DNA of 46,777 nt. Source: Ferrimonas kyonanensis DSM 18153. GTDB lineage: Bacteria; Pseudomonadota; Gammaproteobacteria; Enterobacterales; Shewanellaceae. The notes under the pieces were generated by a model. It saw nothing but the letters and a program-made list of their open reading frames with translations. It was not told the DNA's origin and searched no databases. Of this stretch, positions 1 to 46,777 are shown piece after piece (within the stretch, counting starts at the first letter, position 1; the number at the start of each line of letters is the position of its first letter). The position numbers and the translations under genes are program-made. The stretch is from positions 8,224-55,000 of the forward strand of contig NZ_KE384371.1 of assembly GCF_000425405.1 (NCBI RefSeq), given 5' to 3'.

Positions 1-3
1 CTG

Positions 4-35
4 GTTTCAATCCACGCCCCCGCGAAGGGAGCGAC
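4..35 (-). CRISPR. Solitary type I-C-like CRISPR repeat
   Basis: This is a 32-bp unit that, read on the minus strand, begins GTCGC and ends GTGGATTGAAAC. Those are the ends and length of type I-C repeats. The middle forms a short CG-rich hairpin. A near-identical unit lies at 557-588. No further unit follows at the normal 33-37 bp spacer distance to the right. It may be the last repeat of an array lying left of the window, or a stranded remnant. No cas genes are visible here. Confidence 0.6.
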
Positions 36-556
36 CGCTATCTGTAGAAAGCAGTTACAGCTTACAAAATTCGACTTATATCCACTAACTATCCGCATAG
101 CCTGTGGACAAAAACCTTCATCAGAAGGAAAGAGCGTATAACCGCCTGATTAAAAATGACAATACTGTTACGCTAATCCCTTAGGTTTCAAATGTGAACA
201 ACAGGTTAGCGGCCAGTTCGACAAGTTTCAATAACCGGCAGTCCACGCCTATTGTGGCGCGACAGGAGGTCAGAAAATAATCAAACTATATTGTCCGCGG
301 ACACGAAAGGGATAAGACGTTCTTGTTCTCTTTCAAGCAAGGGAATCCCAGCTGGGATCTCTTTGATTACCCCGCAGCAGCTGATCTTCCAGCCACGCGT
401 TGGAAATTGCGAAATATCCAGCACCTTAGCAGAGATTCTAAAACCATCGTGCTGAGATTAACGCTCTGGAAACGGTGTTAAACCAATGGCTGGCTAAGGA
501 GAGCCTTGGCCCAGATTAGCAGCAATTACTGACTTTACTAGCCAATTTAACATGAC
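36..556. other. Non-coding stretch between two CRISPR-like repeats
   Basis: No convincing gene is seen. The longest plus-strand frame (252-455) lacks a good ribosome binding site and resembles nothing known. The stretch is about fifteen times too long to be a spacer. It holds one decayed repeat-like segment at 225-263. Confidence 0.4.
225..263 (-). repeat. Possible decayed CRISPR repeat with a 10-bp insertion
   Basis: The outer parts match the I-C-like repeat: GTTTCAAT at 225-232, then CCACGCC and a GGCGCGAC end at 263. About 10 extra bases sit between the two halves and the hairpin core differs. This could be a degenerate array unit or chance similarity. Confidence 0.25.
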
Positions 557-588
557 GTTTCAATCCACGCTCCCACGAAGGGAGCGAC
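557..588 (-). CRISPR. Second solitary type I-C-like CRISPR repeat
   Basis: This 32-bp unit differs from 4-35 at only two internal positions, and both differences fall in the hairpin. It has no partner repeat within 100 bp on either side, so it is not part of a functional array within the window. Its last bases (AAGGGAG, then CGAC) sit exactly where a ribosome binding site for the ORF at 589 would be. Confidence 0.6.
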
Positions 589-957
589 ATGGCCGGATTT
601 AATGATGCGAAGAGAGGTGGTGACTTTACCACCTTAAGCGGTGTCCGGGAGCATTTGGCCATATATAGACGCTCCGGCAGCATCACAGTACTGGAGGCCC
701 CGCCCTCGGCCACCATGGTGCTCTGTGCAATGCCAACTCTTCACCGCCTAGTCATCCACCCTGAAGGGGATGGAGCCGCGTTGAACCGATGCTCTGTGAT
801 GTTTCGGCCAATTGATGATTTTGCCTTTGCACTTGCCCATGAGCTGCCTCCAACAGTAGTAACGGGGGATCAGATCGCGGCTTTTCAAAAAGGTTCCATT
901 TATTTAGGAAACAACGCCGTAAACCTGAACACTATAGCTATGTCAGTTTTCAGATAG
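589..957 (+). CDS. Hypothetical protein (122 aa), starts at the end of a CRISPR repeat
   Basis: The frame opens with ATG directly after the repeat at 557-588, whose AAGGGAG acts as a Shine-Dalgarno-like sequence. The predicted protein is soluble and mixed in composition, with no signal peptide, membrane segment or family motif that I recognise. A stretch around residues 30-75 (ITVLEAPPSATMVLC, then RLVIHPEGDG) has protein-like alternation. It has no operon partner. It may equally be a chance frame, because nothing beyond length and start context supports it. Confidence 0.3.
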   Translation: MAGFNDAKRGGDFTTLSGVREHLAIYRRSGSITVLEAPPSATMVLCAMPTLHRLVIHPEGDGAALNRCSVMFRPIDDFAFALAHELPPTVVTGDQIAAFQKGSIYLGNNAVNLNTIAMSVFR

Positions 958-1208
958 GTCAAGTGAAGCGGTGACAGAAACTGAGCGGTCTTTACCGGTA
1001 TGAAAATTGCTGTCTGAGCAGAATAAAACTTCTTTGTGTGGCACCCGATTAATTGGGTGCGCCATTATACCCCTGCAGTCATACTTCCCGCCGACAAGCA
1101 AAACAGTTGTCATTACCCTGGCCATAATTCCTTTCCCTAGAGTTAACGGGATTGGCCATTTTTATCACCCAGGTTGATGATGAAGTAAACAGACAGGGAA
1201 GGCCTATC
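958..1208. other. Short intergenic stretch with a hairpin
   Basis: The main structure is a 20-bp near-palindrome at 1041-1060 (GCACCC, AT-rich centre, GGGTGC). It lacks a clear T-tract, so I do not call it a terminator. Confidence 0.35.
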
Positions 1209-1394
1209 TTAAACGTACTGTCCGCGCTCGATCTCCGCTTCGCGAACGTCAAAAGCGCGGCACACCTCACCTTCCTCGGTGCTGTTGGCGGCTTCGCGCT
1301 CCAGTCTGTCGGTCATGATCTCTAAGGTGTCAATGGTCTTGGCCTTTCTCAGGGTGATGAGCAGGTCCATTTCGCGCTCATTTAACGCGGTCAT
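1209..1394 (-). CDS. Small hypothetical charged helical protein (61 aa)
   Basis: The protein starts MTALNEREMDLLITLRKAKT and is rich in Glu, Arg and Leu with heptad-like spacing, so it is probably a small alpha-helical or coiled-coil protein. I chose ATG at 1394 because a GAGAAC sequence lies just upstream; an in-frame TTG at 1406 is the only longer option. It is soluble, with no signal peptide. It lies downstream of and on the same strand as the helicase gene, but 420 bp away, so it is probably transcribed separately. Composition and start context look like a real gene; I do not recognise the family. Confidence 0.55.
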   Translation of the reverse strand: MTALNEREMDLLITLRKAKTIDTLEIMTDRLEREAANSTEEGEVCRAFDVREAEIERGQYV

Positions 1395-1813
1395 TTGTGT
1401 TCTCAAATTACTACCCCAAAATACAGTTGGCGAGACGATTAGTCGAATAAACGATCAAATTCAACCAGATTAATAACGACTAGTGAACTCATTATTAATG
1501 AATAGAATTTGCTGTTCTTATAGCTGAGCTTATAAATCAATATAACCAATTAACTGCAAAAGGCATATACCCAATCACCTCTAATTTTGTATATTTATCC
1601 TCTCAGATTATAAATACAGCCACAGCAGTATTTCCAGCAATGAATCACTCCCTCAAGCAGACACTGTTGAGCTTTATGTGGCTGACGGCCATGGAGAGCC
1701 GCCTAGCCTACAGGATGGGACTGTTCGACTAACTCAACCCTTACCGCAATTGCTCAAAGTCTCCCAGCTAGACTCAGCTTGTATCCAGTGCAACAGTTCC
1801 AACACAACTCGAC
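1395..1813. other. Intergenic region with no recognised gene
   Basis: This AT-rich stretch separates the 61-aa gene from the helicase stop. It contains a small inverted repeat near 1493-1505 (CATTATTAATG) but no confident terminator. I see no coding frame worth reporting. Confidence 0.4.
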
Positions 1814-4800
1814 TTACGGCTTAATGTTAGCGTCCGACTTAGCCAATCTCTCCAGTCGGTTTATGGCCTGAGAGTGCGCTTGAATTGCGGCTTTTCGATA
1901 CCAGCTAATCGCCAGTTCTTGATCCTGATTAACGCCCCGGCCGGACTGGTACATCATACCCAGATTAGCTTGTGCTGAGGCGTTTCCTTGCTCCGCCGAC
2001 TTACGGTACCAATTTACTGCTTGTCTGTCGTCCTGAGCAACACCTCGGCCAGCCTTATACAGATAACCCAAGGCGTACTGGGCCAAGGGATCGCCCTGCT
2101 CGGCCGCCTTGAGGAACCAGATCGCCGCCTGGGGCTCATCCTTATCAACGCCCCTTCCAATCATATAGCACTGAGCCAGGTTAGCCTGGGCACCGCCATG
2201 GCCCAGTTCAGCCGCCTTGCGATACCAGCTTACTGCCAACTCGTCGTCCTGCTCGACTTCATCAGCGCTGCCATAGTGCATGCCGAGACTGAACTGGGCT
2301 TCCGGATCGCCGCGATCAGCGTTTTGTTGCAGTTTACGCACTCGTTCCACATCGGGATCCCGCTCGGAGGTAAAGTCAAACCCCAGATCTTCCAAAGGTG
2401 TTCTAACCGCTCGCTCAAAAAACTCGTAGTCGTCAAACGCCACCGCATCAGCCTGCTTCAGTTCCTCCAGGCTGTCGTAACACTTCATGCCACCACACTG
2501 CAGCTCTGATGTAAGCAGACCGCTCTCCCAGTCCCGTCGATTACCCAACACAAACAAATGATGCTTGGCCCGGGTTACGGCGACATTAAGCAGGTTAGGC
2601 TTGCTGTTGACCCAGCTGATCCCACCAGCTTTCTTCCGGATTAATGACCCTGCGGTGCACAACAGCACCGTTGAGGCTTCCTTACCCTGAAAGGTGTGGA
2701 CGGTACCGATGTTATCTCTCGGGAAGTTCTCCAGTTCAACGTCCGCCTTGCTGGCACCGAATGCGGACCGCATCCAGCCACGATTATTACTGTCCTTAGC
2801 ATGGCTTTTCCAAACCGCCTGCAGTGTCCGGCGCATCTCGGAGAAGGGCGTGATCATATACAGCCCCTCCTTAACCATCTGTGGGTGCTGCTCACACAGA
2901 TAGCGGGCTAAGTCCACTGCAGCCAATGCCTCTGTCTTGTTGTCGTAGCCACTGCCAGAGAGCTCAATGTCACTCTCTTCGATATTGATCCAGCCGCTTT
3001 GTGGCGCCTTCCAGTCATAGGGCAGGCTTGCCGGCACCATCTTGTCATCGTAGGCGATCTTGTTGGCGATGCTGAACATGGGTTCGGTACAGCGACGGTG
3101 GACCAGCAAGGGAATCCCTACCCGACGAGCACCGATTCGGGCAAAGTAATTACCCGCCTGATCTGCCAAGGTCTGGGCTGAGGAGGAGCTGATCAACAAA
3201 CGATCGCCCCAGCTCTCCTCGCCATCACTCTGAGACAGCTCCATAAAGTCCCGGGCAATATAGTGATCCAGCGGCGCCGGTATGGTCACCACCGGCTCCA
3301 ATTGTATGGGATCACCGACAAAGATCGCCTGACGGCAGCGCTGCAGTAGTCCTGCGACATGGTAGTTCACCGCCTGCCCTGCCTCGTCGAACATCGCCAA
3401 ACCAAACCCGCCTGGCTTTTGCATCAGCCGGAACTGGCTCTCCACAGAGGAGAGAGAGGTGCTGATCACGGGGAAGAACAGATACAACATGGACCACAAC
3501 TGAAGATGCTCCGGCCGCTGCTCCTGGGTCTCCAGTTGGCCGTTGATTAGAGCCGTCAGATCGTCCCATCGGTCCTTCACTGAGCTGGCAGCCTGTTCGG
3601 CCATCGCTTGGTTCAACGCCATCGCAGTCAAGAAGAGCTCCGTGCGACAACGATTCACCGCCTCGCTGCCAAAGGGCGAACTCATCTGCAGTCGAGCTTC
3701 GGTCTCGTGAGGCTCCTCTTGATCGCGCCCTTGATAGGTTTGAGGGCCGAGCAAGTGCGTATCCGGATCAAGCTGCCACTTTTTGCTCTCTCCGCCATTG
3801 AGATCCTTGATCATGCAATTGTACTGAGCCACAGCCTTGCTGAATGCTGCCTTCGCCAACTCCAGCTTATGCTTCAAGCGTTGCTTACCCAGTTTCTGGG
3901 CAAACCACTGACGCTTGATCCGATCGAGGGCCCTTACCGCCTCATCCCACTTTTCCTTTTCCTGCTTGTCCCAAGCAGCTGCGAACTCATCGACTGTCAG
4001 CATCTGACTCTGGATCTGCTCCAGTGCCGTACACCAGGCTTTAAAGAATCCCTGGTGCTGGCCGTATGCTTTGCTATTGCGAATTTCCTCGGTCAGTTCG
4101 AGCAGCTCGTCGTTAGCCTGCCAACGTCGAACAAAGCGTGCTATCACCTCACCTGGCTTCTTGTTATTGTCTTGTTTTAGAGAGTTAAACAGGTATTGAA
4201 TCTGGAAGTGATCCTCCACACTGTTCATATGGTTACGTAATCGCTTGAGCAGTTTACCGAATGCCTTGCGGTTGTCGCTATTGCCCAACACGGCGCAAAG
4301 CAGGCCCCAGTCACCGCTTTTGGCAACGGAACGAAAATGTCTAAGATCGTGAAACTCCGCAGACAGCTTGCCTAGAGAGGGAAGCTCCTTAGAGATGTTC
4401 TCTACCGCCTTGTTGTTGCTAGAGGCCACCACCATGGAGCTCTCAAGAATCACTTCTACCGCCTCATCGGACCGCAGCCAGTCCTCCTTGTCACACAGAG
4501 CCAGCAAGCGGTTGGTACGAAGTACGAGGCGCTGGGCGATCACATCTTTGAGCAGCGTGGTCTTACCGGTCCCCGGCGGTCCATTGACCGCCACCACGGG
4601 ATTGCTGGCCTGTTGCCCAGCAATATTGACCGCCATCGACTGCAGCAGACTCAAGCCATACTTGGGGTTTTCTGGCCAGCGGCCGGCAGGTACCGACCGG
4701 GTCAGGTCAAAAAACTGCTGGCCAGAGCTGCACGCCTCCCCGATCTCCTCTTGCTGTTCACTGCCCAGCAGATAGCGATAAAGAGGCGCAGAGAGACCGT

Positions 4801-5653
4801 GCTGTGCCCCCAGTTTCGACAGTCGCAAAATGGCGCTTTCCAGATCTTTAACAAAGAAAGGACCTAGCTGGGCACTATCATTGCCTCTGGGGTAATAGCA
4901 AAAGCGCCAACGGAAGGTGAGAGAGCCCTGGGTTACTTGGGGCACATCTTCTTCCTGCAGCTGGCTTTCGATGGGCTGGCTGCGATCCAGCATGAACTCT
5001 CGAGACGCCTCGTTGGGCCAGAACTCGTCGGCCAGTTGCTGGTTAATCTTGTCCAGTTGCTGCTTGAGCCCGTCGCCCTCCAATGGGCCATCCAACTCGT
5101 GAGCCAACCTATTGTTGACGGTTTCGATGCGCGCTTTGATCCACTCTGACAGCGCCATATTGTCAGGAATGGCATCAGGACAGTTACGATAAAGGGTACG
5201 CATAGTGGCCAGGTTCAGGACTAGATCGCAAGACTCCTCTGAGCGCAGCCACTTCAGTGTTTGGGCCTGCTCGTCCCACTTGGGCAGCATCGCCTGAGCC
5301 ACCAGGAATGTACGAGGAGTTTCATAGTTGGGATGTGGCAGCTTATCCGGGTGCAGATAACCTGCCCGGTGGCACTGAAGCATGATCACCAATCTGGCGT
5401 CTTTATGAAACGCCCTTTGGCCGCTGTTTAGCCCCTTTTGCTTGGACTCGGCGCAAAACTCTGCAAAGCGGGATACCTGCTGGCTAAACACCTCATTCTT
5501 GGGATCCATGGGGCACTCAGGGAGATCAAACAACTCCGCATCGCACCAATAGTTCAGGATCTGAGCACAGCGGCGATCCTCGGCACTGATCCCAGTTTCG
5601 CGACGCTGCCGGCTAAACAGGGCTTGCAGCGAACCCAGCAGGTTACCCTTCAT
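1814..5653 (-). CDS. DNA2/NAM7-type superfamily 1 helicase with C-terminal Sel1 repeats
   Basis: A 1279-aa protein from the ATG at 5653, which has GGAAAG nine bases upstream; an in-frame TTG at 5731 would add 26 residues. The first ~350 residues are unassigned. Then come the helicase motifs: Walker A GPPGTGKTT (about residue 358), Walker B FDEAGQ, motif III GDPIQLEP, motif V GTVHTFQGKE and motif VI NVAVTRAKHHLFVLGNR. This is the UPF1/DNA2-like SF1 pattern. A long helical insertion lies between Walker A and Walker B. The last ~155 residues are four Sel1-like repeats (AQFSLGMHYG, AQANLAQCYM, AQYALGYLYK, AQANLGMMYQ followed by AISWYRKAA), which normally bind proteins. Role: ATP-driven DNA or RNA unwinding, perhaps with a partner bound by the Sel1 tail. 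SF1 helicases of this type occur in several phage-defence systems, but that role is inferred. Confidence 0.85.
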   Translation of the reverse strand: MKGNLLGSLQALFSRQRRETGISAEDRRCAQILNYWCDAELFDLPECPMDPKNEVFSQQVSRFAEFCAESKQKGLNSGQRAFHKDARLVIMLQCHRAGYLHPDKLPHPNYETPRTFLVAQAMLPKWDEQAQTLKWLRSEESCDLVLNLATMRTLYRNCPDAIPDNMALSEWIKARIETVNNRLAHELDGPLEGDGLKQQLDKINQQLADEFWPNEASREFMLDRSQPIESQLQEEDVPQVTQGSLTFRWRFCYYPRGNDSAQLGPFFVKDLESAILRLSKLGAQHGLSAPLYRYLLGSEQQEEIGEACSSGQQFFDLTRSVPAGRWPENPKYGLSLLQSMAVNIAGQQASNPVVAVNGPPGTGKTTLLKDVIAQRLVLRTNRLLALCDKEDWLRSDEAVEVILESSMVVASSNNKAVENISKELPSLGKLSAEFHDLRHFRSVAKSGDWGLLCAVLGNSDNRKAFGKLLKRLRNHMNSVEDHFQIQYLFNSLKQDNNKKPGEVIARFVRRWQANDELLELTEEIRNSKAYGQHQGFFKAWCTALEQIQSQMLTVDEFAAAWDKQEKEKWDEAVRALDRIKRQWFAQKLGKQRLKHKLELAKAAFSKAVAQYNCMIKDLNGGESKKWQLDPDTHLLGPQTYQGRDQEEPHETEARLQMSSPFGSEAVNRCRTELFLTAMALNQAMAEQAASSVKDRWDDLTALINGQLETQEQRPEHLQLWSMLYLFFPVISTSLSSVESQFRLMQKPGGFGLAMFDEAGQAVNYHVAGLLQRCRQAIFVGDPIQLEPVVTIPAPLDHYIARDFMELSQSDGEESWGDRLLISSSSAQTLADQAGNYFARIGARRVGIPLLVHRRCTEPMFSIANKIAYDDKMVPASLPYDWKAPQSGWINIEESDIELSGSGYDNKTEALAAVDLARYLCEQHPQMVKEGLYMITPFSEMRRTLQAVWKSHAKDSNNRGWMRSAFGASKADVELENFPRDNIGTVHTFQGKEASTVLLCTAGSLIRKKAGGISWVNSKPNLLNVAVTRAKHHLFVLGNRRDWESGLLTSELQCGGMKCYDSLEELKQADAVAFDDYEFFERAVRTPLEDLGFDFTSERDPDVERVRKLQQNADRGDPEAQFSLGMHYGSADEVEQDDELAVSWYRKAAELGHGGAQANLAQCYMIGRGVDKDEPQAAIWFLKAAEQGDPLAQYALGYLYKAGRGVAQDDRQAVNWYRKSAEQGNASAQANLGMMYQSGRGVNQDQELAISWYRKAAIQAHSQAINRLERLAKSDANIKP

Positions 5654-6007
5654 AAGCGAAGTCTTTCCGTTTTTTTCTAAATATTTTAATAAGTTGCTAG
5701 TCTCGCATTTCACTTTGCCGCTAGCAACCAAACGGTGCGCAACATTCCAACTAACATCTCAGCCAGAATGTAACGGGCTGCGATAAGGATTCAGTGAGCA
5801 CTCAACTCACCACCATCGACGCGTCAAATCCAAGTGAACAGTATGTGGGACATACCATCTCTGACCACCCAATATAATCGCCTCTCACCACACAATCGCA
5901 AACAGTCCACGACTGCATCGCTTAGGTGGACGGCTCCTATCGGAACTCCTATTAGGAGCAAAAAGTCCAGAGTGAATGGGTCTTGTTTTGCGGCCGACGT
6001 GTGGATC
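5654..6007. other. Gap between the Fic and helicase genes
   Basis: This covers the upstream region of the minus-strand helicase and the 3' side of the minus-strand Fic gene. I see no gene, strong terminator or clear promoter. Confidence 0.35.
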
Positions 6008-7573
6008 TCAAGAGCCTTCCGGCGGAGCCTCCTGCTGTTCCAGCATCAACTCACATACCAAACTAGCAAAGGGCATCGCATCTCCGTAGACCGATGCCTG
6101 ATCTAACGCCTTCAGGTACTCGGCCCGACGTGACATTGTGATGACTGTCCAGGAAAAACCACCTAGCACCAACATCAGATTCATGATGAAACGCGCAGTG
6201 CGACCGTTTCCGTCCGGATAGGGGTGAATGTACCCTAGGAGCAGATGGCCAAGCACAGCTTTGACTGAATAATCAGGTTCAGACGCCATCAACTCCTTCA
6301 GGGAGTCCATGCAATCCATCAGGCAGTCACTTTGCGGTGGCATGTGCCTAGAACCTCGGATAATAATTGGCCCTTTTCGATGACCCGCAAGAGTCTCGGG
6401 CGTCACAATCCCCGCTGCCACGCAAGGCTTAAACAGGCTCGCGTACACCTCAGTAAGCGCCACGTCTATAAGGTAATCGAGGTCTAGTGATTCTTGTCCC
6501 GCCGAATGGGCCTCTGTCAGCAACGCCTTTACGCCTTGAAACGCCTCATAGTAACCCCGGGCCGCTAACGCGTCCTTCTGTCGCCGATCCTCCTGAAGTG
6601 TCTCAGGCGACCAGTCTCCATTAGCCACCTTCTCGATTAGTTCCGAGGTCACCACGTAGCCCTCTATAGAGAGCGAATGATAAGCATCAGCAACGTATAT
6701 CGATTCCATCCCTTCAAGAATCTGCTTCAAATCTCGAGCGAAAAAATCGCTTTTGGGCACCGCTTCAAAGACAGAGGCCACCTGCTTTCGAAGGTCTCGC
6801 CACAACATCCTGACCCGCAATGACGCTGGCGACTCACCTCGTGCAGCCCCTATGCTGGAAACCGCCACTTCGAAAGGATTTTCAGTACGAATGCCAGAAA
6901 AGCCAGCTACCTTCATTAGCGACGTGAGCTTGCGAACCTGAGCCTTGAGACCCAGCTCCTGATATGCCCCGATTAAGCGATTCGCGGAAGCTACGTTGGC
7001 ACTGCGAAGCAGCTCCTCACCAATACGTTCAACCTGCGCCCTCTCCAGACCCACTTGGACAGCAAAGGGATTCTGCCGGTACATGCTGGGTGAAATAGAC
7101 GCTAGAGCCAGCTCGAGCGGCAGTACCCGCACCCCGCCCTCCACCACCAGACCTGACGGAGCCTCTGACTTGGGCAACACTAGCAAGCTCATCTCGTTAG
7201 GCAGTTCTACCTGACGCTTTCCCCCATCGGAGTTAAATACAATGAGTTGTTGGGGGAGCCGGTTGCTTTGAGTGTGAATGTCCAGGGATGCCTCTGGGTT
7301 AAGCCAGTAAGCATCGCCGTAGGCTTCCTCAAGATACAGTCCCAAGAAGTGCCAAATGGATTCAAACCACAGCGCTGACTCACCTGCTTTAGAAACGGCC
7401 ACATCAGCGTCCAGAAGATACCAGCCACGAATGATGGACTTCATGTACCCATTCTTCACCAGTAGCGCTCGGTGTCTCTCGGAGACCCAATTTCCACGAA
7501 CAATGTTGCCATCACTGACCTCTTTCGCCGCGGTAAGCGCTTCGGCCAGTCTTTGGTGCCCTGTCTTCGCCAT
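6008..7573 (-). CDS. Fic-domain protein with an AbiEi-like N-terminal region
   Basis: 521 aa. The Fic active-site motif HPYPDGNGRTAR lies at about residues 450-461, with catalytic His and phosphate-binding residues intact. Fic enzymes usually transfer AMP from ATP to hydroxyl groups on target proteins. A class II self-inhibition motif (SLSIEG, S-xxx-E-G) lies about 120 residues earlier, so the enzyme should be autoinhibited. The N-terminal ~200 residues contain a winged-helix-like segment (ALLVKNGYMKSIIRGWYLL) and further features reminiscent of AbiEi-type antitoxins; that part is inference. I chose ATG at 7573, preceded by GGGGGAG, over a 46-residue longer frame because the extra residues are translated tandem repeat (KVTNAGS). 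It is monocistronic, with no neighbouring antitoxin gene, consistent with built-in inhibition. Confidence 0.85.
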   Translation of the reverse strand: MAKTGHQRLAEALTAAKEVSDGNIVRGNWVSERHRALLVKNGYMKSIIRGWYLLDADVAVSKAGESALWFESIWHFLGLYLEEAYGDAYWLNPEASLDIHTQSNRLPQQLIVFNSDGGKRQVELPNEMSLLVLPKSEAPSGLVVEGGVRVLPLELALASISPSMYRQNPFAVQVGLERAQVERIGEELLRSANVASANRLIGAYQELGLKAQVRKLTSLMKVAGFSGIRTENPFEVAVSSIGAARGESPASLRVRMLWRDLRKQVASVFEAVPKSDFFARDLKQILEGMESIYVADAYHSLSIEGYVVTSELIEKVANGDWSPETLQEDRRQKDALAARGYYEAFQGVKALLTEAHSAGQESLDLDYLIDVALTEVYASLFKPCVAAGIVTPETLAGHRKGPIIIRGSRHMPPQSDCLMDCMDSLKELMASEPDYSVKAVLGHLLLGYIHPYPDGNGRTARFIMNLMLVLGGFSWTVITMSRRAEYLKALDQASVYGDAMPFASLVCELMLEQQEAPPEGS

Positions 7574-7629
7574 GTCTCCCCCAATGGTCAGATTTTGATG
7601 ACCTCGCGGCCATGACCCAGTATTTCGTG

Positions 7630-7797
7630 AATTAGTAACCTTAATACTACATCCATTTGTCACTTTTACGCTACCGGCATTTGTCACTTTAAAGCTACCG
7701 GCATTTGTCACTTTTAATCAACCGGCTTTAGTCGCTTTTACGGCACCAACATCTATCACTTTTACGCCGTCAGAATCTTTCACCTGATTGCCAAGTT
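7630..7797. repeat. 24-bp tandem repeat array upstream of the Fic gene
   Basis: At least five head-to-tail units of exactly 24 bp: 7654-7677, 7678-7701, 7702-7725, 7726-7749 and 7750-7773. Weaker units lie on both sides (7630-7653 and 7774-7797). The unit core reads TTGTCACTTTTACG on the plus strand and ends ACCGG in the central copies. Divergence grows outward from the centre. On the minus strand the three central copies read as repeated KVTNAGS. The array is 57-200 bp upstream of the Fic start, so it could be an iteron-like or operator array. Confidence 0.75.
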
Positions 7798-7980
7798 CAT
7801 CCGACAAACTTCGTCTGTCTACTCTTGGACGCAAGTAGGCTTGTCACCTTGATGGTTCCTAGGCCACTGCAGTCGTTGCTTCCCACCTAATGATTCCGAA
7901 CCTTTATTACTCCCTTGCACCAGCAGTGATATAGGCCTGGAGGCCAGCTTCTACCAGCTGGCACACCATTAACCTACACA

Positions 7981-8274
7981 TTGGCGATTTGCAACGAAAC
8001 CCCCTCCATCACCCAGTTAATTGATCAGTTCCAGGGCCCCGAAACCCCGACCACCAAAGAGTTCGACTCTGCCCTCAATGCCCAGGCATTTGGGGCGCCA
8101 GAAGTCAGCTCAGCAGAATTGACCGAGGGCTTGCTGACCGCGCTGGGCATCTTGCTCGCCGGGACAGTCGATCTGAGCGACCGCCTCTACGACCTAACGG
8201 AAGGTTGTTGCAGCATCGCCGCCACAGAGGTCGGGGCCCTTGAAAATGACGGCTTCATCGTTCTGCACTGGTGA
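7981..8274 (+). CDS. Hypothetical acidic protein or gene fragment (97 aa)
   Basis: An open frame without ATG or ribosome binding site; the first possible start is TTG at 7981, and the frame is open back to a stop at 7927. The product is strongly acidic, with almost no Lys, and GC-rich codon positions, which suggests real coding history. The C-terminal half (AELTEGLLTALGILLAG) could be a helix. I do not recognise it. The absent start and lack of neighbours suggest a 5'-truncated remnant of a larger gene. Confidence 0.3.
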   Translation: MAICNETPSITQLIDQFQGPETPTTKEFDSALNAQAFGAPEVSSAELTEGLLTALGILLAGTVDLSDRLYDLTEGCCSIAATEVGALENDGFIVLHW

Positions 8275-8466
8275 ATCCGTGAGCGGGTTGATTGAGTGGA
8301 GTCCCCCCTGTAACGTAATCAAGTCTGGTTCAATGGCTCAAGGATGTGGCCAACCAAAACCAGAGCGTACCGCACACTACGCCAGAAAATGCCTAATCTG
8401 CAGGTTTTGGCGCTGAGCCGGGTCGCTCTGCAGACAATACCACCTAAAACAGTAAGGTACTTAAGG

Positions 8467-10047
8467 ATGAGAACAATACTGGCATCATTGGCGCTGGCTG
8501 GAGTCGCCTTCAGTTCAAGCGCGACCTCTTTCTACCCCGGCGTCACCCCGTTTAGAGGGGCCCCTGAAGCTGTCACTGGCGGTAACTACCTAGAGACCCT
8601 TAGGGCGAGAGCTGTCGAGCGACAGTCGGCGGCACTGTCCATGCAAAAAGCCCATGCCGTGGATTCCGTGTCGACGCAAATGCCCGATGAGCCGTTGCGG
8701 TTTTTGGTTTACGTCAGGCCTGAACGCTATAAAGCAGAGGGTTATGAGCAGGTTCGGGAAAATGTGCACAGCTATTTGGACATGGTAAATCAAGCCCTCA
8801 GTCAGACTCTGCGTCAAGAGGGAGAGTGGGTCGAGCTGGCTGGCATTACTGTCGCACCAGGTCTGGATTACACGCTGCCGCCCAATCCGCGCATGAATGC
8901 GACGGGCGACGGTCTGATCAAAGGTACCGACGGCCTTATCCAGGACGCTTATCGCGGGGCCGGAGATCCCGAGAGTCTGCAGTACGACCCAAATTTGAAG
9001 ACCATTTGGGAGCAGGTCCATGAATGGGCCGCCGATAGCATCATGGTCTACCGCTACAATGACCCGGGCGAACCCGGCTCAGAGCCTGGGGAGGATGGTA
9101 ATGACACAGCAGTAGCGGGTTATTCCGGCATTGGTGATTTCATGGGGATCATGTATTCAGGTGACACCCATATCACCGGCGGGACTGTGCTACACGAACT
9201 CGGCCATAACATGGCACTCCATCACACCTATGAGGACGATTACGATCCCCAGTATTACCAGACATACGCCTTCTCTTGGACCTGTGCTGACGGCAACCCC
9301 ACAGTGATGCATAGGCGTGCTGGCACTAACGTTTACAAGTGGTTTTCTGATGTTGACCATCAGGTTGGTGGAGAGGCGTGTGGTGATGCTCAGTTTGGTA
9401 ACTCGGCCCGTCAAATTCGAGAAATCCTGCCGGTGCAAGTGCATTTTCGCCCCGCCATGAAGATCCACGGCCCTGTCAATGTTTCGGTCTCTTCCACTAA
9501 CGTGGCCGAGGATGCCGGTGATCTCGCCGTTGTGGTCGAACGAGAGGGCGACCTTGGTCAACGCATGGGTGTGCGGGTTCAGGCGCTGCAGGGCAGCGGC
9601 ACTGCCGTTCTGGCTGAGGATTTTGGCGCCCTGGATACCCTGGTCATGTTTGAGGAGGGGCAGTCCTCAGTGACTCTGACCGTCCCGGTGCTTGCTACCG
9701 ATACGGCTAAGGCAGCCCGTAGCTTCGAGGTGGCGCTGGCAGACCCTTACCAGGCCAGCTTACTGGGTGGTAGTCAGAGTGTGCTTGTCACCATCAATGA
9801 GGATGAGGGCTATTCCGCGGATAATCCTGAGGGCGGTACTGGAGGCTCTGGTGAAAACACCGACGGAGGGAACAACTCAAGCGATTCTGGCAGCTCCAGC
9901 GGTAGCCTGGGCTGGTGGGTGATCCTGGCAGCCTGCCTTCTTGGCCGCCGCCTGATTGCGACGCGCCAGCCCAGTAATATCAATGCGCATGGAGTAGCGC
10001 CGATAAACGTAGCTGCTACCTTAACCTTGTACCCAATCAAGGAGTGA
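8467..10047 (+). CDS. Secreted metzincin-like metalloprotease with Calx-beta and GlyGly-CTERM tail
   Basis: 526 aa from ATG 8467, which has AAGG nine bases upstream; the in-frame start 123 bp earlier would hide the signal peptide. Order: signal peptide (residues 1-20), propeptide-like region, catalytic domain with HELGHNMALHH at about 243-253 (zinc-binding HExxHxxxxxH, Ala replacing the usual Gly), and a candidate Met-turn Met at 281. A Calx-beta-like beta domain (about 337-447) follows, then a Gly/Ser/Asn-rich linker, then GSLGWWVILAACLLGRR, the GlyGly-CTERM signal processed by rhombosortase. Such proteins go through type II secretion to the surface. An oddity is that ~30 residues follow the Arg-Arg, where these proteins usually end. 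Its stop lies inside the ribosome binding region of the lipoprotein gene, so the two are coupled. Family assignment is strong; substrate unknown. Confidence 0.85.
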   Translation: MRTILASLALAGVAFSSSATSFYPGVTPFRGAPEAVTGGNYLETLRARAVERQSAALSMQKAHAVDSVSTQMPDEPLRFLVYVRPERYKAEGYEQVRENVHSYLDMVNQALSQTLRQEGEWVELAGITVAPGLDYTLPPNPRMNATGDGLIKGTDGLIQDAYRGAGDPESLQYDPNLKTIWEQVHEWAADSIMVYRYNDPGEPGSEPGEDGNDTAVAGYSGIGDFMGIMYSGDTHITGGTVLHELGHNMALHHTYEDDYDPQYYQTYAFSWTCADGNPTVMHRRAGTNVYKWFSDVDHQVGGEACGDAQFGNSARQIREILPVQVHFRPAMKIHGPVNVSVSSTNVAEDAGDLAVVVEREGDLGQRMGVRVQALQGSGTAVLAEDFGALDTLVMFEEGQSSVTLTVPVLATDTAKAARSFEVALADPYQASLLGGSQSVLVTINEDEGYSADNPEGGTGGSGENTDGGNNSSDSGSSSGSLGWWVILAACLLGRRLIATRQPSNINAHGVAPINVAATLTLYPIKE

Positions 10048-10052
10048 TGATT

Positions 10053-10997
10053 ATGAAAAACGGACTTTTCATGACCGGCATGATGACTCTGCTGCTACTG
10101 GAAGGCTGTGCCAGTGGCCCTGAATCCATGCGCTACGCCACCTATGACGATTATGAGTGGGATGACGACAAAAGCTATGCGCTGAACGTGGTTAACCATG
10201 CACTGCCCGACCTGGAAGCGCGTGACGCAAACTCGCTAGATGATTGGGTTGGGCAGAAGAAGTCATTCATGGAGTCCGATGGCTACAAGGTTGCCAACAC
10301 CATTATCAATACTGCCGCCTTTGGCCTTGGCGGCTTGGCCTCCTCCTCCTATCTGGCAGTGTGGGACTCAAAGGACGGTATAGATAAGGCCGCGAATAGC
10401 TTTAGCATCCACTACGTCGAAGTTCCGAGTGGCGAGCCAAACGTGGCACAAATCGAAGATACGGTGCGCCAAGAATTGCTCATGGCCGCCACTAAGACCT
10501 TTGGCAGTGCGGTGCAGCTTACGTACTCTGAGCAACAACGCAGCGAAGCTCTCCAGATCCCGGTGAGTGAATCCAACTTCTGCTCCTCACTGGCAGGGGC
10601 TTCTGAGAAGTTCCATGATGATCGCTGTCGGCTCCTCGTTGGCGGCTACCAATTGCGTATTCGTCGCATCGGCATGGCCCTCCCTGAAGTGGGTCTAGAT
10701 CCGAACAAACGTTACGCGACCGTTACCGTTGCTCACTCGTGGCCTAAGCTCGCATTGGCGATGTGGGAGCATGTAGATCCTAGCACCGTCCTACTGGTCA
10801 AGAAAAAAACCTTACGCTTTGCATCCACGGTACCGTTCGTGCTTAAGGACAGCACCTTTCATGGCTTTGTTCGCCCGGGGACCGAAAGCAACGACCAATC
10901 ACTGAAGCCTGAGGCCATCAACCTCTACAGTGACAGCCAATACGGCAGGTTCTACACCAGTGCATCGCTGCAGGACACAGCAATCACCACCTTCTAG
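10053..10997 (+). CDS. Lipoprotein of unknown function coupled to the metalloprotease
   Basis: 314 aa. The signal peptide MKNGLFMTGMMTLLLLEGC ends with a lipobox-like LEGC, so lipidation is predicted at Cys19 although Glu at -2 is unusual. I chose ATG at 10053 because AAGGAG at 10039-10044 is eight bases away; GTG 10044 and ATG 10047 are in frame but badly spaced. The mature part begins with acidic residues (YDDYEWDDDKSYALN), has a small hydrophobic patch (FGLGGLASSSYLAVWDS) and two Cys. The upstream protease gene ends at 10047, only 5 bp before this start. I do not recognise a domain. The stop shares the palindrome CTAG with the stop of convergent traN. Confidence 0.7.
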   Translation: MKNGLFMTGMMTLLLLEGCASGPESMRYATYDDYEWDDDKSYALNVVNHALPDLEARDANSLDDWVGQKKSFMESDGYKVANTIINTAAFGLGGLASSSYLAVWDSKDGIDKAANSFSIHYVEVPSGEPNVAQIEDTVRQELLMAATKTFGSAVQLTYSEQQRSEALQIPVSESNFCSSLAGASEKFHDDRCRLLVGGYQLRIRRIGMALPEVGLDPNKRYATVTVAHSWPKLALAMWEHVDPSTVLLVKKKTLRFASTVPFVLKDSTFHGFVRPGTESNDQSLKPEAINLYSDSQYGRFYTSASLQDTAITTF

Positions 10998-13900
10998 CCG
11001 CCCCCGCCCTCGCCTATCACGATCCCAAATTCGCACACTGGTGGTCGTGGTAGGTAGGAACAATCCACGTTGTCAATGCTCATCGTCTCGCGATGCTCAA
11101 TCGCACGGTCCGCCAGCGAGTGATCATCGCCAATCCGCTCCGCGGTGCGCTCTTTAGTGGTTTGGCGATTCTCTGCATTCATGGTGCGCCCGTCGCGGGT
11201 TAACGCTTCCTCTGACAGCTCCGGCGGAATCACCTCGGACTCCATCAACAGCCCAAGCCACTCGGAGAAATCGATCTGGTCGAAATCGAGCTGCGCTAAC
11301 TGGTCGGCGGTCAGCCCTTCACAGCTGCGCAGGGTGCTGCCGTCGATGGAGGTGGAGCTGTAGGTCGCCATGTTAACGCCCAATTGGTCCACGGCGGCCT
11401 CATTGATGATGCGAGACAGGATGGAGGAGTAGCAGCAGTAGTCCTGGCGCTTGATAAGGCCCAGGCTGTCCTTTTTGTAGGATCCCCCCACCTTCACGCA
11501 CTGCTTCTGAGCAATCTTGATCCCCATATCCATCTCGTACTCATGACACTGCGAGTAGAGGTTGATCAGCAACTTGGCGTAGTTGTAGATGGTGTAGGCC
11601 AACATCACGTAGCCAAAGACATCCGCTACCAGCTGGGCCTCAGGAGTAAACTGCACATCCACAGCTTCATCACTCGGAACGGTAAACACCGCGCTGGACA
11701 GATCAGCAGGCAGATTCTCTGCCAGCCAGTTCATCGCCTCCTGTTTCATCTCATCGACAAAGCCTTCAGCTACCGCCTCACCGGCTTGCTCGCCACCACT
11801 GGCCGCAGCCTCAGCGGCCTGGGCAGTCACATCCGCCACACTGGTCACGCCGCCGGCGGCATCGCTCACCACCGTACTACCGGCGGTGTTGCTGAACACG
11901 CTGGTCATCTCGGTAGTAATGCTGTCCCAGGCATTCGACACGGCTTTGCCGACCGCATCACCAGCCTGGCTTAAGGGCTCGGTCATCTTGTCGATGCCAT
12001 CCTTCACCACCGGGATCTCAGCCTTGGCGTAGTTGGTCACCTGCATCATTGCGTTCGCCAGCGCCACGTACTGGGCCAGGTTGACCCCCTCCGGCGCTTC
12101 ACAGCAGTCGTTACCCAGGCCACTGCGCTCCCAGGAGCAAAACTTGCCCTCGCCGGCAAAGATTTTGCAGGTACTGGGGTCGGAGGGATCGTCGCAGGCA
12201 TAATCACCCTGAGCGTGTTGCAGGATGGAGGCATGCACCATGGCGTTGATGAAGTCCGGGTTGGTTTCCTCGGCGCCAAAGTTGCACTCGCCATTGGCGC
12301 AGGGCAGCAGGCCAGAGCACTCGTTGTCCACCACCTCATGCTCATATTCCCAGTCGCCATTGTCGGTGCACTCGTAGATCACCTCGTTCATGTAACACTC
12401 GTCATTGGCCCGGTCGTAGAAGCGATCATCACAGGACGAAGTTAGCTCCTTGCACTCCGGCCTATCCTCAAGCACCTGACAGTTGTCATGGCCCTCCCGC
12501 ATCTGGAAATAGTCGAAGCACTCCATACTGGGATCCACGGCGCCGTCGTCGTTGGTGTCGACGCACCAGGGTTGACCCTGGAGTGGATCGCACAGGTACC
12601 CCTCAGCATTGATCTTCCAACTGACCTGATGGCCATCGCCGTCATACATTGGCGCCATGGTCTCAAGAATGCTCTCATCAAAACTGTTGCCACCACTGAC
12701 GACAGTGACCCATCGGTCTGCTTTGCAAAAGCTGTCCGGCTTGGTCAACGGACTAGCGCATCCTCCGGTGGGACATATTTTGTTGTTGGACTCTGGAGAC
12801 CAGCCTATTTTGTCGGCGCAGCCCTCAGGTGTTTGTTCATAAGTAACTACAGGGCTCACTGGCTTGTTGAAGCGGATATCATAGGCCAGGTCAATATCCC
12901 CAGCGCCTCCAAGCCCTAGTGCATATTCAAACAGCAAGTGTCCATTAGAATTTGTCCGGCTCACGATGTGACTGATGTCTGCGCTACCCACAGATCCATT
13001 TTTGTGCTCACAGGTATTCCATCCACCATCAACTCCTGCGAACAGTTGCCCTGCCCGGGCATCGTATGGAAAGTCGTAAAGGTAGTGTTTAGGCAGCACC
13101 ATTAACGATTCCGGAACTTTGTCCCAAACAGACTGGGAGCTGTATGGGCGCTGTCGAAAATAGCCATCTAATGCGCCATTCACCCACACTTTCAGAGTGT
13201 CATCAACACGACCGCTGACCACGCTGGACCCACTTCCATGCCGGTAACCCGACACCACCTCGAAGCCCTCTTCAAGCTTAAATAAAAAGCGTTGTTGAGT
13301 AACACGACACGCATACTTACCGTAACTGCTTTCCCCGCTCTTAAGGTCACTGTTATAGATCCGCGCATCGGGAATTCCGTTATCGTTATAGGGGCCAAGA
13401 CGGATGCGAAGCGTGTACTCATCTGCGATCTCGATGGTGTACTTCTGCAAATCCCCTTCCATTGTGACCAACCGAATGGGCAGCTTGGCGGTTCGCTCCA
13501 CCTGGCAGCTCTGCAGGTTTGTGTAGTTCGGCCGCTGGCAGGTCTGCTCATGAGATGATCCGTACTCACCCGAATGAGTCACGCGGCGCGTTGTTTGCTG
13601 GCAGTTGGCAAACCAGTCATCCTGGCCGCTGTTGGCACGGTTCACCTCGTCAAAGCCGTAATCAAACAAGCTGCTGCGGGGGTCGATCACCGGCGGCGGG
13701 TTGCTCTGCTGGCTTTGCAAGATGGTGCGAAAGGCGATGCCCTCACCGGTGGTGGCCGTAGAGAGGTTGCCATAGGCCGAGCGCCCGGACTCCAGTACCC
13801 CGTCTGCATCACCGTACTGCTGATCGCCATCAAACACGGTTTCGCTGTGCCCCTGCTGCGCCCCCACCATCTCAGAGTTGTGGACCTGGGTTGTGTTGGT

Positions 13901-14374
13901 GACGGTGTCACCATAATTCACCACCAGGTTGCCATTGGCGTCTCGACTGACCGCGGTTTCCTTGTACTGGGTTTGCAACGACAGATTGGAGCCGCTCACG
14001 CTGTGGTTGAAATTGGTGGTGTTCTGGGTCAGCTGATCATGATCCCCCCGCACTTCGTCGATTTTGCTCTGCATGGCACCCGAGATGATGCCGTAGCGAG
14101 AATAGTCACTGCTGGTGCTCGCTGGGGGCGTGGTAAAATGCCGTTCAATCAGGTCGGCCTCAAGGTTAGGGTTGGAAGCGGGGGTGGAGTTCAGGGCACG
14201 GTTCAACCGGCTTTCATCACCGGATGTCTGGTTGTACGGGTCCTTGGTGTCGTACTTTTCCTGCAGCTTCTCCAGATACTCGGTTTCCGCAGCGTTCACC
14301 GCCAGCGATGCAGTCAGGGGCGTGAGCGCCACCGAAGCCGATACCCAATAAGCAATCCATGCCTTATACCCCAT
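10994..14374 (-). CDS. traN: TraN, mating-pair stabilisation outer-membrane protein
   Basis: 1126 aa from ATG 14374, which has an excellent ribosome binding site (GGGGAGGA). A signal peptide (residues ~1-27) is followed by a long Cys-rich exported domain with many paired Cys, as in F and SXT TraN. Near the C-terminus is the characteristic TraN block CVKVGGSYKKDS, then QDYCCYSSILSRIINE and an IDFSEWLGLLMES segment. TraN sits in the donor outer membrane and contacts recipient porins or LPS to stabilise mating pairs. It starts 11 bp after traU on the same strand and is the last gene of the operon; the next gene is convergent, with stops overlapping in CTAG. The central region after residue ~270 is the part expected to vary with recipient specificity. 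Confidence 0.9.
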   Translation of the reverse strand: MGYKAWIAYWVSASVALTPLTASLAVNAAETEYLEKLQEKYDTKDPYNQTSGDESRLNRALNSTPASNPNLEADLIERHFTTPPASTSSDYSRYGIISGAMQSKIDEVRGDHDQLTQNTTNFNHSVSGSNLSLQTQYKETAVSRDANGNLVVNYGDTVTNTTQVHNSEMVGAQQGHSETVFDGDQQYGDADGVLESGRSAYGNLSTATTGEGIAFRTILQSQQSNPPPVIDPRSSLFDYGFDEVNRANSGQDDWFANCQQTTRRVTHSGEYGSSHEQTCQRPNYTNLQSCQVERTAKLPIRLVTMEGDLQKYTIEIADEYTLRIRLGPYNDNGIPDARIYNSDLKSGESSYGKYACRVTQQRFLFKLEEGFEVVSGYRHGSGSSVVSGRVDDTLKVWVNGALDGYFRQRPYSSQSVWDKVPESLMVLPKHYLYDFPYDARAGQLFAGVDGGWNTCEHKNGSVGSADISHIVSRTNSNGHLLFEYALGLGGAGDIDLAYDIRFNKPVSPVVTYEQTPEGCADKIGWSPESNNKICPTGGCASPLTKPDSFCKADRWVTVVSGGNSFDESILETMAPMYDGDGHQVSWKINAEGYLCDPLQGQPWCVDTNDDGAVDPSMECFDYFQMREGHDNCQVLEDRPECKELTSSCDDRFYDRANDECYMNEVIYECTDNGDWEYEHEVVDNECSGLLPCANGECNFGAEETNPDFINAMVHASILQHAQGDYACDDPSDPSTCKIFAGEGKFCSWERSGLGNDCCEAPEGVNLAQYVALANAMMQVTNYAKAEIPVVKDGIDKMTEPLSQAGDAVGKAVSNAWDSITTEMTSVFSNTAGSTVVSDAAGGVTSVADVTAQAAEAAASGGEQAGEAVAEGFVDEMKQEAMNWLAENLPADLSSAVFTVPSDEAVDVQFTPEAQLVADVFGYVMLAYTIYNYAKLLINLYSQCHEYEMDMGIKIAQKQCVKVGGSYKKDSLGLIKRQDYCCYSSILSRIINEAAVDQLGVNMATYSSTSIDGSTLRSCEGLTADQLAQLDFDQIDFSEWLGLLMESEVIPPELSEEALTRDGRTMNAENRQTTKERTAERIGDDHSLADRAIEHRETMSIDNVDCSYLPRPPVCEFGIVIGEGGGG

Positions 14375-14385
14375 CGCTCCTCCCC

Positions 14386-15438
14386 TTAGTCCAGTGGCAC
14401 ATTGCGCACGCAGCAGTCTCGATAGCGCCAAACCATGTGCACGTAATCCTCCATGCCCGGGCGACTGCGGCCGCCGGCGGCGGTAGACCACAGGTGCACA
14501 GACTCACCAGGGGAGTGGCAGCAATCCCGGCCGGGGGATACAGCGGCCTCGGGTACCGGATACAACATCGAGAATTTGTATTGGCTGCGCGGTAAGGTCG
14601 GCCAGAACTCGGCTTCACACATGGCATCGTCGCCGATGGTCTTATGCGCGACGCCGCGCCGGTGCAGCCCGGCAATGGCACGTTGCGCAATCAGGCTCGA
14701 TACGCGGACAGGATCATCGGACTCATTCACATTGCCGGTCATCGGGTAGAGGTGGCCGTCACAGCCGGCACAGCCATAGGTCTCCTCTGTACCATTGCCC
14801 GTGGACACCATCAGACAGTCCCCGATGCACCACAGGCGGGTTAGCGGCGAGCTGAAGATGATCGCTTCGGGGTTGAGCAGGATAGCGGTGAGATCGTTAT
14901 TCCATAGCGGATCGACTTCGCTCAGGTACATCAGATCAAAGTCGGTGTAGCCATCACTGCACTCGGACAGGTACAAGATCTCCAGCATGGCGAACAACGG
15001 CATGGCGAAGTAGTGATACTGCATCCGTGCCAGGGTAGCGGCGGTATCCTGGTCACTGTCCTTGGTGTCCATCGGCAACCCGAGGCTAAACAGATCATCC
15101 TGCAGCTTGATCCCCCCCAGGGAAGGGCTGCACCAGGGTATCGACGGGGTCTCGATCAAGCGCACCGGCGCCCAGTAACCAGCTTGAAACCCGTACTCGG
15201 GCACGCCCAGCGCATCTCGACAGGCACAAAAGGGCTGGGAGCTGGCTGCGCCTGCCGGCCTGTCGCCACCGATCCCCATGAACTGCACGGGCAGGAAACA
15301 GCTCCAGCAGATCTGATTGAACAGACGGCTGAAGATATCGGCGTCGTTACATTGGAACGAGGTCTGGTCTTCCGCCAGAGCGTTCCCTACCACCGAGACA
15401 GCGGCCGCCAGCACTAAGGCTTGCCCCCACTTAAGCAT
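14386..15438 (-). CDS. traU: TraU, F-type conjugation protein
   Basis: 350 aa with a signal peptide (MLKWGQALVLAAAVSVVGNALA). The protein is rich in cysteines, including FNQICWSCFLPVQFMG, CACRDALG, LWCIGDC and CAGCDGH, which is the TraU family pattern. TraU is periplasmic and needed for DNA transfer more than pilus assembly; its disulfides are made by Dsb-type proteins. The length matches F and SXT TraU. The start ATG overlaps the last 8 bases of the 48-aa gene upstream, and traN begins 11 bp downstream. This order agrees with SXT/R391-type transfer clusters (traW-traU-traN). Confidence 0.92.
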   Translation of the reverse strand: MLKWGQALVLAAAVSVVGNALAEDQTSFQCNDADIFSRLFNQICWSCFLPVQFMGIGGDRPAGAASSQPFCACRDALGVPEYGFQAGYWAPVRLIETPSIPWCSPSLGGIKLQDDLFSLGLPMDTKDSDQDTAATLARMQYHYFAMPLFAMLEILYLSECSDGYTDFDLMYLSEVDPLWNNDLTAILLNPEAIIFSSPLTRLWCIGDCLMVSTGNGTEETYGCAGCDGHLYPMTGNVNESDDPVRVSSLIAQRAIAGLHRRGVAHKTIGDDAMCEAEFWPTLPRSQYKFSMLYPVPEAAVSPGRDCCHSPGESVHLWSTAAGGRSRPGMEDYVHMVWRYRDCCVRNVPLD

Positions 15439-15577
15439 TTTGCGCCCCCGTCAGTGCCGCCGTCACGTAGTGCCAGATCCCCTCGGCGCTGGACCAGATC
15501 TGAGCGGCGACTTCCGGGTTGTTGGCTGCCAGGTAGACTCCCAGCACCAGTCCTGCGTAGACGTAGATCATCTTCAT
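15431..15577 (-). CDS. Small single-pass membrane protein inside the tra operon (48 aa)
   Basis: The start MKMIYVYAGLVLGVYLAANN forms a hydrophobic N-terminal helix, followed by a short amphipathic tail with two Trp (AQIWSSAEGIWHYVTA). The ATG at 15577 overlaps the TGA of the trbC/traW gene as ATGA, and its stop overlaps the ATG of traU by 8 bases. Overlaps at both ends in a polycistronic operon strongly suggest that it is translated. Probable location is the inner membrane with the tail in the periplasm or cytoplasm. I know of no named counterpart; it could be a small assembly factor for the type IV secretion machinery. Confidence 0.7.
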   Translation of the reverse strand: MKMIYVYAGLVLGVYLAANNPEVAAQIWSSAEGIWHYVTAALTGAQNA

Positions 15578-16887
15578 AACTCATCCTTGAGTTGATACTG
15601 GTTGACTTGGAGGTAGCCACTTTCCGTGGTGGCCACCTTGGCCGGTACTGCGGTCAACTGGAATCGCTGCTTTGCCAGTGCCGGCATCACAAACACAGGG
15701 ACCTTCAGGCGCTGCCTGATCTCGGTGTAGCCATCCCAGCCTCGACTGCGGTTGAGGCCGGTGATCATCAGCTGGAACTGGCCGGTGATCTCCGCCAGCT
15801 GCGCCTGGGCCCACCGGATCTGAGCCTCACTACTGGCATCGATGATCAGGTAGGTGATGTGCAGTACATACTTGGCAATGGGATTAAAGGTTTCTCCGGC
15901 ACGCGCCAATAAGTCGCCCTGTGCGTTGAGCACATCTTTGGTGACACGGACCGTTGGATCGATCCAAAACTGCTCATCCTTGGTAGCCCTGGGAAGCGAG
16001 GGGATCGCCTTCCTCTGCCAGTAGCTGGCCACCGTCTCCTTCTGCTTAGCCTTCCAGTCGATGTTGGCAGCCCGGGCCTTCATTTCCGCCACCAAGTGGC
16101 GCTCTTTGATGTCGTAGACGGTACCGCGGCTACCCAGGTCCACATCGGTGTCGGCGGGGGCCGCGACCAGTTGCTCCTGCAAGTAGTCCAGATTGAACAG
16201 GCCAGAGACCATGGCCTGTTGGCCATCTCTGCTGATCACCAGCGTTGGGACCACTGTGATGTCGTGGTCATCAAAGGCGATGGGGTCGATGCCGATTTTA
16301 GGCTCACTCTTGAGGTTGAGTGACGCTACCTGCTTACGCACCCTGGCGATGGACTGGGGGATGTTTTTGGTACCTGGCAACAGGCCTCGGTAGTACACGA
16401 CTATCCCCCGTTGCTCGGCGTACTTATAGGCGGCCTTGAGTTGCGACTCTGGCATGGAGCTCGACACGAACAGCACCGCCTCAGGCTTGGGCTTATTCTC
16501 ATAGGGCTCAGGGCCCTGCCCGGCCAGCGCATCAACCTGGTTCTGCTGCATGCCCTCTTGGAGCAGCTTCTCCCGCATCGACTCCTGAACCTGCTTGGCC
16601 AGTTCGGCTGCTTGCTCCAGCCTGGCGGGGTCAATGGCCTGGTACTGATCGATGTTGCTCAGCCGCCCTTCGGCGATCACCTTGTCCGCCAGCTCCTTGG
16701 CCTGCTTGGCAAAGTCTTCCATGGGGGCGTTGGGCGCAATGGGCCGCTGGCCCAAGCGGGGCAACTTCACGCTCGGTACGGAGTCGATCAGCTGTTTCAG
16801 CTCCTCATTGGCCACCTGGGCGTTTAGCGGTGCGCCTGTCACCATGCAAAGGGCGGCGATGGTGGTGGTCACTCTAGAAAAGCGCAT
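15574..16887 (-). CDS. TrbC-TraW fusion, pilus assembly protein
   Basis: 437 aa from ATG 16887, preceded by GGGAGG; a TTG 12 bp earlier is less likely. A signal peptide (about residues 1-24) is followed by a Gln/Glu-rich helical linker. Next is the TrbC domain (about 136-240) with the hallmark FVSSSMP, then a TraW-like domain from about residue 251 (RGTVYDIKERHLV, later WIDPTVRVTKDV). TrbC and TraW act in the periplasm in F-pilus assembly and interact with each other. A single TrbC-TraW polypeptide is typical of SXT-type elements, where it is called traW. It overlaps the end of traF by 14 bp and the following small gene by 4 bp, indicating tight coupling. Confidence 0.88.
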   Translation of the reverse strand: MRFSRVTTTIAALCMVTGAPLNAQVANEELKQLIDSVPSVKLPRLGQRPIAPNAPMEDFAKQAKELADKVIAEGRLSNIDQYQAIDPARLEQAAELAKQVQESMREKLLQEGMQQNQVDALAGQGPEPYENKPKPEAVLFVSSSMPESQLKAAYKYAEQRGIVVYYRGLLPGTKNIPQSIARVRKQVASLNLKSEPKIGIDPIAFDDHDITVVPTLVISRDGQQAMVSGLFNLDYLQEQLVAAPADTDVDLGSRGTVYDIKERHLVAEMKARAANIDWKAKQKETVASYWQRKAIPSLPRATKDEQFWIDPTVRVTKDVLNAQGDLLARAGETFNPIAKYVLHITYLIIDASSEAQIRWAQAQLAEITGQFQLMITGLNRSRGWDGYTEIRQRLKVPVFVMPALAKQRFQLTAVPAKVATTESGYLQVNQYQLKDEL

Positions 16888-17368
16888 ACGCCCTCCCAAT
16901 CACGTTTGCGTGGGGGACCTGGCCCCAAAACCGACTGTCGTAGCTCTGGGGCAGCTCGCCCATCGCGAACCAATGGCTTTCCTTGACTTCCAGGACCCGC
17001 ACATACGCTTGGGGATCATCCCCCAGCGCTTTGGCTGCGAAGCGCAGGGGCAGCTCAATCCGGCCGAAGGTGGTGACGGTGACCTCAAGGCCGATGTTCA
17101 CGATCTCACCCTCGTTGGCCACCGCTCGCTTGATGAAGCGGCGCCCTTTGTCGAAGAAGGGGGTGTGCACCGGAAGATGGAAGGCATACAGGTTGCCCAC
17201 GGCAATGTCCTTTTCGGACCTATCCACCAGAAACCAGGTGCCGCGGAGACAGCTGTTCACGTCACCTTGCGGGCTGTATCCCAGGGTGAAGCGCGAATAG
17301 AAGAGTTGGAACAGCACGAAGACTGAGCCGAGCAGCAGTGCCGTTATCGAAAAGGATTTGAGCGTCAC
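16874..17368 (-). CDS. TraF-type S26 signal peptidase (TrsF-like)
   Basis: 164 aa from GTG 17368, chosen because CGGAGGTG lies just upstream; an ATG at 17398 would put that ribosome binding site inside the gene. One N-terminal transmembrane helix (about residues 4-24) is followed by the S26 catalytic domain: Ser39 in VNSCLRGTW and Lys80 in RFIKRAVANEGEIV give the Ser-Lys dyad. These conjugation-specific peptidases mature the pilin or other transfer proteins at the periplasmic face. In SXT the equivalent gene is trsF, directly before traW, as here. It is the first gene of the operon, and a putative regulatory box lies about 82 bp upstream. Confidence 0.85.
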   Translation of the reverse strand: MTLKSFSITALLLGSVFVLFQLFYSRFTLGYSPQGDVNSCLRGTWFLVDRSEKDIAVGNLYAFHLPVHTPFFDKGRRFIKRAVANEGEIVNIGLEVTVTTFGRIELPLRFAAKALGDDPQAYVRVLEVKESHWFAMGELPQSYDSRFWGQVPHANVIGRAYALF

Positions 17369-17445
17369 AATCACCTCCGTGCATTCACTGGAGGTCATTA
17401 TGCGTGGGGGGCAGAGCCTGTTTGTGCAGCAAACAACCCTAAACC

Positions 17446-17460
17446 AGGTCGTTAGCTGCA
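17446..17460 (-). promoter_or_regulatory. TAACG box upstream of the traF operon
   Basis: The minus strand reads TGCAGCTAACGACCTGGTTT here. The 11-mer TGCAGCTAACG recurs exactly at 27930-27940 before the 1400-aa protein gene, at nearly the same distance (82 and 86 bp) from the start. A weaker version (TTAACGATCTG) lies 80 bp before the 40178 ORF. It may bind a transfer activator; which one is unknown. Confidence 0.4.
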
Positions 17461-17581
17461 AAATTTTGTTAGGGGGAGAGCGTTTTTAACCAATGGCCCG
17501 CAAACAAAGGATAAAGAAGAAACTGCTGCTTACCTGATGGAGCGATATCAGACAGGCGGCAGAATTTATCAAACGGAGTTA

Positions 17582-18343
17582 CTAGATACGACCTTGCTCT
17601 TCCAACCACCATCTGGGCGCCCAGGATGTCACATTCCTCGGCAGTGTTTGTGAAACATCGATGGGATACTCCTCCATAAGCATATTCGCAATCTCATCCT
17701 TAGTATCTTCAGAGTACATAGAACGTAACCAAACACTGAAGTATTGCTTAAAATTGATATGTTCAGCAATCTTGTGAGCACAGTTGTCCATCAATGAACG
17801 GTAATAGTGACCTAGAGAGACAAAGATGATACCAATAACCTTCTTATCACCACTCTCATCATTCCTCAGTTGATAGCCATACTGTTTCATGGCTTCCTTA
17901 TCAATAGCTCTGCGAGTAAGCCATTCTATCCAGTGTAAGTCCGCACTGGAATCTATCTCACTATCTAGAAGCTTCAAATAAATTTCTGTTAACTCACCTC
18001 TTGAGTAGGTGCGGCCTTCACCATTATCTTGTATCACTTTTCTTCCAAGATAGTCGAACCCCAATACTTCCAGACTGCTTTCGTCTTTATAAGTCAGGGT
18101 GTCTTCGGCAATGCAATGCCAGATACATTTTTCCATCATCGCATGATGCTTGTCGATACTGGCAGCACTAGGCTTCTTCTTGGTTGGCTGGGATCGCTTC
18201 TGTTGCAGATCATGAAAATCAGCAAACCCAAGCTCTTTAGCCACAGAGTCCAAGCATTGCATATAAGGCTGAGCTGAAATTTTGCTTAATTTTTTTGCAC
18301 GCTTCTTTGCGTGAGAAACGATATTCAGGTGAGATTGTTTCAT
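17582..18343 (-). CDS. Hypothetical protein (253 aa) with a basic helical N-terminus
   Basis: ATG 18343 has AGAGGAAA seven bases upstream; the longer frame to 18385 lacks a start context. The N-terminal ~50 residues (HLNIVSHAKKRAKKLSKIS, then LDSVAKELGFADFHDLQQ) resemble a short helical module found at the front of many accessory proteins, including some annotated in the glyoxalase superfamily. The rest is mainly helical and acidic, ending with Trp-rich SWAPRWWLEEQGRI. No signal peptide or membrane helix. It lies upstream of traF on the same strand, but a 213-bp gap and the TAACG box suggest a separate transcript. Function unknown. Confidence 0.6.
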   Translation of the reverse strand: MKQSHLNIVSHAKKRAKKLSKISAQPYMQCLDSVAKELGFADFHDLQQKRSQPTKKKPSAASIDKHHAMMEKCIWHCIAEDTLTYKDESSLEVLGFDYLGRKVIQDNGEGRTYSRGELTEIYLKLLDSEIDSSADLHWIEWLTRRAIDKEAMKQYGYQLRNDESGDKKVIGIIFVSLGHYYRSLMDNCAHKIAEHINFKQYFSVWLRSMYSEDTKDEIANMLMEEYPIDVSQTLPRNVTSWAPRWWLEEQGRI

Positions 18344-18959
18344 AACGCTTTCCTCTGGCCTGTAGGTTAGCAGTGCACCCCTCACCGCACCCTGTTGGCG
18401 CGAAAAACGTTAGATTCGATTATAAGGTTCTCATGCAGAGATTTACCTTGGGGTGGGCAGGCATCCTTAAATTCCGACGACCAGTTTGCACCAAATAAAT
18501 GATGCTAGTCAACTGATTCATAGTAAATATTCAGTCTTGCACGCCTGAGTGCCCCGCTGACTGGCGGCGAGAATAAAGGAACTCCTTTCAGCAGAATATG
18601 ACCGCAAATGCGAAACTGCTTCCGGATGGAGCTAAACGCAACGGTCAGACCTTCGCCGCTTGAAAACCTCTCTGCCATTGAATCTGGAATGACTGAAGTA
18701 AATGGCCTTAGGGTTAAGCGCTTGCCGAGGGCGATATCAAAAATACTGCTTGCGGAGACCAATGTCGAAAGAGAGGTGGGAAACTATTTGGTTTATTCAC
18801 AAATCGACCAATCAACGTGTCATACCTGGGTTAAAAATCAACTCTGCATAGGTTTGAAGTCAGAATGGTCTAAGACATTGTAATCTTGCTGATTTTTGAA
18901 GCTACGATGGTTTTTTCTATCCTATCCAATTGGCCGAGGGTTTACGCGGAGGGGTAACG
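18344..18959. other. Intergenic region without a convincing gene
   Basis: Overlapping open frames on both strands around 18505-18883 look protein-like in places, but they have no good starts and no recognisable domain. The region divides the minus-strand hypothetical gene from the plus-strand helicase locus and probably holds promoters for both. Confidence 0.35.
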
Positions 18960-19046
18960 ATGAAACAAAGAACGATTGACTCAGGAGAAGCTACCCAATC
19001 AAGCGAAGACAACCCAGAACAAGCCTTCGAAACAGAAACTAGATAA
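18960..19046 (+). CDS. Possible 28-aa leader ORF ahead of the helicase gene
   Basis: ATG at 18960 is preceded by an almost ideal ribosome binding site, GGAGGGG, six bases away. It encodes a hydrophilic acidic peptide starting MKQRTIDSGEATQSSEDN. It ends 66 bp before a strong hairpin at 19113-19137, which itself lies before the helicase gene at 19197. The helicase ATG, by contrast, has a poor ribosome binding site. This arrangement is what a translated leader controlling a downstream gene would look like, but it could be the remnant of a longer gene. Confidence 0.35.
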   Translation: MKQRTIDSGEATQSSEDNPEQAFETETR

Positions 19047-19112
19047 CACACCAAAGAAACACCATCGCAACCAAATCTCAACGCGCGATGTCTTTCTGTT
19101 GCTCACCGTCTC

Positions 19113-19137
19113 AAAGCCAGATCACAAATCTGGCTTT
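19113..19137 (+). terminator. Hairpin (terminator or attenuator) between leader ORF and helicase gene
   Basis: A perfect 10-bp stem, AAAGCCAGAT and ATCTGGCTTT, with a 5-base loop CACAA. The T-run after the stem is short (TTT then AA), so termination may be partial. Its position 60 bp before the helicase start fits attenuation. Confidence 0.5.
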
Positions 19138-19196
19138 AATGCGATGTTCCCGTATCATTCATTGAGAAATTTACTGGCTATTGAACACGTTACCGA

Positions 19197-22085
19197 ATGA
19201 CTGACGCCTTGAATCAGCTCAAAGTCAACCTATTAGGCCGGCTGCTTGGGCATAAAGATCTGTATTTAGCAAAAACATCTTTATCAACACGCTCTAATGG
19301 ACTGACTATTCACAGTGAGTCCATTATCGGCACCACTTCCTTCGCCACTTTAAGAAAGAGTTGGCTTGGTAGCGAAATAGCCCTTTACTCAAGAAAACGA
19401 ACAACCACGTTCAAGTTCCTCAAGAACGATGACGCTGAGGCTTTCGTTCACAATCTGAATGTCGCTATTGCTAAGCAGATTGCGCTTTACCTGACTAAAG
19501 TATTGGGCGAGTTTAATGTTTACGTCGTGAAACACTACCCTAGAGATAGCTGGATTGAACAGATCGCCTCTCTGTGTAAAGACTTACATGATGTATATAC
19601 TCCCCAAGCGGCTCTATGGGCGAAGTACCTTGATACACCTGCCTTCAACAAGGTGAAGGAAATTGCTGGTTTCCACCCTGTCACACCAGATAAACTCAGA
19701 AACGCCCACGAGGCGTATCAGTTAAAGCAACGCCAGGCATTCTTCGATAAAGTTGAATCCAACCCACTTACCCTTGAACAGCGCCTCGGTGTGCTTCGCT
19801 CTAACGACCGCAATATGGTTCTGGCTGCCGCAGGAACCGGTAAGACTTCTGTGATGGTAGCTAAGGCGTTAGACCTGATAGATAGAGGTCTCGCAAAGCC
19901 ATCGGAAATTCTAATTTTAGCGTATAACCGAGCAGCCGCAGAAGAGTTGAAGGAACGTCTCACTGAAAAAGCAAACAAAGGCAACATCGCACTGGAGTCT
20001 TCCCCGCAGATCTCTACCTTTCACGCTTTAGGAAGGCAGCTCCTGCGCGAGGCTGGCATCCCAACTCATATGAGTGTCTTCACCGAGGATGATTATCGAC
20101 TTGAGCAGTGGGTGACACAGTGGATTCATGGCTATATTGCTGTCGATCCGAGCCGCGTGTATGACCTTATTGAACTGAGCTCTCCCCCGGTCGATCCTTT
20201 CAACTTCAAAACTCAAGCCGAGTACGAGCGGTACCTGCGCGACAACGATTTTCGCACCCTCAATAATGAGCGTGTCAAAGGCTATCAAGAGCTGCTGATT
20301 GCAAACTTCTTATACCTAAATCAGATCGCGTACGAATACGAACCCGCATACGTCAGCAAACGACGTATTGATGTGGGGTTTGATTATAAGCCCGACTTCT
20401 TTATCACCGAGCAAGAGATCTATCTTGAGCATTTCGGGGTTGACCGGCAGGGCAACACCCGTCCCGATATCAATGCTCGACAGTACAACGAGTCCATCCG
20501 TTCAAAACGCGCTCTACACAAAGAGTGCGGCACCACTTTGATCGAGTCCTATCACTATGAGTGGAAAGAGAACACGCTGCTAACCGGCCTAAAGCAGAAA
20601 TTGGAGCAACATGGTGTACGTTGTAACCCAATGCACCCGCATGATGTTTTCCAGAAACTCAACCAAGAAAAACGGCTTTCTAGCTGGAGTGGGTTGATGA
20701 AAAAGGCCCTGCAGGCAATCCGTGTTGAGCGACTATCGCAAGAGCAAATCCTGGCACGACTCATCGAATCAAAGATTCATCAAGCGACCAAGTACGCAGC
20801 GTTACTCAGTGCGCTACACGATGGCTATGTCGCTGAGCTTCAGGACCAAAATGCCATTGATTTCGATGACATGATCATCAGAGCTATCCAAGTCATCAGA
20901 GACCAAGAAGTACAGTCAACATGGAAGTACGTACTGGTGGATGAATTCCAAGACATCTCCGCAGCCCGCATGGAGTTTATCAGAGAGATCATTAGCAACG
21001 GTCCGAATCCATCACTAACCGTTGTTGGGGACGATTGGCAATCTATTTATCGCTTCTCTGGCGGTAAACTGGAACTGACAACCCGCTTTGGTGATTTGGT
21101 GGGGGCTTACACATCAACAAAGCTTCAAAAGACCTTCAGATACAATAACAGCATCGCCAACACTGCTGGTCAGTTCATCATGGAGAACCCCGAGCAATAT
21201 AAAAAGCACATCGATACTCATACTAAAGTCAGTACACCCCAGGTCTATCTGCTTGATGATGGACGGGATCGCAATATTGGCTTGTACAAGCGAGTCGAGG
21301 AAGTTGTTCGCAAGATTAGGGCAAACGACTCTAAAGGCGTCATTGCCGTGATTGCTCGCTACAACTATCTGCTTAAAGACACCAAAGCGATGCTCTGGAA
21401 AGCAGAACTGAAAGACAATATCGAATTTTGGAGTTTCCACAAATCAAAAGGGCTAGAGGCCGATTACTGTGTATTAATCGGCTTTTTTCAGGGAAAAAGC
21501 GGCTTCCCTAATGAAAACCGCGATGAAGCCATCGTTGAAGCGTTGCTGCCTTCGTTAGATCAGTTTCCACACTCCGAAGAGCGTCGCCTGATGTACGTGG
21601 GTATCACACGCGCCAAAAAGAAGTCATACATCATCGCGGACCCAACATCACCTTCTGAATTTATTACTGAATTGCTAGCTCCTAAATATGAGCTAAACAT
21701 TGCTTCCAACTCATTTCAGGAAAAGTATCAAAAGACCTTTAAATGCCCTCACTGTACAGACGGATTTTTGCGTCGAGTTAACGGCAAGTATGAGGATTTT
21801 TACACCTGTAGCACTGGCCATGGATGCAGGGTCGGTAAGGCACGCGTATGTCCGAAGTGTGGCTCGCCGTCAGTAGATACCCGCAAAGCGTCCATCTGTA
21901 ATAACAGTGCCTGTGGGGCTTCAATCAAACTCTGTCCGATATGCGGCCGTCCAATGAAACTGAAAGAAGGCCCCTATAGCAAATTCTGGGGATGCTCTGG
22001 CTACGGCATTAAAGATGATCGGTGTGATCACAAAGAAAAGATTGTCGCGCCGGCGAAGATGCAGGCCGAATCAATGCCTCTGTAG
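19197..22085 (+). CDS. UvrD/HelD-family helicase (helicase IV-like) with C-terminal zinc ribbons
   Basis: 962 aa, longer than E. coli helicase IV (about 680). The N-terminal ~190 residues resemble the helicase IV leader domain. The motor follows: Q-motif LTLEQRLGVL, Walker A AAGTGKTS (about 211-218), Walker B VLVDEFQDIS, GDDWQSIYRFSGG, WSFHKSKGLEADYCVLIG, and motif VI RRLMYVGITRAKK. An insertion containing YKPDFFITEQEIYLEHFGVD is typical of the subgroup and may be a nuclease-like fold. The last ~110 residues hold three Cys pairs or quartets (CPHC, CPKC, CPIC) like the zinc ribbons of topoisomerase I. Probable activity is 3'-5' ATP-dependent DNA unwinding. The start has a weak ribosome binding site and follows a leader-like ORF and hairpin. 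It may be a defence or element-maintenance gene; that is inference. Confidence 0.85.
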   Translation: MTDALNQLKVNLLGRLLGHKDLYLAKTSLSTRSNGLTIHSESIIGTTSFATLRKSWLGSEIALYSRKRTTTFKFLKNDDAEAFVHNLNVAIAKQIALYLTKVLGEFNVYVVKHYPRDSWIEQIASLCKDLHDVYTPQAALWAKYLDTPAFNKVKEIAGFHPVTPDKLRNAHEAYQLKQRQAFFDKVESNPLTLEQRLGVLRSNDRNMVLAAAGTGKTSVMVAKALDLIDRGLAKPSEILILAYNRAAAEELKERLTEKANKGNIALESSPQISTFHALGRQLLREAGIPTHMSVFTEDDYRLEQWVTQWIHGYIAVDPSRVYDLIELSSPPVDPFNFKTQAEYERYLRDNDFRTLNNERVKGYQELLIANFLYLNQIAYEYEPAYVSKRRIDVGFDYKPDFFITEQEIYLEHFGVDRQGNTRPDINARQYNESIRSKRALHKECGTTLIESYHYEWKENTLLTGLKQKLEQHGVRCNPMHPHDVFQKLNQEKRLSSWSGLMKKALQAIRVERLSQEQILARLIESKIHQATKYAALLSALHDGYVAELQDQNAIDFDDMIIRAIQVIRDQEVQSTWKYVLVDEFQDISAARMEFIREIISNGPNPSLTVVGDDWQSIYRFSGGKLELTTRFGDLVGAYTSTKLQKTFRYNNSIANTAGQFIMENPEQYKKHIDTHTKVSTPQVYLLDDGRDRNIGLYKRVEEVVRKIRANDSKGVIAVIARYNYLLKDTKAMLWKAELKDNIEFWSFHKSKGLEADYCVLIGFFQGKSGFPNENRDEAIVEALLPSLDQFPHSEERRLMYVGITRAKKKSYIIADPTSPSEFITELLAPKYELNIASNSFQEKYQKTFKCPHCTDGFLRRVNGKYEDFYTCSTGHGCRVGKARVCPKCGSPSVDTRKASICNNSACGASIKLCPICGRPMKLKEGPYSKFWGCSGYGIKDDRCDHKEKIVAPAKMQAESMPL

Positions 22086-22487
22086 GAGAGAAGTAAAGTC
22101 TCATGTCGGACAGTTTTACAGTTCCCGCTCACATGGCCTAAGAGCTGGGCCTTCCCAAAATAAAGTATCATACTCAACAGCCTCCTCTGTCCCCACGAAG
22201 CCCGATTTCGAGTAATAGAGAGTCATACTGTAGCCAGTTGACCATTGAGGGCTTCAGCACTGTAAATTCTATTAGCGATTTGCAGATTGATCTGAAGCCC
22301 TCATTTCAGAGGAGGTGTTGCTCCGGCTGCTCAGCAGCCAAGGATAGAAGCGCAGTTCTGGGCGTCTGGCAGCAAAAACTAAACGGCGCTCTCAAAGGCA
22401 AAAACACGAGCCGCCTTGTCTTGTTGATCGCGTCGGATCTTGGAAGTGGAGCCATAGCAAAAAGGCCCTGACGAGGGCCTCTTGTGA
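22086..22487. other. Intergenic stretch with a 12-bp spaced inverted repeat
   Basis: No gene is seen. TGAGGGCTTCAG at 22246-22257 and its exact reverse complement at 22292-22303 enclose 34 bp, enough for a large stem-loop or a pair of protein or recombinase sites. The antitoxin terminator occupies the right end. Confidence 0.5.
22456..22483 (-). terminator. Rho-independent terminator of the toxin-antitoxin operon
   Basis: On the minus strand the stem AGGCCCT / AGGGCCT with loop CGTC is followed by TTTTTGC, 5 bases after the antitoxin stop. Stem bases are 22463-22469 and 22474-22480. Confidence 0.8.
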
Positions 22488-22772
22488 TTAGTGTGCTGCA
22501 ATCGCCCGATAGACTGTTGGGTCATCCTGGATGGTAGCCAGCACCTTAGCTGCTAGGCCCGTAGGGTTACGGCGCTTTCGCTCCCAGCTCTTGATTGTGT
22601 CTACACTAGTGCCCAGCGCATCAGCAAATTCTTGTTGTGAGGCACCCAGATATGTGCGAATAGCTTTTACGTCTGCAACATCATAACGGGTTACACGAGC
22701 CGCCTCTTGTCGGCCCTGCTTGATTTCAACTGCTTCCTCGAGGGAGGCTTTCAACTCGTTAAAGATACTCAT
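22488..22772 (-). CDS. NadS/HigA-type Xre-family antitoxin
   Basis: 94 aa. The helix-turn-helix occupies about residues 35-80: VKAIRTYLGASQQEFADALG, then TSVDTIKSWERKRRNPTG. An N-terminal helix (FNELKASLEEAVEIKQG) precedes it, the usual NadS-like layout. Such antitoxins neutralise a RelE/HigB-type toxin and repress their own promoter. It is the second gene, starting 1 bp after the toxin stop, the toxin-first order typical of higBA-like pairs. A palindrome at 23135-23153 is the likely operator. Confidence 0.85.
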   Translation of the reverse strand: MSIFNELKASLEEAVEIKQGRQEAARVTRYDVADVKAIRTYLGASQQEFADALGTSVDTIKSWERKRRNPTGLAAKVLATIQDDPTVYRAIAAH

Positions 22773-22773
22773 C

Positions 22774-23106
22774 TTAGTTCTCGCCTTTCAGTAGCTTGGT
22801 AACTTTCTTAAGGTCATTCTTTTCTTTCTTGGTGAGGCTGTCTTTCTCACCTTTTGCGTACGCCAACACCAGGTAGATTACTTCTGATGTTGCCAGGAAA
22901 TAGATAACTCGCGCTCCGCCACTTTTACCCTCATCACCCATTGCCATGCGTACCTTACGGAGGCCACCGGTGCCTTCGATGATTTTACCTTTTTCTGGCT
23001 GAGCAATGAGATCAACCTGTAACTCTTTTAACTCATCATCAGTTGCGATCTCTTTGATCTTTTTCTCAAAGATTTTCGTCTCGATGAACTCAATAGCATG
23101 ATTCAC
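22774..23106 (-). CDS. RelE/HigB-family toxin
   Basis: 110 aa starting at GTG 23106. RelE-fold features are FIETKIFEKKIKEIATDDEL, the central GTGGLRKVRMAMGDEGKSGG strand-loop with conserved Arg, and RVIYFLATSEVIYLVLAYAKGEK near the end. Members usually cut mRNA on the ribosome. The Lys-rich C-terminus (LTKKEKNDLKKVTKLLKG) fits the family of toxins paired with NadS-type antitoxins. No other start is better placed; AGGG lies about 12 bases upstream. The antitoxin follows immediately, so the operon looks intact. Confidence 0.85.
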   Translation of the reverse strand: MNHAIEFIETKIFEKKIKEIATDDELKELQVDLIAQPEKGKIIEGTGGLRKVRMAMGDEGKSGGARVIYFLATSEVIYLVLAYAKGEKDSLTKKEKNDLKKVTKLLKGEN

Positions 23107-23134
23107 TCAACGCGTTTCCCTGCTTCATCATCTT

Positions 23135-23159
23135 AGGTGTACATGGTACACCTTGTCAA
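23135..23159 (-). promoter_or_regulatory. Toxin-antitoxin promoter with palindromic operator
   Basis: On the minus strand, TTGACA (23154-23159) is a perfect -35, followed 18 bp later by TAAGAT (23129-23134) as -10. The spacer is filled by the inverted repeat AGGTGTAC-ATG-GTACACCT (plus-strand 23135-23153, 8-bp arms). Antitoxin binding there would block RNA polymerase. It lies about 30 bp upstream of the toxin start. Confidence 0.7.
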
Positions 23160-23494
23160 CACTGCGAACAACACTGGATTATACACTCCCCTATACCCCC
23201 GCTTATAGATGTGAGGTACGTCACTTTGGTTCCGCATTTAAAATTTCGCAGGCAACTGAATCATGCTTATCCTGATGCTGCCGCCGCTGAGGTGCAACGC
23301 AGTAATCATTTCCAAATTGAACACATCCCGCTGCCCTAGTTTTTAGAAAAAGATATGCACTGACCTTATAAGCGCTATACCCTGACGATGACGCTTACGG
23401 TGGCCCAGGTGCAGCAAGGCGGCAGCTCCCCACTGTTTAACGACAATGGGGTCTCCGTAATCGTTGGCAGCCGCAACGCCCTTAATCAGCAATG
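23160..23494 (+). other. Intergenic region with two coding-like remnants
   Basis: Two plus-strand frames end in stops here without good starts. One runs to TAG at 23337-23339 and includes KFRRQLNHAYPDAAAAEVQR. The other runs from about 23388 to TGA near 23493 and includes VAQVQQGGSSPLFNDNGVSV, ending directly before the strong terminator at 23495. The second looks like the 3' end of a lost gene whose terminator survived. I recognise neither. Confidence 0.3.
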
Positions 23495-23525
23495 AAAGAA
23501 GCCGGGTTTAATACCCGACTTCTTT
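23495..23525. terminator. Strong bidirectional-looking terminator
   Basis: The stem AAAGAAG-C-CGGGT pairs with ACCCG-A-CTTCTTT (one mismatch), with a TTAAT loop and T-run. It follows a coding-like remnant on the plus strand. The minus-strand 1400-aa gene ends at 23642, 117 bp away, so it could use it too. Confidence 0.6.
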
Positions 23526-23530
23526 GTGTC

Positions 23531-23599
23531 GGCAGGAGCTGTTGGGCTCCTGCCTGACAAGTATGAACCTTTATTACTCGGTATGAGACTTTATTCCTC
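23531..23599. repeat. Repeat element copy 1: hairpin plus two 20-bp direct repeats
   Basis: A perfect 9-bp stem GGCAGGAGC / GCTCCTGCC with loop TGTTGG (23531-23554) is followed by two tandem 20-bp units at 23560-23579 and 23580-23599. The unit pattern is RGTATGANNCTTTATTNCTC. The same arrangement occurs at 39614-39702 with three units. Confidence 0.75.
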
Positions 23600-23641
23600 A
23601 CCTACAGTCCCACCAACCATCGGTAGGGCTGTGGTTCTGTC

Positions 23642-26600
23642 CTAAAACTGCAGCGTAAAGGTCTCGGAAACCTGGTCGCCAGAGTCATCCATAGCGGTAG
23701 CCATCACCTGGATGTCATCCTCAGGCAGGGACATGGAGATCGCCCGGGAGGTGTTCCCTATCCTCTCACCGTTGATGTGCCACTCGTAAGCCACCATCTT
23801 GCCATCTGGATCCGTGCAGCGATACTCCAGCGTCAAATTGCTGGAGCGGCGCTCCCTCAAGGTACAGACAGGCTTGATGTTTGGGATCACCTCCACCTGG
23901 TGTGCTTCCGTATGCTGTTGGCCGAACTCGGTGGTCACCGTCACCTCGATGGTGTGGGTGCCAACCGACAGTTCATTAAACAACTGGCGGTATTGATCAC
24001 CCTCGACAGCCTCACCGTTCAGGCGCCAGGCGTAGCTGCTTACCCGATCCTCATCGTGGCCCGGTACCGCGCTCACGCGCATCAGCACGTCCAGAGGCGC
24101 TCGCTTGAACTGGTTGGTGTAGCTCGGGCTCACCACCATCATCAATGGCTCCGGCTCCAACAGCTCGACAAACTGCGTGATCACGCGGGAATTACCCCGA
24201 TTGTCGCTGTAGGTCAACTGCACTTCGTGGATGCCGGCCTCATTCATGGTCAGGTAGGCCACGTTCGGTTCGGCCTCGATCTTGGAAGCAGCGCTGGACC
24301 GCCAGGTACTGCTGAACTCTACCCCAGGGGCATAGAGCCGCGGCTTTCGCAGATAGGCAATGACCCGCGTCGGGGCATAAGAGAGGTCGTTGCGGATCTC
24401 AATGGTTGGGGGCACGAACTGGTACTGCCACACTTCCATCTCTACGGATCTCACGATCTCGGTGTGCTCGCGCAGGCCATCGATCCAGGCCACCCGCTCC
24501 ACCACCATCTCGTTGTCGACAACCAGCGAATCGGTGATTGTGATGACGGTGTCCAGGTCTTCAATTTCTCGACCGTCAGATAGGCGCCAGAAGCCACGCA
24601 GACGCGGCTCATACCCTTGGTATGGAGGCTGAACCGTGGCGCTCAACTCCAAATCGGTATCCAGCTCTGCCTTGGAGGGCAGCGCCATTCTCACGTACGG
24701 GGCCTTGTAACGATGCCAGCGGGTCTTGGCGTAGCTTCGGCGCCAAGAATTGTCTGCCTCTACGGTTACCGCAAGGCCGTCGTACTTGGCCCGGCCAAAG
24801 ATGTACTGCTGGGCCGGGTCATAGGGCACGGTTAACTCGCGACCGCCATCGACCCAGGTTACCCCACGATCCAGTGACCACTGGTACTGGCTGCGTTCAT
24901 CCAGCAGCTGGTGCTCGTCTTCAATTCTGAATGTGATGGCCTCACCTTGAAATTTCGGCGCCACCTGCTGTATCAGCAGCTCAGGCGCATCATAGGCCAA
25001 CAACTTGACGGTCTCGGTGTAGCCCTTCACACCGCTATAGCGGTTGACGGTTTCAGCACGAACCCACGCGGTGGACTCCTCCTGCATCTGCACCACCATT
25101 CGGCTTCGATCTTCGTATCTCTCAACCCCCTGCCAAGTGCCGCCCTCATCATAACTGATCTCCCAGTTCACTCCGCCCAACACTCGAGCATCGGCCCTGG
25201 TGCTAGCATCAAACCCGATCCGAGCAGAAAATGGCACCTGTCCGGTGACGGTGCGCGAGTCCAGAGAGCCGAGCACCTCGGAGCCTTTAAACACGCGCAA
25301 GTATCGACGATTGGAGGTCACCTGGTGTTCATACCCCTCCAGCTCCGCCTGCAGGCTGGCACTGAGCAGCAGCATGCCCCCCTCAGGTGGCAGCGCGTTG
25401 GGGTCCAACTCAAACTCAACCCTGCCGCCGGCATCGACGGGCTTAGTTTCCAGTGGCAGGTCGTTACCTTCCAAGTCCCGCGTCAGCAGAGTCACTTGCC
25501 AGTGACCCATGGTGTCGTAGTCAAAATCCCAGCTGCGCGTGCGGGAGTTGTAAATCCCCACCTGTCCTTCGACCAGAGATTTCTCGGTAGTCAGGCCATA
25601 GCTGTCCTGCACGATCATTTGCGCGCGGATCGACTGGCTTGGGACATATACAGCGGTCACGCTGGCCTCGGTGCGGATCTCCGGTGCCAGGGCGTAGTAG
25701 CTGGCTGCGGGGATGCTCTCCTGCTGCCACAGCCGCCCCTGAGCTGCTCGCATACGGTTGTTGATATCAACTTTCTTGACGTTAGGACGTTGACGCGTGC
25801 TGATCTGAGCAAACATGTCGTCTTTGCCAGTCTCTAGCACCAATTCCGCCGACAAGGCCTGCGAATAGGCTCGGGAGACATTACCACCATAGAGGGGCAC
25901 CGGCAGCAGACCACCACTGATGGCCTTGGCCATATCGAAGTTCAACTCCGGCACCGTCGGCTCAAGAGGGGAAATGGTGAGGCTTTCACGCTGCAAAGGC
26001 TTTTCGGTGCCCGAGCGGTTGACGATTGTCAGACCGAACTCAAAATTGGCGTCGCCTGCTCCTTTAAGTGTGCCGGTAACACTTGGACGACGCAGGTTGG
26101 CTCGAGTCTCCATACCCTCGGGCACCTGGTGCCACTGGAGGTAGCAGCTGTAACCATTGCCCTTAGCAGCAATCTGCGCATACTCTCGCAATGGATACAT
26201 GGCGCATTCGGCACCGGGCTGCTTATCCAGGGTAATATCCACTTTCTGAATCTTGCGGTAGATGCCACTGTCGGCGTTATGCACCGTCATCTGGTAGTCC
26301 ACCGGCAGGTAGCTGACAGGAAACCGCTTAGTAATCCGGTTGCCGGCGCTGTCATGAGCGGTTACCGCCAACTCCACCTCTTGGTTGTTTGCCAGGTTGA
26401 GCCCAGCGTCACTCAACCGAACAAAACCGTTGCCACGCTCCCGAATGGTAAGCGGGGTGCCTCCCAGGGACACGCTTTCGATCACCACATCGTCCGCAAA
26501 GCCGTTATAGCCAGCCACAATTACATCCTCGGCGAACATCACCTGCGGGTTATCGGTAACATCACGATAGTGGTGGAAGGCCCTTACGATAGGCTCCTCT

Positions 26601-27844
26601 CTAAACAGACTGCGGTCCTCATAGTGACCTGAGGCGGAATTACCCATCCTGTCTTGAGTGCTGACGCGCACGTTGTAGATGCCATCAGGGAGATCTGATA
26701 AGGCGCCCTCATAAACCAACTGATCGCCGAGTTGCTCGCTTAGATGCGCTCTAACTACTTCGCTGTCTTGCAAAGAGCGATAAGGAGCCGAAATCAGTGT
26801 GCGCCCGTCAACAGTCAAAGCCGGTGAGAATCGCTTTTCATCGGTCGGACTAAACTCAAGCTCTACAAACAGGGGCTGCCACCACAAATCGCCGTCCTCG
26901 GAATGCGGGCTGGTGAGCACCACCTTGGCAGTATTGTTCCTCACCACGATTTGGCCGGCATCCAACCTGATCTCTTTCTCAGCTACGCCATTCCTTTGAG
27001 CGTGCGTGTACAGTTCATGTAACTTGGGTGGTCGATAATCCCACTGGACTAACAATACCGAGGGATTTTTAAAATGACTGTTTCTAAAATAAGAATTAAT
27101 CGAATCTGCCATTACTGTGTAATGGCGCTGTCCTGAGATCTCCTCTGCTGTCGCAGACCCAAGTGCGTGTGATTGCGAAAAGTGGATTGTGCACGAATTG
27201 CCATTAGCTGCAACTTGGCAAGTTCCAATAGTAACTGGGCGGTTGTGGAGCAACCCGTTTACCACCTGAATCTTCTGAGGCCAATTTCGCTCCTCAACCT
27301 CAATCTGCACAGCCTGGACTTTTCCAAAACGCTTATGAGTTACGATTTGCTGACCTTCATGCCACTTATCATTGATCAGTGTGCTATAGGTAAGAAGTTT
27401 CGGTACTTCTGGCTGGTGACTAGTAATTACCTCTTCACCTTCGGACAATGTCACCCACTCTGCCCCAAAGGGCCCATGACTGTGAAACTTGACTGCATAG
27501 GTAATCACCGCCCCATCACTCATGGGACTAAGGTAGCCCGTTAGACTCATCTGCTCTTTTGTGATTTTGGTGAATTCACCGCTAACAGACCAATCTAGCC
27601 AACATTTTGGTCGTCCATTAACCACCCCAACAGCAGCCTCGGTCTGATTGGTGGTCACATCGCACAGGGTGGTTTCTGATGTAAGGCTGACCTTGAGCTC
27701 CTGAACATACACCGCCACCGTGTCTGGTTTGTCTACGTTAATCGACGGCTGGTGAGTCTTTACCGTGCCAGTAATCGTGAGCGACGAAGCGAAGGCAACG
27801 CTACTGCAGATTAATAACACCAACACTCCCACTAATCGATACAT
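23642..27844 (-). CDS. Large exported Ig-like repeat protein (1400 aa, possibly DUF4165 family)
   Basis: A signal peptide (MYRLVGVLVLLICSSVAFAS) precedes a long beta-rich chain with multiple Ig/PKD-like modules. Near the C-terminus are recurrent PKD-type features such as SYAWRLNGEAVEGD and VAYEWHINGERIG, and repeated VTVTTEFGQQ-like strands. The protein has few Cys and no membrane anchor, so it is periplasmic or surface located. Large Ig-domain proteins are common near transfer genes of SXT-type and related elements, where some carry a DUF4165 label; I suspect that family but cannot confirm it. AGGAG eight bases before ATG 27844 supports the start. The TAACG box lies 86 bp upstream, as for traF. 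A role in cell contact during conjugation, or in adhesion, is inferred. Confidence 0.75.
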   Translation of the reverse strand: MYRLVGVLVLLICSSVAFASSLTITGTVKTHQPSINVDKPDTVAVYVQELKVSLTSETTLCDVTTNQTEAAVGVVNGRPKCWLDWSVSGEFTKITKEQMSLTGYLSPMSDGAVITYAVKFHSHGPFGAEWVTLSEGEEVITSHQPEVPKLLTYSTLINDKWHEGQQIVTHKRFGKVQAVQIEVEERNWPQKIQVVNGLLHNRPVTIGTCQVAANGNSCTIHFSQSHALGSATAEEISGQRHYTVMADSINSYFRNSHFKNPSVLLVQWDYRPPKLHELYTHAQRNGVAEKEIRLDAGQIVVRNNTAKVVLTSPHSEDGDLWWQPLFVELEFSPTDEKRFSPALTVDGRTLISAPYRSLQDSEVVRAHLSEQLGDQLVYEGALSDLPDGIYNVRVSTQDRMGNSASGHYEDRSLFREEPIVRAFHHYRDVTDNPQVMFAEDVIVAGYNGFADDVVIESVSLGGTPLTIRERGNGFVRLSDAGLNLANNQEVELAVTAHDSAGNRITKRFPVSYLPVDYQMTVHNADSGIYRKIQKVDITLDKQPGAECAMYPLREYAQIAAKGNGYSCYLQWHQVPEGMETRANLRRPSVTGTLKGAGDANFEFGLTIVNRSGTEKPLQRESLTISPLEPTVPELNFDMAKAISGGLLPVPLYGGNVSRAYSQALSAELVLETGKDDMFAQISTRQRPNVKKVDINNRMRAAQGRLWQQESIPAASYYALAPEIRTEASVTAVYVPSQSIRAQMIVQDSYGLTTEKSLVEGQVGIYNSRTRSWDFDYDTMGHWQVTLLTRDLEGNDLPLETKPVDAGGRVEFELDPNALPPEGGMLLLSASLQAELEGYEHQVTSNRRYLRVFKGSEVLGSLDSRTVTGQVPFSARIGFDASTRADARVLGGVNWEISYDEGGTWQGVERYEDRSRMVVQMQEESTAWVRAETVNRYSGVKGYTETVKLLAYDAPELLIQQVAPKFQGEAITFRIEDEHQLLDERSQYQWSLDRGVTWVDGGRELTVPYDPAQQYIFGRAKYDGLAVTVEADNSWRRSYAKTRWHRYKAPYVRMALPSKAELDTDLELSATVQPPYQGYEPRLRGFWRLSDGREIEDLDTVITITDSLVVDNEMVVERVAWIDGLREHTEIVRSVEMEVWQYQFVPPTIEIRNDLSYAPTRVIAYLRKPRLYAPGVEFSSTWRSSAASKIEAEPNVAYLTMNEAGIHEVQLTYSDNRGNSRVITQFVELLEPEPLMMVVSPSYTNQFKRAPLDVLMRVSAVPGHDEDRVSSYAWRLNGEAVEGDQYRQLFNELSVGTHTIEVTVTTEFGQQHTEAHQVEVIPNIKPVCTLRERRSSNLTLEYRCTDPDGKMVAYEWHINGERIGNTSRAISMSLPEDDIQVMATAMDDSGDQVSETFTLQF

Positions 27845-27925
27845 AACCCAATCTCCTTTTGATGGCTATCTACCACAGTTAAACACCGACCCTGAGCACA
27901 AGGTTGCAGCTTGCGACCACAAACG

Positions 27926-27940
27926 GAGCCGTTAGCTGCA
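27926..27940 (-). promoter_or_regulatory. TAACG box upstream of the 1400-aa protein gene
   Basis: The minus strand reads TGCAGCTAACGGCTCCGTTT. The first 11 bases are identical to the box before traF and the GTTT at the end is also shared. It is 86 bp before the ATG at 27844. Confidence 0.4.
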
Positions 27941-28068
27941 TTTTTACAACCAGGAGGGAGGTCCAGCTCTGGTAGGGAGGGCTGTTCGGGTTCCGCCAGT
28001 AGCGCCGATAGTGCCAGCTCATAGGATGGAGTTAACCCAAAAACTCGCCAGGGAGTGACGCATGTTAG

Positions 28069-28200
28069 TTGACATCCTCCCCGTCGTGACGGGGATTCCT
28101 CGTTAAAGGCGCTAACCCGATTGCTCGGAAAGCGGGTTCCTGTTTCACAGCCCGATGCCTCAGCCGATACTCGGCTTTGGTCTTACTCAGGCTCCGCAGG
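28069..28200 (-). ncRNA. Predicted omega RNA (reRNA) of TnpB
   Basis: In TnpB elements the guide RNA comes from the 3' end of tnpB through the right end, with the guide taken from flanking DNA. Here that is the minus-strand region from about 28200 to 28069, with a candidate guide starting CTAACATGCGTC just outside. Position is inferred from family knowledge; the only structure checked by eye is the 28079-28094 hairpin. Confidence 0.4.
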
Positions 28201-29287
28201 CCAACACGGCAAGCCCTGCCGCTTTAATGTTTTGGGCAGCGTTGATGTCTCTGTCGTGCTCGATTGAGCACTCAGGGCAACGCCACGACCGAACAGAAAG
28301 ACTGAGATGGTCAAGGGTATGGCCACAGCACGAACAACGCTTACTGGATGGGTACCAACGGTCAATCTTCACCACTGTACGCCCCGCCCATAGGGCTTTG
28401 TATTGGAGCTGGCGACCAAGTTCGCCCCAGTTGGCGTCGGCAATATGCTTCGCCAACTTAGGGTTCTTAACCATGTTTTTCACCGTGAGATTTTCAAGGC
28501 ACACAACTTGGTTCTCGTTGATGAGTGTGCGGGACGCCTTGTGGGTGGCGTCCATCCGGCAGTCGGCAATCTTGGCGTGGAGCTTGGCGACTTTCAGCTT
28601 GGCCTTGGCACGATTTGCACTACCCTTTTTCTTTTTGGACAGGCGGCGCTGCAGCAGCGCCAAACGCTGCTCATAGCGCTTGAGGTGCTGAGGGTTGCTG
28701 GATTTGAATCCATCAGAGGTGATAAACAGGTCTTTCAATCCCAAATCGATACCCACTGTTTTAGCGACAACAGGCATCGGTTTGGGTTCGAACTCACACA
28801 AGCAACTAACAAAGTAGCGACCAGAGCAGTCTTTGGAGATGGTGATTGTACTGGGGTCGCCCGGAAGCTCACGGCTCCAGCGAATCCTCAGCGGCTCTTT
28901 GCTCTTGGCCATGAACAGCTGGCCATCACGGTATTTGAACGCAGATCGGGTGAACTCCGCCGATTGGCGGTGGGTTTTCTTCTTGAACGTTGGGTGGCTT
29001 GCACGGCCCTCAAAGAAGTTCTTAAAGGCGGTTTGCTGGTGCCGAAGGCTCTGCTGCAGCGGCACGCAGGATACGTCGCTAAGCCAGTCCAACTCTGGTT
29101 CTTTCTTCATGGAAGAGAGCATGGCATTGGCTTTGGTGTACCCCACCTTCAACCCTTGGTTGCTGAAGGCGTCAGTACGCCACGCCAATATTGAGTTGTA
29201 GACAAAGCGAACACAGCCGAAAGTCCGAGCCAAGAGAGACTCTTGTTGCGGTGTTGGGATGAATCGGTATCGGTAAGCACGCTTCAT
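28187..29287 (-). CDS. tnpB: TnpB, RNA-guided nuclease of IS605-type elements
   Basis: 366 aa, full length for TnpB. The N-terminal region (RYRFIPTPQQESLLARTFGC) is the usual OrfB start. The RuvC-like catalytic residues are all present: Asp181 in VGIDLGLKD, Glu265 in VCLENLTVK, and Asp347 in DRDINAAQNI. A four-Cys zinc finger (CSCCGHTL, then CPEC) lies at about 318-340. TnpB uses the right-end RNA to cut DNA next to a short motif that matches the insertion target, favouring retention of the element. GAGG just before ATG 29287 supports the start. The gene looks active; no frameshifts. Confidence 0.92.
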   Translation of the reverse strand: MKRAYRYRFIPTPQQESLLARTFGCVRFVYNSILAWRTDAFSNQGLKVGYTKANAMLSSMKKEPELDWLSDVSCVPLQQSLRHQQTAFKNFFEGRASHPTFKKKTHRQSAEFTRSAFKYRDGQLFMAKSKEPLRIRWSRELPGDPSTITISKDCSGRYFVSCLCEFEPKPMPVVAKTVGIDLGLKDLFITSDGFKSSNPQHLKRYEQRLALLQRRLSKKKKGSANRAKAKLKVAKLHAKIADCRMDATHKASRTLINENQVVCLENLTVKNMVKNPKLAKHIADANWGELGRQLQYKALWAGRTVVKIDRWYPSSKRCSCCGHTLDHLSLSVRSWRCPECSIEHDRDINAAQNIKAAGLAVLACGA

Positions 29288-29451
29288 AATCCTCAGAATA
29301 GGGGCGTAATTGGTAACAGGCTAACCATCTAGAGGAGGAAGCGAGGCACAGGCGACTGCTCCGCAGTCGGCCTATCCCTCCCCGCACTGAAGTACGGGGT
29401 TTCTCGCGCAAGTAAGATGAACTACCTTCTGGGCCATTTGCCCACTATGGG

Positions 29452-29853
29452 TTGTACGACCTGAGCATCCAGCCGGAGTCGGAGCCCGATACCAGCAATG
29501 GCTGGAAGATCAGCGTGCAAGGCCGCACGGTTAACCACAGCCGCGAACTGATAGAGAAACTGGTGCCGCTGCTACACGATAGGCAGGTGCCCTTTAAACT
29601 GGCCACGGCCAAACGCTTTGCGCTGCAAACCAGTGACAAGCCAGATTTTAAGGAACAGAGCACTAAGGCCATAACCCTATATTGCCCAAACGGCATAGAG
29701 TTTGATGTACTGTGTCAGCGAGTGCAGGAAGCACTGGCTGGCTATCAAGGCGGTGATGGCATCGACAGCCAAACCTCCTATCAACGGCACAGCCCTGGCC
29801 TGTTCATCCGTTGTGACCGGGATGCCAACGGCAACTACATTACCGCCCATTAG
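29452..29853 (+). CDS. Protein resembling the N-terminal domain of class III/IV lanthipeptide synthetases, 5' end disturbed
   Basis: 133 aa from a TTG at 29452. The frame stays open upstream to a TAA at 29413-29415, next to the IS left end, adding SGPFAHYGLYDLS-type sequence that looks genuinely coding. The pattern GWKISVQGRTVNHSRELIEK, then VPLLHDRQVPFKL, then KAITLYCPNGIEFDVL, then ALAGYQGG resembles the first domain of LanKC/RamC-type enzymes (WKIHVSA... PFK... KxxTIYP). No kinase or cyclase domain follows. The true start is unclear: a well-placed ATG (28061, ribosome binding site GGGAG) on the far side of the IS enters a different frame. The HNH nuclease begins 12 bp downstream, suggesting co-transcription. 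Family match is by eye and moderate. Confidence 0.5.
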   Translation: MYDLSIQPESEPDTSNGWKISVQGRTVNHSRELIEKLVPLLHDRQVPFKLATAKRFALQTSDKPDFKEQSTKAITLYCPNGIEFDVLCQRVQEALAGYQGGDGIDSQTSYQRHSPGLFIRCDRDANGNYITAH

Positions 29854-29865
29854 CAAGGAGGCACT

Positions 29866-30588
29866 ATGAGGTACCTGACCCACGGTTTAGTCGTCGCCGC
29901 ACTGGCCCTGCCAGTGCTGGCTGCACAGCCGGTGAAGCTCAGCAGTAGCGGGATCTGCCATGACTCGCAGTCCCCCTACTACCCCCGCGTAAAACACTAT
30001 CAACCCTACTCCACCCTTGAACAGTGTTTGAGTGACGGAGGCCGACTGCCCAAGACCAGTCGCGGTGCGGGCGCCACAACCAATGCCGCCTCCACGCAAA
30101 AAAAACCAGGGTACCGGAGAGAGCTGTTTGGGGATGGGTGGGCCGATCAGGATGGAGACTGCCAGACTACCCGCCATGAGCTCCTGGCTGCACTCTCCAC
30201 CGTACCGGTGCAGTACAAGAGTCATCGTCAGTGCAAAGTGGTGAGGGGGCGCTGGGTTAGCAGCTTCACCGGTGACATCCATGTGCAGGCCTCAGCCATG
30301 GACATTGACCATGTGGTGCCGCTGGCGTGGGCATACCACCATGGCGCTGACGCCTGGCCCTACTCTACGCGGGTTGAGTTCGGCAACGACCCCGCCAACC
30401 TGCTGCCCGTGGAGCGTTCACTGAACCGGGCTAAGGGAGCAAAGGGGCTCAACGAGTGGCTGCCGCCAACTAACGAGTGCCAGTACATAACCCGGTTTGA
30501 GCGGGTCCGGATCAGTTACGGGTTACCCCTGTCCAGTACCGAGCAGCGCCACTACGCAGCGGTCAAACGGCAGCACTGTAACCTTTAA
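29866..30588 (+). CDS. Secreted HNH endonuclease, DUF1524/GmrSD-C-like
   Basis: 240 aa with a signal peptide (MRYLTHGLVVAALALPVLA). The nuclease core is AMDIDHVVPLAWAYHHGA (about 145-161) followed by EFGNDPANLLPVERSLNRAK. The DxDHVVPL His and the downstream Asn/Asn-Arg-Ala-Lys elements match beta-beta-alpha-metal HNH nucleases of this family. N-terminal Cys pairs suggest disulfides, consistent with the periplasm. AAGGAGG lies five bases before the ATG. Secreted nucleases of this type occur in conjugative elements and marine bacteria; nutrient scavenging, entry exclusion or DNA processing are all possible. The gene ends with a strong hairpin terminator at 30620. Confidence 0.85.
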   Translation: MRYLTHGLVVAALALPVLAAQPVKLSSSGICHDSQSPYYPRVKHYQPYSTLEQCLSDGGRLPKTSRGAGATTNAASTQKKPGYRRELFGDGWADQDGDCQTTRHELLAALSTVPVQYKSHRQCKVVRGRWVSSFTGDIHVQASAMDIDHVVPLAWAYHHGADAWPYSTRVEFGNDPANLLPVERSLNRAKGAKGLNEWLPPTNECQYITRFERVRISYGLPLSSTEQRHYAAVKRQHCNL

Positions 30589-30619
30589 TCAGCACAGAGC
30601 TAGTCGGCAAAAAATCACA

Positions 30620-30654
30620 AAATCACTTAGTGATAGATCTTCACTAAGTGATTT
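30620..30654 (+). terminator. Terminator after the HNH nuclease gene
   Basis: A perfect 14-bp stem, AAATCACTTAGTGA and TCACTAAGTGATTT, with loop TAGATCT, lies 31 bases past the stop codon. The T-run is short and A/T-rich on both sides, so it could act in either direction. Confidence 0.65.
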
Positions 30655-31124
30655 ATCGCTAATGAATCTTGATAGTAGGCCGTGTTTCCTTAAGGTCTGA
30701 TGACCACTTTGGCGCCAGAAGCGGTCATTCTCATAGCGCCGTGCCCTCCAAGTTATTCCACGATGAATCACGATTGGGTGAAGACACTGGAGTTACACTT
30801 ATCGAGCAATAAGGTTCGCTGAACGGCCAGCCGCCACTCAGGTACCAACATGTCTGTTCAATACGAGTTCGCCTTGAGCTTAAAGGCAATACTCTAGATC
30901 TTGCTTTATTCAATCTTCCAGTCGATAGTAAGCTACGGTCGTTTTGTAAACATCCCCTTTTTACCCCCAGTAAAGGAAGCAGTCATCTGCGATGGCCCAC
31001 CCGTCATTGACTTTTTGTGGTCGCTCATACCGAAAAAAACTTTCGAACAGCCTAAATAGGGAAGTAAAGATTTCAGAAGTAAAGTCGTGAAGGGGAGTAT
31101 CAAGAGCTTGGCCGAGCAAACTAA
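30655..31124. other. Intergenic stretch with small repeats, no gene
   Basis: No gene is seen. It contains one copy of a dispersed 23-bp sequence (30707-30729, starting CTTTGGCGCCAG) that recurs at 41565. TGTAAACATCCCCT at 30945-30958 is identical to the outer end of the IS3-family element at 46221 and may be an IS scar. Confidence 0.45.
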
Positions 31125-31157
31125 AAAATCCGAGTTCCTATGAGGAACTCGGATTTT
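31125..31157. terminator. Terminator downstream of the first cytochrome gene
   Basis: A perfect 15-bp stem, AAAATCCGAGTTCCT and AGGAACTCGGATTTT, with a 3-base loop ATG. It is flanked by A/T runs on both sides, so it can work for the minus-strand cytochrome transcript and for plus-strand readthrough. It is 148 bp past the cytochrome stop. Confidence 0.75.
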
Positions 31158-31305
31158 GTCATGTAAAGGACATCAGTCAACTGATTTTCCGCTGTCCAGC
31201 ACTGCCGCAGGTACGACGCTTTAAAAGCAGCAAGTCAACTAGATTACCCCTTTATCTAAGCATCGACATTATCGATGTTCTCATCCATGAGGCTTTTACT
31301 AATGA

Positions 31306-33282
31306 CTATTTATGACAGGTAACACACGCATACGGTTCAGGGAACGTTCGACTAAAGCTGTAGTCGTTGTTCACATTCTGACTTAGTTCTTCGAAAAATC
31401 GAGGGCTAAAATCATCGTTGGGTTGTGTCGAGAAAATAGTGCGGCGATTGGTCACCAATTCATCTCCTGGGATAATGATATTGGTTGAAATGTCTCCGTG
31501 GTTAGGAACACTCATTTCACCTTCATTATTATGGCACCAGAAGCAACGTGCACCGCGCTTATGATTATCAGATGCGCCATTATTGCCGTGGCAAGTGGAA
31601 CAATAGTATGGCTGCGGATAATCGAAACCATCGGCGTAGTTGATAGGCCAAGATTGGCCGCCATGACCAAGTGGATTCTTTTGTTCGTTATGACATTGAT
31701 TACAATCCGCAATCTTCCAGCCGAAATGACTCTCATCCAATATCTTTGAGTTACCAACCGGTTCCGTTGCTGAGTGCAATAATCGCAGCTTGGCGCGCGG
31801 TTTATCGCCAGCGTCGAAGCCAGCGATAATGTTGGCATTTTCTAATTTTATATCAGTAATATAAACGTCGGACTGGGTTCCAGGATCGTTTATCACATCG
31901 ATCTCTTCTACACCGACCACGCCGTGATAAATGACAGGGCCTTGAAGCTGCACGACCTCAGGAGCGTACATCATTACATGAGCTCCATCCGGGGTGTTCA
32001 ACTGTGGACCACCTAGACTGTTTGAGGCCCACTCAGCGATGCACTCTTCTTCAGATAAACGACCTTGGCCCTCTGGGGTGCCATCTAACCCAAAGTTACA
32101 CGCGGGTTTTGCGTAAGAAAAGTCGCTAAATGTTGCTAACTCGCCACGCACTGGGACGTCGGCTCGAAAACCACCGTAAGATCCGCTAAATGGATTGTGG
32201 GACATAGCAAAGGTATTGACGACTGCGCCACTTGACATAATTGGCCAATAGGTGAAGCTAAAATCCATACCTTGTTCGTGGGCCAAGGTTAAGAATACGT
32301 CGAGAGGCTGTATAACTCCCTCTTGGAATACCCCAGGAAGCATGTTGAACGATTTAACTTCAACGTCTGTAGCATATACCATTGTCTGCCCAGTCATAAC
32401 GTTAAAGTATTGAACTTTGGGAACGATATATTTGCCGTCATTAGCTTCTTTGCGTGCGATCTCTTGGCTCCATACCCAATGACGGCGTCCAGTCATGGTG
32501 TCTGAGAACGGGCGGAAGCGCACCTCCATGGATGGCCTTAGCCAATAATTGTCCATGCGACCATAGGGTCTGTGGCCGATGTAAGCGGTTTCGTTACCAC
32601 CGTCGTGTTCTCGGCCACCGGAGGCATTCGTTGCAAAGTGCCAGTTCTTAGAGGCGCTATAAACACCGTCGTTGGTGAAGTCACCATCACCGTTTCTATC
32701 CCAAGAGAACGAAAACTCAAAGGTGTCGTAGTCTGAGTCGGTGTAATGAACGATGCTGCCTGGATCGAACTGCATGTCAGCTCTCGTTACTGCCATGTAG
32801 CGCAACAGATCAAAAACGGAGAAGTTACCCTCTTTAAAGATATCAGGCCTTGCAGTGCCCGCTCCCAGCCCATCAGGGTTGGTTTCCAGAACATCAATAA
32901 TATCTTGAGCCGCTATAGGCGTAAGCTTCGGCAACGGAGAACCGTCATCCATCACATTTAAGTGTTCTTTAGGAACATCGTGATAGTTGATGACACCATC
33001 GCCATTAAGATCCGAAGGCGTACTACCGTCAAGCCCTTTCAGCCACTTGTGGGCACGATTATCTACGATACCAAACGTCACCAGAACCTCACCCTCCAGC
33101 TGATTCTTGGACAGGTCCATAAAGGGGGTTTCGACATAATCCCAGCCCACACTTCTCTCAGGCTGAGTGGGATCTGGCTGGCTAGGATCTGTGGGGGCAT
33201 CAACCTGATTATTTGAGTCACTACCACAAGCTGTCAAGCTCAACGCAGTGGCAAGCACAAGGCTTAACTTTGTATATTTCAT
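31306..33282 (-). CDS. Tetraheme c-type cytochrome lipoprotein, copy 1
   Basis: 658 aa from ATG 33282 (GAGGA five bases upstream); in-frame ATG 33285 and GTG 33294 are alternatives. A lipoprotein signal peptide ends at LSLTAC (Cys19), with mature Gly-Ser-Asp after it, so outer-membrane anchoring is likely. About 500 residues of non-heme domain follow, with calcium-loop-like DLNGDGVINYHD and DRNGDGDFTNDG. All four heme motifs lie in the last ~132 residues: CNQCH, CSTCH, CFWCH and CVTCH, the last one residue from the end. His-rich segments (GHGGQSWP, NHKRG, NHGD) could give distal ligands. Likely role: surface electron transfer in anaerobic or extracellular respiration, in the general style of OmcA/MtrC though with fewer hemes. 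It is about 60% similar by eye to the copy at 36885. It follows a LuxR-type regulator. Confidence 0.88.
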   Translation of the reverse strand: MKYTKLSLVLATALSLTACGSDSNNQVDAPTDPSQPDPTQPERSVGWDYVETPFMDLSKNQLEGEVLVTFGIVDNRAHKWLKGLDGSTPSDLNGDGVINYHDVPKEHLNVMDDGSPLPKLTPIAAQDIIDVLETNPDGLGAGTARPDIFKEGNFSVFDLLRYMAVTRADMQFDPGSIVHYTDSDYDTFEFSFSWDRNGDGDFTNDGVYSASKNWHFATNASGGREHDGGNETAYIGHRPYGRMDNYWLRPSMEVRFRPFSDTMTGRRHWVWSQEIARKEANDGKYIVPKVQYFNVMTGQTMVYATDVEVKSFNMLPGVFQEGVIQPLDVFLTLAHEQGMDFSFTYWPIMSSGAVVNTFAMSHNPFSGSYGGFRADVPVRGELATFSDFSYAKPACNFGLDGTPEGQGRLSEEECIAEWASNSLGGPQLNTPDGAHVMMYAPEVVQLQGPVIYHGVVGVEEIDVINDPGTQSDVYITDIKLENANIIAGFDAGDKPRAKLRLLHSATEPVGNSKILDESHFGWKIADCNQCHNEQKNPLGHGGQSWPINYADGFDYPQPYYCSTCHGNNGASDNHKRGARCFWCHNNEGEMSVPNHGDISTNIIIPGDELVTNRRTIFSTQPNDDFSPRFFEELSQNVNNDYSFSRTFPEPYACVTCHK

Positions 33283-33310
33283 CATCTTCCTCACCGATTA
33301 TTCGGCTGTT

Positions 33311-33326
33311 ATTACACCGGTGTAAT
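33311..33326. promoter_or_regulatory. Perfect 16-bp palindrome upstream of cytochrome copy 1
   Basis: ATTACACCGGTGTAAT is perfectly self-complementary. It lies 29 bp before the cytochrome start at 33282 and downstream of the LuxR gene, which suits an operator for a dimeric regulator such as the LuxR or TetR proteins encoded nearby. No copy is seen before the second cytochrome. Confidence 0.5.
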
Positions 33327-33390
33327 TTGAAAGATTTAGAGGTTGACTGCACTCGCAAAGTTGCTAGTGAATTTGTTGACACCTGAGTAG

Positions 33391-33406
33391 CGTGATTATT
33401 ATCACG
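33391..33406. promoter_or_regulatory. CRP-like site between LuxR and cytochrome copy 1
   Basis: CGTGATTATTATCACG matches the CRP core GTGA-N6-TCAC exactly in both half-sites, with C and G in place of the outer T and A. It is centred about 116 bp upstream of the cytochrome start. CRP controls anaerobic respiratory genes in Shewanella, which would fit. The site also overlaps the end region of luxR, so it could be chance. Confidence 0.45.
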
Positions 33407-33409
33407 AAC

Positions 33410-34147
33410 TTATTTTATCAAACAAAGGCTCTTCGCAATATTTACCAATTCGGCCTTGTTGGCTGCGCCGAGCTGCGACTTTGCTTTTTCAATATGGTAG
33501 TCCACACCTCTCGTTGTAATATTCAGCATTTCAGAGATTTCGCGACTGTTCAGGCCTAATGCAGTCAACCTTAAAACACTTAACGCCTTCTTTTTAATTG
33601 TGCCATCGATAATTAAAGGGCTTAGATATTCAGGGTAATTGTGTATAAAGTAAAAACTTAAAAGGTCAAGAAACTCCGAAGCGCTAGAGGTGCTTAATTT
33701 TTCTCTTAGCTCTTCTTTACACATCTTAGAGTATATAAGGAAATGACTGTTTGGCTCATTATTTTCATTAACGCAATAGTACTCACAGAAGCTGTTGTAA
33801 CCAGCCTCATTTACCAAGTGGTATATTTTTCGCTCTAGATCTTGCCCGCCTTTATGAATAGGTCCGAATCGAAAACCAGATGGCCACTTACCCTCAAGTT
33901 GGAAGTCGAGCAAGTTATTTGACAACAAAATAGCATTCTTTTTTTTAATTAATAATGACTTTAGATTTGGCTTACTAAATAAACTACCTTCGTCAATGCT
34001 CTTGCTAATATTATCTCTGATCTTTTCTGGGCGTAAACGTTTTCTGCCAAAATTATAGCCTGCTCCTTCATCAGAAATTGGACTAAATATTATATCGCAA
34101 AAATTTAGTACTGATGACTTTTTAATAAAATCCTCTTTGATTCCCAT
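33410..34147 (-). CDS. LuxR/GerE-type transcriptional regulator
   Basis: 245 aa. The C-terminal HTH (about residues 187-245: VLRLTALGLNSREISEMLN, then GVDYHIEKAKSQLGAANKAE) is a classic LuxR-type DNA-binding domain. The N-terminal ~180 residues are compatible with a small ligand-binding domain like those of quorum-sensing LuxR proteins, but I see no clear set of acyl-homoserine-lactone-binding residues. GGAG lies nine bases before the ATG. It is transcribed toward the cytochrome gene 115 bp away and probably controls it; no luxI-type gene is present. Base composition is markedly more AT-rich than that of neighbours, suggesting separate origin. Confidence 0.82.
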   Translation of the reverse strand: MGIKEDFIKKSSVLNFCDIIFSPISDEGAGYNFGRKRLRPEKIRDNISKSIDEGSLFSKPNLKSLLIKKKNAILLSNNLLDFQLEGKWPSGFRFGPIHKGGQDLERKIYHLVNEAGYNSFCEYYCVNENNEPNSHFLIYSKMCKEELREKLSTSSASEFLDLLSFYFIHNYPEYLSPLIIDGTIKKKALSVLRLTALGLNSREISEMLNITTRGVDYHIEKAKSQLGAANKAELVNIAKSLCLIK

Positions 34148-34190
34148 TTATAACTACTCCAAATTAAGGCATGCATAAAAACATGTTAAC

Positions 34191-34220
34191 AATATACACT
34201 ATTTTATTAAGAATAGGCAA
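34191..34220 (-). promoter_or_regulatory. Candidate sigma-70 promoter for the LuxR gene
   Basis: On the minus strand TTGCCT (34215-34220) and TATATT (34191-34196) are separated by 18 bp, 44 bp before the ATG. The surroundings are AT-rich, so this remains a prediction. Confidence 0.35.
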
Positions 34221-34762
34221 AATGTTATTTTTACCTTAGATAGGCTCATTTTCACTAGCAAAGATGCTAGGGAAAAATAGGCGCATAGAACTTTTGTGAG
34301 GCTTGTTACCCACCCAGAGCAAGATCATGAACGTTTTTCTCTCAATCTAGGGTAATGATTAACCTACGGATCAGATGTGTGATCTTATGTTCTCTTTTTG
34401 AGGGCATAACAATAGATATTGAGACTATTAATCACCACTTCAGCATCATTTCATTTAGACTAGTGTGGCTTATTGATGCGTTCATATGATTCACCTGGTA
34501 ATAGGCACAATACTGTCCAAGCTGGGCCAGTCTGATGAGCAAACTTTTGCAAGTCAACGTGCGCTGCTTGACCATTCTGATATTCGTGGGTTTGGTTATG
34601 CGTATTACTTATTTTCGCCGCTGGGTTGCTACATTGATAGCCATGTTAAAGGTGGCATCATGGAATGTTGATGTCTGAATGACCGCAATGTGGCGTTTGG
34701 AGACACTCTGGCGTGAAGCGCACTGGAAAAGTGATCAAACTATATTGACTTCGGACAGCAAT
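34221..34762. other. AT-rich region with no supported gene
   Basis: A 61-aa frame at 34486-34671 is probably spurious: it resembles nothing and has no ribosome binding site. The right part adjoins the IS3 remnant and probably includes decayed IS sequence. Confidence 0.35.
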
Positions 34763-35415
<653 letters not shown>

Positions 35416-35433
35416 CCACTACACTTCCGCTCC

Positions 35434-36010
35434 ATGGGGTATCAAGTCACACTTGTTCCTGCTCAGTTAGTGAAACCATTTGCACGAAGACAGAAGAATG
35501 CTGCCAATGATGCACTGGCGATTTACGAAGCTGCCGAGCGTCCAGAGATCCATCTTGTCGAGGTCAAAACGGTTGAGCAGCAGGACATCAAGACACTGAG
35601 GTGTGTACGACGTCGAATCGTCGAGCATTGTACAGCAATAGTGAATCAAATCCGCCTTTGTCTGCAGAGTAGGGAGTCATCTTCCCACAAGGCGTAAAGC
35701 GGCTCAGAGAAAACTTCCTGATGCATTAGCTGATGCTGAGAATGAATTTTCCAGTGTTCTTCTAAAGCTGCTCAGTGACTTAGCGGATGACCCTCGCCTT
35801 ATAGATATTGATGTCTCAACTATGGATGACCAAATCAATCAGCTTTGCAAACAACAACCTGGCTACGCAGAGCTAATGTCAGTACCCGCGTTTGGCTCTG
35901 TTATTGCGTCTGCGCTTCTCAGCGAAATCCGCTCGGGAAGCCAGTTTGCAAACGGTAGACAACTGGCAGCTTGGTGCCCTAGCAACATACCAAAGTCCAC
36001 AGTAGTTTGA
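35434..36010 (+). pseudogene. Decayed IS110-family transposase
   Basis: IS110-type (DEDD) transposase fragments lie in several frames. QLVKPFARRQKNAANDALAI, then VKTVEQQDIKTLRCVRRRIV belongs to the N-terminal RuvC-like domain. AELMSVPAFGSVIASALLSE, then ANGRQLAAWC belongs to the C-terminal domain. The pieces are interrupted by frameshifts near 35690 and 35730 and by a stop near 36008. The 5' end is missing. IS110 elements leave no inverted repeats, so exact borders cannot be set. It lies back to back with the IS3 remnant. Confidence 0.8.
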
Positions 36011-36117
36011 GAAACTGGCGGCATAGCAAAGCCGTGTCCACTTTTTCGGGTCAAGATCATCTCACAATCGGTTCTAAAGCAACACTCCTTAGACAAGAGA
36101 ACCCTACAATGCTTAGA

Positions 36118-36798
36118 CTAGAAAAATGGAGCAAGACGAGTACGTTGATCACACAAAGTTCTCATCAACCGCAAAATGTTATCTAGGCTATAGCTGATGT
36201 TTTCCTCGTTCCAATGATATTGGGACAAAAAATTGTTCATTAATGCTGCATTTTTTTTAATGTATTCTGATTGCGAATCCACAGATATACCTTGAGACAC
36301 TAGCGCCATAGCACCTGAACAAATAGTAGAAACACCAAGAAACATGTCACTTGCGCAAATATCTTCTAACTCTCCTTTTTCTATGCAACTATTAATAAAG
36401 TTAGTAACGTCGCTAAAGGTAACAAGATTTATCTCATGCCACTTCTGTTGAGCGTTGGAAGAACAATGATTAATCAATTGCCGATTAATCATGAAATAGT
36501 TTTCAGTAAAGTTAAACTTTGAAGTGAAGCTTTGGTATGCCGGAAGTACGATAAGGGAGACGAGTTTTTCTCTAGAGTTCAGTTTCGAAGAGAATATCTC
36601 AGACTGAACTTGCCTCATTACTGTATATTGCCTTGTTAAGATAATAAGTAAAATATCTTCTTTGTTTTTTACTTTACGATAAACACTGTTAGAAGATAAT
36701 CCAGCTTCAGAAATTATTTGACGCATGCTAACATTAAGCACCCCATGCTCTCTAAATAAGTCATTGGCAGTAGCTATTAATTTATCTTCAATGCTCAC
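36118..36798 (-). CDS. TetR-family transcriptional regulator
   Basis: 226 aa from GTG 36798, with GAGG eight bases upstream. The N-terminal HTH is typical: IATANDLFREHGVLNVSMRQ, then AGLSSNSVYRKVKNKEDILL. The remaining ~170 residues are the helical ligand-binding and dimerisation domain with no specific signature. The gene lies 87 bp downstream of cytochrome copy 2 on the same strand, but a strong terminator between them argues for separate transcription. It might control a neighbouring cytochrome gene or a lost partner. AT-rich composition like the LuxR gene suggests acquisition. Confidence 0.85.
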   Translation of the reverse strand: MSIEDKLIATANDLFREHGVLNVSMRQIISEAGLSSNSVYRKVKNKEDILLIILTRQYTVMRQVQSEIFSSKLNSREKLVSLIVLPAYQSFTSKFNFTENYFMINRQLINHCSSNAQQKWHEINLVTFSDVTNFINSCIEKGELEDICASDMFLGVSTICSGAMALVSQGISVDSQSEYIKKNAALMNNFLSQYHWNEENISYSLDNILRLMRTLCDQRTRLAPFF

Positions 36799-36826
36799 GA
36801 TTTATACCTCAATTGCCTATGCCTAC

Positions 36827-36854
36827 AAAAAAACGCGCCTTGTTAGACGCGTTT
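36827..36854 (-). terminator. Rho-independent terminator of cytochrome copy 2
   Basis: On the minus strand the stem AAACGCG / CGCGTTT with a 10-base loop is followed by TTTTTTT. It lies 31 bases past the cytochrome stop (36885). Confidence 0.8.
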
Positions 36855-36884
36855 ATATTAACATGCTAGCTCCGATACCGGTAC

Positions 36885-38834
36885 TTATTTATGACATGTC
36901 AAGCATGAGTAGGGAGCAGGGAAAGTGCGACTAAAGTTATAATCGCTATTGATATTATGGCTAATATCTTTATGCTCGATTGGCCTACCGTCGATGCCTA
37001 CGCCACTTGGGTTGTAAGTAAATTTGCGCTTGCCAACCAAAAGCTCATCTTCCGGGATAATCCAGTTTGTTCCGATATCGCCATGGTTGTGTACGGTCAT
37101 GTCACCTTCGTTATTGTGGCACCAATAGCAGCGGGTACCACGATTGTGATTGTCAGTCGCCCCGTTGTTGCCGTGGCAGGTGGCACAATAGTGGGGTTGC
37201 GTGAAGTCAAAGCCATCAGCGTAGTTGGTTGGCCAAGAGTGGCCACCGTGACCTAATGGGTTTTTCTCTTCATTATGGCACTGGTTGCAATCCGCGATCT
37301 TCCAGCCAAAGTGATTCTCATCGAGGATAGGCGCATTTCCGACTGGCTCCTCCGCAGCGTATTGTCTGCGCAATACCGCCGCTTCCTTATCGCCCTGGTC
37401 GTACCCCTGAATGATATCGGCCGATTGCAAATTATGGTCGGTAATGTACACATTGGTGGTTTTGCCAGGTGACGCCAGCAAATCGATTTCATCCACCACT
37501 TTCATGTAGGTGGTATCCATCGGCCCTACTTGCGAAATCATTTGTTTTGGGTAAGGGAGCAACAACGAACCGGCAAGTTCATTCTGTCCGTTGGAAAAAA
37601 GTAGCCACTCACTGATGCACTCCTGCTCTGTCAACCGGCCTTCGCCATCTGGGGTGCCATCAAGGCCGAAGTTACATTGAGGGTGCTGGTCGAAGTCGCC
37701 TTGATGCGCCAGTTCGCCCCATAATGGAGCCCCGGCAACATAGCCGCCGTAGGTGCCGGTAATTGGATCTGTGGACAGGGCAAAAGAATTAACTTTAGCG
37801 CCGCTGCTCATCGTTGGCCAATAGCTAAGTCTAAAATCCATACCATGCTCATGGGCCAGAGTCAGCCATACGTCCATTATGGTGATCTGCCCTTTCTGGA
37901 AGACGTCACTTCGGATATCAAATGCCTTCACTTTTAGGTTTTCAGCAAATACCTCCACTTGGCCAGTTGCAAGATTTTGGTATTGTACATATGGGATAAC
38001 AAACTCGCCGTCAGATTCCTCAAAACGCTTCACTTCCTGTTGATATACCCATTGTCTGCGCTTGGTCATGGTATCAGAAAATGGCATAAAACGGATTTCG
38101 GCCGATGGTCTTAACCAATAGGTGTCCATTCTCTCATAGTTATAGGCGCCGGTGCTTCGGCTAGGCCAAACATCGTATTTGCCACCTGACTGATTGTTCG
38201 TAAAGTGCCAATTGGCGCTGTTGCTGTAGATGCCGTCATTGGTGAAGTCGCCGTCGCCGTTATAATCCCAGGAGAACGAGAACTCGAAGGTGCCGAACTT
38301 GGAATCAGAGTAATGAATAATCGAGCCTTCATCAAACTGCATATCGTCACGGGTGGCGGCAAAATAGCGAAGCAAGTCGAAGACCGAGTAGTTGCCGTCT
38401 ATAAAGACATCAGGACGTGAAGTACCTGCGCCCAACCCATCCGGATTGCTTGCCAACACCCGCCGCATCTCCGCGACATCGACGCTGTCATACGGTGTGA
38501 CAGGAGAGCCGTCCACTAAGGTATTGAAAACGTCCACAGGGAGGTCATGGAGATTAACCGCACCGTCGCCATTGGTATCGGTACCGGCATCCGGCCTGTC
38601 GCTGTAGCCGTACACCCATTTCAGGGCTTTGTCGTCAACCTTGCCGAAGGCAGAAAACACCACACCTTTAAGTCCTTCGTCAGAAAACTCCATGTATGGT
38701 GTTTCAATATAATCCCAACCCACACTTCTATCTGGTACTTCAGGCAAAGGGGGGGGTGGTGTATCCTTAGAATCACTCCCACAACCAGACAATAGCGATC
38801 CAATAATCAACGTACTTATCAGCTTTAGTTTCAT
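36885..38834 (-). CDS. Tetraheme c-type cytochrome lipoprotein, copy 2
   Basis: 649 aa from ATG 38834, five bases after AGAGG; ATG 38837 adds one Met. The lipobox is LLSGC and is followed by GSDSKDTPPPPLPEVPD, a proline-rich linker. It is co-linear with copy 1: shared blocks include RSVGWDYIETPYME, DTNGDGAVNLHDLP, NPDGLGAGTSRPDVF, FEFSFSWDYNGDGDFTNDG and HFGWKIADCNQCHNE. The four heme motifs are CNQCH, CATCH, CYWCH and CLTCH at the very end, at matching positions. Predicted place and job are as for copy 1. Divergence across the whole length, with heme sites conserved, points to an old duplication kept by selection. It starts 17 bp after the HTH-only LuxR-type gene, so the two are probably one operon. 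Confidence 0.88.
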   Translation of the reverse strand: MKLKLISTLIIGSLLSGCGSDSKDTPPPPLPEVPDRSVGWDYIETPYMEFSDEGLKGVVFSAFGKVDDKALKWVYGYSDRPDAGTDTNGDGAVNLHDLPVDVFNTLVDGSPVTPYDSVDVAEMRRVLASNPDGLGAGTSRPDVFIDGNYSVFDLLRYFAATRDDMQFDEGSIIHYSDSKFGTFEFSFSWDYNGDGDFTNDGIYSNSANWHFTNNQSGGKYDVWPSRSTGAYNYERMDTYWLRPSAEIRFMPFSDTMTKRRQWVYQQEVKRFEESDGEFVIPYVQYQNLATGQVEVFAENLKVKAFDIRSDVFQKGQITIMDVWLTLAHEHGMDFRLSYWPTMSSGAKVNSFALSTDPITGTYGGYVAGAPLWGELAHQGDFDQHPQCNFGLDGTPDGEGRLTEQECISEWLLFSNGQNELAGSLLLPYPKQMISQVGPMDTTYMKVVDEIDLLASPGKTTNVYITDHNLQSADIIQGYDQGDKEAAVLRRQYAAEEPVGNAPILDENHFGWKIADCNQCHNEEKNPLGHGGHSWPTNYADGFDFTQPHYCATCHGNNGATDNHNRGTRCYWCHNNEGDMTVHNHGDIGTNWIIPEDELLVGKRKFTYNPSGVGIDGRPIEHKDISHNINSDYNFSRTFPAPYSCLTCHK

Positions 38835-38850
38835 CATATCCTCTTTTTAA

Positions 38851-39036
38851 TTATATTAACCCTTGGTTAGTTGCCAGATAAATTAAGTTAGCTTTATTCT
38901 TGGCGCCGAGAATTTCTTTAGCGATCTCCAAATGGTAATCAACACCCCGAGAACTTAAAAACATCTCTTTAGCAATTTCAGCAGAAGTGAGGCCTAATGC
39001 TGTAAGCTTTAAGATATTAATCGTTTTATTCTTCAT
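38851..39036 (-). CDS. HTH-only LuxR/GerE-type regulator (61 aa)
   Basis: The whole protein is a single LuxR-type DNA-binding domain: TINILKLTALGLTSAEIAKE, then SSRGVDYHLEIAKEILGAKN. It aligns with the C-terminal 60 residues of the regulator at 33410 (shared LKLTALGL/LRLTALGL, RGVDYH, GAxNKA). The ATG has an excellent ribosome binding site (AAAAGGAGG, five bases), so it is probably a translated standalone domain, like GerE, and not just debris. No N-terminal domain is found upstream. It sits directly before cytochrome copy 2, mirroring the LuxR-cytochrome order of copy 1. It may bind DNA without a signal or compete with the full-length regulator. Confidence 0.75.
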   Translation of the reverse strand: MKNKTINILKLTALGLTSAEIAKEMFLSSRGVDYHLEIAKEILGAKNKANLIYLATNQGLI

Positions 39037-39613
39037 GGGTGCCTCCTTTTATAGAACCTCATTAGACAAAGGTTGAGGAAATACAACATCGAAAGATTAT
39101 TCATAACCAAGCCCATCAAAAATTCAAAATCCTTTTGGTCTCTCATCCCTTAATTAAATTTTGCCTAATGTCTGATTTGAAGTCTGTGAATGCCATCCAA
39201 CAAACAACCAATTTGAAACTTGTGCGACTCCATTTGACGAAGTTCAAAAAAACACCACTAATCAAGAGCGTTAACGAGACCCGGATCACAGTTCTCTTGG
39301 GCAAAAATTTATCTACCTTGTTTCGCGGAAACACCGTTTCCATTAATTAGAGTTGTATAAGGTAATCAGTGATGAAGATCTTCTAAGAAAAGTGTGCCCA
39401 TACAATATGAGTCTGGTTCGGTCTAGATGAGTGCAACAATGCATAACAGCTTACGAATTGTTGCAGTAATAACTTTATTTGGTTTCCAAATATTGGTAAG
39501 TCCAGAGAGAGCAAATCACTTCTGATGGCGACTTAACCACCACGTTTAACTCAGGTTTAAAGGGGAGGCTGAAGTTGACCCGCTTTAGTGGACACAAATG
39601 ACCGGAGTGTGGC
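39037..39613. other. Intergenic region, no supported gene
   Basis: Two overlapping opposite-strand frames near 39135-39350 lack ribosome binding sites and family features. The region should hold the promoter of the HTH-cytochrome operon, but I find no clear -10/-35 pair or CRP-like site. Confidence 0.35.
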
Positions 39614-39702
39614 GGCAGGAGCCGTTGGGCTCTTGCCAGTCGAGTATGATTCTTTATTACTTGGTATGAATCTCTATTAATCAGTATGAGACTTTATTTC
39701 TC
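39614..39702. repeat. Repeat element copy 2: hairpin plus three 20-bp direct repeats
   Basis: The hairpin GGCAGGAGC / GCTCTTGCC with loop CGTTGG (39614-39637) is followed by tandem 20-bp units at 39643-39662, 39663-39682 and 39683-39702 of pattern RGTATGANNCTNTATTNNTY. It matches 23531-23599 in layout and in its following bases (AC[CT]ACAGTC or ACCCACAGTC). The last unit supplies the ATG of the frame that continues into the SLOG-like remnant. Confidence 0.75.
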
Positions 39703-40015
39703 ACCCACAGTCATTGAGGCCGATGGCACCGTCATATTTGAGTGTAAAAAGTCCGCTGGCAGCATTCAAACCTCCAGGCTGTGCATCAAGCACCACAAGC
39801 CCGTACTGAAAATTCACCCGTTCGACGACCAGCTGCATAACCTAACCCTGCTTAGTCAGTTTGTCCTCGACAACAACATCCGGGTGTTGAACCTCGCCGG
39901 ACATCGAGAGTCTGTTGCCCCCGGGATAGCAAAAGAGGTCGCCACCCAAATACATTTGCTGTGCTCACAGCAACAACAGTCTCCCTTTCTGTGCCAACAC
40001 GCCCTACGGCGCTAA
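39686..40015 (+). pseudogene. 5'-truncated SLOG-type (putative molybdenum carrier-like) gene
   Basis: The frame reads through the repeat into VIEADGTVIFECKKSAGSIQ, then KPVLKIHPFDDQ, then NNIRVLNLAGHRESVAPGIA. This matches the C-terminal half of YpsA/SLOG-like proteins annotated as putative molybdenum carrier (pattern SDGTVIF... T... KPVL... IRVLNVAGPRES..PGI). The first ~70-80 residues of the family, with the opening Rossmann strand, are missing and replaced by the repeat element, so this is probably a broken gene. An intact start cannot be found upstream. Family call moderate. Confidence 0.55.
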
Positions 40016-40090
40016 GTCACCTCGCCAAGTAATGCCCACCCACCGGTCCTCGGAAAAAATAATGCCGTTAATGGCCCTCTGGTTGGCCGA

Positions 40091-40111
40091 TGTTAACGAT
40101 CTGCCAGTTTT
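40091..40111 (+). promoter_or_regulatory. Weaker TAACG box before the transglycosylase operon
   Basis: GTTAACGATCTG, then GTTTTT two bases on, resembles the traF box (GCTAACGACCTG, then GTTT). The TAACG is 80 bp before the ATG at 40178, close to the 82 and 86 bp of the other two boxes. Confidence 0.3.
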
Positions 40112-40177
40112 TGCCCCCTTACACTGTGATGGAACAACGGATGTTTGGAATTTCCCACACAACACAAGGAGTGCGTT

Positions 40178-40288
40178 ATGTCCCGACTACTGATAGCCAC
40201 CTACATCTCCATTGCAGCGGCAGACAACTACTCCGGGGCCATTGATATCAACCAGTATCTCTGGACTCTGGGTGAGATGCTGCTTTAG
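40178..40288 (+). CDS. Small ORF (36 aa) upstream of the transglycosylase
   Basis: ATG at 40178 has AAGGAG six bases upstream. The peptide begins MSRLLIATYISIAAADNYSG and ends with QYLWTLGEMLL, so it is moderately hydrophobic but has no classical transmembrane helix. It ends 8 bp before the transglycosylase start, whose ribosome binding site overlaps this stop. That spacing suggests a translated leader gene of the same operon. No known family. Confidence 0.5.
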   Translation: MSRLLIATYISIAAADNYSGAIDINQYLWTLGEMLL

Positions 40289-40296
40289 GGGTTCTG

Positions 40297-40965
40297 ATGA
40301 ACATCGCCCCAAGTGCAATTTCCACCATGGTCATCATGGCTACCCTCCAGGTAGCCATGGTGATGCCCGCCCCGGACAGCCTGATTCCCGATGTCTCCCC
40401 TGGCCGGCACACGATCTCGGTCCACAAGTTGAGCAGCTCCCCCATCCCCACCCTGGCGCAGGCAGCGCAACCGCTAAGCACATCACTGCAGAAGGCTTAC
40501 CATCTCGACCAATATGAAGCGAACCGCTACGCCGGTTACCTGATTGAGGCCGCCGACTACACCGGCATCAATCCCCTGGTAATGGCGGCACTGGTACACA
40601 CCGAAAGCCGCTACCAGGACCATGCCGTATCGTCGGTTGGCGCAATGGGCCCGGCGCAGATCATGATGCGTTATTGGCAGGAGGAATGCCCCAAAGCGGC
40701 GGTAGATCCTCGGGAGAACGTCATCTGCGGCGCCAGCATCCTGGCACAATACCATCAGCAATACTGCCTCGATGTGGCCGACGACATCGCCTGTGCCCTG
40801 CACCTGTATAACGTCGGCCCAGGGCGGATGGACCGTCAGCCGCTCCAGGCAATGCAGGAGGCGCTGAGCTACAGCCGCTTGGTGGTGCGCTCACTCGAAG
40901 ACCTCCTCCCCCACGCCGGCCTTTTCGCCAGCCGCTATCAGCCTCTTACCGAGCTGAGATTTTAA
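40297..40965 (+). CDS. Lytic transglycosylase (SLT domain) of a transfer system
   Basis: 222 aa. A hydrophobic N-terminus (MVIMATLQVAMVMPAP) probably exports the protein. The SLT catalytic core is ALVHTESRYQDHAVSSVGAM (catalytic Glu103), then GPAQIMMRYW, then ALHLYNVGPG. It cleaves peptidoglycan glycan strands to let transfer or secretion machines through the wall. AGGGG lies five to six bases before ATG 40297. Members like this are common in conjugative elements (VirB1/TrbN-like role), matching the tra genes elsewhere in the window. Two extra Cys in EECP and ENVICGAS and one in QYCLDV suggest disulfides. Confidence 0.85.
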   Translation: MNIAPSAISTMVIMATLQVAMVMPAPDSLIPDVSPGRHTISVHKLSSSPIPTLAQAAQPLSTSLQKAYHLDQYEANRYAGYLIEAADYTGINPLVMAALVHTESRYQDHAVSSVGAMGPAQIMMRYWQEECPKAAVDPRENVICGASILAQYHQQYCLDVADDIACALHLYNVGPGRMDRQPLQAMQEALSYSRLVVRSLEDLLPHAGLFASRYQPLTELRF

Positions 40966-41059
40966 TGGTCATAGCGTCACAAGCTTTTGCGGATCGCGCA
41001 GTAGCGGGGATTCGGCCAGTTGATACAAAAGTGGTCTCTGACTAACTGGAGGCCACCTC

Positions 41060-41413
41060 ATGAGCTACCGAGCAGACTATCTGGGACACTACCTGGACCG
41101 GCTTCGAGGCAAGCCTGCAGCCCTGTGCAGGAAGGTTGTCTACGAGGAGCTTGACGCCGCGCCCATTCGTCAGGCCCCACTCCCCTCCCCCAAGCGCAGC
41201 AATGGAAAGCCAGGCCGTAAGGCGACCCTGCCCGATGCGGTCATTCTGGCCTTGCTGAGGGAGCGTTTCGGCAGTGATCTGTCCAGCAGGGAGCTCTCAG
41301 CCAAATTCAATGTGCCGGCCACGACTGTTCGCGCCATCTGCAGCGGCAGCAAGCCCCGGTACCGGAAGCTGAAGGATCGGTTTCTCCAAGGCCAGGCAAC
41401 CGACAAGGAATGA
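41060..41413 (+). CDS. Small HTH protein, probable DNA-binding
   Basis: 117 aa. GGAGG lies seven bases before the ATG. The N-terminal half is basic and Pro-rich (RQAPLPSPKRSNGKPGRKAT). The C-terminal half looks like a homeodomain-like or resolvase-type helix-turn-helix: LPDAVILALLRERFGSDLSS, then RELSAKFNVPATTVRAICSG. No catalytic domain is attached. It may regulate the element or be a relic of a recombinase's DNA-binding domain. It sits 94 bp after the transglycosylase on the same strand and just before the MBL/E2-E1-JAB operon. Confidence 0.6.
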   Translation: MSYRADYLGHYLDRLRGKPAALCRKVVYEELDAAPIRQAPLPSPKRSNGKPGRKATLPDAVILALLRERFGSDLSSRELSAKFNVPATTVRAICSGSKPRYRKLKDRFLQGQATDKE

Positions 41414-41733
41414 AGCTATGCAACAGCAACCGTTTTGATTTACAAACACTGTGTGTTATTGAATGCGGAAGGCCATGTGCTGTCGGTGGCTTCCTTGGGC
41501 GCCAGTAGCAGGTGCTAGGGTTGCTGCACGGCTAAGGCCTAGGAAGAGCAAAAACGAAGGGTGGCTTTGGCGCCAGCAGCGGTCATTGACATTTTCGGTC
41601 ACTTTGACCCTTTGAACCGAATTGGCCAGGGTAAAAATAAGGCTATAAATCCGAGTTTTGGCTTGATTTTCAACCTCTGTGCCCCAATGAAACTATTTGA
41701 ACCCCTTTGGGCATACTGAGATGAGGTTATCTG
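41414..41733. other. Upstream region of the MBL/E2-E1-JAB operon
   Basis: No gene. It carries the second copy of the dispersed 23-bp sequence (41565-41587). An imperfect inverted arrangement TTCGGT...ACCGAA at about 41595-41622 is a possible operator. I find no confident promoter hexamers. Confidence 0.4.
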
Positions 41734-42864
41734 ATGGCATTAGAAAACTGTGTGTTGCACTTCCCCGTAGGCAATGGCGATATGACCCTGCTCCAGATTG
41801 GTCGGCAAGGCTTTGGTAAAACAGTGCTGGTGGATGTAAAGATCACTGACTCGTCTCAGGGAGAGCAAGCAAAGTGTGACGTTCTTGCTGAGCTGCATAG
41901 CGTCCTACCCAAAAGGGACGGAGTACCGTACATCGATTGTTTTGTAGCGACCCACCCTGATGATGATCATGTCAAAGGCTTAAAGAAGCACTTCTACCTC
42001 GGTCCCCCTGAGGAATATCAGAAGCGGGAGGAAGGGATACCACTTATCAAGGTCGATGAGATCTGGTTCTCAGAGGTGTGCACTAAGCGAATTTCTGAGG
42101 ATCGACGATTAGGAGAGGACGCGGTAGCCCTAAGGACAGAAGTTAAGAGGCGCAGGAAATGCTTTGAGTCAAAAGTAGGAGCCGCATTGAATGGTAATCG
42201 CCTTCTTGTGCTTGGCAGTGTCGAAGATGGAGAAGGTAAGGTGGAAAGGTGGGACTTGCCCGGGTTGGTTGCTGAGTGCGGGTCGACAATCACCATTGGA
42301 GAAGCAGAAGCCCTCGTTCTAGCTCCTCTGGGAGACGAAATCTTCGATGACGAAAATCAGTCCTCCAAGAATGATTCGTCTGTGGTGATCCGCTGGACGA
42401 TAAAGGGCTCAAGGATTTTGTTGGGGGGCGATGCAACGGTCCATATCTGGAAGAGCATTGGCGACAAATATACTGCAGCAGATTTGAGCTATGACTTGCT
42501 CCTAGCTCCGCACCATTGTTCTTGGAGGACAATCAGCTATGACTCTGCCAGCAAAACTGAGAACCCCAAAGTTAACGAAGGGGCAATAGCTGCTTTAAGC
42601 CATGCAGAACCTGGAGCGCTAATTGTCTCCAGCAGTAAGGAAATATCCAGTGTGACCCAGGACCCGCCAAGCCACCTTGCGAAAGCAGAGTATGAGAAAG
42701 TAGTTGGTGCAAAGAAGTTCCTATGCCTTGCTGATACAGGTAATAGTCAAAATCCCCCCAAAGTTAGACAAGTCAATCTTGGGTACATGGGGGTGTCACT
42801 TGTTGCTGTAAGTGCTCCATCAATAGCAATACCTAAAAAGAGTCAGCCAATCCGACATGGTTGA
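41734..42864 (+). CDS. ComEC-like metallo-beta-lactamase-fold hydrolase
   Basis: 376 aa. Metal site: THPDDDHV at about residues 73-80 (HxDxDH, as in ComEC-type MBL proteins), GGDA with Asp233, and LLLAPHHCS at about 257-263. No membrane segments are present, unlike true ComEC, so it is a soluble hydrolase; phosphodiester or nucleotide substrates are usual for this branch, but this one is unknown. GAGG lies eight bases before the ATG. Its end overlaps the next gene by 8 bp (42857-42864), so the two are translationally coupled. MBL-fold proteins are known partners of prokaryotic E1/E2/JAB cassettes in comparative genomics. It could be the effector or a processing enzyme. Confidence 0.85.
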   Translation: MALENCVLHFPVGNGDMTLLQIGRQGFGKTVLVDVKITDSSQGEQAKCDVLAELHSVLPKRDGVPYIDCFVATHPDDDHVKGLKKHFYLGPPEEYQKREEGIPLIKVDEIWFSEVCTKRISEDRRLGEDAVALRTEVKRRRKCFESKVGAALNGNRLLVLGSVEDGEGKVERWDLPGLVAECGSTITIGEAEALVLAPLGDEIFDDENQSSKNDSSVVIRWTIKGSRILLGGDATVHIWKSIGDKYTAADLSYDLLLAPHHCSWRTISYDSASKTENPKVNEGAIAALSHAEPGALIVSSSKEISSVTQDPPSHLAKAEYEKVVGAKKFLCLADTGNSQNPPKVRQVNLGYMGVSLVAVSAPSIAIPKKSQPIRHG

Positions 42865-45037
42865 GTCACACATCGAGCACCTCATTCACCTCATTGGGTC
42901 GCATGGACGAGTCGTTGAAGTCTTGTCATGTAAATCACACCAGGACAACTTTGTGGTTGAGGTAGTATGGAAGGTTATGCTACCTAGTCGGTGTGAGGAA
43001 GACGGATGTACGCCAGTAGGAATCCGAGAAATGGAGCCAGTTACTTTCCAGATTCCCAGAAACTACCAGGCCATAGGATTTCTCCCATTTTTGAGGAGCG
43101 ACTTTCCAAGGGATAAACTACCCCATATCAATCCAACGGGGTATGGGACTCTAGTCTCTCCGTGTATCTATGAGGGTAGCCTCTCTGATCTCATTCATCA
43201 GAGAGGAGTTTTAGGAGTGCTGGATGCACTTCAAGAGTGGCTTGATAGCGCCGCACAGATGAGGTTAATGGATAGAGAGCAAGGCTGGGAGCCTGTGCTA
43301 TTCCCGAATGCAAAAGGAACTTTCTCTGAATCACCTGAGGTACTCAACTCGGCCATTCAAGAACATCATTGTAAAGCTGGTTTTAGTGCGGGCTTATGCT
43401 CATATATAAGGTACTGTTTTGAACCAACGCCTGGATTTTTCCGAGTTGGTAGGGAAAAGTATTCTGACAGTAAGGAGGTTGATGTTCACCTTCTAATAAT
43501 GCCGGAGAGCGAATCATCTTCTCATTATCAGAATGGCGCTATTAGTGACCGTGAGAGCCTGGAAGAGTTCGTCTCCCGCCTCGATGGCAATGTCCCCGAT
43601 AACGAGTTTGGATTGATTGTCGACAGACGCGACGCACTGAGTAAATTGGTTTGTGCGTACAGCAAAGGAGATCGATCAGGCGTAGGTATTTCTGTTTTGG
43701 TCATTGCTGTGAAGCGCCCATTCAATCTACTCGGTCAAAGTACTCCTTTTGAAATCATCCCATTCATCCTCAGGCACTCCAGAGAGCCGTCCAAAAGGTT
43801 AGAGGTGATCCCGCTAGATTTTCGGTCTCCAGTTAGCTATGAAATGCTGAAGAAAACTTCCTTCGGTGGCTTAGAACATCCGAATTTCAAGGTGGCGGTG
43901 CTTGGTTGTGGCAGCGTAGGGTCTAAAATAGCCATGACGCTAGGAAAGACTGGCGCGTATAGTTTTTCCCTATGTGACAAGGAGGGGTTAGCTCCTCACA
44001 ATCTAGCGAGGCACGCCCTTTGTGATGTTTTCACTTCGGGTGGTTTTTGGAAAGCGGAGGCACTTTCGCTGACCCTCAGTCATACACTGGGAGTAGATGT
44101 ACAAAGCTACTGCCGAAATCTAACTAGTGATCCGCTGCCATTTGCTTCGGCAGATACAAAGCTCGATGCTGTCATCGAGACAACTGGTTCTGCATCAGTA
44201 TCTTCGACCATTAACACACTGGATAAACTGCCTGGGCGGTTAATCCAAACAGGGCTCTATGGTAAAGGTCAGGTCGGTTATTTGGCCTTTGAACCAATGG
44301 GTGACGAGCGAAATCCGAACATTGGTGACCTCGAGGCCCTGTTTTTTCAGTTTAGTTACTCTATACCCAGAGTTCGTAGCCTCGTATTTAATCAGGCCAA
44401 TTTCAGCAAGCAAGTTGTTGGACCCGGTTGTTCCTCCCTAACTACTGTCGCACCAGATTACCTCGTATCACTCCAGTCCAGCTCAATTGCAGCAAAGATT
44501 GATTCAGGTCTTACTGCAGAAGTGCCAGAAGCTAAGGTCATGCTTTCACACTGCGATAGGGAATCTTGGAGCCTTCAGTGGCATGAACTTACAGTTCCAA
44601 GAACAAGGTTGTTTACTGTTGCTGAGTCGGAGCGAACTTGGAGTGTTCGGGTTTTGGGTGGTTTGGCCGATGAACTGAGCGAGCAAAGAAGGACTTGCCT
44701 TCCGTTTGAGACTGGAGGCGTATTAGTCGGTCATATCGATCTGCTAAATCTGACTATCTATGTATGTTCTGCTCAATCATTAGCTCCATCGGAGCAACCT
44801 ACTCCAACGAGTTTCGTATTGGATCAGGCAGCGTTATCAGGCGTGAATGAGGAACTTCTACAAGGTTCGGAAGGTTACTTGCAGGTTCTAGGAACCTGGC
44901 ATAGTCACCCTCATTCATCTCGGCCTTCGTCAACAGACTTAACAACGATGCGCGAGCTATCTGATTCTTGGGGCTTGGAAGTTGTACTGATGCTGATAGT
45001 TGGTGAGGAAGGAATGGAGTTTATAAATGAAAGATAA
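42857..45037 (+). CDS. E2-E1-JAB triple-domain ubiquitin-like conjugation protein
   Basis: 726 aa. N-terminal E2-like domain (about 1-160): LPHINPTGYG (His90) followed by SPCIYEGSLSD (Cys103, candidate thioester Cys), then LQEWLDSAAQMRL, as in Cap2-type E2 regions. Middle ThiF/E1 domain (about 343-560): KVAVLGCGSVGSKIAMTLGK (GxGxxG), Asp374, HNLARHAL (Asn382, Arg385), and candidate E1 Cys525 in VVGPGCSSLTT. C-terminal JAB/MPN domain (about 610-726) with the complete JAMM set: Glu618 in PFETGGVLVG, GTWHSHPHSS (His682, His684), Ser691 and Asp694. One protein could thus activate, transfer and remove a ubiquitin-like modifier. In CBASS type II and Bil systems these domains are spread over Cap2/Cap3 or BilB/C/D. 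No ubiquitin-like gene is found nearby; the substrate may be a neighbour's C-terminus. It overlaps both neighbours. Confidence 0.85.
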   Translation: MVESHIEHLIHLIGSHGRVVEVLSCKSHQDNFVVEVVWKVMLPSRCEEDGCTPVGIREMEPVTFQIPRNYQAIGFLPFLRSDFPRDKLPHINPTGYGTLVSPCIYEGSLSDLIHQRGVLGVLDALQEWLDSAAQMRLMDREQGWEPVLFPNAKGTFSESPEVLNSAIQEHHCKAGFSAGLCSYIRYCFEPTPGFFRVGREKYSDSKEVDVHLLIMPESESSSHYQNGAISDRESLEEFVSRLDGNVPDNEFGLIVDRRDALSKLVCAYSKGDRSGVGISVLVIAVKRPFNLLGQSTPFEIIPFILRHSREPSKRLEVIPLDFRSPVSYEMLKKTSFGGLEHPNFKVAVLGCGSVGSKIAMTLGKTGAYSFSLCDKEGLAPHNLARHALCDVFTSGGFWKAEALSLTLSHTLGVDVQSYCRNLTSDPLPFASADTKLDAVIETTGSASVSSTINTLDKLPGRLIQTGLYGKGQVGYLAFEPMGDERNPNIGDLEALFFQFSYSIPRVRSLVFNQANFSKQVVGPGCSSLTTVAPDYLVSLQSSSIAAKIDSGLTAEVPEAKVMLSHCDRESWSLQWHELTVPRTRLFTVAESERTWSVRVLGGLADELSEQRRTCLPFETGGVLVGHIDLLNLTIYVCSAQSLAPSEQPTPTSFVLDQAALSGVNEELLQGSEGYLQVLGTWHSHPHSSRPSSTDLTTMRELSDSWGLEVVLMLIVGEEGMEFINER

Positions 45038-45539
45038 GACCGAGAGGCCGCCATTAGACAATGAGAATCGGCTAAGTGTAGTCGGCTTGTTTGCAGCAAT
45101 CATCTTACATACTGTGTATGCATACTTTATATGGAAGGTATCTGTAAGCATTGGTGGTTTTGAACCTGAAAGAACAGTAGATGAGTTAGGTTTGTACATG
45201 GTGACGGGGGCTTTAGGCGGGATGTTATATTGCCTCAGAGCGATTTATCACCAATGGTGTGTGGTATCCTCTTGGTCGAATCGATGGCTTGTTTGGCATG
45301 CTTTGCGTCCAATCTGCTCTGCACTTATGGGAGGTGTAGCTTTCCTAATGATTAAGTCTGGTATGCAGCTATTCAACTTTGAACAGACAGGCGAGCAAGT
45401 TCAATGGGCCAACCTATTACTAGCACTTGTTGCCGGATACAATGTCTCTCAAATGCAGAAATGGATGGAAGGCCAGTTCCGCAAGTCAGTCGGAGTAGAG
45501 CCAACTAATCAAGCAAATAATAGTAAGCATAACATTTAA
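45027..45539 (+). CDS. Four-helix membrane protein of the MBL/E2-E1-JAB operon
   Basis: 170 aa. Hydrophobic segments at about residues 16-39, 51-69, 89-110 and 127-141 suggest four transmembrane helices; the ends are hydrophilic (start MKDKTERPPLDNENR, end with Asn-rich tail). No known domain. Its ATG lies inside the last codons of the E2-E1-JAB gene (11-bp overlap), so it is co-translated and probably functionally linked. Membrane proteins are frequent terminal effectors in defence operons, acting by disrupting the membrane; that role is inference. The C-terminus ends ...NNSKHNI and has no Gly-Gly, so it is not an obvious conjugation substrate. Confidence 0.7.
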   Translation: MKDKTERPPLDNENRLSVVGLFAAIILHTVYAYFIWKVSVSIGGFEPERTVDELGLYMVTGALGGMLYCLRAIYHQWCVVSSWSNRWLVWHALRPICSALMGGVAFLMIKSGMQLFNFEQTGEQVQWANLLLALVAGYNVSQMQKWMEGQFRKSVGVEPTNQANNSKHNI

Positions 45540-45902
45540 TTAGTTGGGGAATGCCTAACTGATTTTTACTATAGCTTGTTGGGTGAAACTGATAATCTCT
45601 ACTGTTCTGATATGGGTGGTTTACTGGAATGCACTGGACGGACTGCAGGTGGCTACTGGCCAGTTCTCAGCGGAATACTGGCCAATTTGTTTCGGAAATG
45701 TGGCCATCTCTAACAAGAATGGTGGTCGATAAGGTGTGGAATATACACACAATGACTATGACGCCAAAGTCACTTCGCTATTAGCAGGCTATTTAAGGAC
45801 AATGTCAAAGGGAGGGATACAACCGTTACCTAAGACACAGCCCAAAAACACCTGCCAAGTGCGAGCCTTTGGCTTTTTGAAACCAGTTGAACACTCGAGT
45901 TT
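45540..45902. other. Intergenic region after the operon, no gene
   Basis: I see no coding frame, strong hairpin terminator or repeat. The right end belongs to the 3' side of the truncated oxidoreductase gene. Confidence 0.35.
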
Positions 45903-46220
45903 TTAGTTTTTTGTCTCATACCACTGACTGAGCAGAACCGTTATTTGAGCTGAGTCTTTCAAATTGGCGGCTGGATGGTTCAGTTGAAGCTGACCTTGCT
46001 CAATGGCATCGATGACGTTGCGAACCAGATACAGGAACCCATCACCGTCCGCGGAAACATCGATAACTCGTTCAGGTTGTTCGTATTCTGCAATCACCAG
46101 CCTGCTGTTGTTGCCCGGTAACCAAGGGTTGCTATCACAACGCAGATACCCTTTACTTCCGAGTAACTCAAACTGGTGCCTCAGTCCGTAGTCTTCTGCG
46201 GTGTGTAATTGAACCTGTAC
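45903..46220 (-). pseudogene. Gfo/Idh/MocA-type oxidoreductase, C-terminal part, cut by an IS
   Basis: About 105 residues survive: LRHQFELLGSKGYLRCDSNP, then ERVIDVSADGDGFLYLVRNV, then DSAQITVLLSQWYETKN. This resembles the C-terminal domain of Gfo/Idh/MocA dehydrogenases (sugar or inositol dehydrogenase-like). The frame continues nine bases into the IS, giving an apparent ATG at 46229. The NAD-binding N-terminal ~200 residues would lie beyond the IS, right of the window. Non-functional as it stands. Confidence 0.6.
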
Positions 46221-46293
46221 TGTAAACATCCCCTAAACTCAGGGCATTCCACATTAGAGTTCTCCGGCTTACACTGAGCCAAAGGGAGAACGC

Positions 46294-46563
46294 ATGATGA
46301 AGAAGTCACGCTATACAGAATCTCAGATCGTTAAGATCCTGAAGGAAGTTGAAGGTGGCCGCCTGGTCAAAGAGGTCTGCCGTGAATACGGCATCTCCGA
46401 TGCGACCTATTACAACTGGAAATCCAAGTACGGCGGCATGGAAGCCTCGGACGTAAAACGCCTGAAGGTGCTGGAAGATGAGAATCGGCGCATGAAGCAG
46501 ATGTTCGCCGAACTCAGCCTGGACCATAAGATCCCCAAGGACATCATCGAAAAAAAGCTGTAA
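46294..46563 (+). CDS. IS3-family transposase OrfA
   Basis: 89 aa, with GGGAG five bases before the ATG. The HTH of the family is SRYTESQIVKILKEVEGGRL, then VCREYGISDATYYNWKSKYG. A leucine-zipper-like helix follows (VKRLKVLEDENRRMKQMFAE), used for OrfA-OrfAB contacts. OrfA alone regulates transposition; the OrfAB fusion, made by -1 frameshifting on the A7 run at 46550, is the transposase. No defects in this part. Confidence 0.9.
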   Translation: MMKKSRYTESQIVKILKEVEGGRLVKEVCREYGISDATYYNWKSKYGGMEASDVKRLKVLEDENRRMKQMFAELSLDHKIPKDIIEKKL

Positions 46564-46777
46564 TGCCTGCAATACGACGACAGTTGGTTGATTACGCAAA
46601 GCAGTCTTATGGCGTCAGCCTTCGCAGAGCTTGTCGGATTGTTGGCATCAGTGATTCGGTCTATCGCTATCGACCCAATAGCAGTCGGAACGACGCCGTC
46701 ATTCAGGCGCTTCAGCAGGCTGTAGAGCGCTATCCGGCCTATGGCTTCAGTAAGCTGTTTAAGATACTGCGCCGCTG
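46563..46777 (+). CDS. IS3-family transposase OrfB, partial (window end)
   Basis: The frame starts at ATG 46563, overlapping the orfA stop by one base, in the -1 frame relative to orfA. The visible 71 residues (YGVSLRRACRIVGISDSVYR, then VERYPAYGFSKLFKILRR) are the HTH_21-type N-terminal domain of IS3 OrfB. The DDE catalytic domain lies beyond the window. In vivo it is probably expressed mainly as the frameshifted OrfAB. Confidence 0.88.
   Translation, partial: MPAIRRQLVDYAKQSYGVSLRRACRIVGISDSVYRYRPNSSRNDAVIQALQQAVERYPAYGFSKLFKILRR

Follow-up and report, generated by a model that had tools for sequence, protein, structure and literature searches.

ComEC combines an MBL domain with a membrane channel and is regarded as a DNA-degrading protein, while the Bil and Bub operons carry a beta-grasp ubiquitin-like protein as their defining component. 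The residue that becomes conjugated in CBASS is a Gly or Ala, according to the accessible parts of two reports (PMC10097602, PMC11153139), and operons composed of E2-E1-JAB and MBL genes appear as type 6a in the accessible text of Iyer et al. 2006 (PMC1779556). The window, i.e. the whole stretch of 46,777 nucleotides of Ferrimonas kyonanensis DSM 18153 analyzed here, harbors such an operon. Its E2-E1-JAB protein reached 414.3 bits with the NCBIfam model NF058523 (cut-off 320), and the adjoining MBL, whose gene overlaps by 8 bp, 301 bits with NF058524 (cut-off 220); both models have equivalog cut-offs, and the anti-phage label is NCBIfam's own description. Judged by sequence, the operon is thus a member of an already named family, the 'anti-phage 6A-MBL system', with which it shares the two core proteins and their order and whose curated cut-offs it exceeds. 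The original prediction that the architecture could be undescribed therefore fails for the core, which is that of type 6a as given in the accessible text of PMC1779556. However, type 6a usually comprises two genes there, whereas the window and 35 of 55 cluster representatives add a nearby membrane-protein gene, for which a description as third member was not found in the accessible text of that article. A literature search, whose scope ended before preprints and most subscription papers, returned no match for the name '6A-MBL' and, judged by titles and the opening lines of abstracts, no article in which this MBL is conjugated, and the accessible parts of PMC11354881, PMC10952713 and PMC12753305 held nothing relevant to such conjugation. 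The NCBIfam name suggests that a published source exists behind it.

The three genes are all located on the + strand at 41734-42864 (376 aa), 42857-45037 (726 aa) and 45027-45539 (170 aa), and their overlaps of 8 and 11 bp agree with what had been predicted. A 117-aa ORF upstream (41060-41413) was left out of the system, because none of the ORFs in 103 loci matched it at E 0.1. The second gene encodes the triple protein (6A-MBL cap2_3), which starts with an E2-like domain (residues 7-156, 42875-43324; Pfam Prok-E2_A, 2.1e-27) containing His90 and Cys103. It is followed by an E1 adenylation region (residues 343-535, 43883-44461) with a GxGxxG motif, Asp374, Arg385, Lys399 and Cys525, which are invariant in 34 sequences; the Pfam ThiF match spans residues 343-453 (3e-8), and the 3' boundary at residue 535 was set by hand. 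The C-terminal JAB/JAMM isopeptidase domain (residues 603-717, 44663-45007; Pfam Prok-JAB, 2.1e-13) displays Glu618, His682, His684, Ser691 and Asp694. All ten catalytic residues named in the original prediction were found at their positions, and all are invariant in the alignment of 34 sequences including that of the window. The AlphaFold2 model of this protein (mean pLDDT 83.4) had the solved Cap2-CD-NTase complex 7to3 as its top PDB match in Foldseek (E 1.4e-26, 624 alignment columns); structure prediction had been set beforehand as the check on the N-terminus, which proved to be E2-like. The Bub structure 9eav was also among the Foldseek matches.

The first gene encodes the MBL-fold protein, in which H74, D76, D78, H79, D233, H260 and H261 are present. 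Among them H74, D78, H79, H260 and H261, the expected metal binders in this family, are invariant in 39 aligned sequences. The MBL domain of ComEC (9ic4) was the best PDB match both by fold and by sequence profile (1e-4). In the structure model (pLDDT 85.8) the last two blocks reached only 46 and 48, hence, the C-terminal tail (codons 361-376, 42814-42861), which ends with His375-Gly376 after Arg374, is predicted to be flexible or disordered. Among relatives gathered only via the E2-E1-JAB protein and then clustered, HG occurs within the last nine residues of the MBL in 36 of 41 clusters, while about 0.5% would be expected by chance, and the remaining five have -RAG or -YG near the end. It is found in all 39 higher-scoring MBLs of alignment A3; at 50% clustering it is present in 7/10 clusters and is hence not universal, and further MBLs on plasmids end in -RAG plus zero to four residues (8/8). 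Among the MBLs compared, HG was seen only in those adjoining E2-E1-JAB; such a tail was absent from all 11 defence MBLs recovered without E2-E1-JAB and from all 18 secondary MBL-like ORFs. A loose rule of terminal Gly or Ala is less specific than HG, since one control MBL ends with -FA and two of the 18 secondary ORFs end in G. The MBL gene finishes with CAT GGT TGA for His, Gly and stop (42856-42864), inside of which the ATG of the next gene is located. An artefact of this overlap (CATGGTTGA in the window) as source of the motif is ruled out by codon variation: the His codon is CAC, where no start codon exists, in 17/36 clusters and CAT in 19/36, and all four Gly codons are used. Hence, the gene overlap does not dictate the motif, whose conservation, as the codons indicate, acts at the protein level. 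One apparent exception, locus L094, in which MBL and E2-E1-JAB form a single ORF of 1135 aa lacking HG, shows, in another frame of this stretch, a tail that contains HG and runs into a stop codon; the record probably carries a frameshift, and it was excluded from the HG counts with its sequence unaltered.

These features resemble type II CBASS in many aspects. The E2-wing-E1 protein is nearest to Cap2 in fold (7to3) with both cysteines, Cys103 and Cys525, invariant; a JAB is present, the partner has a C-terminal Gly or Ala (His-Gly in the MBL), and an effector slot is occupied by patatin or a membrane protein. In contrast to CBASS, the MBL replaces the CD-NTase, and E2, E1 and JAB are united in a single chain. 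The predicted absence of a CD-NTase was borne out, because gene 1 encodes the MBL and the Pfam scan of 27 window proteins yielded no nucleotidyltransferase family. The ends of CD-NTases follow the same rule as the MBL tails: beside a Cap2-like gene they have a C-terminal Gly or Ala in 8/8 cases (one with five further residues), for instance RYG, RHA and RYA, compared to 0/3 without such a gene. In the structure 7tsq, the C-terminus of the CD-NTase reaches into the nucleotide site of the E1. Moreover, a natural swap exists on the Aeromonas plasmid pBY3, where an MBL ending with -YA occupies the place of the CD-NTase, the Cap2-like and JAB parts are separate proteins, and the membrane protein of the window has a homologue; the three plasmid relatives of this Cap2-like protein that were examined all adjoin DncV-like cyclases. 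Compared to the ComEC domain, the window MBL shares the presumed metal-binding residues but stands alone and bears a conserved conjugation-like tail. The E1/E2/JAB machinery is likewise shared with Bil and Bub, however, the Pfam scan of 27 window proteins, all of at least 80 aa, detected no beta-grasp family. The earlier statement that a recognizable ubiquitin-like protein is lacking is literally correct for these 27 proteins, but it overlooked the conserved C-terminal Gly motif of an MBL that takes the place of the conjugated CD-NTase.

The third gene product matched no family of Pfam or PADLOC, and no NCBIfam model reached its cut-off. It had been described as a four-helix membrane protein; it indeed appears membrane-bound, and the alignment of its relatives makes four helices plausible, while a simple hydropathy scan gave one segment at the stricter and two at the looser threshold. 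A search in 97 related genomes recovered only the window's own copy, and homologues adjoin other 6A-MBL genes at loci L040, L162, L166 and L167. A downstream profile match was absent in 16/55 cluster representatives, four of which had fewer than 400 bases available. Alternative third genes include patatins, and in relatives also a second MBL. Among the membrane-protein families, TA and TB show a weak profile resemblance (probability 66.5), and the profiles of TC and TD resemble no other. The membrane protein is likely an effector. The heterogeneity of this slot was counted against the best explanation, as was the point that a gated-effector role would require some signal from the MBL.

Starting from the observed gene order, catalytic residues, Cap2-like fold and conserved tail, we infer that the locus is probably a 6A-MBL anti-phage operon in which the E1/E2 parts conjugate the MBL via its C-terminal Gly and the JAB part reverses this. 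Because the tail is conserved beside E2-E1-JAB, CD-NTases end alike and the Aeromonas plasmid shows the swap, the MBL is probably activated by adenylation, handed on to the E2 cysteine and then conjugated; these findings suggest that the MBL itself is the tag attached to other molecules by a ubiquitin-like machinery. The E1 part would adenylate the Gly of the His-Gly end, and the MBL would move as a thioester via Cys525 onto Cys103. From there the E2 part would link it through this Gly to a target, in the way known for Cap2 and CD-NTases. The JAB part of the fusion may clip off short C-terminal tails where present and take the MBL off its targets. Conjugation could activate or position the MBL, a putative nuclease of ComEC type, and the membrane protein, or in relatives a patatin phospholipase or second MBL, might harm the infected cell or serve as attachment site.

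Other readings have to be weighed against conjugation of the MBL. It is rather unlikely that the E2-E1-JAB protein conjugates another, unlinked ubiquitin-like protein or peptide, with the MBL acting as independent effector nuclease and its tail serving, for example, docking or metal binding. The cluster representatives without recognized third gene (16/55) imply that parts may lie elsewhere, but the restriction of HG to MBLs beside E2-E1-JAB, the parallel with CD-NTases beside Cap2 and the missing beta-grasp family in the window scan speak against it. Even less probable is an adenylation of the tail for a different chemistry, such as the thiocarboxylate formation or AMP/amide capping known from ThiF or MccB. 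By sequence the E1 part does have MccB and MoeB among its relatives, yet such chemistry would leave no need for a complete JAMM site or for an E2 domain in which His90 and Cys103 are invariant, and the nearest fold is Cap2 with its substrate.

A metabolic operon for sulfur carrier or cofactor synthesis, for which E1 and JAB proteins are known in the accessible text of PMC1779556, is hardly to be expected here. The 27 scanned proteins include no rhodanese or ThiS/MoaD family by Pfam, the family is rare with 3/152 genomes of the host's family above cut-off, and relatives are plasmid-borne, several of them adjoining restriction, WYL, integrase or conjugation genes. The relatives on genome contigs were found with the alignment as query, while the window protein alone gave none. 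One of three matches on viral contigs (L120) is a full-length relative, the others (L121, L122) being partial; the phage records searched and the plasmids searched at DNA level gave no match. The original view of a conjugation operon that is akin to Cap2/Cap3 of CBASS and lies in a mobile context is upheld, with defence as its probable function by inference.

Provided that the MBL is conjugated as proposed, its conserved tail predicts a second class of conjugated non-beta-grasp enzyme after the CD-NTases, with Gly376 as the exact residue concerned. More tentatively, an active ComEC-like MBL with an (H/Y/A)-(G/A) tail could be the ubiquitin-like modifier of a Cap2-type enzyme and possibly anchor a DNase beside the membrane protein, thereby covalently rebuilding the ComEC combination of channel and nuclease to counter phage DNA as it enters; we regard this as possible, if somewhat doubtful. 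Furthermore, the data suggest that Cap2-type enzymes may accept interchangeable enzyme cargoes sharing one short C-terminal motif. At a threshold of E 1e-5, the MBL has matches in 242 plasmid records, of which 126 come from Klebsiella, and an E2-E1-JAB gene lies next to it in 6/6 of those examined; this question thus extends to common mobile elements.

The operon comprises three plus-strand genes, which encode a metallo-beta-lactamase-fold protein (MBL, 376 aa, 41734-42864), a protein uniting E2, E1 and JAB parts (726 aa, 42857-45037; Prok-E2_A, ThiF and Prok-JAB in the Pfam scan) and a membrane protein (170 aa, 45027-45539). The original prediction of three overlapping genes was borne out, with successive overlaps of 8 and 11 bp, and the ten key residues that it had named in the E2-E1-JAB protein were all found and are invariant across 34 aligned sequences. 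However, its suggestion that the architecture might be undescribed has to be revised, because both proteins pass the cut-offs of named NCBIfam families, '6A-MBL_enzyme' for the MBL (301 bits versus 220) and '6A-MBL_cap2_3' for the E2-E1-JAB protein (414 bits versus 320), both described as components of the anti-phage 6A-MBL system. This name fits row 6a in Table 1 of Iyer et al. 2006 (PMC1779556), where a triple E2-E1-JAB protein almost always has an MBL neighbour, in operons 'usually with two genes'. The operon is a genuine member of the already known 6A-MBL kind, for which no experimental test was found in the literature searched (few subscription papers, no preprint server). Its occurrence around the host is patchy, as the cut-off of the E2-E1-JAB family was exceeded in 3 of 152 genomes of the host's family and in 4 of 295 genomes of its order, the host's own among them.

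The structural model of the E2-E1-JAB protein (pLDDT 83.4) best matched the Cap2-CdnD complex 7to3 (E 1.4e-26), with further Cap2 entries, complexes of Atg7 with E2, and Bub next in rank. For the MBL (pLDDT 85.8), the MBL domain of ComEC (9ic4) was the best structural match (E 1e-11) and also the top sequence-profile match in the PDB (1e-4); from residue 361 on, the model is poorly ordered, with blocks of mean pLDDT 46 and 48.

This poorly ordered end terminates in His375-Gly376, and the MBL tail was surveyed in 103 loci, all picked via the E2-E1-JAB protein and none via the MBL: the window, 14 plasmid loci (of 30 matches listed, from 291 records), two from host-family genomes, 80 from genome contigs (the best 80 of 275 relatives), three from viral contigs and three from the order search. 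An MBL match is present in 100 of the 103 loci; the others are one at a contig edge (L101) and two with partial relatives (L121, L122). Setting aside L094, 99 MBLs were counted, forming 41 clusters at 70% identity. His-Gly (HG) occurs within the last nine residues in 36 of these 41, either as the last two residues or with 1 to 6 more behind it, and the remaining five show -RAG or -YG and then 0 to 8 residues. The share is 59/65 at 90% and 7/10 at 50% identity, and an exact terminal glycine was found in 48 of the 99 MBLs. By chance, HG would be expected in about 0.5% of such tail stretches (23 occurrences per 38,195 MBL-body residues). In the higher-scoring alignment of 39 MBLs, window included, all 39 carry HG behind an unconserved, Ala/Ser-rich linker. 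The genome-contig record titles name Pseudomonadota and cyanobacteria as well as Nitrospirae, Spirochaetia, Aminicenantes, Actinomycetota and Bacillota, these last five as possibly misplaced metagenome bins. The sample is weighted towards sequences near to the query alignment. HG is the main but not the sole form of the Gly-ended tail, because all eight plasmid MBLs opened later (L159-L161, L163-L167) end in -RAG plus 0 to 4 residues. In L094 (4807-8214), MBL and E2-E1-JAB share one ORF through an apparent frameshift, and the HG tail of this seeming exception lies in another frame.

Searches for the control families Avs1a, LmuA and RTasMBL in 349 genomes each gave 12 distinct places, where HG was found in the last nine residues of none of eight distinct ORFs matching the MBL profile. 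Read profile-free, the same places yielded 11 complete ORFs and one incomplete at a contig end (G451); HG was present in 0/11, one of which ends in -FA. Among 18 distinct secondary MBL-like ORFs inside the loci, none has HG and two have a terminal glycine. HG might also be a by-product of gene overlap, but this is ruled out by the codons: 17 of the 36 clusters encode the His by CAC and have no start codon there, 19 use CAT, and all four Gly codons are represented.

As in type II CBASS, a C-terminal Gly or Ala is found on the partner protein, here the MBL and there the CD-NTase. CD-NTases encoded with Cap2 and Cap3 are reported to use a C-terminal Gly or Ala as conjugation point (PMC10097602; PMC11153139), and a cyclase with the last tryptic peptide KPGGFA was conjugated to PspA, for which both the E1 and E2 cysteines were required (PMC11153139). 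In our small sample, the eight CD-NTases adjoining a Cap2-like gene (three picked through their Cap2, five out of 398 genomes) end in RYG, RYA, RHA, RYG, RHA, RYA plus five residues, GFA and NNA, while three with no Cap2-like gene in the stretch examined end in GRR, CDN and RRR. Judged by sequence, the MBL tails -HG, -RAG, -YG and -YA look like the Cap2-partnered ends. A hybrid operon was found on the Aeromonas salmonicida plasmid pBY3 (L162, 2389-6318), where an MBL ending in -AYA and annotated as CobQ precedes a 588-aa Cap2-like E1-E2 protein (PADLOC E1-E2, 391 bits) and a JAB protein, each encoded separately, and then a membrane protein homologous to that of the window. Three plasmid relatives of this E1-E2 protein, opened out of 248 records, all lie beside DncV-like cyclases, two also beside patatins. 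For this one plasmid, the simplest reading is that the place of the cyclase, ahead of a CBASS-type conjugation pair, has been taken by an MBL.

The third gene varies between loci. In representatives of 55 locus clusters, where the profiles were built from these same loci and the numbers are thus a tally and not a test, a membrane protein that matches any of four profile families lies within 2.6 kb downstream in 35, including copies on the other strand (L029, L104) and one behind another gene (L107); that of L094 is farther away on the other strand. A patatin motif was found in two representatives and a second MBL in one, which represents 26 loci. No recognised third gene was detected in 15, four of them with fewer than 400 bases available, and in L101 three hydrophobic segments were seen in an unclassified ORF. 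Where Pfam was tried on non-membrane third genes, patatin and MBL were supported, one MBL case falling below the cut-off. In the patatin subgroup L036 and L037, the E2-E1-JAB protein too ends in glycine (-GGARG); L036, a third patatin case, has the protein of L037 read from a later start. The window's membrane-protein type recurs in L040 and L162, and a profile built without the window and L040 recovered the window protein at 7e-23. Plasmids of Klebsiella, Escherichia, Serratia, Enterobacter and Vibrio also carry this membrane-protein type, as a divergent gene that lies behind a WYL regulator and beside MBL and E2-E1-JAB; 242 plasmid records matched the MBL. Six such loci (L159-L161, L164, L166, L167) combine E2-E1-JAB, the divergent WYL regulator and membrane gene with an MBL tail of -APRAG plus 3 or 4 residues. 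The second-MBL loci (L023, L052, L054, L056, L057, L059-L061, L063, L065-L070 and others) are near-alike; all 26 form one cluster at 70% identity from very different genera, several with equal scores and tails, which suggests recent, wide horizontal spread.

The predicted mobile, defence-island setting fits the window, which contains F-type conjugation genes (TraN, TraU, TrbC) and transposase genes, with them an IS605 OrfB/TnpB-like protein with a Cas12f-like domain (28187-29287). Another candidate defence gene encodes a helicase with Sel1 repeats (1814-5731; PADLOC MkoC of Mokosh, 220 bits), followed by a Fic-domain protein (6008-7711; SoFic, 68 bits). A toxin-antitoxin-like HTH and RelE-like pair (22488-23106) and a short cpYpsA SLOG-family ORF (39686-40015), perhaps a remnant as it covers about half of the domain (positions 61-141 of 145), are also present. 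The conjugation and transposase genes, with the helicase and the Fic protein, fit a mobile element bearing defence genes.

The mechanism that we propose builds on the conserved active sites, the Cap2-like fold, the conserved tail in partnered MBLs and one natural CD-NTase swap. Gly376 of the MBL would be adenylated, pass through thioesters on Cys525 and Cys103 and be conjugated, with the JAB part responsible for trimming and removal; the MBL would act as nuclease and the membrane protein as effector in a putative defence role of the operon. The weakest step is the signalling from MBL to membrane effector. The MBL might be conjugated to the membrane protein or to nearby lipid and then act at the membrane on DNA entering the cell, as ComEC does. 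The conserved, conjugation-like tail of the MBL makes this mechanism directly testable.
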